From the NCBI GenBank assembly GCA_021769035.1, contig JAETTP010000012.1, positions 1-53,908 on the forward strand: DNA of 53,908 nucleotides, given 5' to 3'. The notes beneath the pieces were generated by a model, which worked only from the letters and a program-made list of their open reading frames with translations, was not told the DNA's origin and did not search any database. This stretch comes from Bacillota bacterium. GTDB taxonomy: Bacteria; Bacillota; Dehalobacteriia; UBA4068; UBA4997. Both the position numbers and the translations under genes were made by a program. How positions within the stretch are numbered: the first letter of the stretch is position 1; every line of letters starts with the position of its first letter. Of this stretch, positions 1 through 53,908 are shown piece by piece.

Positions 1-33
1 GTAAATTAATCAAAAATATGCGAGGTATAAATT

Positions 34-606
34 ATGGAGTTGGCACAAATATTAAAAAAACTACGCAAAGAAAGAAAAATGACACAAAAAGAATTGGCTG
101 CTGCTACTGGTATTTCATTTCATGCAATAAATAGTTATGAGTCTGGCAGACGTGAACCTAATTCAAAAGCAATGGCAGCACTTGAAGAATTTTTTAATGT
201 TAGTGGTGCTTATTTGCGAGGAGAAACACAAGACCCAATAGATATTTTACAATGGAGAAATGATGGTGGAATTACAGAGTACCTTAAAAATAATCTTTCA
301 GATTTTCTAGTAGATATTCAAACAAGAATGGAAGTCCTACCAGATAGAGAACTTAAATTTGCTAGTGATATTTTGGTATTATTACATGGTTACTTAAAAG
401 AAAATAATAAAAAGGAACAAACACTCAGATTATGTTTTGCAGGATTATCTATGTCTGTTTCAGACTCTTTTATTAATTCGTATCTCTATTCTTGGCAAGA
501 TTTACCAACTGATGAACGAATAAAAACAACAAAAAAAATGGCTTTAGAAAGTTATAAAGAAATTTTAGATGATATTTCCGAGCAATTACAAAAAGACGAT
601 ATTTAA
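34..606 (+). CDS. XRE-family helix-turn-helix regulator
   Basis: This is a 190-residue protein with an N-terminal Cro/C1-type helix-turn-helix (about residues 4-60, with KLRKERKMTQKELAAATGIS followed by the recognition helix and the typical SYESGRREPN motif). The remaining ~120 residues are charged, mostly helical by composition and unrecognised; they probably dimerise or sense a ligand. The start is supported by GAGGT about 8 bases upstream. Codon use is very AT-rich, unlike everything beyond 1.13 kb, which points to horizontal transfer, as expected for a prophage or integrative-element repressor. The downstream array of TTCCCATTAA sites is a plausible operator region, but that link is inference. 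Confidence 0.85.
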   Translation: MELAQILKKLRKERKMTQKELAAATGISFHAINSYESGRREPNSKAMAALEEFFNVSGAYLRGETQDPIDILQWRNDGGITEYLKNNLSDFLVDIQTRMEVLPDRELKFASDILVLLHGYLKENNKKEQTLRLCFAGLSMSVSDSFINSYLYSWQDLPTDERIKTTKKMALESYKEILDDISEQLQKDDI

Positions 607-631
607 GCATGACTTTATTTATATAAAATAG

Positions 632-769
632 TTCCCATTAAAAGTTACAAACTTTCTCTTTTTTGTTCCCATTAAAATTCATTGATTGAAATTCGATTAT
701 ACGCTTAAAACAGCACCATGTCTTAATGGGAAGTAGTTCCCATTAAACCAACAACTTTGTTCCCATTAA
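632..769. repeat. Array of five TTCCCATTAA repeats
   Basis: TTCCCATTAA occurs directly at 632-641, 666-675, 737-746 and 760-769, and inverted at 723-732. The inverted copy and its neighbour form a perfect palindrome of two 10-bp arms with a 4-bp spacer (723-746). Such spaced identical sites are typical of operators or replication iterons. The sites lie directly downstream of the XRE gene, in non-coding AT-rich DNA. Confidence 0.75.
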
Positions 770-985
770 ATTATTTAAATGAATAAAAAATACTTAGTCT
801 GTTTTATTATTTTCTGAAAGGCTATTGAAAGGTTATTGTAAAATCGTTCAAGGCCGCTGTTGGCGGCGTTTAGGCAGCATTTATGCTTTAATAATAATCA
901 GCTGCTTTGAAAGATTTTGAAAGGTAAATTTGCTTGAATACATTTTGCATAATTATAACATAATATACGGTCAAAATGGCATAAA

Positions 986-1023
986 AAAAGTTGCAATCCA
1001 ATTTTGATAAGATTGCAACTTTT
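986..1023. terminator. Hairpin terminator with 13-bp stem
   Basis: AAAAGTTGCAATC (986-998) and GATTGCAACTTTT (1011-1023) form a perfect stem with a 12-base loop. It is flanked by A-rich and T-rich sequence, so it could end transcription in either direction. It separates the AT-rich island from the MATE remnant. Confidence 0.7.
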
Positions 1024-1133
1024 CATTTTATTTTAGGTCAAATTCAACTTTAATAAAGGTTTTTCTATTGTTTTTTAGATTTTTTTAGGTTTTTTAAGGC
1101 TCGTTTTTAACAGTCTAATCCTTTGCATTCTTT

Positions 1134-1772
1134 ATGAAAACTCACACTTGCACCAACGGCTCCTCGGAGCTGATGAGCAACATCGCCCTTTCCTTGGTGA
1201 GTATGCTTTACAACCGCCAGCTGCTGCACTATGTGGGCGAAAACGGCGTGGCCGCTTACGGCGTAATAATGTACGTCACTATGGTGTTCCTGGCCATTTT
1301 CACCGGCTATGCCAACGGAATTGCCCCGGTGACGGGCTATCACTTTGGGGCCGGCAATCACGCGGAGCTGCGCAACCTGCTGCACCGCAGCCTGAAGCTG
1401 GTTGCCGTGGCGGCGGTGGCTATGCTGGTTTTATCCCAACTGCTGGGCGGCCCACTGGCCCAAATTTTCGTGGGCTACGACGCGGAGCTGATGGAGCTTA
1501 CCATTCACGCTTTCCGCATTTACGCCCTGGTTTATCTGTTTGCCGGCTTCGCCATTTACAGCTCCTCTTTCTTCACCGCCCTCAGCGACGGCCTAACCTC
1601 CGCCCTGATTGCATTCCTGCGCAGCTTGGTGTTTGAAATCAGCATGGTGCTGTACCTGCCCACCGTTCTGGACGTGGACGGCATTTGGCTTTCCGCCGTG
1701 CTGGCAGATCTGTTCACCGTGCTTGTGGCGTTCGCATTCATCATCGGCAAACGCAAACGCTATCACTATTAA
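1134..1772 (+). pseudogene. MATE-family multidrug/Na+ antiporter, C-terminal half only
   Basis: The 212-residue reading frame matches only the second half of a MATE exporter, which is normally about 450 residues with 12 membrane helices. Recognisable are the family stretch TNGSSELMSNIALS just after the nominal start, NGVAAYGVIMYV, the GYHFGAGN motif and about five hydrophobic helices, ending at KRKRYHY. The ATG at 1134 has no Shine-Dalgarno and lies next to the composition break. The gene therefore looks cut by the AT-rich DNA on its left, with the first half lost or displaced beyond the window. It could instead be expressed as a fragment, but a six-helix half would not be expected to transport. 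Confidence 0.85.
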
Positions 1773-1787
1773 AATCTAAATAGCGAC

Positions 1788-1824
1788 AAAGCCCTCCCGG
1801 TTCAGCCAGAGCCGAGAGGGCTTT
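1788..1824. terminator. Bidirectional terminator between MATE remnant and tfoX-like gene
   Basis: AAAGCCCTC (1788-1796) pairs with GAGGGCTTT (1816-1824), and there are T-rich runs on both sides. It lies between two convergent genes. Confidence 0.8.
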
Positions 1825-1827
1825 TAA

Positions 1828-2814
1828 TCAGATTCTTTTCAGTGGTATCCGAATTACCGTTTTCAAATTTTCCGGCTTGCAGCGGCGGGGATCGCTCAGA
1901 TAAATCTCGTGGTGATAACGCCCCGCCGTCAAATCCGGGGCCAAGCCCTGGGCTGCGGCAAATTCCTGCATAGCCGCCAGGGTGGCCGGCTCCGTGTCAT
2001 ACGGCCCCAGGTGTAGGCATTGCACGCAAAGCCCCTCCGTATATTGCAGCAGCTGCACGCGCTCCCTGGGGACTGATTTTTTGGCCGCCTGCGCCACAGC
2101 CCAAGCGAAATCCGCCTCGCTCACAAATTCCGGCAAGCGGATTAAGGCCCACCATTGAAACCGCTCCTTGTGGGCCAAATCCAAACCTGAACCCTCTTCC
2201 TGCCACCAAAGGCCCTCCAACGGCGGCACCACAAAATCAAAATAGCCCTGAATTTGCCGCTGGCCCAGCTTGCTCATCTTGATAGCGTAAGCCACAGCGT
2301 AAAGCCAGCCGACGGCCTGCTTATACTCGCCGCCCTCCTGGTTGGGGTCGCCCTGGCCGCGCACCGCCGCAAACTGCATTGGCGGCACCTCAATTAAGCC
2401 CGGCTGCCGTTTGGGCAGATAAAACTCCTTGTACTCCTTTTTGTAATCAAAGGCGGCTGCTTTGAGCGGCGCAGCCTTGGCCGTTTTAGCCTCCTTAGGC
2501 TTTTTCGGCTTTTGATTAGCCGCCAGTTCCCGACAGGTGGCCGTGGCAAACTCCGCCAGCCAGTCCCGATCCTCTAAATCCTCCAGCAAAAAGTGTTCCT
2601 TCGCACCGTTGTAAGGCGGCGCCTGCGGCAAATCCGGGCCCAGCCGCAAGCCGGCCTCCGTCGGCTTCACAAACAGCTGGTTATCACAAATCACCGCAAA
2701 AAACAGGCCGTTACAATACAAGCCATATTCCCCAAACATTCGCTTCCAGGTAATTGTCCCTGCTCCGGCCAGCTGCCCGGCCGCATATTCCACAAATTCC
2801 AGGCTTGAAGCCAT
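1828..2814 (-). CDS. TfoX N-terminal domain fused to GyrI-like ligand-binding domain
   Basis: This 328-residue protein has two parts. Residues 1-100 match the TfoX N-terminal fold (ITWKRMFGEYGLYCNGLFFA, then a LEDRDWL helix). Residues ~120-328 match the GyrI-like small-molecule-binding fold (start FDYKKEYKEFYLPKR, GDPNQEGGEYKQAVGWLY, a hydrophobic pocket rich in W/F, and GRYHHEIYLSDPRR near the end). A K/P/A-rich linker joins them. There is no helix-turn-helix, so it is probably not itself a DNA-binding regulator; GyrI-like proteins bind hydrophobic drugs or inhibit gyrase. The start has a GGGGG Shine-Dalgarno. The gene stands alone between a terminator and a repeat element. The domain calls are firm, the function is unknown. 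Confidence 0.8.
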   Translation of the reverse strand: MASSLEFVEYAAGQLAGAGTITWKRMFGEYGLYCNGLFFAVICDNQLFVKPTEAGLRLGPDLPQAPPYNGAKEHFLLEDLEDRDWLAEFATATCRELAANQKPKKPKEAKTAKAAPLKAAAFDYKKEYKEFYLPKRQPGLIEVPPMQFAAVRGQGDPNQEGGEYKQAVGWLYAVAYAIKMSKLGQRQIQGYFDFVVPPLEGLWWQEEGSGLDLAHKERFQWWALIRLPEFVSEADFAWAVAQAAKKSVPRERVQLLQYTEGLCVQCLHLGPYDTEPATLAAMQEFAAAQGLAPDLTAGRYHHEIYLSDPRRCKPENLKTVIRIPLKRI

Positions 2815-2859
2815 TGTTATGCCCCCTTTTTATAGATCCATTTTACCATATCTAAGCTT

Positions 2860-3018
2860 AATCTGCGCTTTCAGCTTGATTTCACTGAGTACTCACATTA
2901 TACCACAGAAACAAGGTTAAATTATCTTATAATAACAAACTGCACTGTGGTATTTGTTCGACTACAGCTCAATCTGCGCTTTCAGCTTGATTTCACTGAG
3001 TACTCACATTATACCACA
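2860..3018. repeat. Structured intergenic repeat, copy A (with partial tandem duplication)
   Basis: A 48-bp segment is repeated exactly at 2860-2907 and 2971-3018 (period 111 bp). The full unit (about 2898-3018) opens with ATACCACAG, which pairs with CTGTGGTAT near 2945-2953. It also holds an inner AAGGT-type hairpin and a second hairpin (AGCT/AGC core). The same unit, diverged but colinear, is found at 27407-27524. Both copies lie upstream of a minus-strand gene, here the tfoX-like one. Confidence 0.8.
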
Positions 3019-3038
3019 TAAAACCTGACAACATTCTG

Positions 3039-3947
3039 TCATATTTCCGAATAAATTTGGCAAATATCCGCCGCCAGCCGCCACAATTCCTGCCGCAGCT
3101 CCGCCGGCTCCAGCAGCTCCACATCGCCGCCAAAGGTGAGCAGCCAACCCAGCAGGCTTTCCTTATCCGTGAAGCCAAAGCGGAACAGCAGCCGCCCGTC
3201 CGGCAAAGGCTCAAAACTATCCGGGCCGTAATCGTCCAGCAACCGCCACTTGCACTGCGGCTGAAACAGCGCCCGCACCTGTAAAACAGGCGGAAAGACC
3301 TTTTCCGTCCGCAAGTCCGGCGCAGGAGCCGGCAGGGGCTCAAAGCAGCCAGCCAGGTGCAAATCCAACATTCGGCTCAGCTTAAATAGCCGCCAATCCA
3401 GGCGCAGACTGCACCAACCCCAAACATACCAGCCGGCCCACTGAAACAGCAGCTTGTAGGGCTCAATCAACCGTTCCGTTTCGCCACCCGGCCCACAGTA
3501 GATGAAAGCCGCCTGCCGGCCCTCGGCAATAGCGCTGTGCAGCAGCTCCAGCTTCGGCGCCAGGGCCGCTTTGTCCCAGGAAGCCAGATTAATCAGAAAG
3601 GACTGGTCGGCCGCCAGCAAGGAAGTCCCCTCCGGAGCCAGCTTAGCCATCAGCTGTTGGTAACGGTTGGTGCCGCTGCAACTGTCCAGACTGCGCAGAC
3701 CGGCCAAAATCGCCTGCATATCAGCAGTGCTGAGCAGGGTGCGGTCAATCTTGTAGCCGCTCATAATCGCCAGGCCGCCGCCCCGGCCTTGGGCCGTCGT
3801 CAGCGGAATGCCCGCCTGGCAGAGCGCCTCAATATCCCGATAAATGGTGCGGGGAGAAACCTCAAAATGCTCCGCCAGCTGGGCGGCCGTCAGCTGCTCC
3901 TGCTGCAACAGCAGGGAGAGAATCCCTATTAAACGCGCAATCTTCAT
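3039..3947 (-). CDS. YafY-type HTH/WYL-domain transcriptional regulator
   Basis: This 302-residue protein has an N-terminal winged helix of the DeoR/HTH_11 type (residues 1-55: LTAAQLAEHFEVSPRTIYRD, then a GIP wing and GRGGG). A middle helical part follows. The WYL domain is at residues ~135-220 (LIEPYKLLFQWAGWYVWGWC, then a DWRLFKLSRM strand), and the protein ends with a WCX-like extension. WYL domains are thought to sense nucleic-acid or nucleotide ligands. It starts with a GAGGAC ribosome site 9 bases after the PAS gene and is the last gene of the minus-strand set threonine aldolase-PAS-WYL. Targets are not evident. Confidence 0.9.
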   Translation of the reverse strand: MKIARLIGILSLLLQQEQLTAAQLAEHFEVSPRTIYRDIEALCQAGIPLTTAQGRGGGLAIMSGYKIDRTLLSTADMQAILAGLRSLDSCSGTNRYQQLMAKLAPEGTSLLAADQSFLINLASWDKAALAPKLELLHSAIAEGRQAAFIYCGPGGETERLIEPYKLLFQWAGWYVWGWCSLRLDWRLFKLSRMLDLHLAGCFEPLPAPAPDLRTEKVFPPVLQVRALFQPQCKWRLLDDYGPDSFEPLPDGRLLFRFGFTDKESLLGWLLTFGGDVELLEPAELRQELWRLAADICQIYSEI

Positions 3948-3956
3948 TGGCCGTCC

Positions 3957-4334
3957 TCAGTCCGCCATATCGTAAAGCGGCGCTTGCTCCAAATCCCGAT
4001 ACTCGTGCTTTTCGTAGTAGCCAATCAGCCGGCCGGCCTCGTCCCGCAGGGCCACCATATAAACATCTTTGTTTTCCTGCTCGTTGCGGAAAGTGTAAAC
4101 CTGGTTGTGCTGCGGGCTGGCCGCAAACCAAGCCAGCACCTGCTCAATGCGCCGGTTAGCCGCCGGCGGGTGGCAATCCAACAAGCTGCGGCCAATCAGC
4201 TGCTCGCCACCGCGCTTGGCATAACGCTGCACTGCGGCCGGGTTCATATAAATTATCTCATGCTGCAAATTGCAGATAACCACTGCGGCCCTGTCCTGTT
4301 GCAACACGCTCCAAAAGTAAGTTGCCAATTCCAT
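3957..4334 (-). CDS. Stand-alone PAS-domain protein
   Basis: This is a 125-residue single-domain protein. It has a PAS core: AVVICNLQHEIIYMNPAA, then GRSLLDCHP, a YTFRNEQENKDVYMVALRDE strand pair, and the closing GRLIGYYEKHEYR. There is no output domain, membrane helix or signal peptide, so it probably works by binding a cofactor or a partner. It lies between the aldolase (18 bases upstream) and the WYL regulator (9 bases downstream), and is probably co-transcribed. The sensed signal is unknown. Confidence 0.85.
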   Translation of the reverse strand: MELATYFWSVLQQDRAAVVICNLQHEIIYMNPAAVQRYAKRGGEQLIGRSLLDCHPPAANRRIEQVLAWFAASPQHNQVYTFRNEQENKDVYMVALRDEAGRLIGYYEKHEYRDLEQAPLYDMAD

Positions 4335-4352
4335 TTTGCTTATCCCCCTTTA

Positions 4353-5378
4353 TTACAATATCCGCCGCAGCTCGTCCAAATCCGCCTGGGTGGTGGACCA
4401 ACTGGTGGCAAAGCGCACCACGGTATGTTCCTCGTCATATTTCTCCCAGAAGCCGACGGTCACCTGCTCCTGCAAACGGGCCAGCTGCCGGTTTTCCATT
4501 ATCACAAACTGCTGATTGGTAGGCGTTTCCATAAAAAAGTGCAAGCCTTTTTCCCGCAGAATTTGCTTCAGCTGCTCCGCCATCTCAATGCCGTGCCGGC
4601 CGATTTCCGCGTAGAGGTTGTTGCTGAAAAGCGCGTCGAACTGCACGCCCAGCAGGCGGCCCTTGGCCAGCAGAGCGCCCCGCTGCTTAACGCTGGCCAG
4701 GAAGCTTGGCGGCCGATTGCCACGGCTGAACACCACCGCCTCGCCGCAGAGCGCGCCCACCTTGGTGCCGCCGATGTAAAAAACGTCGCACAGGCGGGCA
4801 ATGTCCGGCAGTGTCACGTCCGTCTGCCGGCTTTGCAAGGCGTAGCCCAAACGCGCGCCGTCCATAAACAACGGCAGCTGATATTCCCGGCAGATGGCCG
4901 CCAACTCCTCCAGCTCCTGCTTGCTGTAAAGGGTGCCGTATTCCGTGGGGTGGGAAATGTAAACCAGGCCCGGCTGAACCATGTGCTCATAATTTTGGTC
5001 GGCGTAAAAGTCCTTGAGATACTGGCGCAGGGCCGCCGCCGGCAGCTTGCCCTCCTGCTGGGGCAGCTCTAGCACCTTGTGGCCGCTATACTCGATTGCG
5101 CCGGCTTCGTGGCAGGCAATGTGGCCTGTGCTGGCGGCTATCGCCCCCTGATAGCTGGCCAGCAAGCAGGAGATAACCACCGCGTTGGTTTGGGTGCCAC
5201 CCGCCAAAAATTCCACCTGAGCCTGGGGGCAGGCGCAGGCCTGGCGGATTTTTTCCGCCGCCTCGGCGCAGTAATGATCCGCGCCGTAACCGGGCAGGTT
5301 CTCCAAATTAGTTTCCAGCAGGCGCTGCAAAACGGCAGGATGTGCGCCGGCAATATAATCACTGGCAAATGAAATCAT
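4353..5378 (-). CDS. ltaE: Low-specificity L-threonine aldolase (PLP-dependent)
   Basis: This 341-residue fold-type I PLP enzyme cleaves L-threonine or allo-threonine to glycine and acetaldehyde. Seen are SFASDYIAGAHPAVLQ at the start, the GYGADHYC segment, FLAGGTQTNAVVIS for phosphate binding, the aspartate in PLFMDGARLGYAL that contacts the PLP ring nitrogen, and the Schiff-base lysine in YIGGTKVGALCGEA. Length is normal. The start has AAGGAG 8 bases upstream. It is the first gene of a set with the PAS and WYL proteins. Its leader carries the -10/-35 of the oppositely directed promoter at 5398-5426 and the long palindrome beyond it. Confidence 0.92.
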   Translation of the reverse strand: MISFASDYIAGAHPAVLQRLLETNLENLPGYGADHYCAEAAEKIRQACACPQAQVEFLAGGTQTNAVVISCLLASYQGAIAASTGHIACHEAGAIEYSGHKVLELPQQEGKLPAAALRQYLKDFYADQNYEHMVQPGLVYISHPTEYGTLYSKQELEELAAICREYQLPLFMDGARLGYALQSRQTDVTLPDIARLCDVFYIGGTKVGALCGEAVVFSRGNRPPSFLASVKQRGALLAKGRLLGVQFDALFSNNLYAEIGRHGIEMAEQLKQILREKGLHFFMETPTNQQFVIMENRQLARLQEQVTVGFWEKYDEEHTVVRFATSWSTTQADLDELRRIL

Positions 5379-5397
5379 GTTAATCGCTCCTTATCAG

Positions 5398-5426
5398 TTG
5401 ACAAAAGTTAAAAAATGTTATATAAT
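5398..5426 (+). promoter_or_regulatory. Consensus promoter P1 for small RNA
   Basis: TTGACA (5398-5403), a 17-bp spacer and TATAAT (5421-5426) give a perfect sigma-A promoter. It reads away from the aldolase gene into a palindrome with no gene. Confidence 0.85.
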
Positions 5427-5432
5427 TATAGA

Positions 5433-5517
5433 TGAAAAGAGTCATCCGCTTTGGCGACTGACCCTCTAAAATGAGCTAAAATAGCCGCGATCTTTGTCAG
5501 GGAAGGCGGCTATTTTT
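5433..5517 (+). ncRNA. Putative ~85-nt small RNA ending in a bidirectional terminator
   Basis: Transcription from P1 would start near 5433 and end at the hairpin AAAATAGCCGC / GCGGCTATTTT (5478-5488 / 5506-5516) followed by T residues. The only frame is a nine-codon one from the ATG at 5432, with no ribosome site. It faces the opposite-strand promoter at 5571-5599. The arrangement resembles the convergent RNAs of type I toxin-antitoxin loci, but no toxin frame is seen. Confidence 0.55.
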
Positions 5518-5562
5518 ATCGTGGTTACGCGAGGGCCAGCCGCTTCAATGAACAACTCTTTT
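5435..5562 (-). repeat. 128-bp imperfect palindrome with internal terminator
   Basis: Arms 5435-5466 and 5531-5562 are symmetric about 5498.5 without gaps: AAAAGAGT/ACTCTTTT at the ends, GCGACTGACCCTC/GAGGGCCAGCCGC inside. At 28 of 32 arm positions the minus-strand RNA can pair, six of them as G-U wobbles that would be A-C mismatches on the plus strand. The centre is the terminator stem 5478-5516. This points to a long hairpin RNA read on the minus strand. Confidence 0.7.
5478..5516. terminator. Bidirectional terminator at the centre of the palindrome
   Basis: The 11-bp stem AAAATAGCCGC / GCGGCTATTTT encloses a 17-base loop. U-tracts are present for either direction. It lies midway between two convergent promoters. 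Confidence 0.75.
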
Positions 5563-5570
5563 TGTCATTT

Positions 5571-5599
5571 ATTTTAGCATATAAAATTGCAAATTGCAA
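5571..5599 (-). promoter_or_regulatory. Convergent promoter P2
   Basis: On the minus strand TTGCAA (5594-5599), a 17-bp spacer and TAAAAT (5571-5576) lead into the palindrome from its right side, opposing P1. Confidence 0.6.
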
Positions 5600-5621
5600 T
5601 AAAAAGCCACAAACAAAATGG

Positions 5622-5650
5622 TTGACAACAGCCTGAACATCTGCTATAAT
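5622..5650 (+). promoter_or_regulatory. Consensus promoter P3 for a second small RNA
   Basis: TTGACA (5622-5627), 17 bp and TATAAT (5645-5650) form a second perfect sigma-A promoter within 225 bp of P1, in the same orientation. Confidence 0.85.
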
Positions 5651-5656
5651 ATAAAT

Positions 5657-5730
5657 GCAACAACAGAGAATGATGCATTTAAGGCACACAGAAAAACCCT
5701 CGGAGGACGAGTCCGAGGGTTTTCTGTTTT
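5657..5730 (+). ncRNA. Putative ~75-nt small RNA
   Basis: The transcript from P3 would have a 5' hairpin (AAATGCA 5653-5659 with TGCATTT 5674-5680), a short linker and the terminator at 5688-5727. No ribosome site and no credible frame ends before the terminator. It is antisense to nothing but the extreme 3' untranslated end of the surface-protein mRNA. Confidence 0.55.
5688..5727. terminator. Bidirectional terminator (small RNA / surface protein gene)
   Basis: CCCTCGGA and TCCGAGGG form the GC core, extended by ACAGAAAAA / TTTTCTGT, so U-tracts exist both ways. It serves the P3 small RNA and the convergent gene ending at 5737. Confidence 0.88.
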
Positions 5731-5736
5731 ACTTTT

Positions 5737-8676
5737 TTATCCGATAAACCGCATTAATATCATCGCCACCTCGGCCCGCGTCGCACCGGCCGCCGGTTTT
5801 AAGGAGCCGTTATCGCCGTTCAGCAAGCCTGCGCCCACGGCCCACTGCATTGCTTCCTTAGCCCAGCCGGACACTGCTGCGCCGTCCGCAAAGCCGCTCA
5901 AATCGCCTTTGGCGCTCACATCAAGGCCCTTAAACTGCGCGTATCGGTACAAAATGGCCGCCAGCTGCTCCCGCGTGATTTTCTCGTTCGGGGCAAATTG
6001 AGTATCGCTGTAGCCGTTCACCACGCCATTAGCCGCTGCCCAAGCAACGGCCTCGCTGTACCACTGGCCGCCGGCAACGTCACTGAAATTGGCCGCGCCT
6101 GCCGCCGGCTCATCATTCAACCGGTGCAACATTGTCACAATCATTGCCCGCGTAGTTGCCACATTCGGTTCAAAGCCCTTTTCTGTGCCGTTCATCATAC
6201 CATTATTGTAAACGTAGGCAATCGCCTCGCTGTACCAAGCGTTGTTCTGCACGTCCGCAAACACTGTGGCAACATTGGCCGCGGTAATTTCCTTGCTGCC
6301 GCCGGAAGTGCCCGGTTTAGTTTCGGTGCCCGGCTTGGTTTCGGTACTTGTTCCCGGTTTGGTTGCCGGTCTGCTGCTGCTACCACCGCCGCCGCCAGAG
6401 CTGCCGCCGGAGCTTCTGCGCTCCCAAATGGCTTTCAGCTCGGTATCCGCCGCAAAGCTGTAAACATTGTTGGCAGCAAAAGTCTGGTTACTATTCGCCA
6501 CATTCTGCCAGTATTTGAAGTTGTAGCCGCTCTTCTCCGTGGTCGGCATTGTCACCTTAGTTTCCTTGGTTACCTGCATAAAGCTTGGCCCGGCCATTGT
6601 ACCGCCGTCGGTGTCAAAGGTGATTGTATAAATGGCCTCACCCGGTGTAACCGTGCCGGTAACCGTTACTTTGCAGGTGGCCTTTTGGCCGCTGCCGTCA
6701 GCCGCCGTGGCCGTGATAGTCGCCTCGCCAGCCGCCAGGGCCGTCACCTTGCCGGTTGCGTCAACCGTGGCCACTGCGGAATTGCTGCTGGCCCAGGTTA
6801 CGGTTTTATTGCTTGCGCCCTCGGAAACTGTGGCTTGCAGCTGGGCGGCGCCGCCCGCCAGCAAGGACATTTCCGTGCGGTTTAAGGTTATGCCGGTGGC
6901 CGGCTGAGTTACTGTCACCGTGCAAGCGGCGGTTTTGCCGCCGTCGGCGGTTGTCACCGTGATAGTGGCGGTGCCTGCGCCAACAGCGGTTACCTGGCCA
7001 ACATAGCGCGTTGAGCTTACGCCGTCAGCCGTAGTTCGAATTGTTTCCTTGCTGACGGTTGCAACTTTGGAATTGCTGCTGCTCCAGGTAACATCCTTAT
7101 TTGTTGCATTTTCGGGAGCAATAGTTTCAAACAGATTGAGTTTTTCGCCCACTTTCATTGCGGCGGTTTGCTGATTTAAGGTTACGCCGGTAACTGCAAC
7201 AGTTTCCGGTGCGGTTTCGGTTACTGTCACCGTGCAGGCGGCGGTTTTGCCGCCTGCGCTGGCGGTTATTGTCGCGGTGCCTTTGGCAATCGCCGTTACC
7301 ACGCCGTTTTTCACCGCCGCAACCTTATCATTGCTGCTTGTCCAGCTGACTGTTTTGTCGGTTGCGTTGGCCGGCAAAACGGTGGCCTGCAAGGTGGCCG
7401 AAGCTTTAGGCTGCAAAGTCAGTTTTGTTTGATTTAATGTTACGCTGTCAACCGGAATTTCTTCCGGCTCAGCATCTTGATAATTATAATGAATGGTTGC
7501 CCCCAAAAGCGGCTCATTATAAAATTCATTTATATTGATTTTATTCCACTGTTCTTCTGAGCCTGTATAATATACATCTGTTAAGGCATTACAGTTATTA
7601 AACGCACCGTCATTTACATTGGTTAAGGTATCATATAGTGTAATGCTCTTTAAGTTTGTGCAACCCTCAAAAGCAAAATCTGGAATTACTGTTATGCTAG
7701 CGGGGATTGTTATTGTAGATAATTTTTCACTATAAAAAAAGGTCATTTCCTGCAAATCTTCTACATTATTTGGAATAAGAACTGTTTCTAAATTTTGTGT
7801 ACAAGAAAATGCATTAGCTGAAATATTTTTAACAGTATTAGGTACTTGATATTTTATATCTGCTTTATTGAGCGGGTATTGTATCAATGTAGTTTGCTCT
7901 TTATTAAACAGTACTCCATCAACAGAGGTATAGTTAGAATTATTAGGTGCCACCTCTATATCTGTTAAAGAAATACAATAACCAAAAAGAGTATCAGTTG
8001 GATTTAGACGAATATTTTCTACACTACTTGGAATTGTAATTCTTGTTAATTTTGTATTTCCTCGAAATGCGTTCTCTTTTATTTCTACAACACTATTTGG
8101 AATTATATAACTAACATCGGTTTTACCAGCAGGATATTGCACTAAACAAGTTTTTTCCTTATTAAAAAGAACACCGTTTTCATCAACCATAAAGTTTGGA
8201 TTACCTTCAGCTATACTTATAGTTGTTAATTTAGTACAATCGCCCCATACCCCATATCCTAAATCCTTAACGCTAGCTGGAATATTTACCTCTTGTAATT
8301 CACCACATACACCAAATGCTCTATGCCCTATGCTGTTTATACTGTCTGGGATATTAATATGTTCCAAAGCCTGACAGCGAAAAAATGCTCTTTCGTCAAT
8401 TTTGTTTACACTATTTGGAATTGTAACTCTTTCCAAAGACATGCAATTTTCAAATGCCATTTTCCCTATTTTGGTTACAGCAACATTTTCAATTTTATCA
8501 GGGATTATTGCTTCCGTAATACTTTTGTCAGCACCTGTCACCGTACCGGTTTCAGTATCAAACTGAATATTACCGCCGGTAACAGCATAATCAACCGTTG
8601 CTGCCCACGCCCCTTGCGCCATACCAAACGCCAGCAAAATTGCCAGCGTTAGCATGGCTAAAAACCTTTTCTTCAT
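5737..8676 (-). CDS. BspA-type LRR surface protein with Big2 and SLH domains
   Basis: This 979-residue exported protein starts with signal peptide MKKRFLAMLTLAILLAFGMA and AGGAGG upstream. Residues ~50-385 are BspA/LRR_5 leucine-rich repeats (recurring TIPNSV...IGxxAFxxCxxL units). Three bacterial Ig-like Big2 domains follow (~402-685; VTLNQTKLTLQPKASATLQA, TVSWTSSNDKVAAV). Next comes a Listeria/InlB-type repeat (~690-755; ITFDTDGGTM...YNFKYWQN), a Ser/Gly and PGT-rich linker, and three SLH domains (~795-979) that should anchor it to cell-wall pyruvylated polymer. It is probably an adhesin. The LRR-coding part (about 7480-8560) is much more AT-rich than the Big2/SLH part, suggesting that module was acquired. 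Confidence 0.92.
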   Translation of the reverse strand: MKKRFLAMLTLAILLAFGMAQGAWAATVDYAVTGGNIQFDTETGTVTGADKSITEAIIPDKIENVAVTKIGKMAFENCMSLERVTIPNSVNKIDERAFFRCQALEHINIPDSINSIGHRAFGVCGELQEVNIPASVKDLGYGVWGDCTKLTTISIAEGNPNFMVDENGVLFNKEKTCLVQYPAGKTDVSYIIPNSVVEIKENAFRGNTKLTRITIPSSVENIRLNPTDTLFGYCISLTDIEVAPNNSNYTSVDGVLFNKEQTTLIQYPLNKADIKYQVPNTVKNISANAFSCTQNLETVLIPNNVEDLQEMTFFYSEKLSTITIPASITVIPDFAFEGCTNLKSITLYDTLTNVNDGAFNNCNALTDVYYTGSEEQWNKININEFYNEPLLGATIHYNYQDAEPEEIPVDSVTLNQTKLTLQPKASATLQATVLPANATDKTVSWTSSNDKVAAVKNGVVTAIAKGTATITASAGGKTAACTVTVTETAPETVAVTGVTLNQQTAAMKVGEKLNLFETIAPENATNKDVTWSSSNSKVATVSKETIRTTADGVSSTRYVGQVTAVGAGTATITVTTADGGKTAACTVTVTQPATGITLNRTEMSLLAGGAAQLQATVSEGASNKTVTWASSNSAVATVDATGKVTALAAGEATITATAADGSGQKATCKVTVTGTVTPGEAIYTITFDTDGGTMAGPSFMQVTKETKVTMPTTEKSGYNFKYWQNVANSNQTFAANNVYSFAADTELKAIWERRSSGGSSGGGGGSSSRPATKPGTSTETKPGTETKPGTSGGSKEITAANVATVFADVQNNAWYSEAIAYVYNNGMMNGTEKGFEPNVATTRAMIVTMLHRLNDEPAAGAANFSDVAGGQWYSEAVAWAAANGVVNGYSDTQFAPNEKITREQLAAILYRYAQFKGLDVSAKGDLSGFADGAAVSGWAKEAMQWAVGAGLLNGDNGSLKPAAGATRAEVAMILMRFIG

Positions 8677-8741
8677 TTATAAAACCTCCTAAAAAAGTGT
8701 AATCTCAGCAGCCAAAACACCAAAGGGAGCGTGAAAGGATT

Positions 8742-8763
8742 GGCGAAATATGATATTTAAGCC
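8742..8763. promoter_or_regulatory. Palindrome in surface-protein leader
   Basis: GGC-AAATAT-ATATTT-GCC symmetry spans 22 bp, about 65 bases before the coding start. It overlaps a possible minus-strand promoter (TTGGCG, 17 bp, TAAATA). It could be an operator or mRNA hairpin. Confidence 0.35.
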
Positions 8764-8788
8764 CCTTCGGTGCGGCCGCCAAGACAAC

Positions 8789-8825
8789 AAAAAAGCGCAT
8801 ACAGGCATAATTTACCCATACACGC
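8789..8825 (-). terminator. G-U-rich hairpin plus U-tract upstream of surface protein gene
   Basis: Read on the minus strand, the 31 nt from 8825 to 8795 form about 13 pairs, including five or six G-U wobbles, followed by six U (8794-8789). No minus-strand gene lies upstream, so it would terminate a leader or non-coding transcript before the surface-protein gene. Confidence 0.5.
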
Positions 8826-8897
8826 ATAGAAACCCCTTTTCAGGAGGAAAAAATCTTCTAAAGTGCAGCAGCACAACTGAAAAAACGGACTAAACCC

Positions 8898-8926
8898 TTG
8901 CAGAACAAGGGAAATTGTATTATACT
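8898..8926 (+). promoter_or_regulatory. Promoter of putative structured RNA
   Basis: TTGCAG (8898-8903), a 17-bp spacer and TATACT (8921-8926). The same TTGCAG -35 with 17-bp spacing also drives the tRNA gene at 48388. Confidence 0.7.
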
Positions 8927-8932
8927 AAATAC

Positions 8933-9035
8933 AGCGGCGCTGCGACTCAAAAGCAGTTGTGTATGGATGGTAGGGCATCCTGCATAAGGAGGCTGTGGTA
9001 CTGGTAATACCGCAGTCCCTGCCGCAACTTTTTTT
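8933..9035 (+). ncRNA. Putative ~103-nt branched RNA with intrinsic terminator
   Basis: GTTGTG (8956-8961) closes with CGCAAC (9023-9028), directly followed by seven T. Inside are a small AGG/CCT hairpin and a strong one (GGCTGTGGTA pairing with TACCGCAGTCC, about 8991-9019). No start codon with ribosome site lies inside. It does not match a riboswitch or 6S pattern that I know. It could be a free small RNA or an attenuating leader of the DUF1902-Uma2 pair, which has its own promoter. Confidence 0.55.
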
Positions 9036-9164
9036 GTCGCCTTGTAATCATATTGTACCGCTAACCAACGCCTTTCGTCAAGTGGTATTATGATTTTTTT
9101 GCTAAATTTTTCATATTTTTTTGTCTGGCAAGCCCACGCTTGCTTTTTGGTGGGCAAAATGGTA

Positions 9165-9173
9165 TGATATAAT
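9165..9173 (+). promoter_or_regulatory. Extended -10 promoter of DUF1902 gene
   Basis: TGATATAAT is an extended -10 (TGnTATAAT). The -35 (TTTTGG, 9145-9150) is weak. The coding start lies 22 bases downstream. Confidence 0.55.
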
Positions 9174-9195
9174 AAACAAACTAAGAAGGCTAAAA

Positions 9196-9360
9196 ATGGA
9201 ATACGTTATCAATTTCACCTGGGACCCAGAAGCAAGCGTCTGGATTGCAACCAGCAATGATATACCCGGCCTGGTGCTGGAATCCGGCTCCTTTGACGCG
9301 CTTTTGGAAAGAACCCGCTTTGCCGTGCCGGAATTGCTGGAGCTAAATAACATTTTCTAA
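9196..9360 (+). CDS. DUF1902-family small protein
   Basis: The 54-residue protein begins MEYVINFTWDPEASVWIATS and ends with the VPELLELN pattern of the DUF1902 family, whose fold resembles HicB-type antitoxins. The ATG at 9196 was chosen because AAGAAGG lies 6 bases upstream and because the family starts there; in-frame upstream codons have no ribosome site. It ends 25 bases before the Uma2 gene, so the two are likely co-transcribed. An antitoxin or partner role is inference from size and fold; no known partner gene of HicA type is adjacent. Confidence 0.85.
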   Translation: MEYVINFTWDPEASVWIATSNDIPGLVLESGSFDALLERTRFAVPELLELNNIF

Positions 9361-9385
9361 TCACTGCCAGAAAGGAGCCAACGCG

Positions 9386-9958
9386 ATGAGCACCGACCTT
9401 GCCTACCAAGACGAAATCAGACAGGAACTAATTAATGGCCAAATTGTGCTGATGTCGCCCAGGCCTATGACTAATCACAATCGGGTAGCTTTTAATATTG
9501 CCTATATTTTTGAAAGGCACCTAAGAGGAAAAAAATGCACCACCTTTCCAGATGGCGAAGAGGTCTTTTTAACCGAAAAAGACCATTTTATACCAGATGG
9601 AATGATTGTCTGCGACCCTAACAAAATCAAGCCCGACGGCGTACACGGCGCACCGGATTTGGTGGTGGAGGTTCTTTCCTCTTCAACAGCCAAACGCGAC
9701 AAAGGCTACAAAAAGGACGTTTACGAACAATGTGGCGTTAAGGAATATTGGATTGTAAACCCCGTGGATAAATCTATCGAGCAATACTTGCTGCAAAATG
9801 GCAAATATATACTCAATGACGTTTATGTAATCCACCCGGATTATGTGTTGAAAAGAATGTCCGCTGAAGAACACGCTGCCATTGTGAAAGAATTCAAATG
9901 TAGCCTCTATGACGATCTGATAATCACCTTGGATGATATTTTTTACCGTGTAAAATAA
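9386..9958 (+). CDS. Uma2-family putative PD-(D/E)XK nuclease
   Basis: This 190-residue protein is of the Uma2/DUF820 family, predicted restriction-like nucleases of unknown role. Seen are ELINGQIVLMSPRPMTNHN at the start, FIPDGMIVCDP carrying the first active-site aspartate, then DLVVEVLSSSTAKRDKGYK (the E and the K/D region), CGVKEYWIVNP and a final strand pair. Length is typical. The start has GAAAGGAG upstream. It follows DUF1902 closely and ends before a strong terminator, so the two genes make a compact cassette. Whether it acts in defence, as a toxin or as a housekeeping nuclease cannot be told. Confidence 0.88.
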   Translation: MSTDLAYQDEIRQELINGQIVLMSPRPMTNHNRVAFNIAYIFERHLRGKKCTTFPDGEEVFLTEKDHFIPDGMIVCDPNKIKPDGVHGAPDLVVEVLSSSTAKRDKGYKKDVYEQCGVKEYWIVNPVDKSIEQYLLQNGKYILNDVYVIHPDYVLKRMSAEEHAAIVKEFKCSLYDDLIITLDDIFYRVK

Positions 9959-9968
9959 ATTGCCCCCC

Positions 9969-10003
9969 ACGCTGCCGCACCAACGGCAGCGTTTTATTTT
10001 TTT
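9969..10003 (+). terminator. Strong terminator after Uma2
   Basis: ACGCTGCCG (9969-9977) and CGGCAGCGT (9984-9992) form a stem with a 6-base loop followed by a T-rich run. Confidence 0.92.
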
Positions 10004-10036
10004 AGGAAAAAAACACTTCTTATGAGAATTAAAATA

Positions 10037-10065
10037 TTGACATAAAAACTCACTCTTGTTAAAAT
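10037..10065 (+). promoter_or_regulatory. Promoter of hybrid kinase gene
   Basis: TTGACA (10037-10042), 17 bp, TAAAAT (10060-10065). The coding start is at 10108. Confidence 0.8.
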
Positions 10066-10107
10066 ATAAGGTAGGTATGTTTAAATATATGGAAGGGAAC
10101 AAATGCT

Positions 10108-13100
10108 ATGTATCATTGCCATCTCCATTTCTATCTGATTGGTCCTAAGTCAAACATCTTTAACCTAGTTCAGTCCATGCCGCCGCTGGATAACTTCAGC
10201 CACCAATTTTCCCACAGTGATTTGCCACAAAAAGATTTAACCACCCAGGCTGATGTTATTCTGGTAAATCTGCAAAACTTGCCGGCCCGGCCCACCCTGG
10301 AACAGCTTTTAACCGATAAAAAACCTCAAACCCAGCTAATTTTGCTGGCGGAAAAAGAGCAACTCCCCCAGCTGACCGATTGCCTGGCCCAAATCACCGA
10401 CGTCTGGACCCTGCCCCTAACCAAGGCTGAGGCCCATTTTCGCTTTGCCCGCTGGCAGCAGGTTTGCCAGCAGGAAAAAGAGGCCTGGCAAACCAATCAA
10501 TTTTTGGAGGCCACCATCAACAGTATTCCCAACCTGATTTGGTACAAAACCAAGGACGGTATTCATGAAAAAGTAAACGATAGCTTTTGCAAAACCGTAA
10601 ACAAAACCAAACAACAGGTGCAAGGCCGCGGCCACGCCTACATTTGGGATGTGGAACAGGACGATCCCGCTTGTATTGAATCGGAGCGTATCGTGATGGA
10701 AAGCGGCAAAACCTGCGTTTCCGAGGAAACCGTGCAAACCGGCGAGGGCACGCGCCTGCTCACCACCTACAAAACACCGCTCTACGATTTAGACGGCGGC
10801 GTGATGGGCACTGTGGGCGTTGGCATAGACATCACCCAGGAGCAGGCCTACAAGCAGGAGTTGCTTACCAAAACCCAAAATCTGGAAAACCTTTTCACCA
10901 CAATGGATTGCGGCGTGCTTTGCCACACCGTGGACGGCGCCCGCATTATCAGCGTAAATCCGGCCGCCCTAAAAATTCTGGGCTATGAATCGCAGGAGGC
11001 CCTCAGCACCAGCGGCTTTAACACAGTGGCGCCCTCCGTTTTGGACGAGAACAAACCCACCCTGCGTCAAAGCATCTTGGGGCTGAAAAATGTGGGCGAT
11101 AGCGTCAGCGTGGAATATCGCGTGCGCCACAACAACGGCGATATTTTACATATTATGGGCAATGTTAAGCTGATGGAGGAAAACGGCGAGCTGTTTTACC
11201 AGCGTTTTCTGCTGGATTGTACCGCCAAAAAAATGCACGAGCTTCAGGAGCAGCTGGAAAAGGAACATCGCCAGATGGAGCTCATTCAAGCCCTCAGCAT
11301 CGATTACAATCTGGTTTGCTTTTTTGACCTCGACACCTGTTGCGGCCAGGTTCTGCGTATCAACGATTGTCAGTTTAACGTGCTGGACACCATCTTCCAG
11401 GGCGAGCTTAACCTGCACGACAATATGGAACAATACATTGAAACCTGCGTTCACCCAGATGACCGGGAATTGCTCCGCCAAGCGGTTTCCGCTACATATT
11501 TACAGCAGGAACTGACGGAAAACAACACCGCCTACTGCAATTACCGCACCCTGTGCAACGGCAACAACCTGCGCTACTTCCAAATGAAAGTGGTGCGCAC
11601 TAGCAGCTGGGAAAAGGACCATGGCATTGTGCTGGGCATGCGCAGCGTAGACGAAGAAACCCGCAGCGAGCTGGAAAAGAAAAACCTTTTGCAGGAGGCT
11701 TTGCAACAGGCCAACCGGGCCAGCAAGGCCAAAAGCGTTTTCCTCTCCAATATGTCGCACGATATTCGCACCCCGATGAACGCCATTGTCGGCTTCACCA
11801 GCTTGGCCATCACCCACATCAATCAGCGCGAAAGGGTGGAGGAATATCTGAAAAAAATTATGACCTCCGGCAATCATCTATTAAGCCTCATCAACGATAT
11901 TCTGGATATGAGCCGCATTGAAAGCGGCAAAATGAATTTGGATGAAAAACCGTGCAGCCTGCCGGATATTCTGCACGGCTTGCGTAACATTGTGCAAGCG
12001 GATATTCACGCCAAACATCTGGAGCTTTACATTGACGCTGTGGACGTCTTTCACGAAGAAATTTTCTGCGATAAACTGCGCTTAAACCAGGTTCTGCTGA
12101 ATTTGCTCAGCAATTCCATTAAATATACCGGCACCGGCGGTATTATCAGCGTAAAAATTACGGAAAAAACCGGCGCCCCCACCGGCTTTGCCAATTATGA
12201 ATTTCATATTAAAGACACCGGCATAGGCATGAGCCAAGACTTTGTGGAGCATATCTTTGAGCCCTTTGAGAGAGAGCGCAACTCCACCATCAGCCGAATC
12301 CAGGGCACCGGCCTGGGCATGGCCATCACCAAAAACATTGTCGATATGATGCACGGCAGCATTGAGGTGCTCAGTCAGCAAGGCGTGGGCACGGAGTTCA
12401 TTGTCTGCCTGACTTTCCGGCTAAACACCAACAACAAGGAGCCAATCACCATTCCGGAGCTGAAAAACTGCCGGGCTTTGGTGGTGGACGACGACTTTAA
12501 CACCTGCGACAGCGTCTCCTATATGCTGCAACAAATCGGCCTGCGCGCGGAATGGACTCTCTCCGGCAAGGAGGCCGTGCTGCGCACCCGCCAGGCGGTC
12601 AGCCGCAACGATAACTACAGCGTTTATATAATCGACTGGCTGCTACCGGATATGAACGGCATTGAAGTGGCCCGACGCATCCGCAAGGAAATTGGCGACG
12701 AGGTGCCGATCATCGTGCTGACGGCCTATGATTGGTCCGATATTGAGGAGGAAGCAACCGAAGCCGGCGTCACCGCTTTTTGCAGCAAACCACTCTTTGC
12801 TTCGGAGCTGCGCACCTGCCTGCGTTCTATGGTTTGCCCCAACCAAAATAAAACCGATGAAGAAAAACAACAAACTGTAAACCACACTGGGCGTATCCTG
12901 CTGGCTGAAGACAACGAGCTAAACCAGGAAATTGCCGAGGCCATCCTGCTGGAGGCCGGCTTCACTGTAGAAATTGCCGAAAATGGCCAAATTGCCCTGG
13001 ATATGTTACAGAATTCGGAGCCAGGTTATTATCGACTGGTTCTGATGGACATTCAAATGCCGGTTATGAACGGCTTTAAGGCCGCCAAGGCCATTCGCAA

Positions 13101-13263
13101 GCTGGAAAATCCCCAGCTTGCCAAAATCCCTATTCTAGCCATGACTGCTAACGCCTTTGAAGAAGATAAACAGGAGGCTCTGCGTTGCGGTATGAACGGC
13201 CACATTGCCAAACCCATTGATATTGATAAGCTTTTTGAAACCCTGGACAAAGTGCTGGAGTAA
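10108..13263 (+). CDS. Cytosolic hybrid histidine kinase with pseudo-receiver, PAS repeats and two receivers
   Basis: This 1051-residue protein has no signal peptide or membrane helix. In order: a receiver-like domain (1-118) in which the expected phospho-aspartate is Asn54 (DVILVNLQN); PAS domains at ~130-245 and ~255-375 plus a PAS-like segment ~385-525; HisKA with phospho-acceptor His551 (LSNMSHDIRTPMNAIVGF); HATPase (~650-770, with a GTGLGMAI lid); receiver 1 (~789-905, Asp843 in YIIDWLLPD); receiver 2 (~928-1050, Asp981 in LVLMDIQMPVMNG). GGAAGGG precedes the start. Tandem receivers suggest a phosphorelay, but no response regulator with an output domain or Hpt protein is adjacent. The signal is unknown and presumably intracellular. 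Confidence 0.93.
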   Translation: MYHCHLHFYLIGPKSNIFNLVQSMPPLDNFSHQFSHSDLPQKDLTTQADVILVNLQNLPARPTLEQLLTDKKPQTQLILLAEKEQLPQLTDCLAQITDVWTLPLTKAEAHFRFARWQQVCQQEKEAWQTNQFLEATINSIPNLIWYKTKDGIHEKVNDSFCKTVNKTKQQVQGRGHAYIWDVEQDDPACIESERIVMESGKTCVSEETVQTGEGTRLLTTYKTPLYDLDGGVMGTVGVGIDITQEQAYKQELLTKTQNLENLFTTMDCGVLCHTVDGARIISVNPAALKILGYESQEALSTSGFNTVAPSVLDENKPTLRQSILGLKNVGDSVSVEYRVRHNNGDILHIMGNVKLMEENGELFYQRFLLDCTAKKMHELQEQLEKEHRQMELIQALSIDYNLVCFFDLDTCCGQVLRINDCQFNVLDTIFQGELNLHDNMEQYIETCVHPDDRELLRQAVSATYLQQELTENNTAYCNYRTLCNGNNLRYFQMKVVRTSSWEKDHGIVLGMRSVDEETRSELEKKNLLQEALQQANRASKAKSVFLSNMSHDIRTPMNAIVGFTSLAITHINQRERVEEYLKKIMTSGNHLLSLINDILDMSRIESGKMNLDEKPCSLPDILHGLRNIVQADIHAKHLELYIDAVDVFHEEIFCDKLRLNQVLLNLLSNSIKYTGTGGIISVKITEKTGAPTGFANYEFHIKDTGIGMSQDFVEHIFEPFERERNSTISRIQGTGLGMAITKNIVDMMHGSIEVLSQQGVGTEFIVCLTFRLNTNNKEPITIPELKNCRALVVDDDFNTCDSVSYMLQQIGLRAEWTLSGKEAVLRTRQAVSRNDNYSVYIIDWLLPDMNGIEVARRIRKEIGDEVPIIVLTAYDWSDIEEEATEAGVTAFCSKPLFASELRTCLRSMVCPNQNKTDEEKQQTVNHTGRILLAEDNELNQEIAEAILLEAGFTVEIAENGQIALDMLQNSEPGYYRLVLMDIQMPVMNGFKAAKAIRKLENPQLAKIPILAMTANAFEEDKQEALRCGMNGHIAKPIDIDKLFETLDKVLE

Positions 13264-13286
13264 GCCCAGCTAATAAACCAAATTTT

Positions 13287-13320
13287 AAGGCGGCGTTTCC
13301 CCCCAAAGGTACGCCGCCTT
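13287..13320 (+). terminator. Terminator after hybrid kinase gene
   Basis: AAGGCGGCGT and ACGCCGCCTT (13287-13296 / 13311-13320) form a 10-bp stem followed by a T-rich but interrupted run. Confidence 0.75.
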
Positions 13321-13332
13321 AGTTTATTTACG

Positions 13333-13368
13333 AAAAAGATAGGCTCTATTCAAAGAATAGAACCTATC
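13333..13368 (-). terminator. Terminator of ABC importer operon
   Basis: GATAGGCTCTATTC and GAATAGAACCTATC flank a 3-base loop with one mismatch. Read on the minus strand it is followed by five U. Confidence 0.85.
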
Positions 13369-13390
13369 AACAAAACATTTGAACTCGGCC

Positions 13391-14182
13391 TCAGGCCAAC
13401 AAAATACGGTCATTATCCAGCATTTGGCCTTTAACCTCCCGATATTTTTGCAGCAGGCCCTCCACCGTCAGGCTGGCCCGCTCCTGGCCCTGAATATCCA
13501 GCACAACCGCTCCATCGTCCATCATAATCGTGCGGTTGCCCATATCCAGCGCCGAAGCAATGTTGTGCGTAATCATCAAGGTGGTTATCTGCTTTTCCGC
13601 CACCACCTCCCGCGTGATACGGAACACCTTTTCAGCCGTCAGCGGGTCCAGCGCCGCGGTGTGCTCGTCCAGCAGCAGGATTTTCGGGGTCACAATCACC
13701 GCCATCAAAAGGGTGACGGCCTGCCGCTGCCCGCCGGAAAGCAGGCCCATTTTCGTTTTCAGCCGATTTTCCAAGCCCATATCCAGCCGGGCCAGGTGCT
13801 CGCGGAAAATCTCCCGATCCTTTTTGGTAATCGCCGGCCTCAGGCCGCGCCGCACCGAGGAATAGGCAATCGCCAAATTCTGCTCAATCGTAAGACTAGG
13901 CGCGGTGCCTTTCATCGGGTCCTGAAAAATGCGGCCAATCACCTTGGCCCGGTGCGTTTCCGGCTGAAAGGTCATATCCTCCCCGTCAATCAAAATCTGC
14001 CCCTCATCGGTTAAAAAAGTGCCGGCAATAGCATTGAACAGGGTGGATTTGCCCGCCCCGTTGGAGCCGATAATCGCGGCAAAATCGCCTTTGGCCAAAT
14101 GCAGAGAAAGACCCTTCAGCACTTGCTTTTCATTCACCGTGCCGGCCTCAAAGGTTTTGTGAATATTACGAATTTCCAGCAT
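13391..14182 (-). CDS. ABC transporter ATP-binding protein (COG1101 type)
   Basis: This is a 263-residue ATPase. It has Walker A GSNGAGKST, a Q-loop in GRIFQDPMKGTAPSLTIEQN, signature LLSGGQRQAVTLL, Walker B KILLLDEHTAALDP and switch histidine ITHNIASALD. The DEHTAALDP variant and PMKGTAPSLT are typical of the ATPase that accompanies COG4120 permeases. The start at 14182 was chosen over a longer frame because AAGGAGG lies just upstream and the protein begins MLEIRNIHKTF. It overlaps the permease gene by 17 bases, so translation is coupled. It is the last gene of a three-gene importer. Confidence 0.92.
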   Translation of the reverse strand: MLEIRNIHKTFEAGTVNEKQVLKGLSLHLAKGDFAAIIGSNGAGKSTLFNAIAGTFLTDEGQILIDGEDMTFQPETHRAKVIGRIFQDPMKGTAPSLTIEQNLAIAYSSVRRGLRPAITKKDREIFREHLARLDMGLENRLKTKMGLLSGGQRQAVTLLMAVIVTPKILLLDEHTAALDPLTAEKVFRITREVVAEKQITTLMITHNIASALDMGNRTIMMDDGAVVLDIQGQERASLTVEGLLQKYREVKGQMLDNDRILLA

Positions 14183-15095
14183 GCTGCCTGAGCCTCCTTG
14201 TCTTGTTGTGATACTCTGCCAACGCCGCCTTAGCCGGGCCGACCGACAAAGCAACCGCGATAATCAGCACAGAAACCAGCTTGAGGAAATAAGTTGGAAA
14301 CAGGTTGGTTTTAATAGCCACCGCCACAATGATTCGATAAGCCACGCTGCCCACAATAGCAGAAACAAAGCCCACCGCCAAATTCCGCTTCACACACAGA
14401 GTTTCCCCAATAATTACCGAAGCAAAGCCCACAACAATGGTGCCGCTGCCGGCCGTCACGTCGGCGTAGCCCATATATTGCGTGTAAACCGCGCCGGAAA
14501 CCGCCACACAAGCGTTGGCCAAAGCCAGGGCCAGCCACTTCATTTTGGTGGTGGAAACCGAGGTGGCCCGCACCATTTCCTCGTTGTCGCCGGTGGCGCA
14601 AATGCACAGGCCGGTGTGGGTGGTGAAAAAGAACTCCACCAAAGCCACCACCACAGCACAAATCAGCAGGCCCACCACAATCATCGCCGTGTGCTTGGAA
14701 ACGCCAAAGCTCTGCTGAAACATTGAAAACAGCGTGGGAGAGCCCAAAATAGAGATGTTGGGCGTGCCGTTGTTCATAATCAACAAATTGACGGAATACA
14801 AGCCAGACATTGTCATAATACCGGCCAAAATTGCCGGGATTTTCAGCTTGGTTTGAAAAAACGCCGTCACACTGCCGGCCGCCGCTCCGGCCAGCATAGC
14901 CAGCAGCAAAGCCGCAAAGGGCGCCCAGGGCCGCCCGGTGTTAATAACCATGGCGCTGATTGCCATACCCAAAGTAATGCTGCCGTCCACCGTTAAATCC
15001 GGGATTTTCAAAATCCGAAAGGTGATGAAAACGCCCAGCACCATCAGGCCGTATACCAGGCCCAGCTCCACAGCACCCAAAATTTGATTCGTCAT
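14166..15095 (-). CDS. ABC transporter permease (COG4120 type)
   Basis: This 309-residue integral membrane protein has eight or nine hydrophobic segments. It starts MTNQILGAVELGLVYGLMVL, with GGAGG 6 bases upstream; an in-frame ATG five codons earlier is less well placed. The stretch FRILKIPDLTVDGSITLG is characteristic of the COG4120 branch of branched-chain-amino-acid-like permeases, which includes the TrpY type of streptococci. It works with the lipoprotein at 15230-16267 and the ATPase at 13391-14182. Substrate is not settled: some relatives import tryptophan or other aromatic compounds, most are uncharacterised. Confidence 0.9.
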   Translation of the reverse strand: MTNQILGAVELGLVYGLMVLGVFITFRILKIPDLTVDGSITLGMAISAMVINTGRPWAPFAALLLAMLAGAAAGSVTAFFQTKLKIPAILAGIMTMSGLYSVNLLIMNNGTPNISILGSPTLFSMFQQSFGVSKHTAMIVVGLLICAVVVALVEFFFTTHTGLCICATGDNEEMVRATSVSTTKMKWLALALANACVAVSGAVYTQYMGYADVTAGSGTIVVGFASVIIGETLCVKRNLAVGFVSAIVGSVAYRIIVAVAIKTNLFPTYFLKLVSVLIIAVALSVGPAKAALAEYHNKTRRLRQHAGNS

Positions 15096-15132
15096 AAAAG
15101 CCTCCGCCATACCATACTACAATATAAACAGA

Positions 15133-15165
15133 GCGCGGCAGAACCTGTTTGCCGGCCTGCCGCGC
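15133..15165 (-). promoter_or_regulatory. Intercistronic hairpin between binding protein and permease
   Basis: GCGCGGCAG and CTGCCGCGC form a 9-bp GC-rich stem followed by a U-poor tail. This placement commonly protects the abundant binding-protein mRNA or partly terminates transcription. Confidence 0.6.
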
Positions 15166-15229
15166 CAAAACTATCAGGCACATTTTAAAACAGCCTTACC
15201 CTATAAATGCCCCTCAACCTCAAATTGTC

Positions 15230-16267
15230 TTATTTGGTGGTCACATAGGTGGCCTGAGCGGCATAATCCGCCGGCAGTTCAATGTTCAGCTGCTGCTGCA
15301 CATCGCTGTTGACAACCAGCGTAAAATCAGCGTACTGCTGGCAGGGCATTTCCTCCAGCGCCTTGCCGTTGTACCACTCAATAACCATATCGGCCGTCAT
15401 TTTGCCCACGGTTTCATAATCCACGCCGTAGGAGCAGAACGCGCCGCCCATCGTCATCGAATCCGCCGCACCGTAAACCGGGATTCCCTTTTCCGCCAGG
15501 GTTTGACCCAACTGATTGAAGTTGGAAGCAATCACGGAATCCAGCGCCACGTAAACATAGCCATAATCTGCAGCCTCCAGGCCCTGCGCCTGCGTTACCG
15601 CATCGGTAATATCCGCATAGCCCATAGTATCGTAGGCGTAGCCTTTGCCGTCGCAGTAATCGGCCGCAGCTTCCATTGTGCATTGGGCATTGTTCTGCGA
15701 GGTGTTATACATAATGCAGATTTTTTTGCCCTCCGGCACCGGCGTAATCGCATTGGCAGTTTCAATAATCAAATCCGCCGGAATAGTGTTGGAGGTGCCG
15801 GTTGCCAGCAAAGCCGGATCGACAGTGTTCAGATCAGGCATAATTTTGGAATAAACCGGGTCAACCACCGACATAAAGATAATCGGAATTTCGCCGCCGC
15901 AAATGTTGGCCGCCGCCTGAGCCGGCGGGGTCAGCATGGGCACAATCAAATCGTAGTCGTTATCCACAAAACCCTGAATGATGGTGGACATAGTGCCGGC
16001 GTCGCCGGCAGCGCTCTGGAAATCAACCAAAATCTTCTCGCCCAGGCCAGCATTAGCGATAGTTTCCATAAAGCTGGTATACATCTCCTGCGCGTCCGCC
16101 ATATCTACCAGCTGCACGAAGCCAACGTTAATAACCTCCTTGTCGTTCACCGTGCCCACAACCTCGTCTTTGCCGCCAGCCGCGGGGTCCTGATTGTCGT
16201 TGCCGCCGCAAGCCGCCAGGCAAAGGCCCAGGCTGAGGCACAGCAACAAGCTAAGTAGCTTTTTCAT
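15230..16267 (-). CDS. ABC transporter substrate-binding lipoprotein (COG2984 type)
   Basis: The 345-residue protein has a lipoprotein signal (MKKLLSLLLCLSLGLCLAAC, lipobox cysteine at 20) followed by a Gly/Asn/Asp-rich tether. The mature part matches the COG2984 family related to type I periplasmic-binding folds (INVGFVQLVDMADAQEMYT; IPIIFMSVVDPVYS; KKICIMYNTSQNN). The start has GGAGGT 11 bases upstream. It is first in the operon binding protein-permease-ATPase. The ligand is probably aromatic or other amino-acid-like by family, but that is inference. Confidence 0.92.
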   Translation of the reverse strand: MKKLLSLLLCLSLGLCLAACGGNDNQDPAAGGKDEVVGTVNDKEVINVGFVQLVDMADAQEMYTSFMETIANAGLGEKILVDFQSAAGDAGTMSTIIQGFVDNDYDLIVPMLTPPAQAAANICGGEIPIIFMSVVDPVYSKIMPDLNTVDPALLATGTSNTIPADLIIETANAITPVPEGKKICIMYNTSQNNAQCTMEAAADYCDGKGYAYDTMGYADITDAVTQAQGLEAADYGYVYVALDSVIASNFNQLGQTLAEKGIPVYGAADSMTMGGAFCSYGVDYETVGKMTADMVIEWYNGKALEEMPCQQYADFTLVVNSDVQQQLNIELPADYAAQATYVTTK

Positions 16268-16347
16268 TATCGTACTTACCTCCGTTTAATAAAATATTTA
16301 TAAAGCTTTTTGCCGCTTTAATGCAATATTATAATTATACCCTGTAT

Positions 16348-16374
16348 ATTATAACATTTTTGGGAAATTGTCAA
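16348..16374 (-). promoter_or_regulatory. Promoter of ABC importer operon
   Basis: On the minus strand TTGACA (16369-16374) and TATAAT (16348-16353), with a short 15-bp spacer. It abuts the divergent cupin promoter. Confidence 0.55.
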
Positions 16375-16384
16375 GGGATATACC

Positions 16385-16413
16385 TTGTTTTTTTACAGAA
16401 AAAGGCTTATAAT
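16385..16413 (+). promoter_or_regulatory. Promoter of cupin gene
   Basis: TTGTTT (16385-16390), 17 bp, TATAAT (16408-16413). It is divergent from the ABC operon promoter only ten bases away. Confidence 0.7.
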
Positions 16414-16438
16414 GAATTATAAACAGGAGGTATTGATT

Positions 16439-16783
16439 ATGCAATATAATATTTTTCAAAATCTGCCGGCCCAGGCAATGACGCCGGAGGTCAGCCGCAA
16501 GCTGCTGGCCTATCAGGATGGCCAGGGCGGCTACACCCTGAACCTGATGCAGGCCCAAGCCGGGGCCCAGGCGCCGGCCCATAGCCACCCGCACCAGCAA
16601 GTGGTTTACATCATCTCCGGCCGGGGCGATTTCCTCTGCGGCGAGGAAACCCAAACCCTTGTTGCCGGCGATGTGGTGCAAATCGACGCCAATGTGCCCC
16701 ACACCTTTGTTTCCGTGGCTGAGGACGCCGTCTGGCTGGAGTTTTTCACCCCAGCCAGAGAGGATTACCGCCCGCAGCAGTAA
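16439..16783 (+). CDS. Small cupin-domain protein
   Basis: The 114-residue protein has the two cupin motifs: HSHPHQQVVYIISGRGDFL with the metal-binding histidines and glutamine, and the second histidine in VPHTFVSVAED. The start at 16439 is set by AGGAGG 8 bases upstream; the longer frame from 16385 would begin inside the promoter. Such stand-alone cupins bind a metal and may be isomerases, dioxygenases or ligand sensors; no specific reaction can be assigned. It is monocistronic, between a divergent importer operon and a strong terminator. Confidence 0.9.
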   Translation: MQYNIFQNLPAQAMTPEVSRKLLAYQDGQGGYTLNLMQAQAGAQAPAHSHPHQQVVYIISGRGDFLCGEETQTLVAGDVVQIDANVPHTFVSVAEDAVWLEFFTPAREDYRPQQ

Positions 16784-16785
16784 GA

Positions 16786-16830
16786 CAAATTACAAAACCC
16801 CCGGCTTCAGCTGGGGGTTTTGTAATTTGC
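16786..16830. terminator. Bidirectional terminator, cupin / second hybrid kinase
   Basis: Long stem CAAATTACAAAACCCCC with GGGGGTTTTGTAATTTG around a short loop. It gives U-tracts in both directions and lies between convergent genes. Confidence 0.92.
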
Positions 16831-19382
16831 TATCTACGCAACAGGCTAATAATAATTTCCTTTAGCTTATCCATATCCAACGGTTTGGCGGTGTGCGCGT
16901 CCATTCCGGCCTCCAATGCCATGCGGCGGTCTTCCTCAAAGGCGTTGGCCGTCATCGCAATGATGGGGATAGTTTTCGCCAGCGGGTGCTCGCTGGCCCG
17001 AATAGCCCGCGTGGCCTCGTAGCCGTTCATCACCGGCATTTGCACATCCATAAAAATCATATCAAAATCGCCGGGAGTCGACTGCAAAAAGCGTTCCAAG
17101 GCCGCCTGGCCGTCCGGCAGAATTTCACACTCAATGCCCTCCATCTGCAAAAGTTCGCCCAAAATTTCAGCATTAATCTCATTATCCTCAGCCGCCAACA
17201 CTCGCAAACCAGAGAGAGAAATTTCCTCCACCGTCTGTTGATGCAAGGCCTCCAACTCAGCCGCCGCCACATCAGCCTGGTCGGGCACGGCCAGCTCCAC
17301 CTCCAGGGTGAAAACGCTGCCCTGGCCTAGCTCGCTTTCCACCTCAATGGAGCCGCCCATTAAATCGACAATGTTTTTGGTGATAGCCATGCCAAGACCA
17401 GTGCCCTGCACCTCCCGCGTGGCCTCAGTGGACTCACGAGAAAAAGGCTCAAAAATGGTCTGCAAAAAGCCGGGGCTCATGCCAAAGCCGTTGTCCTGCA
17501 CCACAAAACGCAGATGGGCCACATTGTGCTCCACCGGGTGCACCGGCAACACAGTCAGCGAAATCTCGCCGCCCTTTTGGGTGTACTTAATAGCATTAGA
17601 AAGCAGATTAATCAGCACCTGATTAAGGCGCAGCTTATCGCCCAGCACAACGCGCGGCAAGCCGTCGCGGATCTGAAAATCAAACTGCTGCCCTTTGGCC
17701 TTAGCCTGCGGCGACATCATGGTGTAAAGCTCATCCAGCTGCTCCTGCAAGGAAAACTCGGCGATATTCAGGGCTGTTTTGCCGCTTTCAATTTTGCTCA
17801 TATCCAGAATATCGTTGATTAAACCCAGCAAATGCCGGCTGGAGGCCTCAATCTTGCCGGTAAACTCACGCACCTTGGCCGGATTTTCCGTTTCCTTGGC
17901 CAGCAAACGCGCAAAACCGACAATTGCATTCATCGGCGTGCGAATATCATGCGACATATTAGCCAAAAAGCTGCTTTTGGCCTCATTGGCTACACGGGCC
18001 GTGTGCAGGGCCTCGCCCAGCATCTCATTCATTCGGCGCTCCTGCGTACGGTCGGAAAGCATCAGGATAAACTTATCCCGCTTATCAAATTGGCAATGCC
18101 GCAACAAAATCTTAAACCAGCGCAGCTCGTAGGTTTGCAAATGCACCGCGTCGCGCTCGCCCGTCCAAACGCCGCCCAGGGGCACCGTCAGCAAAGTTTC
18201 CGGGGTCAGCGAATCGTTGCCATCGGCCGGCGGCAGCAGCACGTCCTCAAACAACAGGCGGCGCACATCCTGCCGCACATCTTCCGATTCCAGCCCCAGC
18301 ACCCGGTGCAGATTGGGGCTTACGTATTCCGCCGTGAAATCTCGCGGCGAGAACAGAACAAATATATCGTCGGTGTTTTCCGTCAGCAGGTCAAAAAGCT
18401 GCTCGCGTAGTTTCAAATCCAAAGTTTGGGCCCGCATGCGACGCTGGCCGTTCAAAACCACCATAAAAATCAGGCCGAGCGTTATCAGGCCAAACAGCAG
18501 GCCCATCACCAACAGCGTCACCAAAGTAAACTTATGTAGGTTGGCATTAACCACCGTCACCGGCACCAGGCCGGCCAACATCCAATCCGCAAAGCCCACC
18601 GGCTGGTAGATCAGATAATACTCCTGCCCGTCCAGGCGGAAAGTGGTTACATTGCTTTGGCCCTCCTGCCAGTGGGCCGGCAAATCCTCGGCGGCAATAT
18701 TGTGATAATCCGTGCCGCTCATCAAATAAGCCAGCAGGTTGGCCGGCTGCTCCGCCTCGCTGCGCGAGGAAAAGAGAATCCGGCCGTCTGGATAAGTTAC
18801 ATAACATTCACTAAAGCCGGCAAAGGCCTCAATATTAAACGCACTGGCCATCTCATGCGCCTTAAAACTGATCGCCGCCGCCACATAATCAAAGCCCTGA
18901 TATTGGCCGGGCTGCACCGGCACCGCAAAAATGATAATCCGCTCCAGGGAGGGCAAAACGTTATCCCGCACAATGTTCTGCCGCTGTTCCACCAGCGCCG
19001 GCAGGGCCTCGCCCAGGTTCAGGCTGCCGCGCGCGCCCTCCTCGGTTATGTAGGAGCCATCCTCTGCCAAAAGATAAAAGGTGTCAAAATGCCAATCCGC
19101 CTTTTCCTCCTGCAAAAAGGTTTGCAGCTGCTGCGGCTGGGCCGCCTCCAGATAAGGCTGCCAACCGCGCAGCAAACGCCAGTTTTTGCTGATGGTGGAG
19201 CGGAAAGTTAAATTTATTTGAGTATAAATTTCCTCCAGATGAGCGGCGCTTTCCTGATAAATCTGCCGGCTGGCAAAACGGGAATATAGCAGGCAAATTG
19301 CCGCAATGATGATTAAAGCCAATGTGGAAATTACAACACGCAAAATTAGGGGAATAGACTTTGAGGCGTTTATTGCCGCCAC
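16830..19382 (-). CDS. Membrane-bound hybrid histidine kinase
   Basis: This ~850-residue protein has TM1 at ~12-34 and an extracytoplasmic Cache-like sensor at ~35-280 (with LYSRFASRQIYQESAAHLEE, YITEEGARGSL). TM2 is at ~281-310, a PAS domain at ~330-445, HisKA with His478 (FLANMSHDIRTPMNAIVGF), HATPase (~580-700, GTGLGMAI) and a receiver with Asp779 (MIFMDVQMPVMNGY). It most resembles the BarA/ArcB-like class. The nominal start is a GTG at 19382 that touches the GGGAGG ribosome site with no spacing. An ATA three codons later has the proper 8-base spacing, so the true start is uncertain by a few residues. No response regulator lies next to it. Confidence 0.92.
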   Translation of the reverse strand: MAAINASKSIPLILRVVISTLALIIIAAICLLYSRFASRQIYQESAAHLEEIYTQINLTFRSTISKNWRLLRGWQPYLEAAQPQQLQTFLQEEKADWHFDTFYLLAEDGSYITEEGARGSLNLGEALPALVEQRQNIVRDNVLPSLERIIIFAVPVQPGQYQGFDYVAAAISFKAHEMASAFNIEAFAGFSECYVTYPDGRILFSSRSEAEQPANLLAYLMSGTDYHNIAAEDLPAHWQEGQSNVTTFRLDGQEYYLIYQPVGFADWMLAGLVPVTVVNANLHKFTLVTLLVMGLLFGLITLGLIFMVVLNGQRRMRAQTLDLKLREQLFDLLTENTDDIFVLFSPRDFTAEYVSPNLHRVLGLESEDVRQDVRRLLFEDVLLPPADGNDSLTPETLLTVPLGGVWTGERDAVHLQTYELRWFKILLRHCQFDKRDKFILMLSDRTQERRMNEMLGEALHTARVANEAKSSFLANMSHDIRTPMNAIVGFARLLAKETENPAKVREFTGKIEASSRHLLGLINDILDMSKIESGKTALNIAEFSLQEQLDELYTMMSPQAKAKGQQFDFQIRDGLPRVVLGDKLRLNQVLINLLSNAIKYTQKGGEISLTVLPVHPVEHNVAHLRFVVQDNGFGMSPGFLQTIFEPFSRESTEATREVQGTGLGMAITKNIVDLMGGSIEVESELGQGSVFTLEVELAVPDQADVAAAELEALHQQTVEEISLSGLRVLAAEDNEINAEILGELLQMEGIECEILPDGQAALERFLQSTPGDFDMIFMDVQMPVMNGYEATRAIRASEHPLAKTIPIIAMTANAFEEDRRMALEAGMDAHTAKPLDMDKLKEIIISLLRR

Positions 19383-19410
19383 CTCCCTAAGGCAATTTTA
19401 TCCTCTTATT

Positions 19411-19439
19411 ATTATAGCAGAATGAATTTTATTTGACAA
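19411..19439 (-). promoter_or_regulatory. Promoter of membrane hybrid kinase gene
   Basis: On the minus strand TTGTCA (19434-19439), 17 bp, TATAAT (19411-19416). Confidence 0.75.
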
Positions 19440-19488
19440 GCTTCCGAAAATATTTTTTAAGGGGCCAACCCTGCAAACGGTTTGTTTT

Positions 19489-20346
19489 TTAACGCGCCAG
19501 CAAGCGCCCCAGGCCGCAGGCCAATGCAAAGGCAGCAATATCCACCGCCACAATGGTGGCGCCCACCGGCGTGGCCGCCAAAAGGGAAATCAACATGCCC
19601 AGCAGGGCGCACAACACCGAAAGCGCCGCCGAACACAAGGTGACTCCCAAAAAGCTTTTACAAATGCGCATTGCCGAAAGGGCCGGAAAAATTACCAAGG
19701 CCGAAATCAGCAATGAGCCAACCAAATTAAGGGCCAACACCACAATCACCGCAATAATTACGGCGATCAGCAGGTTAAACAGCTCCACCCTGGTGCCGCT
19801 GGCTTTGGCAAAGGCTTCGTCAAAGGTGACGGCGAAAATTTTGTTGTAAAACAGCACAAAAACCAGCAGAACCAGCAGCGAGAGCGCCACGCAGAGCCAA
19901 ACCTCCGTCTGGGTCAGCGTCAACAGCGAGGTGGAGCCAAAAAGCGTGCTGCACACGTCGCCCGCCAGGTTGGGGCTGGCGGAGAACAAATTCAGCAGCA
20001 GATAACCAATCGCCAACGCTCCCACGGAGAGCATCGCAATGGCCGCGTCGCCTTTAATGCGCGCATTTTGGCCGCCGCGCAACAGCAGCACCGCGCAAAA
20101 CAGCGTCACCGGCAGCACCAGCAGGGTTTGGTTGGCCACGTGCAGCACGCTGGCCGCCGCCACCGCGCCAAAAGCCACGTGGGAAAGGCCGTCGCCGATA
20201 AAGGAAAACCGCTTCAACACCAACGTCACGCCCAGCAGCGAGGAGCACAGGGCAATCAGCACGCCCACAATCAGGGCATACCAAACAAAGGAATATTGGA
20301 AATATAAGGCCAGGCGGGCCGGAATTTCTGCCAAAGCCGTCAGCAT
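19489..20346 (-). CDS. znuB: Metal (Zn/Mn) ABC transporter permease
   Basis: The 285-residue ABC-3 family permease has about eight hydrophobic helices. It shows the family hallmark LKRFSFIGDGLSHVAFGAVA near residue 50 and the conserved stretch LNLVGSLLISALVIFPALSA. It is the last gene of a znuA-znuC-znuB set and overlaps znuC by 7 bases. Length is normal. Zinc is favoured by the histidine-rich binding protein, but manganese or iron importers share the same fold. Confidence 0.9.
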   Translation of the reverse strand: MLTALAEIPARLALYFQYSFVWYALIVGVLIALCSSLLGVTLVLKRFSFIGDGLSHVAFGAVAAASVLHVANQTLLVLPVTLFCAVLLLRGGQNARIKGDAAIAMLSVGALAIGYLLLNLFSASPNLAGDVCSTLFGSTSLLTLTQTEVWLCVALSLLVLLVFVLFYNKIFAVTFDEAFAKASGTRVELFNLLIAVIIAVIVVLALNLVGSLLISALVIFPALSAMRICKSFLGVTLCSAALSVLCALLGMLISLLAATPVGATIVAVDIAAFALACGLGRLLAR

Positions 20347-21056
20347 TGCGCCGCCTCCTCCCGCGCCTCCGCAAAGCTGCGGCCAATCTCGCTTTGCAGA
20401 TATTCCTGCCGCGTCCCAAAAAACACCGGCTGGCCGATATGCAAAATATGGCTGGCATAGCGCACCGCCGCCTGTATATCGTGGGAAATCATAATAATCG
20501 TCAGGCCGTCCTGGCGGTTCAGCTCAGCAATCAGCCGATACATTTCCGCCGTCACCTTTGGGTCCAGCCCGGAAACCGGCTCGTCCAGCAGCAGCACCTT
20601 TTGGGCCGCGCACAAGGCCCGGGCCAGCAAAACCCGCTGCTGTTGGCCGCCGGAAAGCTCCCGATAGCAGCGGCCGGCCAAGGCCTCCGCCTCCAAACGG
20701 CGCAAAACCCGCCGGGCCAACGCCTTATCCCGCCGGCCGTAAAAAGGCCGCCAGCCAACGCGGCCCTGGCAGCCGGAAAGCACAACTTCCCACACGGAGG
20801 CCGGAAAATCCCGCTGCACCAGCGTTTGCTGCGGCAGATAGCCAATATCCCGCGGGCTCAATCCCTCGCCCAGGCGGACGGCGCCCGCCAGCGGCGGCTG
20901 CAAATGCAGCAGGGTGCGCATCAGCGTGGATTTGCCCGCGCCGTTTTCCCCCACGACGCAAAGATAATCGCCGGCTTGCACCGTAAAATTCAGATTTTGC
21001 AAAATCGCCCGGCCCTCGTAGCCAAGCGTCAGGTTTTGGCAGGTTATCTGCGCCAC
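20340..21056 (-). CDS. znuC: Metal (Zn/Mn) ABC transporter ATP-binding protein
   Basis: The 238-residue ATPase has Walker A VVGENGAGKSTLMRTLL, Q-loop GYLPQQ, signature [16 protein letters not shown], Walker B KVLLLDEPVSGLDP and a switch histidine in IMISHDI. It starts with GTG, with GGAGGAA 6 bases upstream. It lies between the metal-binding lipoprotein and the permease and is translationally coupled to the permease gene by overlap. Confidence 0.92.
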   Translation of the reverse strand: MAQITCQNLTLGYEGRAILQNLNFTVQAGDYLCVVGENGAGKSTLMRTLLHLQPPLAGAVRLGEGLSPRDIGYLPQQTLVQRDFPASVWEVVLSGCQGRVGWRPFYGRRDKALARRVLRRLEAEALAGRCYRELSGGQQQRVLLARALCAAQKVLLLDEPVSGLDPKVTAEMYRLIAELNRQDGLTIIMISHDIQAAVRYASHILHIGQPVFFGTRQEYLQSEIGRSFAEAREEAAQC

Positions 21057-21114
21057 GCCGCTTCCTCCAGTTTCTTCCTAAATTTTAATTAATTCTTATC
21101 ATTTCAGCAAACCG

Positions 21115-22125
21115 CTAATTTAAGGCCTGCCGCAACACCGCCAAATTAGCCCGCATAATATCCAGATAATTTGCGCCGGCCGCCGCCTCCTGCAAGGTGA
21201 CGGACTGCATAGAATCCAGGGCCAAAATCTGCTGGTTTTGCGTTTCGGTGCACTGGATAACCGCCTGGGCCAGCCGCCCGTCCGATTTTTCCAGGGTCAG
21301 CACGCAGGGCAGGCCCAGTTCGTCCACCTTGCCGGCCAAAAAGGTGATGGTGGCAAAGCTGGCCTCCGCGTCCGCATAGCAACCGCTGAAAGCCGCATAG
21401 TAACTCAAGCCGTAATCCGCCGCCAGATAGCGAAACGGAAAACGGTCGGCAAACAGCAGGGTGCGGCGTTCCGCCGCCTGCACCACCGCCTGATATGCCG
21501 CCTCCAGCTCCGCCAACTGCTGAATATAAGCCTCCGCATTGGCCTCGTAAAAGGCGGCGTTGGGTGGATCCAGCCGGGCCAGCTCCGCCGCCAAAGCCCG
21601 ACAGAGCGTTTCTGCATTGCGCAGGGACAGCCAAACGTGCTCGTCATATTCCACCTCAGGCTCAGCGTGGTCATGTTCAGCGTGCTCGTGCCCGCCAAAC
21701 AGCCCCATCTGCTGCATACCCTCCACCGTTTCCTCTGCTTGGGCCGCCTCACCCAAAGCATCTAACAGGCTCAGCTGGCGCACCTCGCTGTCGCGCAGGG
21801 CTTCCCGCGCCCATTGCTCCGATTCACCGCCCAAGCAAACAAACAAATCACAGTTCAAAAGCTGCACCATATCGTCCACGCTGGGCTGATAGCTGTGCAT
21901 ATCCGTGCCGTCCGCCAGCAGCAGGGTCAGCTGCAAATGGCCCGGATTGTCGCCGATAATCTGACGCAGCCAGTCGTACTGCGGAAACACCGTCGCCACA
22001 ATATGCGGCCCCACGTCTGCCTCCGCCGCTTGCTCCGCCGGCGCGCAGGCCGCCAGCCCAAAGACAAACAGCCAAAGCAGCGCCAAAACGGCAAATAACA
22101 GTTTCTTCTTATTATACAAACGCAT
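21115..22125 (-). CDS. znuA: Metal-binding lipoprotein of Zn/Mn importer
   Basis: The 336-residue cluster A-I solute-binding protein has a lipoprotein signal ending LAAC (Cys27). Metal ligands expected for the family are visible: His in DGTDMHSYQPS, His in EHVWLSLRNA, and the later Asp/Glu region. A histidine- and acid-rich loop (GGHEHAEHDHAE) sits just before the second ligand, which is typical of zinc-specific members. It begins 2 bases after panE, so it is probably read from an upstream promoter. No Zur operator is recognised nearby. Confidence 0.9.
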   Translation of the reverse strand: MRLYNKKKLLFAVLALLWLFVFGLAACAPAEQAAEADVGPHIVATVFPQYDWLRQIIGDNPGHLQLTLLLADGTDMHSYQPSVDDMVQLLNCDLFVCLGGESEQWAREALRDSEVRQLSLLDALGEAAQAEETVEGMQQMGLFGGHEHAEHDHAEPEVEYDEHVWLSLRNAETLCRALAAELARLDPPNAAFYEANAEAYIQQLAELEAAYQAVVQAAERRTLLFADRFPFRYLAADYGLSYYAAFSGCYADAEASFATITFLAGKVDELGLPCVLTLEKSDGRLAQAVIQCTETQNQQILALDSMQSVTLQEAAAGANYLDIMRANLAVLRQALN

Positions 22126-22127
22126 TG

Positions 22128-23060
22128 TTACTGAGCAGCCGCGGCGTGCAGCCGGTTCTGCTGCTCCTTGCCGTGCACAATCTGGCGCAATATTGTATTA
22201 ACCGGCGTGGGCACACCTGCCGCCCGGCCGTATTCCTCCACAATGCCGGCAAAGTAATCCACCTCGGTTATCCGGCCGGCCTTAATATCCTGGTGCATAC
22301 TGGTCTGCGCCGTGCGCGGAAAGGCCGCCATAAAACGCTCGGTTTCCTCGCGGTCGGCCTCCGTCAGGTCAACACCGCGGGCCTTGGCCAGCTCCACCAC
22401 CTCCTGCATAGCAGCCGAGGTCAGGGCAAAGTAGGCCGGCACCTCCGTGCACTCGTAGATGAAGCAATCCACCGCCGCCGTCACCTGATTGTAGCCCACG
22501 TTCAACATCCATTTTTTCCAGCAAGTGCGCTCCATATCCGCGCCCACCTCCAGTGGGATTGGCGTTTTGCTCAAAATATCCCAAACCAGCTGCACCTCCG
22601 GCACGTAAGGCTCCGCGTTGCGCTCCCAGCCAAATTGCAGCACACCGCGGGTGGTGAAATCCACCGCGTTCACCGTGCGCCGGGCGTCAATGCCCATCGC
22701 AATGCCAAACAGCACTTTGGCCTGCGGAAAGGCCTCGCGCAGGGTTGGGGTGGCGCTGATCCCATTCAGCAGCGGCACAATGACGGTGCCCTCCGCCACA
22801 AAGGGGCGCATATCCGCCAAAGCCGCCTGCAAACCGTAATTTTTGACGCAAACAAAAATTACCTCCGCCGGCTGCACGCCGTCCGCCGGCTCCTCCACCA
22901 GCAACGGAAATTTTTCTCCGTTCACCTGCAAGCCCTCCGCCCGCAAACGCTCCGCCCGCGGGCCGGCGGCAATCGCAAAAAACTCCTGGGGATAGGCGTT
23001 GAACAAATCCATACCAAAAACCGATCCCACAGCCCCCATACCAATCATGGCAATCCGCAT
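22128..23060 (-). CDS. panE: 2-dehydropantoate 2-reductase (ketopantoate reductase)
   Basis: The 310-residue NADPH enzyme of the pantothenate pathway reduces 2-dehydropantoate to pantoate. The Rossmann motif MIGMGAVGSVFG lies at the N terminus, NYGLQAAL carries the family asparagine, and KWMLNVGYNQVTA holds the catalytic lysine region. The C-terminal helical domain includes SMHQDIKAGRITEVDYF. Length is typical and AAGGAGG precedes the start. It sits upstream of the metal importer genes with 2-base spacing and downstream of the DUF1835-like gene. No other pan genes are in the window. Confidence 0.9.
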   Translation of the reverse strand: MRIAMIGMGAVGSVFGMDLFNAYPQEFFAIAAGPRAERLRAEGLQVNGEKFPLLVEEPADGVQPAEVIFVCVKNYGLQAALADMRPFVAEGTVIVPLLNGISATPTLREAFPQAKVLFGIAMGIDARRTVNAVDFTTRGVLQFGWERNAEPYVPEVQLVWDILSKTPIPLEVGADMERTCWKKWMLNVGYNQVTAAVDCFIYECTEVPAYFALTSAAMQEVVELAKARGVDLTEADREETERFMAAFPRTAQTSMHQDIKAGRITEVDYFAGIVEEYGRAAGVPTPVNTILRQIVHGKEQQNRLHAAAAQ

Positions 23061-23080
23061 AATTTACGCCTCCTTAAAGC

Positions 23081-23761
23081 TTATTTAGAAATATTAACCA
23101 TCAGCCGCAGCTCACCCGCGGCTGCCAATGCCTCCACTCGACTGGCAATCAACTCGTCGCTAATGCCCAGGCAATAGTTGCCCAGCACGCTGCCAATCAG
23201 CTCCAGCCTGCGGAACTCGCCTTGTTTCCGCCTGAGTTCAGCCGCCGCCTGCCGCACAAAGCAATCGTAAAAATCCGCCGCCACGCCAACCAGCCGGCCG
23301 TTCACAACCGCCCGTAGCGGCGCGTTTTCTTGCTGCAAGTCCCGCCAATGCCAGGCGCAGCCGCGGATAAAATTGGCCGGTAGCCGCTCCGCCTGCGCCG
23401 CATACTGAAAGCAGTTGTTTGCCAAAAGCATTTCGCCCCAATGCGTGCTGATAAGCACCACACCGTCCGGCCGCTCCTCAAAACGGGGCAGCCAAACCGC
23501 GCTGACCGTAGCGTCGCAGACCTGCCATGTTTCCAGCCAAAAGGCCAGCCAGTGCAGGCCGCAAATGTCCACTGGGCGTTGGCTCAGCCACAAAAGCAGC
23601 GGTTCCCCCGCCTGCACAGCTTTCAGAAGTTCCACCGGCTCTGCCTGCGCCGCAATATCGCCCACACTCAAATCCTGCTCCAGGCAGAAGATTTGGCTGG
23701 CCGGCAGGCCGGCCTCCCTGAGGCAGGCGGCGGCAGTTGGGTCGTAAAAAAAGATATTCAT
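23081..23761 (-). CDS. DUF1835-like protein of unknown function
   Basis: The 226-residue protein begins MNIFFYDPTAAACLREAG, contains LLWLSQRPVDICGLHWLAFWL (DUF1835-like middle) and ends with a DUF3658-like helical part (ELRRKQGEFRRLELIGSVLG). The start at 23761 is set by GGAGG six bases upstream; a ten-codon longer frame lacks a ribosome site. There is no signal peptide or membrane segment. It lies between lepA and panE on the minus strand. The family assignment is tentative and no function is known. Confidence 0.6.
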   Translation of the reverse strand: MNIFFYDPTAAACLREAGLPASQIFCLEQDLSVGDIAAQAEPVELLKAVQAGEPLLLWLSQRPVDICGLHWLAFWLETWQVCDATVSAVWLPRFEERPDGVVLISTHWGEMLLANNCFQYAAQAERLPANFIRGCAWHWRDLQQENAPLRAVVNGRLVGVAADFYDCFVRQAAAELRRKQGEFRRLELIGSVLGNYCLGISDELIASRVEALAAAGELRLMVNISK

Positions 23762-23817
23762 AAAACCTCCATACTTACCAGCTTCAGCCAATCAATGAGC
23801 CGTTATCAACAGCCTCC

Positions 23818-25626
23818 CTATTCTATCTCCAAAACAGCCATAAAAGCCTCCTGCGGAATAGTAACACTGCCAACCTGCTTCATGCGCTTTTTGCCGGCTT
23901 TCTGCTTTTCCAGCAGCTTGCGCTTGCGGGTCACGTCGCCGCCGTAACACTTGGCCAGCACGTCCTTGCGCATAGCCTTGATGGTTTCCCGCGCAATAAT
24001 CTTACTGCCCACCGAGGCCTGCACCGGGATTTCAAACAGCTGCCGGGGAATCAGCCGGCGCAGCTTGTCCGTCAAAGCCCGGCCGCGATAGTAGGCCTTG
24101 TCCTTGTGCACAATGCAGGAAAGCGCGTCCACCACCTCATTGTTCACCATAATATCCAGCTTCACCAGATTAGACTGCTGATAGCCGGAAAGCTCGTAAT
24201 CCAATGAAGCATAGCCTTTAGTCATACTCTTTAGCTTGTCGAAAAAGTCAAAAATAATCTCCGACAGCGGCAAATCGTAAAGCAACATCACCCGCGTCGG
24301 CGTGATGTACTCCATATTCAGGAAAGCGCCCCGTTTTTCCTGCCCCAGCTCCATCACATTGCCCACAAAATCCTTGGGCACCATAATGGTGGCCTTAACG
24401 TAGGGCTCTTCAATGCTGACGATTTCGCCGCTGGACGGCAAATCGGTGGGATTGTCAATCTCCAGCACCTCGCCGTTGGTCTTGGTGACGCGGTAATTCA
24501 CGCTGGGCGCGGTGGTTATCAGCTCCAGGTCATATTCCCGCTCCAGTCGTTCCTTAATGATTTCCATGTGCAGCAGGCCCAAAAAACCGCAACGGAAGCC
24601 AAAGCCCAGCGCGGCCGAGGTTTCCGGCTCATAGAGCAGGGCCGCGTCGTTCAGTTGCAGCTTTTCCAGCGCGTCTTTCAAATCGTTATATTTGGAGCTG
24701 TCCACCGGATAAAGGCCACAGTAAACCATTGAAACCGCCGGTCGATAACCGGGCAGTGGCAGCGGGGCCGGATTGGCCGCATCGGTAATGGTATCGCCCA
24801 CCCGCGTGTCCCGCACATTTTTAATGCTGGCGGTCAAAAAGCCCACGTCGCCGGCGGCCAGGCTGTCCACCATTTTGACGCCGGGGGCCAGCACCCCAAC
24901 CTCCACCACCTCAAATTCCTTTTGGGTATTCATCATGCGCACACGCATGCCGCGGCTCACCCGGCCCGACATCACCCGGAAATAGGGCAGCACGCCCTTG
25001 TAAGCGTCAAAAGTGCTGTCGAAAATCAGGGCGGAAAGCGGCTCCTCCCGGTCGCCGGCCGGGGCCGGAATCCGCTGCACCACGGCCTCCAGCACGTCCT
25101 CAATGCCCAGGCCGGTTTTGGCGGAAATCAGCAGCGCGTCGTCCGCCGGCAGGCCGATAACCTCCTCAATCTCCGCCTTAACCGCCTCCGGGTCGGCGTT
25201 GGGCAAATCGATTTTGTTAATAACCGGGATAATCTCCAAATTATTCTCCAAAGCCAGATACACATTGGCCAAAGTTTGGGCCTCAATGCCCTGGGCCGCG
25301 TCCACCACCAGCAGTGCGCCCTCGCAGGCTGCCAGGGAACGGCTGACCTCATAGTTAAAATCCACATGGCCGGGGGTGTCAATCAAATGCAGGGTATATT
25401 CCTGCCCATCCTTGGCCTGATAATCCAGGCGCACCGCTTTCAGCTTGATAGTAATGCCGCGCTCCCGCTCCAAATCCATATCGTCCAGCACCTGCGCCTC
25501 CATCTCCCGGCTAGAAAGCGCGCCGGTATATTCCAGCAGCCGGTCCGCCAGGGTGGACTTGCCGTGGTCAATATGCGCAATAATGCAAAAATTACGTATA
25601 TTCTTCTGTGTCGTTTCCTTGCTCAT
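23818..25626 (-). CDS. lepA: Elongation factor 4 (LepA), ribosome back-translocating GTPase
   Basis: The 602-residue translational GTPase shows G1 AHIDHGKST, switch region RGITIK, G3 DTPGH, G4 NKID and G5 SAKTG. The LepA-specific C-terminal domain ends with the basic [19 protein letters not shown] region. Length is exact for the family. The start has AAAGG upstream. In many Firmicutes lepA is close to spoIIP, as here, where murJ is inserted between the two. Confidence 0.98.
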
Positions 25627-25687
25627 TAATGAAAAAATCCTTTCTCACACTCAGTTTTTTATCTATATTAAGCTAATCCTGATTAAG

Positions 25688-27370
25688 CTAATCCTGCTTT
25701 TCCTCGATTTCAGCCGGTTCTGCCGGCTCTGCCGGCTCCGGCAGCTGCTTTTTGCGGTTAAATTTGCGCCGCAAAATGCCCAAAAGCTGCTCCGCCTCCG
25801 GCATTTTCCAAAGCACGGCCAAAAACATAAACAGCCCCATGCCCAGCACCATCGCCGCCAAAATTTCCGCCAGCTGGGCCAGTTTACCGCTCACCGGCAG
25901 ATACAGCTCCCAAAAACGGGCCAGCAGCCACACCGCGCCGCCCATCAAGCAGGAGATCAGCGTTGTCTGAACAGTTGACTTAATCAGCCCCCAACTGCCA
26001 ATATCGCCCACCTGCCAGTTCAGCAGCACAATCAACACCACCATATTAAAAATGCCCGCCACGGAATAGGCCAACGCCAACCCGCCTTGCGCCATATAAC
26101 GCACCAGCACAATGGAAAGCGCCACATTGACGGCAATGGAAAGCACCGCCACCGCCACCGGCTTTTTGGTGTCCTTCAGAGCGTAAAAAGCACGCGACAG
26201 CGTGTGAATAGCGGCATAGGCAAAAATACCGATAGTGTAAAAAATCAGCGCGTAAGCCGTCTGCTTGGTATCCTCCGCCGTGAAAGCGCCGCCGCGGAAC
26301 TCATACATAAAACGAATCACCGGCCCGCTCAGGGCGGCCAGGCCAAAGGAAGCCGGAATAGTCACAAAAACCACCGTGCGCACGCCCATAATCAGCGTGG
26401 CCTTGAAATTTTCCCACTTTTCCTGCGCCGCCAGTTGGGTCATCGTGGGGAAAAAGGCAATGCCCACCGTAATGCCAAACAAGGTGATAGGCAGCTGCAT
26501 CAACCGCTGGGCCGCCCGCAGCGCAGAAACCAGGCCCTCCGCCAGGCCGGAAGCCAGGTTTTGGTTCACAAACAAATTAAATTGGCTGGCGCCCAGGCCG
26601 ATGAAAACCGGCACAATCAAAGCCAGCAGCTCCTGCACGCCGGGGTGGCGTAAATCCATACTGAAGCTATAGCGCATACCCAAGCGCAGCAAGGCCACGG
26701 CCTGCACCAGAAAATTCAGCATAGCGCCCAGCACCACGCCCACCGAAAAGCCGGCAATGCCGTAGCCGGGGAAGTAATGCTCAATCGGCGCGGCCAGCAG
26801 CAGGCCGCCCAAAATAATGCCCAAATTGTAAAGCACCGAGCCCAACGCCGGGGCGGTGAAATTTTTGTAGGAATGTAAAATGCCGGTACTGATGCCGGAA
26901 AGGCACATAAAAATCACCTGCACGAACATAATGCGCGTCAGGTTGACGGTCAAAGCTTTGGTGGCGGGATCAAAACCAGGCACCAGCACGTCCACCAGCT
27001 GCGGGGCAAAGGTTACGCCAAAGGTTACGCCCAAAACCAGCAGCAGCATAATCCAGTTGAAGATAATGCTCAGCACGCGCCAGCCCTCGTCCTCCTGGTT
27101 GCGGGCCAGATAGCTGGAAAACACCGGAATAAAGGCAGAGGAAAGCGCGCCGCCTACCAATATCATATAAAGAAAATCGGGTATGGAAAAGGCCGCGTTG
27201 TAAGCGTCGGTCAGGTTGTTTTGGCCGAACTTGGCAAAAATGAGCACATCGCGCAGATAACCCAATATGCGCGAGGCAATGGTGCTGAGCATCAACAGGT
27301 TAGCCGCCGCCATCAGGGTGGCGCCGCCGCTTTTGGCTGCCGGGGTTGCGGAACTGCCCAAAAAATTCAC
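25688..27370 (-). CDS. murJ: Lipid II flippase MurJ (MviN family)
   Basis: The 560-residue MVF-family membrane protein has about 14 hydrophobic helices. Conserved pieces include ASRILGYLRDVLIFAKFGQN near the start, GALSSAFIPVFSSYLARN, and LRAAQRLMQLPITLFGITVG with the central basic residues. It should flip lipid-linked peptidoglycan precursor. The C-terminal tail is acidic with PAEPAEPAE repeats. A putative promoter (TGGTATAAT, extended -10) lies at the edge of the repeat element 27407-27524 just upstream. Confidence 0.95.
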   Translation of the reverse strand: MNFLGSSATPAAKSGGATLMAAANLLMLSTIASRILGYLRDVLIFAKFGQNNLTDAYNAAFSIPDFLYMILVGGALSSAFIPVFSSYLARNQEDEGWRVLSIIFNWIMLLLVLGVTFGVTFAPQLVDVLVPGFDPATKALTVNLTRIMFVQVIFMCLSGISTGILHSYKNFTAPALGSVLYNLGIILGGLLLAAPIEHYFPGYGIAGFSVGVVLGAMLNFLVQAVALLRLGMRYSFSMDLRHPGVQELLALIVPVFIGLGASQFNLFVNQNLASGLAEGLVSALRAAQRLMQLPITLFGITVGIAFFPTMTQLAAQEKWENFKATLIMGVRTVVFVTIPASFGLAALSGPVIRFMYEFRGGAFTAEDTKQTAYALIFYTIGIFAYAAIHTLSRAFYALKDTKKPVAVAVLSIAVNVALSIVLVRYMAQGGLALAYSVAGIFNMVVLIVLLNWQVGDIGSWGLIKSTVQTTLISCLMGGAVWLLARFWELYLPVSGKLAQLAEILAAMVLGMGLFMFLAVLWKMPEAEQLLGILRRKFNRKKQLPEPAEPAEPAEIEEKQD

Positions 27371-27406
27371 TTCCTCAAAAGAATGGTAGATTATTCTAAT
27401 ATTATA

Positions 27407-27524
27407 TTATACCACAGGAACAAGGTTTTTTACCTTATCAGAACAAATTGCACTGTGGTATTGGTTCATAAACGGTTCAATCATCGCCTACGGCTTGATT
27501 TCACCGATATTCACATTATACCAT
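27407..27524. repeat. Structured intergenic repeat, copy B
   Basis: This is colinear with copy A (2898-3018). It has TTATACCACAG at the left, a CACTGTGGTAT partner, AAGGT-TTTTT-ACCTT inside, then GGCTTGATTTCACCG and TCACATTATACCA at the right. The second hairpin has an AGCC/GGC core where copy A has AGCT/AGC, a compensatory C-G to T-A change. It lies between spoIIP and murJ, both minus-strand. Confidence 0.8.
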
Positions 27525-27557
27525 GCTAATCCAAAAAAATCTACCTTTGGCAGTAAA

Positions 27558-28406
27558 TTAGTTTGCCTCCTCCGCCAGCGTCTGCCGCAAAACCTCAGCC
27601 AGCAGACTAGCGGAATATTCCACCTCGTCAATATGGTTTTCCGTGCTGCCCATTTCCACCAAAATAGCATGATTGAAAATATGCTGGTTGTAGCGGCCGG
27701 CCTGCACCGCCACCCGCCGCAGCAAGCCGGGATAAAGTTCCTCCATTTTAGCCGCCAACCGCTGCATAAAAGCCTCGTTTTCCTGCCAATTATCATTATC
27801 ATAACGCTGGGCGCTGCCGCAAACCAGCATAATCCGGGCCGCCTTTTTGCCGTTTATCTCACAAACCGAGGCTTCCCGGCTCACTCCGGCGTCGCGGTGC
27901 ATATCAATCAACACCTGTAGCTGTGGATATGCCGCCAGCAACCCCTCCGCCGTGGCCAGCGAGTTAGCGTAGGACTTGTTCCAATCCGGCCAATCGTGAA
28001 TGGTTTCGCTCAGCACCGTGCCAATGCCCTCCGCGTTTAAGCTGGCCGCCAGCTGCGCCGCCGCCCGATAAACCCCGCCTTGCTCGCCGTAAACTTTGGC
28101 CTGGCCGGAAAAGCTGATGTAACTCTCAGAGCTGTGGGTGCAGTAAATCCCCACCTTAATTTCCGCCGCCGCCTCGGCCAGCTGCTTTTGATAATGCCGC
28201 CAGGCAAAAAGGGCCTCGCTGTCCGCCGCCAAACGCTTGGGCCAGGCGTAGACCGCCCCGGAAGCCGCGCCATAAGCTGCCAGGCTGCCCTGACCCTGAG
28301 GCCCCGCAGCCGACAGCAATGATTTCTGTCCCCAAATGGCAGCCGCCGCCAGCAGCAGCAAAAGCAGCAGCAGCCCAGCCCGTCCCTGTTTTTCTCTCTC
28401 CCGCAT
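27558..28406 (-). CDS. spoIIP: Stage II sporulation protein P (SpoIIP-type amidase/endopeptidase)
   Basis: The 282-residue protein has an N-terminal membrane anchor (GLLLLLLLLAAAAIWG) and the SpoIIP domain. Visible are THSSESY with the first metal histidine, a following acidic site in VLSETIHD, DMHRDAGVSRE with the second histidine, and the final YNQHIFNHAILVEMGSTEN. In spore formers SpoIIP works with SpoIID to thin septal peptidoglycan during engulfment. The start at 28406 is set by GGAGG six to seven bases upstream. It is divergent from rpsT. The germination protease gene gpr, which usually lies between them, is absent. Confidence 0.92.
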   Translation of the reverse strand: MREREKQGRAGLLLLLLLLAAAAIWGQKSLLSAAGPQGQGSLAAYGAASGAVYAWPKRLAADSEALFAWRHYQKQLAEAAAEIKVGIYCTHSSESYISFSGQAKVYGEQGGVYRAAAQLAASLNAEGIGTVLSETIHDWPDWNKSYANSLATAEGLLAAYPQLQVLIDMHRDAGVSREASVCEINGKKAARIMLVCGSAQRYDNDNWQENEAFMQRLAAKMEELYPGLLRRVAVQAGRYNQHIFNHAILVEMGSTENHIDEVEYSASLLAEVLRQTLAEEAN

Positions 28407-28485
28407 GGCAAACCTCCAATTAATGTTAATGCTTATGAAAAACAGGCGGCAAATATGCCAGAGCAAAATTTTTGTTTAAAACCTA

Positions 28486-28514
28486 TTGCATTTTCCATTT
28501 TTTTGTGATAAAAT
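28486..28514 (+). promoter_or_regulatory. rpsT promoter
   Basis: TTGCAT (28486-28491), 17 bp, TAAAAT (28509-28514), about 60 bases before the rpsT start. Confidence 0.75.
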
Positions 28515-28581
28515 ACTATGGTGTGATTTATATAGCTTTTTAAAGTTTTAATATAACATTCGTTTTACAGGAGGTGAAAAC

Positions 28582-28854
28582 ATGGCAAACATCAAATCTG
28601 CGAAAAAAAGAGTGCTCGTCGCCGAGGCCCGCCGCGTTAAAAACGCTGCCGCGCGTTCCCGTATCCGCACCGCCGTCAAAAAGTATGAGGCTTCCTTGCA
28701 GGCCGGCGCCAACAAAGAGGAAACCGCCGCTTTGCTGAAGGAGGTTATCAGCCTGCTTGATAAGGCTGCCCGCACCAATTTGATTCATCGCAACGCCGCC
28801 GCCAGAAGAAAATCTCATCTGGTTTTGCGTTTTAACAAAACCTATGCGGCCTAA
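28582..28854 (+). CDS. rpsT: 30S ribosomal protein S20
   Basis: The 90-residue basic protein has MANIKSAKKRVLVAEARR, the classic S20 N terminus, and ends NLIHRNAAARRKSHLV plus a short tail. AGGAGGTG precedes the ATG. It is transcribed alone, divergent from spoIIP, and followed by its own terminator. Confidence 0.98.
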   Translation: MANIKSAKKRVLVAEARRVKNAAARSRIRTAVKKYEASLQAGANKEETAALLKEVISLLDKAARTNLIHRNAAARRKSHLVLRFNKTYAA

Positions 28855-28875
28855 TTTTTATAAAAGCACATTAGC

Positions 28876-28914
28876 AAAAGGTGATTGTCGGAAAACGACA
28901 ACCACCTTTTTTAA
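28876..28914 (+). terminator. rpsT terminator
   Basis: AAAGGTGATTGTCG pairs with CGACAACCACCTTT, followed by T residues. Its left arm resembles the terminators at 29768 and 30499. Confidence 0.9.
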
Positions 28915-28932
28915 TAAACCCAATTTAAGGAG

Positions 28933-29775
28933 TTGTTTAATATCGAAACAAAACGCAATCCCCTTGCCCTTGTTTTGGCGGTTTACGGAATTTGCTTCCT
29001 CTGCCGCATTTGGGAATACTTCATTCTGCGCACCGACCAAACCTTTTGGGGCGAGGCCTTTCTGCACAAGCTGGCCGGGATTGCCATTTTGCTGCTGACG
29101 CTGCGGCTTTGCCGGCTCAGCCTGAAAAGTATCGGCTTTGGCTTCAGCAACGGTCTGGGCCAGCTTCTGGCCGGCCTGGCCTTTGGCCTGCTGGTTTTCC
29201 TGCCGGCCTATCTTGTGGAAATTGCCCTACTGGCCGCGCAAAATAAAACGCCCAGCCTGGAAATATACGTAAGCGCCTACGCCGTCGACGGCAACAGCAG
29301 CCGGCAAACCGCTCTGATATTCTTTATCATCTGCCTGCTTGGCAACATCATAAACGTTATAATGGAAGAGGGCGTGTTTCGCGGGCTGTTTCAAAAGCTG
29401 CTGGAAAATAAATATTCCTTTATCGCCGCCGCCTGCTTTTCCGCAATCCTCTTTGGCTTTTGGCATATTATGGCGCCCCTGCGCAGCTACTATGACGGCA
29501 CGATGAGCTTCAACGGCTTAATTGCCAATGCGTTGCTGCTGGTCAGCACCTCCGCCCTGGTCGGTTTTAAATTTTCCCTGCTGACTAAACTCACCAACAG
29601 CCTGTATATGGCAATGGGCCACCATTTCATAAACAATGCCATTGTCAATATGCTCCACGTCGCTTCCAGCAGCGGTGCCGATGAATTGATGGTGCTTAGA
29701 ATCTCCATTGCTCAGGCCGTATCGTTTATAATCGTCCTAATCTGGTACATTCTGGCACAGACAAAAGAAAGGTGA
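28933..29775 (+). CDS. CPBP-family intramembrane metalloprotease
   Basis: The protein of about 280 residues has some eight hydrophobic segments. The CPBP/Abi active-site motifs are EEGVFRGLFQKLL (glutamates and arginine) and FGFWHIM (histidine), with a third histidine in MGHHFINNAIVN. Such proteases cleave CAAX-like or other membrane substrates and often provide bacteriocin immunity. The start is unclear: TTG at 28933 directly abuts TTAAGGAG, while an ATC at 28942 would have normal spacing. The stop codon lies within the arm of the following terminator. It sits 18 bases past the rpsT terminator with no clear promoter. Confidence 0.88.
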   Translation: MFNIETKRNPLALVLAVYGICFLCRIWEYFILRTDQTFWGEAFLHKLAGIAILLLTLRLCRLSLKSIGFGFSNGLGQLLAGLAFGLLVFLPAYLVEIALLAAQNKTPSLEIYVSAYAVDGNSSRQTALIFFIICLLGNIINVIMEEGVFRGLFQKLLENKYSFIAAACFSAILFGFWHIMAPLRSYYDGTMSFNGLIANALLLVSTSALVGFKFSLLTKLTNSLYMAMGHHFINNAIVNMLHVASSSGADELMVLRISIAQAVSFIIVLIWYILAQTKER

Positions 29776-29805
29776 TTGCCCAAATTTCGGCAAGCACCTT
29801 TTTTA
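29768..29805 (+). terminator. Terminator overlapping CPBP gene stop
   Basis: AAAGGTGATTGCC and GGCAAGCACCTTT form a bulged stem followed by T residues. The TGA stop of the protease gene is part of the left arm. Confidence 0.85.
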
Positions 29806-30084
29806 TTATTCATCAAACAAGTCTGCGTGCGTGCCGGTGCGGAAAGCAATCAACACCAGCTCGTCATTATCGACGGTATAAATCAGCAGCCAATCCGGCA
29901 AAATATGGCACTCCCGATAGCCCTGGTAATCACCGGTTAAGGCGTGGTCTTTATATCTTAATGGAAGCCTTTTCTTTTCACGCAGCATATCAATAATTGT
30001 TTCAATTTTATTTGTATCATACCCCCGCTTCATCATTCTTTTATAATCTCGACGGTATTTAGCAGTTAATTTTAATCTTAACAT
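29806..30084 (-). CDS. YafQ/RelE-family toxin (mRNA interferase)
   Basis: The 92-residue toxin begins MLRLKLTAKYRRDYKRMMKR and has the YafQ features LPLRYKDHALTGDYQGYREC, the ILPDWLLIY strand, and the end RTGTHADLFDE with the catalytic histidine. RelE-fold toxins cut mRNA on the ribosome. It starts 3 bases after the antitoxin gene, giving a standard antitoxin-toxin operon. Its last codons merge with the T-rich end of the convergent CPBP terminator. Confidence 0.92.
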   Translation of the reverse strand: MLRLKLTAKYRRDYKRMMKRGYDTNKIETIIDMLREKKRLPLRYKDHALTGDYQGYRECHILPDWLLIYTVDNDELVLIAFRTGTHADLFDE

Positions 30085-30087
30085 GAT

Positions 30088-30408
30088 TTAAACCTCATAC
30101 TCCGGTTCTGCTTCCTGCTCAGCTGCAATCTCAGCTTCCAATTCCAGGGTAAGTTCATGTGCCGAATTATAGGTTTTCGCTTCAATCTTGCCGTCCAAAA
30201 TATCCCTGGCCTCCTGCATAGCCGCCAATGTTTCCTCGTTATATTTGGGCATTCTCACCTCAAATGGCATGCCCTCCACCAGCAGCGCCTTATGCAAAAA
30301 CACGTTTATCGCCTCAGTCACCGTCAGGCCCAAATTGGCGAACAGCTCCTCCGCCTGCGCCTTAATTTCCGGTTCAATCCGAATATTCAAATTTGCAGTT
30401 TTAGCCAT
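30088..30408 (-). CDS. RelB/DinJ-family antitoxin
   Basis: The 106-residue antitoxin begins MAKTANLNIRIEPEIKAQAE, a ribbon-helix-helix N terminus of the RelB/DinJ type, with GLTVTEAINVFLHKALLVEG following. The C-terminal part is acidic (ELTLELEAEIAAEQEAEPEYEV) and should wrap the toxin. The start at 30408 follows GGAGGTG by six bases; a longer frame would start inside the promoter. It should autorepress through the palindrome over its promoter. Confidence 0.92.
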   Translation of the reverse strand: MAKTANLNIRIEPEIKAQAEELFANLGLTVTEAINVFLHKALLVEGMPFEVRMPKYNEETLAAMQEARDILDGKIEAKTYNSAHELTLELEAEIAAEQEAEPEYEV

Positions 30409-30441
30409 AGAAAACACCTCCGCAATTTTTATTCTAGCTAT

Positions 30442-30470
30442 ATTATAAACCCTTTGGCGCACAATGTCAA
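30442..30470 (-). promoter_or_regulatory. relB-yafQ promoter
   Basis: On the minus strand TTGACA (30465-30470), 17 bp, TATAAT (30442-30447): a perfect consensus. Confidence 0.88.
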
Positions 30471-30489
30471 CACATTGTTTTACGCCAAA
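30453..30489. promoter_or_regulatory. Putative autoregulatory operator of relB-yafQ
   Basis: Inner arms ACAATGT (30461-30467) and ACATTGT (30472-30478) and outer arms TTTGGCG (30453-30459) and CGCCAAA (30483-30489) form a nested palindrome that covers the -35 box. This suits a ribbon-helix-helix repressor. Confidence 0.7.
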
Positions 30490-30498
30490 AGGCTAAAC

Positions 30499-30534
30499 GG
30501 GTGATTGTCAATTTCCGGCAATCTCCCTTTTTTT
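30499..30534 (+). terminator. Plus-directed terminator without a plus-strand gene
   Basis: GGGTGATTGTC and GGCAATCTCCC form a stem followed by seven T. It resembles the terminator at 29768-29805 over its whole length. No plus-strand gene lies between them, so it seems to be a duplicated copy on the other side of the toxin-antitoxin cassette. Confidence 0.75.
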
Positions 30535-31219
30535 ATTCTTCAGTTGTATCTTTCGGCCATTCGTCCCCCTGCATACGACAGGTGAAATCGTGCAGCAAAT
30601 CGTCGTAGGTCATATAGGGCATTTTAAAACCGTGCTGGTGCAGCTCCAGCTCATTACAGACAATCTGCCAATCCAAATCCGCCAAAACATCAGATAGCGC
30701 AATATAACGTTCATCTTGCAGCCAATCGGCCACCAAAGCCTGCTGCTCCGGGGAAAAGGCAGCCAGCTCCGCCGGCAAATAAGGCTTCTGCTTAGCTCGT
30801 TTCACAAAAATATCAACAAAATCCCGGTAAAATGGCAGCCCCTCCGGGTCACGCCGGTTGCGCTCCAACCTCGCCTGAGCTTCCCGCTGATTTTCCGCCA
30901 TCTCCGCATCCTTTTTCTGATTATAAATACGCTGTTCTTCAGCAGCGGCCCGCGCATAAACCCCAGAGTGGGAAAACGGTATCTGCATTTTTTGCAAATA
31001 CCGTTCCGCGCCAACCTGGCATTTTTCCATAAAGGAATTAGGGCCATACAAGCTGGGGGCCCGATTTAGGCGGCTGAAATCGCCGGGGCTAATCAGCTTT
31101 TTCACCGCGGACGAATGAGCTGACCACCAAGCCTGCCATTCCGTCAATTCAATCTGGCAGGCGGCCAACCGCAGCAGCACCGCCTGCAATTCGTCCTGTA
31201 AGTTCTGCATATCAGCCAT
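30533..31219 (-). CDS. Unrecognised protein, terminal gene of leu operon
   Basis: The 228-residue protein belongs to no family I recognise. It has no signal peptide or membrane segment. The first 60 residues are helical and Trp-rich (LTEWQAWWSAHSSA), residues ~90-125 form a charged, probably coiled helix (NQKKDAEMAENQREAQARLE), and the C-terminal half is hydrophobic-patterned and ends acidic. Its ATG overlaps the leuB stop by 8 bases, so it is translated with the leucine operon. This may simply reflect gene fusion into the operon tail. No function is proposed. Confidence 0.75.
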   Translation of the reverse strand: MADMQNLQDELQAVLLRLAACQIELTEWQAWWSAHSSAVKKLISPGDFSRLNRAPSLYGPNSFMEKCQVGAERYLQKMQIPFSHSGVYARAAAEEQRIYNQKKDAEMAENQREAQARLERNRRDPEGLPFYRDFVDIFVKRAKQKPYLPAELAAFSPEQQALVADWLQDERYIALSDVLADLDWQIVCNELELHQHGFKMPYMTYDDLLHDFTCRMQGDEWPKDTTEE

Positions 31220-32294
31220 TCAGCACCGCCTCGGCCACCGCCGCGCCCATTGCGGCGCAGCCTAGCCGGGTCATGCCATCGCTCATAATATCCCCGGTGC
31301 GCAGGCCTTTGTCCAGCACCGCATTCACCGCCGCTTCAATGGCCTCGCTTTCCGCGTCCATATCAAAGGAATATTTTAACATCATCGCCGCCGCCAAAAT
31401 GGTGCCAATCGGGTTGGCAATGTCCTGCCCGGCAATGTCCGGGGCGGAGCCGTGAATCGGCTCGTACATACCCACCGTGCCCTCGCCCAGACTGGAGGAT
31501 GGAATCATGCCAATGGAACCGGTAATCATGCTGGCCTCGTCGGAGAGTATGTCGCCAAACATATTTTCCGTTACGATAACGTCAAACTGAGAGGGATCTT
31601 TCACCAGCTGCATAGCCGTGTTGTCCACCAGCATATAATCGTAAGCCACCTCAGGGTACTGTTTGGCAATCTCATAGCCGATCTCCCGCCAAAGCTTGGA
31701 GGTGTCCAGCACGTTGGCCTTGTCAATCATTGTCACCTTGCGGCGGCGCTTCATAGCCATATTAAAGGCAATATGCAGCATGCGCTCAATCTCGTGCGTG
31801 CTGTAGCTCATCACATCGGTGGCTTTCTTCTCACCGTTCGGCAGGGTTTCGGTGGTGTGGTCGCCGAAGTACACGCCGCCAATCAGCTCCCGCACAATCA
31901 CCAAATCAATGCCGCGGGCCACAATCTCCGGCTTCAAGGGCGAGGCAAAATCCAGCTGCGGGAACAGCCGGGCCGGCCGCACGTTGGAATACAACCCCAT
32001 CGCCGCGCGCAGGCCCAGCAGGCCGCGCTCCGGCCGCACATCACCCGGCAGCTTGTCCCACTTGTAGCCGCCGATAGCGCCCAGCAGCACGCTATCGCTG
32101 GCTTTGCAGGCCGCAATGGCCTCCTCCGTCAGCGGCACCCCGTGCTTGTCAATGGAGCAGCCGCCCATATCAACGTCAACATAGTTAAATTTATGGCCAA
32201 ATTTGCCCGCCACAGCCTCCAGCACCTGCAAGGAGGCGTTCACAATCTCCGGGCCAATGCCGTCGCCGCGGATAACCGCAATAGTTTTTTCCAT
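31212..32294 (-). CDS. leuB: 3-isopropylmalate dehydrogenase
   Basis: The 360-residue NAD-dependent enzyme oxidatively decarboxylates 3-isopropylmalate. Seen are AVIRGDGIGPEIVNASLQVL, LLGAIGGYKWD, GLLGLRAAMGLYSNVRPARL with substrate arginines, RELIGGVYFGDH, VDNTAMQLVKDPSQFDVIVT and EPIHGSAPDIAGQDIANPIG. Length is typical. AGGAGAG precedes the start. It is fourth in the operon leuA-leuC-leuD-leuB. Confidence 0.97.
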   Translation of the reverse strand: MEKTIAVIRGDGIGPEIVNASLQVLEAVAGKFGHKFNYVDVDMGGCSIDKHGVPLTEEAIAACKASDSVLLGAIGGYKWDKLPGDVRPERGLLGLRAAMGLYSNVRPARLFPQLDFASPLKPEIVARGIDLVIVRELIGGVYFGDHTTETLPNGEKKATDVMSYSTHEIERMLHIAFNMAMKRRRKVTMIDKANVLDTSKLWREIGYEIAKQYPEVAYDYMLVDNTAMQLVKDPSQFDVIVTENMFGDILSDEASMITGSIGMIPSSSLGEGTVGMYEPIHGSAPDIAGQDIANPIGTILAAAMMLKYSFDMDAESEAIEAAVNAVLDKGLRTGDIMSDGMTRLGCAAMGAAVAEAVLNG

Positions 32295-32324
32295 TTTGCT
32301 ATCTCTCCTATTTTTTAAGCAAAT

Positions 32325-32801
32325 TTATTTAATTGAATTCAGCAGGCCGCCCTTAGCGATAATATTTTGAATAAACTCCGGGAACGGCTCCGTGCTGTAA
32401 GTTTCATTTTTAGTCAGGTTATGGATCTCGCCAGCGTCAAAGTTGATTTCCAGCTCGTCGCCGGCGGCAATTTTGTCCGCCTCGGCACATTCCAAAATCG
32501 GCAGCCCCACGTTAATAGAGTTGCGATAAAAAATGCGGGCAAAGCTTTTGGCAATCACGCAGGCAATGCCGCTGGCCTTAATCGCAATCGGCGCGTGCTC
32601 GCGGGAGGAGCCGCAACCGAAGTTGAAGCCGCCCACCATAATATCCCCAGCCTGCACCCGCTGCACAAAGCTTTTGTCAATATCCTCCATACAATGCGCC
32701 GCCAGCTCCTGGTGGTTGGCCGTGTTCAGATAACGGGCTGGAATAATCACGTCCGTATCAATGTTATCGCCATATTTATGCACAAAACCCTTGCTAATCA
32801 T
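32325..32801 (-). CDS. leuD: 3-isopropylmalate dehydratase small subunit
   Basis: The 158-residue subunit pairs with LeuC for isomerising 2- to 3-isopropylmalate. [13 protein letters not shown] near the N terminus and [19 protein letters not shown] are the swivel-domain landmarks. The short length fits the clostridial/archaeal type. It starts immediately after the leuC stop, with GGAGGTGG in the end of leuC, so translation is coupled. Confidence 0.96.
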
Positions 32802-34073
32802 TTACTCCACCTCCTCTGGAATCTCCGGCACGGAAATGCGGCCGGTCAGCGCGCTGGCCGCCGCCACGGCCGGGCTGGCCAAATAGACCTCGGAGCCGGT
32901 GTGGCCCATGCGGCCCACAAAATTGCGATTGGTGGTGGCCAAACAACGCTCGCCGTCGGCCAAAATGCCCATATATCCGCCCAGGCAGGGGCCGCAGGTG
33001 GGCGTGGAAACGGCGCAGCCCGCGTCGATAAAGGTTTCCAGATAGCCCAGCTGCAAGCACTGCTTGTAAACCTGTTGGGTGGCCGGAATGATAATCACGC
33101 GCAGCCCCGGCGCCACCTTTTTGCCCTTGAGGATTTGCGCCGCCTGCGCCATATCCTGCAAGCGGCCATTGGTGCAGGAGCCGATAACCACCTGGTCAAT
33201 CGGCAGCTCGCCCAGCTCCGCCACCGTTTTGGTGTTTTCCGGCAGGTGCGGCAGGGCCACGGTGGGCTGCACCGCCGCCAAATCAATCTCAAACACCTGC
33301 GCATATTCCGCATCGTCGTCCGCCCGATAAACGGTGGGCGCTTTCTTTTCGCGCTCTTTCAGGTAAGCCAGAGTAACCTCGTCCACCTCAAAAATGCCGT
33401 TCTTTGCGCCGGCCTCAATCGCCATATTCGCCATACACAGCCGGTCGTCCATTGAAAGCTGGGCCAGGCCGTCGCCCGTGAACTCCATCGACTGATAAAG
33501 CGCGCCGTCCACGCCAATCAGGCCGATAATATGCAAAATGATGTCCTTGCCGCTGACCCAGGGGTTCTTTTTACCGGTCAGCACAAACTTAATCGCCTCC
33601 GGCACCTTGAACCAGGCCTTACCACGGGCCATACCGGCTGCCAAATCGGTGCTGCCCACGCCGGTGGAAAAAGCGCCCAGCGCGCCGTAGGTGCAGGTGT
33701 GGGAGTCCGCCCCAATCACCAGCTCGCCGGCCGTCACCAGGCCCTGCTCCGGCAGCAGAGCATGCTCCACGCCCATACAGCCCACATCATAGTAATGCGT
33801 GATACTGTGCTTGGCGGCAAACTGACGGCACTGCTTGCACTGCTCCGCCGCCTTGATGTCCTTGTTTGGCGCAAAATGGTCCATCACCAGGGCGATTTTG
33901 TCACGGTCAAAAACCGCGTCGAAGCCGGCCTTTTCAAACTCGTTGATGGCCACCGGCGTGGTGATATCATTGCCCAGGCACAAATCCAAATCTGCCATAA
34001 TCAGCTGGCCGGACTTAACGCTCTCCACGCCGGCGTGCGCGGCTAGAATTTTTTGGCTCATAGTCATTCCCAT
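32802..34073 (-). CDS. leuC: 3-isopropylmalate dehydratase large subunit
   Basis: The 423-residue aconitase-fold subunit has the cluster cysteines in VIGSCTNGR and the [12 protein letters not shown] pair. [23 protein letters not shown] is also diagnostic. Length fits the LeuC2 (clostridial/archaeal) type. The ATG at 34073 has AGGAGG 8 bases upstream. Between it and leuA lies a 122-bp palindromic element. Confidence 0.97.
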
Positions 34074-34089
34074 TATCTTTCCTCCTGTC

Positions 34090-34211
34090 GGATTGTCGCT
34101 AAACGCCCATCTTTGGCCTCTTCGCTACGTTCAAATCGTCAACGTACTATAAAGTACGCCTTCTCTTCTCGCTTGCGAAATCAACCAAATCTGAACATTT
34201 ATCAACAATCC
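34090..34211 (-). repeat. 122-bp imperfect palindrome between leuA and leuC
   Basis: Ends GGATTGT (34090-34096) and ACAATCC (34205-34211), and the core CGTACT-ATAA-AGTACG (34143-34158), share the exact centre 34150.5. The arms agree through most of the first 36 positions (TAAA, TTTGG and TTCGC blocks). Many differences are C/T, i.e. G-U pairs on the minus-strand RNA, the strand of the leu mRNA. It is probably a hairpin-forming mobile or dispersed element acting as an mRNA structure. Confidence 0.7.
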
Positions 34212-34220
34212 TCTGTTTTA

Positions 34221-35900
34221 TTAAATTCCTTTACTCTGCCAAACTTCGTATAACTTGTTGGCCGCGCTCAGCAGCGCGTTCAAGGAAGCGTCGATAATAT
34301 CGTTATCAATGCCCGCGCCCCAGCAAACGTTATCCTGCCGATCCTCCAGGCCCACGTAGGCAATCGCCTGCGAGGTTGAGCCGGCCGTCAGGGAGTGCTC
34401 CTCGTAGGTCACCACGTGCAGCTTGCGGTCCAGCAGTTGCTCCAAAGCCTTGGTGACGGCGTTTAAGCGGCCGTTGCCGGTGGTTTGCAGCCGGGTCAGC
34501 TTGCCGTGCAGCTTCAGCTCCACATCGGCATACATAATCGCCTTGTCGCTGAAAGAATATTTACCATAGGAAATGGGGTGCTCGATATTAACATACTGCG
34601 ACAGGAAAATATCCCGGATTTCCTCGTGGGAAAGCTCCTTGTGCAAATGGTCGGAAACGCTCTTAACCGCGTAGCCGAAATCCTCGCGCATTTTCTGCGG
34701 CATATTGAAGCCGTATTTGGTCTGCATCAGATAGCCAATGCCGCCCTTGCCGCTCTGGCTGTTGATTCGGATAACGTCCGATTCGTATTCGCGGCCCACA
34801 TCATGCGGGTCAATCGGCAGATAGGGTACGCTCCAGCCGTGCAGGTGCTTCTCCTCGTGCCATTTCATACCCTTGGCGATAGCGTCCTGGTGAGAGCCGG
34901 AGAAAGCCGCAAACACCAGCCGGCCGCTGTAGGGCTGGCGTTCATAAACATGCATGCGCGTCACCTTTTCGTACACCTTAGTAATCTCAGTGATGTCGCT
35001 GAAATCCAGCTGGGGGTCAACCCCGTGGCAGAACATATTCATCGCCAAGGTAACAATATCCACATTGCCGGTGCGCTCGCCGTTGCCGAAAAGCGTGCCC
35101 TCAATACGGTCGGCCCCGGCCAGCATACCCAGCTCCGCGTCGGCCACGCCGCAGCCGCGGTCATTGTGCGGGTGCAAGGAGAGCAGCACATTCTCCCGAT
35201 ATTTCAGGTTATCGTTCATATATTCAATCTGGCTGGCGTAAACGTGCGGCAGGCTCATCTCCACCGTGGCCGGCAGATTGATAATCACCGGCCAGTCCGC
35301 CCGTGGCTGCCAAACGTCCAGCACGGCGTTGCAAATCTCCAGGGCAAACTCCATCTCCGTACCGGTGAAGCTCTCCGGCGAGTACTCAAAGCGAATATTG
35401 CCCGGCATATCCTTGAGGTATTCGTTCATCAGCTTGGCGCCCTCCACGGCAATTTCCACAATGCCGGGCTTTTCCATCTGGAAAACCTGCTCGCGCTGGG
35501 CCAGGGAAGTAGAATTATACAAATGCACAATAGCGTTTTTCGCGCCGCGCACCGCCTCAAAGGTTTTGGCAATGATATGCTCCCGGCTTTGGGTCAGCAC
35601 CTGCAAGGTCACGTCGTCCGGCACCAAATCCTGCTCAATCAGGGTGCGCAAAAATTCATATTCGGTTTCCGAGGCAGCCGGAAAGCCCACCTCAATCTCC
35701 TTAAAGCCAACCCGCACCAAATGCTTAAAAAATTCCAGTTTCTCGTCCAGGCTCATCGGCACAATCAGGCTTTGGTTGCCGTCCCGCAGGTCCACGCTGC
35801 ACCAAATCGGCGCGTGGTCTATGTATTCCTTGTGCGCCCATTTCAGGTCATTCACCGGCGGCATAAAATAGCCGCGCTGATAGCGGTCAAAATTCTTCAA
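34221..35900 (-). CDS. leuA: 2-isopropylmalate synthase (long, LeuA type 2)
   Basis: The ~559-residue enzyme condenses 2-oxoisovalerate and acetyl-CoA. It shows PIWCSVDLRDGNQSL with the metal aspartate, EIEVGFPAASETEYEF, LSLHPHNDRGCGVADAELG with the metal histidines, and GNGERTGNVDIVTLAMN. The C-terminal LeuA dimer domain (about 430-559) carries the leucine feedback site. It is the form seen in Actinobacteria and some Clostridia rather than the Bacillus type. A TTG at 35909 touches TAGGAG without spacing; the TTG at 35900 has about 9 bases and is preferred. It is the first gene of the leu operon. Confidence 0.96.
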   Translation of the reverse strand: MKNFDRYQRGYFMPPVNDLKWAHKEYIDHAPIWCSVDLRDGNQSLIVPMSLDEKLEFFKHLVRVGFKEIEVGFPAASETEYEFLRTLIEQDLVPDDVTLQVLTQSREHIIAKTFEAVRGAKNAIVHLYNSTSLAQREQVFQMEKPGIVEIAVEGAKLMNEYLKDMPGNIRFEYSPESFTGTEMEFALEICNAVLDVWQPRADWPVIINLPATVEMSLPHVYASQIEYMNDNLKYRENVLLSLHPHNDRGCGVADAELGMLAGADRIEGTLFGNGERTGNVDIVTLAMNMFCHGVDPQLDFSDITEITKVYEKVTRMHVYERQPYSGRLVFAAFSGSHQDAIAKGMKWHEEKHLHGWSVPYLPIDPHDVGREYESDVIRINSQSGKGGIGYLMQTKYGFNMPQKMREDFGYAVKSVSDHLHKELSHEEIRDIFLSQYVNIEHPISYGKYSFSDKAIMYADVELKLHGKLTRLQTTGNGRLNAVTKALEQLLDRKLHVVTYEEHSLTAGSTSQAIAYVGLEDRQDNVCWGAGIDNDIIDASLNALLSAANKLYEVWQSKGI

Positions 35901-35964
35901 TACTATCAACTCCTATTCTATATGTAAAATTTATTATTTTGTTCTGAAAAAACGTTATTAGCTT

Positions 35965-35994
35965 ATTATAGTCTTAACAAACCTGGTTTGTCAA
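35965..35994 (-). promoter_or_regulatory. leu operon promoter
   Basis: On the minus strand TTGACA (35989-35994), 18-bp spacer, TATAAT (35965-35970). No T-box or leader peptide with leucine codons is seen between it and leuA. Confidence 0.8.
35977..35991. promoter_or_regulatory. Palindromic operator in leu promoter spacer
   Basis: ACAAACC-T-GGTTTGT is a perfect 15-bp palindrome lying between and partly over the -35 box, ideally placed for repression. The regulator is not in the window as far as can be seen. Confidence 0.65.
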
Positions 35995-36045
35995 CAGCTG
36001 GGCTGCATAAAATTGCAAAACCGAATAATATTTACTACAGCTTTA

Positions 36046-36453
36046 TTAACATTTTGTATCTAAAAAAACGGCTGGCGTCACAATCTGTGATTTATTCAAA
36101 CCTGCCTCCAGAAAATCCCTATCCCCAGTCAGCAAAATATCTGCCCTTGCCCAAATTGCCGCCCGCAAAATAGGCCGATCACTTACATCCCTTATCTGGC
36201 TTTCCTCTTGAGCTTTAAGCTCCGGCACCGGAATTAATTCCAGCGTCAAAAGCGCCATTGACAAAAATTTATCCAACACCGCCAGCTTGGCAGGAAATTT
36301 TTTATTGAAAATACGCTTCATTTCATCAACATTTTGTTCACATATCAAGCCTTTGTTGGGATATGAAGATGCCTTTTTATAGGCCTGAAAAGGAACGCCA
36401 TCGGCATTTAAGGCCGCTGAAATAAGGACATTAGTGTCAATTAAAACCCTCAT
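36046..36453 (-). CDS. PIN-domain toxin (putative ribonuclease)
   Basis: The 135-residue PIN protein has MRVLIDTNVLISAALNADGV with the first acidic residue, an acidic residue in NVDEMKRIF, and RDVSDRPILRAAIWARADIL with the later aspartates; LLTGDRDFLEAG follows. It is of the group that has a conserved TN(V)L start. Its ATG overlaps the antitoxin stop by 4 bases. PIN toxins cleave tRNA or other RNA. The gene pair is on the minus strand, just upstream of the leu promoter, and reads toward it. Confidence 0.9.
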   Translation of the reverse strand: MRVLIDTNVLISAALNADGVPFQAYKKASSYPNKGLICEQNVDEMKRIFNKKFPAKLAVLDKFLSMALLTLELIPVPELKAQEESQIRDVSDRPILRAAIWARADILLTGDRDFLEAGLNKSQIVTPAVFLDTKC

Positions 36454-36725
36454 TTTGAAGTTTCCTCAGCGCGCATTTCCTCTATCATAGCTATAATATC
36501 ATCTTCAGATTCCAGGCCGCTGCGTTTAGCTTCTCCCTGCATTTCCTTTTGAAGCATCTGCATTGCATAAACTGCTGAATTAACCAGCCTAACATCTGCG
36601 CCATCAACAATGAAAGAGACTCGATCCCCGTTTTCAACCCCCAAAACCTTGCGAACATCTTTAGGAATAGTAATTTGTCCCTTGGCCATCACTTTGGCAT
36701 TGTCAACGAAAACATTAGCAAACAT
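36450..36725 (-). CDS. AbrB/SpoVT-type swapped-hairpin antitoxin
   Basis: The 91-residue protein contains the AbrB/MazE DNA-binding hairpin (KVMAKGQITIPKDVRKVLGV, then GDRVSFIVDGADV) and a helical C terminus that should bind the PIN toxin. GGGAGG precedes the start by 7 bases. A 34-bp palindrome upstream is the likely autoregulatory operator. Confidence 0.9.
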   Translation of the reverse strand: MFANVFVDNAKVMAKGQITIPKDVRKVLGVENGDRVSFIVDGADVRLVNSAVYAMQMLQKEMQGEAKRSGLESEDDIIAMIEEMRAEETSK

Positions 36726-36747
36726 TTTGTAACCTCCCTTAAAAAGT

Positions 36748-36781
36748 ATAATAAAAATAGGGAATTCCCTACTTTTATTAT
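36748..36781. promoter_or_regulatory. 34-bp palindromic operator of abrB-PIN operon
   Basis: The core TAGGGAATTCCCTA is perfect. The arms continue outward as ATAATAAAA / TTTTATTAT with one mismatch pair. The palindrome is centred between 36764 and 36765, about 40 bases before the antitoxin start. Confidence 0.75.
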
Positions 36782-36822
36782 ATACCTTCTGCTTAAAGAA
36801 AACAATAGGCTATCTTTTAATT

Positions 36823-37296
36823 TTAATCCTCCTCTGCCAAACTGATTGTGATAGCCGCAAAGGCCGCCTCCACCGCCTCCCGCTCAGCCACGGAGCCGAT
36901 AATCACCACCGTTTGAGAGCCGGCCACCTGCACAAAATAATCGTATTCCGTTACCTGCGTTTCCGGGTTGGTTACGGTATAGAAAAAGTAAGCGTTGCCG
37001 TCCTTGCTGTCCTCGGCCAAGATGGCGGCATTCGGGTCGGCCTCCGCCAGCTGCCGATAGGTTTCATAGGCCTCCGGCAGGCCAAACGTGCCGTTCAGCA
37101 CCACCTCATCGCCCTTGCTTATCGCAAACGGCACCTCCATAGTCAAATCATAGCCGGCCTTAACGTCCACTGTCACCTTAATCTTATCGCCGGTTTCCAC
37201 ATTAAAGGTGGCCGACTTGCTGGCGTGGGTGGAACAAGCCGCCAAAGCAGCCAAGGCAAACAGCAAGGCAGCAAATAGTATTATCCGTTTTTTCAT
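36823..37296 (-). CDS. Small lipoprotein of unknown function
   Basis: The 157-residue protein has a lipoprotein signal (MKKRIILFAALLFALAALAAC, cysteine 21) and a mature beta-rich domain with TFNVETGDKIKVTVDVKAGY and an end that resembles the stress-sensor-like lipoprotein type (FVQVAGSQTVVIIGSVAERE). GGAGG lies about 10 bases before the ATG. It is monocistronic with its own promoter. No function can be assigned. Confidence 0.82.
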   Translation of the reverse strand: MKKRIILFAALLFALAALAACSTHASKSATFNVETGDKIKVTVDVKAGYDLTMEVPFAISKGDEVVLNGTFGLPEAYETYRQLAEADPNAAILAEDSKDGNAYFFYTVTNPETQVTEYDYFVQVAGSQTVVIIGSVAEREAVEAAFAAITISLAEED

Positions 37297-37320
37297 ATCA
37301 AAGGCCTCCTCGTATTTTTA

Positions 37321-37349
37321 ATTATAACACAATGATATACAAATCGCAA
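37321..37349 (-). promoter_or_regulatory. Promoter of lipoprotein gene
   Basis: On the minus strand TTGCGA (37344-37349), 17 bp, TATAAT (37321-37326). Confidence 0.7.
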
Positions 37350-37498
37350 GCAGCCCAGGCGCCTGCCTTAACAGATAAATACAGCTGAAATCACCCCAAA
37401 CTTGCAGTTTTTCGGCCCGTATGATTTTCCTTTATCGGCAATAGCTGGCAAAAGGCCGGCTTATCGCTAAATCCGACCAGGACTGTTTCTTTTTACCA

Positions 37499-37527
37499 TT
37501 GCCAAAGGCCCCGCCCCTGCGTTATAC
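37499..37527 (+). promoter_or_regulatory. Promoter of CAP-domain gene
   Basis: TTGCCA (37499-37504), 17 bp, TTATAC (37522-37527). Confidence 0.55.
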
Positions 37528-37618
37528 TGAGTTCAGTCAATGGCCCAACGCCCCAAACCGAAAGGCTGTTGACTGAAAACTGAAAACAAAACTTAAAAAC
37601 GCAAAGGAGTGATAGTTT

Positions 37619-38362
37619 ATGAAAAAACTATTGAGTATCACATTGACAATCGCCGTATTCTGTATGCTGGGCAGCAGCGCCCTGGCCTACGACTGGAAGC
37701 CGAACTGTCAGCAGCCTCAAGACGAGCTTTGGCAGTACATACAAAGCAGCGACAGCTTCTGGAACGATATTATGCAGCAGGTGGGCCTCAGCAAACCGGA
37801 AAGCAACAAACCAAGTAACCGGCCCAGTTGCAAACCAACAGAAACTCCCGACAGCAAGCCGGTAAATCCGTCTACCCCAGGTCAGCAGCCCGACGTTACC
37901 CCGGAGCCCACGCCGGAACCGACGCCAACTCCCAATCCGGGCGATAATGACAACAAACCAGGCAGCCAGCCGGAACAGGACGCCAACAGCAGCTACGTCA
38001 ACCAGGTTTTGCAGTTGGTAAACAAGGAACGCGCCGCCCGCGGCTTGCAGCCCTTGACCCTGGACGCCAAAGCCTCGGCCGCGGCCCAAGTGCGGGCGGC
38101 AGAATGTGCCCGCAGCTTTTCCCACACCCGGCCGGACGGCCGCAGCTGCTTCACCGCACTGAAAGAGGCCGGCGTCAGCTATCGCCGGGCCGGTGAAAAC
38201 ATCGCCTACGGCCAGCGCACGCCCAACTCCGTGATGACTGATTGGATGAACTCCTCCGGCCACCGGGCCAACATTTTGAACAGCAACTACACCAGCATTG
38301 GCATCGGCTACACGGTTATTAACGGCACGCCGTACTGGGCTCAGTTCTTCGTGCAAAAATAA
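37619..38362 (+). CDS. Secreted CAP/SCP-domain protein (YkwD type)
   Basis: The 247-residue exported protein has signal peptide MKKLLSITLTIAVFCMLGSS, followed by a Lys/Pro/Thr-rich linker (~60-120, with PEPTPEPTPTPNPG) and a CAP domain (~122-247). CAP landmarks are LVNKERAARGLQPLT, the histidine in SFSHTRPDG, the glutamate in GENIAYG, and the histidine in SSGHRANILN. Bacterial CAP proteins of this type occur on spores and cell surfaces; their activity is unsettled. AAAGGAGTG precedes the start. Confidence 0.93.
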   Translation: MKKLLSITLTIAVFCMLGSSALAYDWKPNCQQPQDELWQYIQSSDSFWNDIMQQVGLSKPESNKPSNRPSCKPTETPDSKPVNPSTPGQQPDVTPEPTPEPTPTPNPGDNDNKPGSQPEQDANSSYVNQVLQLVNKERAARGLQPLTLDAKASAAAQVRAAECARSFSHTRPDGRSCFTALKEAGVSYRRAGENIAYGQRTPNSVMTDWMNSSGHRANILNSNYTSIGIGYTVINGTPYWAQFFVQK

Positions 38363-38421
38363 TTTTCAGCTCAAAATGAAAGTATCTTCCCTGTGAATTC
38401 CTTATATTTTCTTTACAAACG

Positions 38422-38449
38422 GAAAGGCGGCCGGCTGTGGCCGCCTTTC
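38422..38449 (+). terminator. Terminator after CAP gene
   Basis: GAAAGGCGGCC and GGCCGCCTTTC around a 6-base loop. Confidence 0.85.
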
Positions 38450-38551
38450 TGTTGGCTCTTTCGGGCCAAATTTTACGGTTATTGTTCCTTTTTAAGCAAA
38501 GCGAGTATTCTGCGTTATACTGTATGCAAAATTGAAAGCCAATCCTTTTGC

Positions 38552-38580
38552 TTGACTTGTCGGCTTAAATAATGTATAAT
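38552..38580 (+). promoter_or_regulatory. Promoter of polar amino-acid importer operon
   Basis: TTGACT (38552-38557), 17 bp, TATAAT (38575-38580). Confidence 0.8.
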
Positions 38581-38712
38581 AATAAGGTATTTAATTTTTG
38601 GTACAGCACTTGCCAGGTGCAATGCCAAACAAAAGCCTGGCCAAATGCCAAAATGTAATTTATGCACAAAAAACGTATAATTATGGTCTAAAAAAGAAAG
38701 GAGGAGCCGCCG

Positions 38713-39432
38713 TTGATTAAATTGATAAACGTAAACAAGTTCTTTGGCAACGTCCACGTTCTGAAAGACGTCAACCTGGAGGTGGCAGAGGGCGAAAAGT
38801 TGGTGATCATCGGGCCCTCCGGCTCCGGCAAAAGCACCACGGTGCGCTGTATGAATTTTTTGGAGGAGCCAACCTCAGGCGAGGTTTACATAAACGGCAC
38901 GCGGCTGACGCATAAAAACAAGATTGAAATTGCCCGCAACACCACCGCAATGGTTTTTCAGCAATTCAATCTGTATCCGCACAAAACCGTGCTGCAAAAT
39001 CTGACCCTGGCGCCAATCAAATTGCAAAAGGTGCCCAAAGCAGAGGCCGAGGATTTGGCCTACAAATACCTGGATATTGTGGGGCTGCGGGAAAAAGCCA
39101 ATGTCTATCCCTCCACCCTGTCCGGCGGGCAGCAGCAACGTGTGGCCATCGCCCGCGCCTTGTGCTCGCGCGCCAAAATTATTCTCTTCGACGAACCCAC
39201 CAGCGCCCTGGACCCGGAAACCGTCCAAGAAGTGCTAGACGTTATGATTAAGCTTTCCTCGGAGAACATCACCATGGTAGTTGTAACCCACGAAATGGGC
39301 TTTGCCCGCCAGGTGGCCGACCGCGTTATCTTTATGGACGACGGACGGATTTTGGAGGAGGGCTCGCCGGAGCACTTCTTTGTGAACCCCACCGAGGAGC
39401 GCACCAAAGCGTTCCTGAGCAAAATTTTGTAA
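38713..39432 (+). CDS. glnQ: Polar amino-acid ABC transporter ATPase (GlnQ type)
   Basis: The 239-residue ATPase has Walker [22 protein letters not shown]-loop [17 protein letters not shown], signature [17 protein letters not shown], Walker [15 protein letters not shown] and switch VVTHEMGFA. These sequences are typical of the glutamine/glutamate/aspartate class. It begins with TTG, with AAGGAGGAG upstream. It leads an operon with the binding protein and two permeases; such ATPase-first order is common in Clostridia. Confidence 0.94.
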
Positions 39433-39521
39433 GGAAACCGTTTGTTTGCTTGTCCATAATGTTGCAGGCTTAGCATTATACAAGAATATACACTCTATAT
39501 TTAAAAAGGAAGGAAAAAATT

Positions 39522-40358
39522 ATGAAGAAACTTTTTGCACTGCTTTTATCATTGACGATGTTGGTAGCTTTGGCAGCTTGCGGCGGCGACAGCACCCCCA
39601 GCAACCAAGGCGGCGCCACAACCGGTGGCCTCACCCCGGAGGCAATCACTCAGCGCGGCGTTTTGCGCGTAGGCGTTAAAACCGACGTTCCCGGCTTCGG
39701 CCTGCTGGACACCGCCACCAACACCTATTCCGGCATTGAGATTGATTTGGCTTACAAAATTGCCGAGGAATTGGGTATTGACAAAGTGGAATTCACCCCG
39801 GTAACCGCCGCCACCCGCGGCCAGCTGCTGGATTCCGGCGATATTGACATCGTGGCCGCCACTTTCACAATCACTGAAGAACGCAAGGCTTCCTGGAATT
39901 TCACCACGCCTTACTACACCGACGCAGTTTCCCTGCTGGTTAAGAACGACAGCGGTATTGAAAGCTATGCCGATTTGCAGGACATCAAAATTGGCGTAGC
40001 CACCGGCGCGACCTCCAAGGCAGCCCTGATTGCCGCTGCTGCCGACGCCAACGTAACCCTGGACGAGGACAAAAACTTTGAGGAATACGCTTCCTATCCG
40101 GAGATTAAAGCTGCTTTGGACGCCGGCCGTGTGCAGGCATTCAGCGTGGACGGTTCCATTCTGGCCGGTTATGTTGACAACACCAATCACATCGTGGAAA
40201 GCATTCGCTTCTCTCCGCAGGAATATGGCCTGGCCTCCAAAAAGGACGCCACTGAATGGTCCGCTTATCTGGAAAACCTGATCACAGGTTGGCTGGCCGA
40301 CGGCACCATGGCCCAGATTATTGAAGATAACGGCGTTGTTGCTTCTTTCACCGAGTAA
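39522..40358 (+). CDS. Polar amino-acid binding lipoprotein (SBP family 3)
   Basis: The 278-residue protein has a lipoprotein signal (MKKLFALLLSLTMLVALAAC) and a family-3 binding domain. Visible are RGVLRVGVKTDVPGFGLLD, YSGIEIDLAYKIAEELG, FTPVTAATRGQLLDSGDIDI with the ligand arginine, ATFTITEERK, and FSVDGSILAGYV. The TRGQLL-GDIDIV-TITEERK pattern fits glutamate/glutamine/aspartate binders. AAGGAAGG precedes the start. The gap to the first permease is 214 bases and holds two strong hairpins. Confidence 0.94.
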   Translation: MKKLFALLLSLTMLVALAACGGDSTPSNQGGATTGGLTPEAITQRGVLRVGVKTDVPGFGLLDTATNTYSGIEIDLAYKIAEELGIDKVEFTPVTAATRGQLLDSGDIDIVAATFTITEERKASWNFTTPYYTDAVSLLVKNDSGIESYADLQDIKIGVATGATSKAALIAAAADANVTLDEDKNFEEYASYPEIKAALDAGRVQAFSVDGSILAGYVDNTNHIVESIRFSPQEYGLASKKDATEWSAYLENLITGWLADGTMAQIIEDNGVVASFTE

Positions 40359-40395
40359 TTTTACTGCATAAGCCTGACAGTAATTTTGACGAATT

Positions 40396-40424
40396 TTAAG
40401 GAGCAGAGAAAGTCTGCTCCTTAA
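40396..40424 (+). promoter_or_regulatory. Intercistronic hairpin after binding-protein gene
   Basis: TTAAGGAGCAGA and TCTGCTCCTTAA form a perfect 12-bp stem with a 5-base loop and little U-tract. It probably stabilises the binding-protein mRNA or partly terminates. Confidence 0.7.
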
Positions 40425-40425
40425 C

Positions 40426-40509
40426 TTCGTTATAAGGGCTCTGCCGCCGCGGCCGCTCCCGTCGCTGGCCGCCCTCATAAAAACCTGCGTGCAGAACCCT
40501 TATAACGAA
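40426..40509. repeat. MITE-like 84-bp element with 19-bp inverted ends
   Basis: TTCGTTATAAGGGCTCTGC (40426-40444) and GCAGAACCCTTATAACGAA (40491-40509) are inverted with one mismatch around a GC-rich core. AACT occurs at 40423-40426 and 40509-40512, which could be a target duplication if the element is 40427-40508. Alternatively it is simply a second intercistronic mRNA hairpin. Confidence 0.55.
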
Positions 40510-40572
40510 ACTGTGATTATCAAAATTTAACAACAAAACGGCCCTTGTTGTTCCAATAAGGAGGACTTACCA

Positions 40573-41295
40573 ATGATTGAACAAATTTTTACGCTGTGGC
40601 GTTGGCAGGATTTGCTCAGCAAATGGCCCCGTTTGCTGACGGCCTTTGGCAACACCCTGGAGGTTGCGCTGCTGGCCTTGCTTTTGTCCCTGTTTTTGGG
40701 CGTGGTTTTCGGCCTGATGTCCACCTCCAACAAAGTGGTGCTGCGCGGCATTGCCCGGGTTTACGTGGAGTTTTTCCAAAACACGCCTCTGCCGATTCAA
40801 GTCTTTTTCGTTTACTACGCCCTGCCCTATGCCGGCATTGTGCTGGAGAAAAAGCTAATTGGTATCCTCTGCGTGGGCATTTACACCGGCGCTTATATGT
40901 CCGAGGTAGTGCGGGCCGGTATCGGCTCCATTCCCAAAGGCCAGTTTGAGGCCGCGGCCTCCCAGGGCTTCACTTACATTCAAACGATGACGCTGATTAT
41001 CCTGCCGCAAACGGTGAAAATCATTTTGCCGCCTTTGGTAAACCAAATGGTAAATCTGATCAAAAACACTTCCACCGTGGCGATGATTGCCGGCCTGGAT
41101 TTGATGTACTTCGCCAATTCCAACGCCACCAACGGTTATATGAGCTACGGCCCGGCTTATCTGCTTTGCGGCGTGTTGTATTTCGTCATTTGCTTTCCGC
41201 TTTCCGCCTGGGCCCGCAACTACGAGGAACGGCTGAAACGCCGCGACAGCCAACAGGCTAAAGAGTTGGAAAAGGTTGAGGAGGTGGTAGCATGA
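40573..41295 (+). CDS. Polar amino-acid ABC transporter permease 1
   Basis: The 240-residue HisMQ-type permease has about five membrane helices. The coupling-loop signature is EVVRAGIGSIPKGQFEAAAS followed by QTMTLIILPQTVK. VEFFQNTPLPIQVFFVYYAL is typical of glutamine/glutamate permeases. AAGGAGGA precedes the start. It overlaps the second permease by 4 bases, which couples their translation; the two presumably form the heterodimeric channel. Confidence 0.94.
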   Translation: MIEQIFTLWRWQDLLSKWPRLLTAFGNTLEVALLALLLSLFLGVVFGLMSTSNKVVLRGIARVYVEFFQNTPLPIQVFFVYYALPYAGIVLEKKLIGILCVGIYTGAYMSEVVRAGIGSIPKGQFEAAASQGFTYIQTMTLIILPQTVKIILPPLVNQMVNLIKNTSTVAMIAGLDLMYFANSNATNGYMSYGPAYLLCGVLYFVICFPLSAWARNYEERLKRRDSQQAKELEKVEEVVA

Positions 41296-41990
41296 TGGAA
41301 TCCATCAGCTCCGTTTTCACTCCGGACAATGTAATGTATATTATGCGCGGCTTTGCCAACACCATCCGTTTAGCGGGTGTCAGCATCTTCTTTTCAATCC
41401 TAATCGGCACGGTGCTGGGTATTATCCGCAGCTACGGCAATTTCGTTCTGCGCAAGCTGGCCGGCTTTTACGTAGAGATTTTTCGCAACACGCCCAACCT
41501 GCTTTGGGTGATGGTCTGCTTCATTGCCGCGCCAATGCCCACCGCTTTCAGCCGTATTTGCTTTGCTTATGTGCTTTTCACCTCTGCGATGATGGCCGAG
41601 ATTGTGCGCGGTGGCTTAAACTCCATCTCCAAAGGCCAGTTTGAGGCCGCGGCCTCGCAGGGCTTCACCCTGGCCGGCACCCTTTGGTACATTGTTATTC
41701 CCCAGTGCTTCCGCCGGATTATCCCCACGATGATGAGCCAGGTGGTTACGGTTATCAAGGACACTTCCTTTGCGGCCCAGGTGGCCTTTGGCGAGCTGCT
41801 TTTCAACACCAAGGATTTGCAGGCCAAGCTGCCCACCTACACCGGGCACGCTGTGGATTTCACCGAGGTTTGCCTGTTATTCGGCTTTGCAATGCTGCTA
41901 TATTTCCTGCTGAATTTCACCCTTTCCACCATTATGCGAATCTACCAAAGACGTTTGAACGCCACTACCAATCAGCGGACGAACAATTAA
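41292..41990 (+). CDS. Polar amino-acid ABC transporter permease 2
   Basis: The 232-residue HisMQ-type permease has five helices. The coupling loop EIVRGGLNSISKGQFEAAAS followed by GTLWYIVIPQCFRRIIPTMM matches permease 1 in plan. VEIFRNTPNLLWVMVCFIAA fits the same family. It is the last gene of the operon, followed at once by a strong terminator. Confidence 0.94.
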   Translation: MMESISSVFTPDNVMYIMRGFANTIRLAGVSIFFSILIGTVLGIIRSYGNFVLRKLAGFYVEIFRNTPNLLWVMVCFIAAPMPTAFSRICFAYVLFTSAMMAEIVRGGLNSISKGQFEAAASQGFTLAGTLWYIVIPQCFRRIIPTMMSQVVTVIKDTSFAAQVAFGELLFNTKDLQAKLPTYTGHAVDFTEVCLLFGFAMLLYFLLNFTLSTIMRIYQRRLNATTNQRTNN

Positions 41991-42008
41991 AAATAATGAG
42001 CAATAGTA

Positions 42009-42041
42009 AGCGCCTGCTTCATCAAAAGCAGGCGCTCTTTT
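42009..42041 (+). terminator. Terminator of amino-acid importer operon
   Basis: AGCGCCTGCTT and AAGCAGGCGCT (42009-42019 / 42026-42036) followed by CTTTTT. Confidence 0.93.
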
Positions 42042-42056
42042 TAACTGAAAGGAATA

Positions 42057-42099
42057 TTAAAGCGACGTTCAATTTAGAAAACGCCGCTTTAATTATTTT
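42057..42099 (+). terminator. Second hairpin in the convergent gap
   Basis: TTAAAGCGACGTT and AACGCCGCTTTAA (42057-42069 / 42080-42092) with one mismatch, then a T-rich run. It may be a back-up terminator. Confidence 0.6.
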
Positions 42100-42113
42100 T
42101 ACTCCCCAAACAC

Positions 42114-42749
42114 CTACTCCACAAAGGAATTGCTCATAATATAAAATTCCTCCTGGCTGGGCCGCCAGCACTTAACCATTTTCGGCAGACTATCGTCATA
42201 GGCCTGAGCCGCCTGCTCGTCCACATTCATTATCGGGCTGTCATAGTAAAACCACTTTTCCCCGGCCAGCGCGCCCGGTTTAAGCTCCCGCACCAGCATA
42301 GCAGCCGGGTATTTTTGGTTTTCCAAACAGACATTGTATTTTTTGCAGCTCTGAAAACCCAAACCAACGTAATTAGCCGGGCTGCCAAAAATAACAATCG
42401 CCTCGTAACCCATTGCCGCCGCTTTATCAAAGGAATATTCCAACAGCATTTTGCCATAGCCTTTGCGCTGCTGTTCTGGCTCAATGCAAACCGGCCCAAA
42501 GGTGACAATTTCCTTTGTCCGGCCGGACTGGGCCTGCAATTTGGCTTTGGTATACATCACATTGCCGATAACCTGCCCGTCAAGCTCAAGCACTAAAGCC
42601 AGCTCCGGAATAAAATCCTCGTGCCGCCGCATAATATGCACCAAATAATGCTCAAAACAGCCCGGCATATAGAGATTATAAAAAGCGCGTCTAGTAATAT
42701 CCTCCACCAGCTGATAATCAGCTGCGGATTCCGGCCGAATATTCAGCAT
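42114..42749 (-). CDS. GNAT-family N-acetyltransferase
   Basis: The 211-residue protein has the acetyl-CoA binding motif PEQQRKGYGKMLLEYSFDKA after the strand TFGPVCIEP. The N-terminal IRPESAADYQLVEDITRRAF and the IVIFGSPANYVGLGFQSCKK segment are typical of GNATs of this size. The substrate is not predictable. AAGGATT precedes the start. It lies downstream of queA in the same direction but with its own 27-base gap. Confidence 0.9.
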   Translation of the reverse strand: MLNIRPESAADYQLVEDITRRAFYNLYMPGCFEHYLVHIMRRHEDFIPELALVLELDGQVIGNVMYTKAKLQAQSGRTKEIVTFGPVCIEPEQQRKGYGKMLLEYSFDKAAAMGYEAIVIFGSPANYVGLGFQSCKKYNVCLENQKYPAAMLVRELKPGALAGEKWFYYDSPIMNVDEQAAQAYDDSLPKMVKCWRPSQEEFYIMSNSFVE

Positions 42750-42776
42750 TAAACCAATCCTTTCTGTACAATAAAA

Positions 42777-43799
42777 TCACAATATCAACATCGCGTCCCC
42801 AAAGGAAAAGAACCGATATTCCTCCGCCACCGCCGTTTGGTAGGCCTGCATAATCTGCTCCCGCGTGGCAAAGGCGGAAACCAACATCATCAGCGTGCTG
42901 CCGGGCAGATGGAAATTGGTAATCAGCGCGTCCACTGCTTTGTAGTGATAGCCGGGATAAATGAATTTGCGCGTCCAGCCACTGCCGGGTTGCACCAACC
43001 CGTCCTCGGTGCTGACGGTTTCCAGGGTGCGGGTGCTGGTGGTGCCCACGCTGAAAATTCGGCCGCCGGCCGCCCGGCAGCTGTTAATCAGTGTTGCCGT
43101 TTCCGGGGTCACCTGATAAAACTCCGCGTGCATTTGGTGCTCCTCAATATTCTCCACCTTAACCGGCCGAAAGGTGCCCAAGCCCACGTTCAGCAGCACC
43201 TCCGCCAGGCGCACCCCTTTGGCCTCAATCCGCTCCAACAGCTGCTCCGTAAAATGCAGGCCGGCCGTGGGCGCGGCCGCACTGCCAGGGTCTTTGGCGT
43301 AAACGCACTGATAGCGGTTTTGATCCTCCAGCTGCTCGTGAATATAGGGCGGCAGGGGCATGGTTCCCAAATGGTCCAAAATCTCCATAAAATTGCCCTG
43401 ATATTCAAAACGCAGCAGGCGCAGGCCCTCCTCCACCACGGCCTCAACCTCGGCGGCCAGCACGCCCTCGGCAAACTGCAAACGGTCGCCGGGGCGGGCC
43501 TTTTTTCCGGGCTTCACCAGGGCTTTCCAGTGCTGCAAATCCACCTGCTGCACCAAAAGCACCTCCACCAGGCCGCCGGTGGGCCGTCTGCCCCAAAGAC
43601 GGGCCGGCAGAACCTTAGTGCGGTTTACCACCAGCACGTCGCCGGGCTCCAGATAATCAATCACGTCATAAAAATGCCGGTGGCTGAGGGAACCGTCCTG
43701 CCGGTTCAGCACCAGCAGACGCGAAGCGTCGCGCGGTTCCACCGGGGTTTGGGCAATCAGCCGTTCCGGCAGGTCGTAAACAAATTCTTCCAGTTTCAT
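42777..43799 (-). CDS. queA: S-adenosylmethionine:tRNA ribosyltransferase-isomerase
   Basis: The 340-residue enzyme transfers the ribosyl part of SAM to preQ1 in tRNA to make epoxyqueuosine. Seen are [82 protein letters not shown] and YGIS-like [16 protein letters not shown]. Length is normal. The next step enzyme QueH is encoded three genes upstream, so both queuosine steps are in this cluster. Confidence 0.97.
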
Positions 43800-43832
43800 A
43801 GCTAATTAAATTACTCCTAAACAACCCTTATA

Positions 43833-45317
43833 TCAGCTGATTTTTTTCAGCTCCAGCTTTGATTTATCATTGCCGCCGTAGTAATGCTGCAATATCTCCC
43901 AAGCGGTGCTGCCGTTTTGAGCCATACCCACCGCGCCAAACTGGCTGAGGCCCACGCCGTGCCCGTAGCCGTTGCCAAGCAATGTTACGCCGCCAGTCAC
44001 GGTGACGGTGCCCAGCGTTTGCGCGGCTGTTTGCTGCTGGTTAGCGGCACTTTCAGCCGCCGCCAATTCCTCCGCCGTACCAAAACGGCCCTCGCTCTCT
44101 GCCGAGCGCACATAGGCCGCTGCCAAATCGCCCAGCTGCTGAGTCACGCCGGAGCTATCCACGGCAATCACATCAGCCCACTGGCGCTTCACCTTGTTGC
44201 CGGAACCGTTCAGCACGTAAACCTCATCGCCAGTCACCACCGCCGGCTTAGGCTCCGGCTCCGGTGTCTGCGGCGGCTGCACCAGGCCGTCCTGCACAGA
44301 AAACAAGGTGCTTTTCAGACCCAGCAGGGAACGGATATTGTCGTTTTCCGCCACCACCGTGGCCCCGGTGCCCACCATCGTCACCTTGGCCGCCCGGCCG
44401 GAAGCCGTGGCCTGGCCGTTCGCTCCGGCGTAGCTAATCTCCAAATAAACAAAACTGCCAAAGCTGCCCTCCTGCTTGGTGCGCTTCATATAAGCATTCG
44501 CCAGCTCCGCCAGCTTGGAGGCGCTGTAATCCACCTGCCAGTTCATATAATTGTAATTCGCGTCATAGGGCGAGGGCACGCCGCGCAGATAGGGCTGGGC
44601 CGCGCCCGCCCAAACGTTTTCATTGTTCTCCGTGTGGCCGCCGGCGCTGCTACAATAAAGCGCCTCCACCGGCTTGCCGTTATAATGCAGAACCTGGTGG
44701 GCGGTGCTGTCCACCGCCTCCACAATTACATTGCCGCCGGCCGCCTTTTCCGCCGTAAAGCCGCCGTAAACCTGGTCGGCCGTGGAGCGGCCCACGTCGT
44801 AGTAAGTGCCGCCCAAATTGTAATAGGCATAGGAACGGGCCACAATGGCCTGCGCCTTTAAGGCCTCCTTGGGATAGCTATAGGAAAGCTCCTGCCCCAC
44901 CACGCCGTAAAGATAATGCTCCATATCCAGCACGTTCAGCACATAGCCGTTGGAAAGCAGCGAGATGCTGTCCCGATACTGACGGTTGCCGTAGGAAATC
45001 ACATTGCGGCCGCTGCCGCTGGCCAGCACCGACACGTTGACGTTGCTGGTGCCCACCTGCCGGCCGTTGACGTAAACCGTGATAATTGCGCCGTTGCGCA
45101 CCGTGCGAATAAGGTCGCCCTCATCGGCCTCCGCCAACAGGGCCGCGCTGAGGGAACCGCCCTTAATCTGATAAGTGCCCTCCACCACTTTTAGCTCCAC
45201 CGTGTTCACGCCGGTTTGCAGGCAAACGCGAATGTTAGTTGCCTGCGCCGGCCCCGGCCAAAGCCAAAGCAGCAGCAGGGCCAACGCCCACAGCCATTTC
45301 GTTCTTGTTAAACTCAT
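43833..45317 (-). CDS. SpoIID/LytB-domain protein with inserted spacer
   Basis: The 494-residue exported protein has a signal peptide (WLWALALLLLWLWPGPAQA). The SpoIID domain (~130-330) includes YLYGVVGQELSYSYPKEALK with the catalytic-type glutamate, AQAIVARSYAYY, and ALYCSSAGGHTENNENVWAG. About 110 residues, Pro/Glu- and Ala/Gln-rich in parts, separate it from the family's final motif GNGYGHGVGLSQFGAVGMAQ. SpoIID is a lytic transglycosylase partner of SpoIIP in engulfment; vegetative homologues (LytB) modify amidases. Position in the ruv-queA cluster is common in Clostridia/Negativicutes. Whether it is sporulation-specific is not clear. Confidence 0.92.
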   Translation of the reverse strand: MSLTRTKWLWALALLLLWLWPGPAQATNIRVCLQTGVNTVELKVVEGTYQIKGGSLSAALLAEADEGDLIRTVRNGAIITVYVNGRQVGTSNVNVSVLASGSGRNVISYGNRQYRDSISLLSNGYVLNVLDMEHYLYGVVGQELSYSYPKEALKAQAIVARSYAYYNLGGTYYDVGRSTADQVYGGFTAEKAAGGNVIVEAVDSTAHQVLHYNGKPVEALYCSSAGGHTENNENVWAGAAQPYLRGVPSPYDANYNYMNWQVDYSASKLAELANAYMKRTKQEGSFGSFVYLEISYAGANGQATASGRAAKVTMVGTGATVVAENDNIRSLLGLKSTLFSVQDGLVQPPQTPEPEPKPAVVTGDEVYVLNGSGNKVKRQWADVIAVDSSGVTQQLGDLAAAYVRSAESEGRFGTAEELAAAESAANQQQTAAQTLGTVTVTGGVTLLGNGYGHGVGLSQFGAVGMAQNGSTAWEILQHYYGGNDKSKLELKKIS

Positions 45318-45336
45318 AGATACCTCGCTTGTGCGC

Positions 45337-45954
45337 TCAATCCGCCCGTCTTTTGGCGGCCTGGTTCAACGCTTTTTGCCATTTATTGTCAAATATCAGA
45401 GGCTGCTGCTTAGGTTTGAAATAGCGATCTTTCTCGCTGTAAATGCAACCGCAGTAGCTTTGCAGATACAAGCCCTGCTGGCGGGCGATTTCCTGCCCCT
45501 CGCGGAAATAGGGCCGAAAGTCCTGATAGATGAATTGCAGGCCAAACTCCGCCGCTGCCCGCTCGCCCCAAAGACGAATTAAATCGTGCTGCTGATAGGG
45601 ACTAACCAACAGGCTGGTGCTGAAGCCGGCAAAGCCGTGCTCCGCCGCAAATTCCGCCGCCCGGCGCAGCCGCACGGAGTAACAAAAGCCACAACGGCCA
45701 GGCGCCTCCGCCCTAGGGTTGCCCTGGTTCAGCCGCCCCAGCCAGCCCTCCAAATCGTAATCGTCCAGCATTGCGTGGGGCACATGCTCCGCCTCCATAT
45801 ACTCCCGAAAGGAGTTGCGACGCTTTTTATATTCCCGGTAAGGGTGGATATTGGGATTGTAGAAAAATGCTGCCAGCTCGTGCCCGGCCTCGCGCAGCAG
45901 GCGCAGAGGCATAACACTGCACGGGGCGCAGCAGCAATGCAGCAGAAGCTTCAT
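45337..45954 (-). CDS. queH: Epoxyqueuosine reductase QueH
   Basis: The 205-residue protein (DUF208) performs the last step of queuosine synthesis, using metal-bound cysteines. MKLLLHCCCAPCSVMPLRLL holds the N-terminal cysteines, RCGFCYSVRL and SYCGCIYSE the later ones. FYNPNIHPYREYKKR is also characteristic. The start at 45954 lies one base after the ruvB stop, with GGAGG inside the ruvB end, so a longer frame overlapping ruvB was rejected. The gene functions with queA. Confidence 0.95.
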   Translation of the reverse strand: MKLLLHCCCAPCSVMPLRLLREAGHELAAFFYNPNIHPYREYKKRRNSFREYMEAEHVPHAMLDDYDLEGWLGRLNQGNPRAEAPGRCGFCYSVRLRRAAEFAAEHGFAGFSTSLLVSPYQQHDLIRLWGERAAAEFGLQFIYQDFRPYFREGQEIARQQGLYLQSYCGCIYSEKDRYFKPKQQPLIFDNKWQKALNQAAKRRAD

Positions 45955-45955
45955 T

Positions 45956-47071
45956 TTATTCACCTGCCTCCGAATTATCAAACAGATTACCTTGCGCCGC
46001 CTGCGCGCCAATCGCCGGCGGCGGCGGATAACCCAAATAGCGATAGGCCTCCGCCGTAGCCAGGCGGCCGCGCGGCGTGCGGTTCAAAAAGCCCAGCTGC
46101 AACAGATAAGGCTCGCAAACGTCAAAAATCGTGTCAGCTGACTCGCTGATGGTGGCTGCCAGCGTGTCCAAACCCACCGGGCCGCCGCCAAAGGTTTCAA
46201 TCAAAGTCCGCAGCACCTTTTGGTCGGTCTTGTCCAAACCGCGGGAATCGATTTCCAGCAGCTCCAAGGCCAGGTTGGCAATCTCCTCGTCAATGGTGCC
46301 GGTACCCTTAACGCAGGCCACATCGCGCACCCGGCGCAGCAGCCGGTTGGCAATGCGCGGCGTGCCGCGGGAACGCCCGGCAATCTCCCGGGCGCCGGCG
46401 TCGGTAATCGGCACGTCCAGCAGCGTCGCACTACGCTTCACAATGGTGAAAAGCTCCTCCGAGGTGTAATATTCCAGCCGGCTAATCACGCCAAAGCGAT
46501 CGCGCAGAGGGGCCGTCAGCATACCAACGCGGGTGGTGGCGCCCACCAGCGTAAAGGGCGGCAGCGGCAGGTGAATGGTCTGCGCGCCGGGGCCCTTGCC
46601 CATCATTATGTCAATGTGGAAGTCCTCCATCGCCGGATAAAGCACCTCCTCCACCGCCCGGTTCAGCCGGTGGATTTCGTCAATAAACAACACATCGTGC
46701 GGGGCCAGGCTGGTAAGAATAGAGGCCAAATCGCCGGCGTGCTCAATAGCCGGGCCGGAAGTCACCTTCATCGCCACGCCAAGCTCATTGGCGATAATAT
46801 TCGCCAGGGTGGTTTTGCCCAACCCCGGCGGGCCGTAAAGCAGAATATGGTCCAGGGCCTCGCCGCGGGCGTTGGCCGCCTTGATGAAGATTTCCATATT
46901 CTCCTTTACGCGCTGCTGGCCGATGTAATCGCTGAGCCGCTGCGGCCGGAAATTGGGCTCCACAGCCGCGTCCTCCAGGTTGGCCTCCGCCGAGGCCACT
47001 CGGGGCCCCTGCGCCGGCCCTGCCGCCAGATTTTTGTTGGAAAACACATTCCGGCCAATCTCTCTTTCCAA
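45956..47071 (-). CDS. ruvB: Holliday junction branch-migration helicase RuvB
   Basis: The ~371-residue AAA+ motor has [20 protein letters not shown], Walker [21 protein letters not shown], Walker [16 protein letters not shown], sensor [19 protein letters not shown] and the C-terminal winged helix ([17 protein letters not shown]). A GTG at 47080 abuts the ribosome site; the TTG at 47071 has normal spacing from AGGAGG and is preferred. It has a ~20-residue N-terminal extension compared with short RuvBs. It acts with RuvA and RuvC encoded just upstream. Confidence 0.97.
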
Positions 47072-47095
47072 AGTTGCCACCTCCTGCCTGCCTGT

Positions 47096-47734
47096 TTATT
47101 CCTGCGCGGCCAGCTGCAAGGCCGCGGTGATAATCTCCTCCAAAGCTGCCTCCTCCGGCAGGTTTGGCAGAACCCCCTCCACATAATGCTCCGCCGCCGC
47201 CTGGCTGTAGCCCAGCTGGGTCAGGGCTAGGGCCGCCGTGCGGCGCACATTGGCCACCATATTGTTAACCGCCGGGGCGGCAGCCTGCGAGCCGTCGGCC
47301 GGCAGCAAATCCGGCTCCAGCTTCAGCACCTTATCCCGCAGCTCCAGCAGGATACGCTCTGCCGCCTTTTTGCCCACGCCGGGAATCCGCAGCAAAGCCT
47401 GGGCGTTGCCGGTCTGGATAGCGTTCACCAACCCGGCGTAGCCGCAGGTGTTTAAGGCGGCCAGGGCCGTTTTAGCCCCCACGCCGTTCACACTCAGCAA
47501 AAGATTAAAAAGCTGCTGGGAGCGTTTGTCCGCAAAGCCGAAAAGCGTCAGCGCCTCGCCGCGCGGCTGGGTGCTCAGCTGCAGCTGGGTGTAAAGACAA
47601 ATGGCCTCGCCGGGGCTGGGCAGCGCGGCAAAGCAAGCCAGCGGCACATAAACCTGATAGCCCAAACCGCCAACCAAAACCACCAAATTGTCCTCGTTCA
47701 CTTCCCAAACCTCGCCCTGAATACAGCTTATCAT
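47096..47734 (-). CDS. ruvA: Holliday junction DNA-binding subunit RuvA
   Basis: The 212-residue protein has the N-terminal OB fold (MISCIQGEVWEVNEDNLVVL), helix-hairpin-helix motifs (LLSVNGVGAKTALAAL and LLRIPGVGKKAAERILLEL) and a C-terminal RuvB-binding helix region. Length is normal. GCAGGAGG precedes the start. It is the middle gene of ruvC-ruvA-ruvB. Confidence 0.96.
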   Translation of the reverse strand: MISCIQGEVWEVNEDNLVVLVGGLGYQVYVPLACFAALPSPGEAICLYTQLQLSTQPRGEALTLFGFADKRSQQLFNLLLSVNGVGAKTALAALNTCGYAGLVNAIQTGNAQALLRIPGVGKKAAERILLELRDKVLKLEPDLLPADGSQAAAPAVNNMVANVRRTAALALTQLGYSQAAAEHYVEGVLPNLPEEAALEEIITAALQLAAQE

Positions 47735-47747
47735 AGCAACCTCCTGC

Positions 47748-48254
47748 TCAAACTAAATTGCTTTGCCCGCCCTGCCAGTGGTTGGCCTGCTGCCAGTTGC
47801 TGTGGCAAACGGCCACGGCCAGCGCGTCGGCGGCGTCGTCCGGCTTGGGCACGGCCGCCAGACGCAGCATTTCCTTAACCATAAACTGCACCTGCCGCTT
47901 GTCTGCCTTGCCGTAGCCCGTCACCGCCTGCTTAATTTGCAGCGGCGTATATTCAAAAATCGGCACGCCGCGCTGGGCCGCCGCCAAAATCAACACGCCG
48001 CGCGCCTGCCCCACGCTGATGACCGTGGTGGTGTTGCGATTGTAAAAAAGCTCCTCAATCGCCATTTCGTCCGGCTGATATTCCTGCAACAGCAGCAGCA
48101 AGCCGTCGTAAATATCGCAAAGCCGCTTCTGGTTCAGGCTGTTCGCCGGCGTGCGTATGCAGCCGTAATCCACCACCGTCAGCCGGTTGTAATCCTTGTC
48201 CACAATGCCCCAGCCGGTGATGCCGGTGCCGGGGTCAATCCCCAAAATACGCAT
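47748..48254 (-). CDS. ruvC: Holliday junction resolvase RuvC
   Basis: The 168-residue endonuclease shows MRILGIDPGTGITGWGIVD with the first catalytic aspartate, MAIEELFYNRNTTTVISVGQ with the glutamate, YTPLQIKQAVTGYGKADK, and DDAADALAVAVCH with the final aspartates. It is the first gene of the ruv cluster, read on the minus strand away from the tRNA gene. Confidence 0.97.
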   Translation of the reverse strand: MRILGIDPGTGITGWGIVDKDYNRLTVVDYGCIRTPANSLNQKRLCDIYDGLLLLLQEYQPDEMAIEELFYNRNTTTVISVGQARGVLILAAAQRGVPIFEYTPLQIKQAVTGYGKADKRQVQFMVKEMLRLAAVPKPDDAADALAVAVCHSNWQQANHWQGGQSNLV

Positions 48255-48387
48255 TTTTTCCTCTGCTTCGCCAGTAACCTTAAAAAAACAACTTAACCTA
48301 TTTAAAATTCTACACTCTATTTAGATTACCTGCCGACGCGCCTCCGGGGCCGACAAAAAATTTTTTCCAAAAAATACGGCTAACCTC

Positions 48388-48416
48388 TTGCAGAACGCCG
48401 CAGTTTATGCTAAAAT
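48388..48416 (+). promoter_or_regulatory. tRNA-Thr promoter
   Basis: TTGCAG (48388-48393), 17 bp, TAAAAT (48411-48416), 22 bases before the tRNA. Confidence 0.75.
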
Positions 48417-48438
48417 TTAATAGTTAGCTTTTCTATTC

Positions 48439-48514
48439 GCTGGAATAGCTCAGTTGGTAGAGCAGCTGATTCGTAATCAGCAGGTCGCGTGTTCAAGTCA
48501 CGTTTCCAGCTCCA
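48439..48514 (+). tRNA. tRNA-Thr (anticodon CGT)
   Basis: The 76-nt cloverleaf has acceptor stem GCTGGAA/TTCCAGC, D arm GCTCAGTTGGTAGAGC, anticodon stem GCTGA/TCAGC with loop TTCGTAA (anticodon CGT, reading ACG), T loop GTTCAAGTC, discriminator T and encoded CCA. It stands alone between two conserved gene blocks. Confidence 0.97.
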
Positions 48515-48525
48515 TATTTTAAGTT

Positions 48526-48558
48526 AAGAGGACGTTGCTTTTTAAGCAGCGTCCTCTT
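48526..48558. terminator. Terminator after tRNA-Thr
   Basis: AAGAGGACGTTGCT and AGCAGCGTCCTCTT form a 14-bp stem with one wobble, T-rich after it. It also faces the convergent lipoprotein gene. Confidence 0.85.
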
Positions 48559-48561
48559 GGT

Positions 48562-49239
48562 TTATTCATTCTTATCCGGCAGCTGCTCCAAAGGAACCTC
48601 GCCCTCTTCCGGCTCGGCTTCCGTATCATCAGCCGCAGCGTCGCGGTGCAGCCCGGCGTAGATAGTATCCTCGTCCTCGCTCAAATAAAAGCTGGCGTAA
48701 ATCTCATTCAAAAGCTTGGCGTTGGTCTCGTAGGCCTCCACCTCCGCCACCGTAATCAGATAATAACGCACCGCAGGCAGCGGGCTGAAAATCATCACCT
48801 CGCAAACCGCATTCGGCCCGTCCTCTGCGCCCAGCAGTGGGCCGGCCGCCGTCACCAGCTGGTTGTTGCCCGGCAGGCTGCGGGCCGATTGGCGCAGCAG
48901 CTCCGGCTCCGCCAACACCTGCCCGGCCACCGCCGCCGCCATATCCAGCAAATCCGCGTCGGAATAATAGGTGTAGCCGCCCAGCTCCCAGGCAAGGGTC
49001 AGCGTCAAATCAGCTTCCGGCGTGGTGAAAACCACGCTGTCCTCCGCCTCGGAGAGGGTTTTCCAAGCCGCCGGCACCGTCATCGCCGCGCCAATTTGCG
49101 GGTGCACATAGGCCCGCGTTTCATTATCGTAAAGCGAAACCGGCCCGCCCTCCTGCTTGCAGCCAGCCAAAGCCAGCAGCAGCGCGCCCGCCGCAAACGC
49201 CAGGGCCAAAAGCCGCCTGTTCATTCTATTTTTAGGCAA
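48562..49239 (-). CDS. Lipoprotein of unknown function
   Basis: The ~225-residue protein has a lipoprotein signal (NRRLLALAFAAGALLLALAG then Cys), a mature domain of mixed type beginning SLYDNETRAYVHPQIGAAMT, and an acidic C-terminal tail (DDTEAEPEEGEVPLEQLPDK). The stretch IGAAMTVPAAWKTLSEAEDS recalls PsbP/DcrB-like lipoproteins, a weak likeness. TTG at 49239 is preferred as start because AGAGG lies seven bases before it; a GTG at 49248 touches that site and an ATG at 49224 is also possible. Confidence 0.78.
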   Translation of the reverse strand: MPKNRMNRRLLALAFAAGALLLALAGCKQEGGPVSLYDNETRAYVHPQIGAAMTVPAAWKTLSEAEDSVVFTTPEADLTLTLAWELGGYTYYSDADLLDMAAAVAGQVLAEPELLRQSARSLPGNNQLVTAAGPLLGAEDGPNAVCEVMIFSPLPAVRYYLITVAEVEAYETNAKLLNEIYASFYLSEDEDTIYAGLHRDAAADDTEAEPEEGEVPLEQLPDKNE

Positions 49240-49266
49240 ATATAACACCTCTGTTTTACAAATTAA

Positions 49267-49758
49267 CTATATTTGGCTGGCCACAACCCGGCAGCCCAGC
49301 TGCAAAACGGCCAAAGCCGCCTGTTGACGCACCAGCTGCCGGTCGCCCGGAAAATGGTGGCGGAAAACCCACGTCCGCCCCTGCCAGGCCGCCGCCAGAT
49401 ACACCAACCCCGGCTGCCGGCCCAACTCGTCGGCTCCCGGCCCGGCCAAGCCGGTCACGGCCAGGGCCAAATCCGCCCCGGCCGCCCTTTGCGCGCCCAG
49501 GGCCATCGCCCGCGCCACCGGCGCAGAAACCGCAGTGTGCCGGGCCAGCAGCGTCGGCGGCACCGCCAAAAGCTGCGCCTTGGCCCGATCGCAATAGGTG
49601 ACAAAGGACATCTCCAAGGCCGCCGAGGCCCCAGGGCAAGCCGTGAAAGCCGCCGCAGCCAGCCCGCCGGTGCAGGATTCCGCAAAGCTCACCCGCCGGC
49701 CCTCTGCCAGCAGCAGGGCCAGCAGTCGCCCGGCCGCCCGTTCAATCTGCTTCTGCAT
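49267..49758 (-). CDS. pncC: Nicotinamide-nucleotide amidohydrolase (CinA C-terminal domain type)
   Basis: The 163-residue protein is the stand-alone CinA C-terminal domain that deamidates NMN in NAD salvage. Seen are RVSFAESCTGGLAAAAFTAC with the active-site serine, then GASAALEMSFVTYCDRAK, HTAVSAPVARAMALGAQRAA and LALAVTGLAGPGADELGR. In most Firmicutes this position carries full-length cinA followed by recA; here the N-terminal molybdopterin-like half is absent and recA is not next to it. It follows pgsA at close spacing. Confidence 0.93.
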   Translation of the reverse strand: MQKQIERAAGRLLALLLAEGRRVSFAESCTGGLAAAAFTACPGASAALEMSFVTYCDRAKAQLLAVPPTLLARHTAVSAPVARAMALGAQRAAGADLALAVTGLAGPGADELGRQPGLVYLAAAWQGRTWVFRHHFPGDRQLVRQQAALAVLQLGCRVVASQI

Positions 49759-49773
49759 CGCCCCAAACCTCCG

Positions 49774-50349
49774 TTACATATCGGAAAGCAAATCCTTGCA
49801 CTTCACCAGATAATCCCAGCCGGAAAGCAGCGTCAGGGCCAAGGCCAGATACATCAGCACCTGACCCAAAAAGTACACCGTCACCCCAAAGGCCGGCGCA
49901 AAAAACGGCATAGTGTAAAGCAGCAGCAGGGCGATAGCCGTCATCTGGCAGGCCGTTTTCAGCTTGCCCAAGGGCGAGGCCGCAATCACCACATTCTCGC
50001 TGACGGCCACCGTGCGCAGGCCGGTGATCGCAAATTCCCGCGCCAAAATCAGCACCACTACCCAGGCTGGCACTCTCTCCATTGCCACCAGAGCCACCAG
50101 GGCCGCCGTCACCAGGATTTTATCCACCAACGGGTCCATAAACTTGCCAAAGGTGGTCACCAAATGGCGGCTGCGGGCCAGGTGGCCGTCCACAAAATCC
50201 GTGCAGGCCGCCACGATAAACAGCAGCCCAGCCAGCAAGTCCGCCTGCCAGCCCTGCCACAATGACACCACCAGCACAAACACCGGCACCAACAAAAACC
50301 GCACCATTGTCACCTTGTTAGGCAAATTCATTTTATGCCAAAGGTTCAT
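49774..50349 (-). CDS. pgsA: CDP-diacylglycerol-glycerol-3-phosphate 3-phosphatidyltransferase
   Basis: The 191-residue membrane enzyme makes phosphatidylglycerol phosphate. The CDP-alcohol phosphotransferase motif is D-G-A-R-G-D-like: seen as DFVDGHLARSRHLVTTFGKF then DPLVDK with the catalytic aspartates. Four to five hydrophobic helices follow. The start at 50349 is set by GAGGGG upstream and MNLWHKMNLPNKVTMVRFLL; a longer frame overlapping rimO has no ribosome site. Confidence 0.95.
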   Translation of the reverse strand: MNLWHKMNLPNKVTMVRFLLVPVFVLVVSLWQGWQADLLAGLLFIVAACTDFVDGHLARSRHLVTTFGKFMDPLVDKILVTAALVALVAMERVPAWVVVLILAREFAITGLRTVAVSENVVIAASPLGKLKTACQMTAIALLLLYTMPFFAPAFGVTVYFLGQVLMYLALALTLLSGWDYLVKCKDLLSDM

Positions 50350-50387
50350 TTTGCAATCCCCTCTTTTTTTACTATTAAATATACGCA

Positions 50388-51806
50388 TTACGCTCGTTTA
50401 TTATGCTTTTGGGGCTTGGCCCCGTCGCTAGGCACAGCCAACAGGTCGTAGCCCTCCGCCACGGCCACCTCCACCGTCAACCAACTGCCAATCTGCTTTT
50501 CTGTTAAGCAGCCGTCCAGATTTTGCACGTAAATCAGCCCGTCCACCTCCGGCGCTTGATATTCAGAACGGGCTTCAAAGTAGCCCGGCACGTCCAGCGA
50601 GGGCTGCTCCAGCAGCACCGGCAGGCAGGCTCCCACCTGCTGCTCCCGCCGGGCCGCTCCAGCGTCGGCCAGCACGGCCGTCAGCTGATTGTAACGCCGG
50701 GCCTTAACCTCGTCCGGCACCTGCTCCGGCATAGCCGCCGCCGGCGTGTCCTCCTCCGGGGAATACTGGAAAACCCCAGCCCAATCCAGCTGAGCCGCCG
50801 CGGCAAAATCCAGCAGCTCCTCAAAATCGGCCTCCGTTTCCCCCGGAAAGCCCACCATAAAGGTAGTGCGCAGGGCCGCGTCCGGCAGATAGGCCCGGAT
50901 TTTAGCCAAAAGCTGCTCAATGCTCTCCCGGTTCAGCCGGCGGTTCATTCGGCGCAGCACCGCGGCGTTCACGTGCTGCAAGGGCAAGTCCAAATAATGG
51001 CAAACTGTGGGGCAATCGCGCATGGCCGCCAGCAGCTCATCGTCAATGCCCTCCGGATAGGCGTAAAGCAGGCGCAACATGCCAAAGCCCAGCTTGTCCA
51101 GCTCCCGCAGCAGCTGGGGCAGCAGCGGCTTATGCTCCGGCAAATCCCGGCCGTACGCCGTGGTGTCCTGGGCAATCAGGCAAAGCTCCTGCACGCCGGC
51201 CTCTTTTAAGCGGGCCGCCTCCGCCAGCAGCTCCGCCAAAGGCTCGCTACGCAGGGGGCCGCGAATGTTTGGTATGGCGCAAAAGGAACAGCGGTTGCTG
51301 CACCCCTCGGCGATTTTCAGATAGGCCGTGTACGGCGGGGTCAGCAAAACCCGCGGCGGCAGCGCGGCGCACCCGCCGTCCGTCTGCTTGGCCCCGGCTG
51401 CCTTTTGCAGTTTGGCCAGTTTTTGCCCGGTGACCTCCGCCAAAGCCTGCCAAAGCCGCTCCGGCAGCTGGTCGTATTCCTCCGTGCCCAGCCAGAGGTC
51501 AACCTCCGGCAGCTCGGCCGGCAGCTCCTGCCGATAACGCTGCACCAGGCAACCGGTGGCCGCCAGCAGCAAGCACTCGCCCTCCTGCTTCAGGGCGGCC
51601 AACTCCAGCAGCCGCTCGATAGATTCCTGCTTGGCATCGTTGATGAAACCACAGGTGTTCACCACCACCACCTGGGCCGCAAAGGGATCCTCCGTCAGGG
51701 CAAAGCCGGCCGCGCGCAGGCCGCCCAGGGCGTATTCGCTGTCCACCAGGTTCTTGGCGCAACCCATCGTGTCAAAGTATATGTTTATCTTATTCGTAAA
51801 GCTCAA
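50388..51806 (-). CDS. rimO: Ribosomal protein S12 methylthiotransferase RimO
   Basis: The 472-residue radical-SAM enzyme thiolates Asp of S12. It has an N-terminal UPF0004 domain (FDTMGCAKNLVDSEYALGGL; VNTCGFINDAKQESIE), the radical-SAM cluster CSNRCSFCAIPNIRGPLRSE, and a C-terminal TRAM domain (~400-472). DTTAYGRDL favours RimO over MiaB. It begins with TTG preceded by AGAGGCGG. It is slightly longer than usual, with an extended linker near residues 140-155. It is in the ftsK-rimO-pgsA-cinA order seen in many Firmicutes. Confidence 0.95.
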   Translation of the reverse strand: MSFTNKINIYFDTMGCAKNLVDSEYALGGLRAAGFALTEDPFAAQVVVVNTCGFINDAKQESIERLLELAALKQEGECLLLAATGCLVQRYRQELPAELPEVDLWLGTEEYDQLPERLWQALAEVTGQKLAKLQKAAGAKQTDGGCAALPPRVLLTPPYTAYLKIAEGCSNRCSFCAIPNIRGPLRSEPLAELLAEAARLKEAGVQELCLIAQDTTAYGRDLPEHKPLLPQLLRELDKLGFGMLRLLYAYPEGIDDELLAAMRDCPTVCHYLDLPLQHVNAAVLRRMNRRLNRESIEQLLAKIRAYLPDAALRTTFMVGFPGETEADFEELLDFAAAAQLDWAGVFQYSPEEDTPAAAMPEQVPDEVKARRYNQLTAVLADAGAARREQQVGACLPVLLEQPSLDVPGYFEARSEYQAPEVDGLIYVQNLDGCLTEKQIGSWLTVEVAVAEGYDLLAVPSDGAKPQKHNKRA

Positions 51807-51826
51807 TTTTCCGCCTCTTTTTGCTT

Positions 51827-52738
51827 TTATTGCTCGGTGTTGCCCGCCGTGCCCAAAAGCTCGCTGGGCGGGCGGTGATTATCGTCATAACCGCTGTAGC
51901 CGGTGGTTGTAAAGTCCAGATTATACACGTCAAAGCCGCCGCTGAAATTGGTAATCGTCTGGCCGTTATATTCCAGCTCCAAATGCAGCGCATTGTTGGT
52001 GCGGATATAAATGGACTCATTGGCCGAGAAGACCTCCGAGGAACCGGCCGGAATGGTGTGGTGGGTGCTGGCCTCATTGCCGTCAATGCGCACGCCCATC
52101 CAAACGTCCTCGCCCACAGCCCGCACAATCAGCACGATAGGAGCCTCGTTGTTCAGGTTGGGCGGTGCTGGGTCGTCGGTGTTGCCCGGCGTCGCCGGAT
52201 TATCCTGCAAAAGATACAACATCAACATCAGCAGCACCATCACGCTGCCCAGCACCAGCCAGATGAAACGCCGGCCAAAGCGTTTGCTACGGGTGCGGAT
52301 TGGGTGCCCCAGCGCCCCGTTGGAAACGCCCTGCGCCCGCAGCTGGTTGGCCGCGTCAGCCTTGCTGTTCTGATCCTGCAAGCGGCTCTGCGCCCTGGTT
52401 TTCATATCATGCAAGGTCGGGTCATAGCTTTTGCCCTCCGCCATCGCCTGCACCACCTTTTTGCCGGACACATAGGCCTCAAAGCTGTTATGCTTGTTGT
52501 TCACCTCGTAGTAGGCCTTAACGTCGGCCAAAATGGGGGCCGGATCCATCCCCAAAAAACGGGCGTAGGTATCCGCAAAGCCAATGGCGTAAATCCGCCC
52601 CGGCATTTGGGCCAAATCGCCGCTTTCCAAAAGCTGCAGATAAAACTCCCGCACCTTGGTGGCTTCCTCCACCTGGGCGTAGGTGTAGCCCAGGGTTTCC
52701 CTGGTTATTCGCATCAATTTGCCATTTTCCTCTAACAA
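51827..52738 (-). CDS. RodZ-like membrane protein (HTH_25 and DUF4115)
   Basis: The 303-residue protein has an N-terminal Cro-like helix-turn-helix of the RodZ type (residues ~1-70: LMRITRETLGYTYAQVEEAT, VREFYLQLLESGDLAQMPGR, then FADTYARFLGMDP). Next are a basic stretch, one membrane helix (~162-182: FIWLVLGSVMVLLMLMLYLL), a Pro/Asn-rich linker and a C-terminal DUF4115 beta domain (VGEDVWMGVRIDGNE...FSANESIYIRTNNALHLELE). RodZ links MreB to the elongasome. It lies between ftsK and rimO, its usual place in Firmicutes. Confidence 0.9.
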   Translation of the reverse strand: MLEENGKLMRITRETLGYTYAQVEEATKVREFYLQLLESGDLAQMPGRIYAIGFADTYARFLGMDPAPILADVKAYYEVNNKHNSFEAYVSGKKVVQAMAEGKSYDPTLHDMKTRAQSRLQDQNSKADAANQLRAQGVSNGALGHPIRTRSKRFGRRFIWLVLGSVMVLLMLMLYLLQDNPATPGNTDDPAPPNLNNEAPIVLIVRAVGEDVWMGVRIDGNEASTHHTIPAGSSEVFSANESIYIRTNNALHLELEYNGQTITNFSGGFDVYNLDFTTTGYSGYDDNHRPPSELLGTAGNTEQ

Positions 52739-52796
52739 TGGTGCAACCGCCTTTCCCTAAACCAATTCCCAAATCACATTAAGCTATCCCAATATA

Positions 52797-53908
52797 TCAG
52801 ACTTCTTCCGTTGCCGGCTCTGCCGCAGCAGCCGGTGGGTTGACGTATAAAGCCTCAAACGTTGCCATATCCATTAAAACGGTGCGCTTGTTGCCGGCCG
52901 GGGCGCTGACAATGCCCTCCTCCTGCATAGTGTCAATCAGACGCGCCGCCCGGTTGTAGCCGATGCTGAAACGCCGCTGCAAAGAGGAAGCCGAGGCCTG
53001 GCCGCTGCTGATCACCTGCTGGCAAGCGTCGATAAACAGCGCGTCGAAGCGGGGTTTGGCCTGCTCCTCCGGGTGCTCCTCGGCGGCCGGCTCCTGCACC
53101 TCCGGCAGCTCCAGATATTCCGGCTTGGCCTGCTCCTTGCAGTAGGCCACCAGGTCGTGGATTTCTTCCTCCGTCAAAAAGGCGCCCTGCACCCTCAAGG
53201 GTTTTTGCTGGCCAATCGGATAATACAGCATATCGCCCTTGCCCAGCAGCTTCTCCGCGCCGCCCATATCCAAAATAGTGCGCGAGTCAATCTGCGAGGA
53301 CACCGCAAAAGCAATACGGGAGGGCACGTTGGCCTTGATAAGCCCGGTGATAACGTCCACCGAGGGCCGCTGCGTGGCAATCACCAGATGAATGCCTGCC
53401 GCCCGCGCCAGCTGCGCCAGCCGGCAGATGGACTCCTCCACGTCCTTGGAGGCCACCATCATCAAATCCGCCAGCTCGTCAATCAGCACCACAATCTGCG
53501 GCAGCTTCACCACGTCCGGCAGCTCGTTGTAAGTAACAAAATTCTTCACGCCAGCGTCCACAAACACCAGATAACGCCGGTCCATCTCGTTGACGATTTC
53601 TTTCAGCACCTGCGCCGCCTTTTTAGCGTCGGTCACCACCGGCCGGCCCAAATGCGGCAGCCCGGTGTAGCCGGTCATCTCCACCTTTTTCGGGTCAATC
53701 ATAATCATTTTCACTTCGTCCGGCCGCGCCTTATAGAGGATACTGCAAATCAAAGTGTTCATGCAAACGCTTTTGCCGGAGCCAGTCGCACCGGCAATCA
53801 GCAGGTGAGGCATCTCCGCCAAGTCGCCCACAATGGCGCTGCCGTTGATGTCAATGCCCAGGGCCATGCTGATTTTGGACTTGCTCTTGCGGAAAGCCTC
53901 GGAGCTTA
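52797..53908 (-). CDS. ftsK: DNA translocase FtsK/SpoIIIE, C-terminal part (runs off window)
   Basis: The frame stays open to the window's right end. It encodes about the last 370 residues: the motor domain with Walker [21 protein letters not shown], Walker [36 protein letters not shown] and [20 protein letters not shown]. The gamma winged helix follows ([20 protein letters not shown]), which reads KOPS-like sequences. The upstream residues [18 protein letters not shown] show that the ATG at 53867 is internal. The N-terminal membrane part lies outside. It pumps chromosomes through the division or spore septum. Confidence 0.96.

What the first reader, a model, noticed from the sequence alone, without database searches (positions are those of the whole stretch)
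2860..3018. New structured intergenic repeat family with a compensatory base change
Unit 2898-3018 and the element at 27407-27524 align end to end. Both keep the ACCACAG/CTGTGGT stem. The second hairpin has C-G in one and T-A in the other at the same pair, and the inner AAGGT hairpin shows C-to-T at a G partner. Here the right 48 bp are also duplicated with a 111-bp period, as if by tandem slippage.
Basis: seen in the sequence. Interest (0 to 1): 0.6.

Follow-up and report, generated by a model that had tools for sequence, protein, structure and literature searches.

The report
Mobile repeats inserted into gene promoters
A family of ~110-bp folded repeats, found in only one genus of uncultured Peptococcaceae, has inserted itself precisely into the core (-10 box) of promoters of essential genes, leaving a working-looking copy of that box on each side, which would be an unusually safe way for a mobile element to live inside a compact genome.

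Summary
The window's genome holds about 50 copies in about 22 single or tandem arrays, with overwhelming covariation: 19 of 24 pairs show double-sided changes, score 0.393 versus 0.158 shuffled and at most 0.05 slid. Three congeners also carry it; it was not found in 34 other genomes of the class, nor elsewhere in 84,980 species by exact pattern. No RAYT gene was found in this genome, and no Rfam match.

The functional strand is the minus strand. Each unit lies between two copies of TRTGGTATAAT, the Gram-positive extended -10 promoter box. Arrays sit just upstream of start codons or tRNAs (murJ, lexA, glmU, carA and others). Filled/empty comparison between species shows the insertion falls exactly on the -10 box of a pre-existing promoter at ten of eleven loci by script and the eleventh by eye. 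TTG occurs exactly 17 bp upstream of the outer box in 13 of 29 arrays, against about 1 of 29 at other spacings.

Best reading: a non-autonomous, structured mobile element that targets the core promoter and regenerates it on both sides. The enzyme is unknown.

The parts
3008..3018 (-). Outer (distal, upstream) promoter box TGTGGTATAAT of the first array
   Evidence: Sequence. The same position is TTTGTATAAT in the empty ortholog of G006, with the flank aligned up to this point.
2955..3008 (-). Hairpin 2 of the full unit (UGU/ACA foot, two tandem GA/GA internal loops, triloop often GNA)
   Evidence: CM R2 hit, E=3.3e-15; covariation.
2899..2954 (-). Hairpin 1 of the full unit: AUACCACAG ... CUGUGGUAU, whose 3' arm is the inner promoter box
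   Evidence: Fold; helix 5 is 97.4% paired over 46 copies, 7 of 9 pairs with double changes.
2897..2907 (-). Promoter box TGTGGTATAAT shared by the full unit and the truncated unit to its left
   Evidence: Sequence; unit boundary.
2855..2896 (-).
   Evidence: 98% identical to the unit's end.
2840..2850 (-). Innermost box TATGGTAAAAT, nearest to the downstream gene
   Evidence: Sequence only; that it acts as a -10 is inference.
1828..2814 (-). Downstream gene of the first array (TfoX_N plus GyrI-like domains), start 40 bp from the array
   Evidence: Pfam PF04993 and PF06445.
3039..3947 (-). Upstream co-directional gene, WYL/WCX transcription regulator
   Evidence: Pfam PF13280, PF25583, PF08279.
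27515..27525 (-). Outer promoter box CATGGTATAAT of the murJ element
   Evidence: filled/empty comparison with G006 (TGTGTTATAAT, once).
27463..27515 (-). Hairpin 2 of the murJ element
   Evidence: CM R2 hit, E=1.3e-11.
27408..27462 (-). Hairpin 1 of the murJ element
   Evidence: fold; CM R1 hit 27408-27525, E=5.3e-21.
27406..27416 (-). Inner promoter box TGTGGTATAAT next to murJ
   Evidence: downstream flank 24 of 25 identical to the empty G006 site.
25688..27370 (-). murJ (lipid II flippase), downstream gene of the second element
   Evidence: PF03023, E=1.5e-103.
27558..28466 (-). spoIIP, upstream co-directional gene
   Evidence: PF07454, E=9.1e-64.

Best explanation
This is a non-autonomous mobile element of about 110 bp that inserts, always in one orientation, exactly at the -10 region of pre-existing sigma-A promoters. 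After insertion there are two copies of the extended -10 box (TRTGnTATAAT). The outer copy keeps the host promoter's own -35, and the inner copy keeps the original distance to the gene. Between them lie two folded hairpins. Hairpin 1 is formed between an internal ATACCAYAG and the inner box; hairpin 2 covaries strongly. Further units join at the same box and give tandem arrays with a ~111-bp period. Shown: the family, the structure, the fixed orientation, the insertion at a -10 box, and derived insertion by outgroup comparison at several loci. Inferred: that both boxes act as promoters (so insertion is nearly neutral), that an enzyme acting in trans moves it, and that tandem arrays arise by repeated insertion or recombination at the shared box, most simply from a circle carrying one box. 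The folding molecule (ssDNA or RNA) is not settled; the GA/GA and GNA motifs fit either.
For: Copies and arrays. Covariation on 46 copies with two controls. Every own array whose downstream flank is on the contig has a start codon with SD close downstream on the promoter strand; in congeners also tRNA genes. Filled/empty pairs: murJ, SCIFF, queD, an ABC ATPase gene, a 150-aa ORF on C107, a vWA gene (own filled, G006 empty), a ferredoxin/korA operon (G001 filled, G007 empty), and carA, tRNA-Pro and an lspA-region operon (G006 filled, own empty): ten of eleven script-located insertion points fall on TATAAT; the eleventh (C60:51133) is TGCGGTAAAAT by eye. Polarity: at murJ, queD and SCIFF the other carriers G001 and G007 are also empty with a -10-like box there; at carA and tRNA-Pro both G000 and G001 are empty while G006 is filled. 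Outside the element, TTG lies at spacing 17 from the outer box in 13 of 29 arrays versus about 1 of 29 at other spacings, mean -35 score 2.97 versus about 1.6. Tandem units share one box. Near-identical copies at unrelated loci (e.g. C57:6604 and C107:50461) point to recent spread.
Against: No enzyme was identified. The two boxes are nearly invariant, so a target duplication cannot be told from a recombination core, and the exact breakpoints inside the 11 bp cannot be placed. Transcription from either box is not shown. Some older sites (lexA, glmU, C91, C21:2351) are too diverged, or hold remnants in G006, to read. One G006 insertion (L201) has no clean box in the own genome. The genomes are fragmented MAGs, so some arrays are cut at contig ends.
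Confidence: 0.8

Rival explanations
1. A non-mobile cis-regulatory leader or tandem promoter that multiplies only by duplication and is kept because it regulates a set of genes.
For: Always upstream of genes, strongly structured, promoter box conserved.
Against: Downstream genes share no theme (murJ, lexA, glmU, carA, tRNA-Pro, response regulators). Orthologs in sister species have the plain promoter without the element.
Confidence: 0.08
2. The empty sites are scars: ancestral elements were lost by recombination between the two direct boxes, so the -10 box at empty sites says nothing about targeting.
For: The direct repeats would allow exact loss. G006 holds what look like remnants at lexA and glmU.
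Against: At murJ, queD, SCIFF, carA and tRNA-Pro several species are empty and only one is filled. The -35 at 17 bp from the outer box also points to a promoter that was there before insertion.
Confidence: 0.06
3. REP/REPIN-like palindrome moved by a RAYT (HUH) transposase.
For: Short, intergenic, high-copy, imperfect hairpins with internal mismatches; REP palindromes can also carry a bulge (PMC8266576).
Against: PF01797 was absent in G000, G001 and G006, and present only as an 88-aa open frame in G007. The unit is longer, is bounded by a fixed 11-bp box, and no GTAG-type tag was seen in the aligned units.
Confidence: 0.04
4. No dedicated enzyme: the unit spreads by short-homology recombination or template switching, because its ends match the commonest 11-bp motif of promoters.
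For: Ends and targets share the same box. IS110-type (PF02371) and Y1 transposases were not found in G000, and serine recombinases occur in carriers and non-carriers alike.
Against: About 22 loci in one genome and strong conservation of the folded structure suggest that a specific enzyme reads it.
Confidence: 0.15

Closest known systems
Bacterial MITEs and small mobile repeats (Correia/NEMIS, ERIC, RUP, YPAL; review PMC2229807)
   Same: Under 200 bp, non-coding, structured transcripts, filled/empty sites, duplicated sequence at the ends; putative promoters have been located inside Correia elements.
   Different: No terminal inverted repeats here. The duplicated sequence is always the same extended -10 box, and the target is the core promoter rather than TA or dyad-symmetry sites. 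Tandem arrays share the box.
REP/REPIN and TnpA-REP (RAYT) systems (PMC8266576, PMC3116915)
   Same: High-copy intergenic imperfect hairpins inside one genome.
   Different: No RAYT gene in this genome; length, boundaries and target differ.
Integron gene cassettes (attC folded sites) and their insertion at genomic attG sites (own knowledge; leads)
   Same: Arrays of units that share a recombination site, one arm of which lies in a foldable stem; orientation fixed by the site.
   Different: No gene in the unit and a -10-box target; no integrase was tested for or identified.
IS110 family elements with a bridge RNA (own knowledge)
   Same: No inverted repeats, structured non-coding part, short target that resembles the donor junction.
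   Different: PF02371 was not found in G000, G006 or G007; no recombinase gene in or near the unit was identified.

Membership tests
REP/RAYT | Cognate Y1 (HUH) RAYT transposase in the genome | tested here: not met
   PF01797: 0 matches in G000, G001, G006 (the controls rang).
REP/RAYT | GTAG/CGTC-type tag at the foot of a 20-40 bp palindrome | tested here: not met
   Aligned units start GTGA after the box and end CTRTGGTATAAT, and are about 110 bp long.
MITE | Short, non-coding, dispersed, with filled and empty sites | tested here: met
MITE | Terminal inverted repeats shared with a parental IS | tested here: not met
   Ends read TRTGGTATAATGTGA and TTYCTRTGGTATAAT: direct, not inverted. No parental IS was found.
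MITE | Target-site duplication | tested here: inconclusive
   The box is single in empty sites and double in filled ones, but it is nearly invariant, so duplication and recombination core look the same.
IS110 / bridge RNA | IS110-type recombinase (PF02371) in the genome | tested here: not met
   Only G001 has one.
Integron cassette | Integron-type tyrosine integrase in the genome | not tested
Known RNA family (Rfam 15) | Match to a curated covariance model | tested here: not met
   Only a tRNA in the window; no credible match in five array loci.
sigma-A promoter (extended -10) as the target | TRTGnTATAAT box with a TTGnnn -35 at 17 bp | tested here: met
   Boxes at empty sites and TTG at spacing 17 in 13 of 29 arrays; TRTG as -16 consensus from PMC6570832. 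Promoter activity itself could not be tested here.

The most novel reading that the evidence does not exclude
The element recognises its target by its own sequence: the internal arm ATACCAYAG, which is complementary to the TRTGGTAT part of the extended -10 box and co-varies with it inside hairpin 1, guides a folded single strand to promoters, perhaps into the strand-separated bubble that RNA polymerase opens at the -10 box. That would be a nucleic-acid-guided, transcription-coupled mobile element for core promoters.
Probability: 0.12. Interest if true: 0.92.

Novelty: new variant of a known kind. Interest (0 to 1): 0.72.

Why it matters
Mobile elements in compact genomes need targets that do not harm the host; known answers include tRNA ends, attTn7 and terminators (own knowledge). 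A bacterial element that uses the core promoter of essential genes and rebuilds the box on both sides would be a different answer. It would also put a structured transcribed leader and a second start site upstream of many housekeeping genes, so it could rewire expression genome-wide within a genus. The clean filled/empty pairs make the idea directly testable.

Tried and rejected
RAYT/Y1 transposase, IS110 and serine recombinases as a marker of carriers (present in all nine genomes) gave no candidate enzyme. Rfam, viral contigs, phages and plasmids gave nothing relevant. I considered that the unit is the 5' leader or antisense promoter of a small toxin-like gene: a related hairpin 1 plus hairpin 2 does precede ORFs of about 26 codons, but those copies lack the TATAAT box, so this explains a relative, not the promoter-type element. 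The wobble-pair strand test (28 GU on the minus strand against 12 that would be GU on the plus strand) favours the minus strand, but it was done on an alignment fitted to a minus-strand model and is weak. Literature searches listed no title or abstract describing an element that targets the -10 box; that library is incomplete.

Full report
What was checked. The window is contig C113 of a 2.23-Mb, 117-contig genome. Its near relatives held in genome contigs are MAGs labelled Peptococcaceae bacterium. The unit at 2898-3018 and the element at 27407-27525 are as described. Searching the genome with the unit gives 61 pieces at E up to 10, about 40 of them clear copies, in about 22 places; a covariance model finds 52. 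Many places hold 2-3 units in tandem with a 111-113 bp period, and neighbouring units share the short boundary sequence TATACCAYA.

Structure. A plus-strand alignment and its reverse complement were both folded. Single copies fold better on the minus strand (-31.9 against -20.6 kcal/mol for the first, -34.5 against -26.3 for the second). On that strand the unit is two hairpins. Hairpin 2 has a UGU/ACA foot, a tandem GA/GA internal loop, a variable stem, a second tandem GA/GA loop, a covarying 4-bp stem and an apical stem of variable length closed by a triloop, often GNA (read from the sequences). Hairpin 1 pairs AUACCAYAG with CURUGGUAU. On 46 copies from four species, 19 of 24 pairs have double-sided changes, and the covariation score is 0.393 against 0.158 in shuffles and at most 0.05 when partners are slid. 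This alignment was fitted to the model, which favours the structure, but the slid control and the number of distinct pair types make chance untenable.

Distribution. Of nine genomes of the genus, four carry the full unit (52, 25, 12 and 11 matches) and five smaller ones do not. Hairpin 2 alone has 69 matches here and was not found in the 34 genomes of the class outside the genus. An exact pattern for the unit hits only two other species, both Peptococcaceae MAGs, among 84,980, and nothing in viral contigs; similarity searches of phages and plasmids also found nothing.

Position. Read on the minus strand, nearly every unit boundary is TRTGGTATAAT, that is TRTG-N-TATAAT, the -16/-10 consensus of Gram-positive sigma-A promoters (TRTG as the -16 consensus: PMC6570832; TGn as the extended -10: PMC2613000 abstract). 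In every own array whose downstream flank is on the contig, a start codon with a Shine-Dalgarno sequence follows closely on that strand. Downstream genes include murJ (Pfam) and, by my reading of the translations, lexA, glmU, queD, the SCIFF peptide, an RpoE-like sigma factor, response regulators, carA and two tRNAs. Names other than murJ, spoIIP, the TfoX/GyrI-like gene and the WYL regulator are from sequence recognition and were not run through a family library.

Empty sites. The orthologous upstream region of murJ in G006 (96% identical protein) is the same sequence without the element: TGTGTTATAAT occurs once where the window has CATGGTATAAT-[109 bp box to box]-TGTGGTATAAT. The same holds for SCIFF, queD, an ABC ATPase gene (upstream flank 25 of 25 and downstream 23 of 25 identical), a gene on C107 and a vWA gene (own filled, G006 empty); for a ferredoxin/korA operon (G001 filled, G007 empty; flanks 23 of 25 and 24 of 25); and, in the other direction, for carA, tRNA-Pro and an lspA-region operon (G006 filled, own empty). 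The script placed ten of eleven pairs on a box; in several of these one flank is diverged or carries small indels, so the position-by-position count on that side is low. The eleventh, C60:51133, was misplaced by the script; by eye the empty site reads TGCGGTAAAAT. For the first array of the window the upstream flank of the empty G006 site aligns up to TTTGTATAAT, but the downstream side is diverged. At murJ, queD and SCIFF the two further carriers are empty too, and at carA and tRNA-Pro both G000 and G001 are empty, so insertion rather than loss is the simpler history there.

Independent support from outside the element. If the target is a real promoter, a -35 should lie 17 bp upstream of the outer box. 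In 29 arrays, TTG starts at that spacing in 13, against 0-4 (mean about 1) at the other spacings tested from 8 to 49 bp; the mean match to TTGACA is 2.97 of 6 against about 1.6. This sequence is host DNA and differs between loci.

Mechanism. Insertion at the box with one box left on each side explains the fixed orientation, the tandem arrays with shared boxes and the survival of insertions in front of essential genes. The enzyme is not known: no Y1 transposase and no IS110-type transposase in this genome, and serine recombinases in all nine genomes of the genus. Because donor ends and target share the box, three routes remain: an integrating circle acted on by a site-specific recombinase, a transposase with an 11-bp duplication, or enzyme-free short-homology events. 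I favour a dedicated recombinase because of copy number and structural conservation, but this is inference. That both boxes are transcriptionally active is also inference.

Wider family. Hairpin 2 also occurs without the promoter-type hairpin 1, near gene ends and terminators, paired with other hairpins. A related hairpin pair lies in the 5' region of a multi-copy family of ORFs of about 26 codons with no Pfam or NCBIfam match. The promoter-type element is therefore one branch of a larger, genus-specific set of structured repeats.

Verdict. It is best described as a new kind of small mobile repeat with the core promoter as its target. I rate it a new variant of a known kind (small non-autonomous mobile repeats), because size and lack of genes fit that kind while the target, the ends and the tandem arrays do not match the families compared here.

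Noticed in passing
L032 (C25:88.3-88.6 kb), L039:1-240, L055:1-240, L058, L145, L147, L148, L152, L153: Multi-copy family of ORFs of about 26 codons (e.g. MPVRLTFHIGRFTISIEIRLTHRKNRH) with a strong SD, a structured 5' leader related to the repeat, a terminator-like hairpin, and 5'/3' ends that look complementary (GGCACC.../...GGTGCC); looks like a type I toxin-like gene. No Pfam or NCBIfam match.
   Followed up: partly
L053 around C2:32.3 kb and L067/L160 (G001 C42:39.6 kb): Hairpin-2 copies directly after a chaperonin-like (groEL-type) gene; in G001 three copies in tandem separated by a second hairpin repeat.
   Followed up: no
L151, L152, L154-L159, L038 (C34:22.66 kb): Hairpin 2 joined to other hairpin-1 types (CCATTTG..CAAATGG, CCCCATTCGC..GGGG, CAACCAG..CTGGTTG) near gene ends and terminators; whether these types have targets of their own was not studied.
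   Followed up: no
lexA and glmU upstream regions of G006 (L238, L223): What look like decayed remnants of the element next to TGTGGTATAAT/TATGGTATAAT boxes, i.e. older insertions.
   Followed up: no
window 5737-8676 (minus strand): 979-aa ORF with repeats at 69-bp steps (direct-repeat family D2), probably a repeat-containing surface protein.
   Followed up: no
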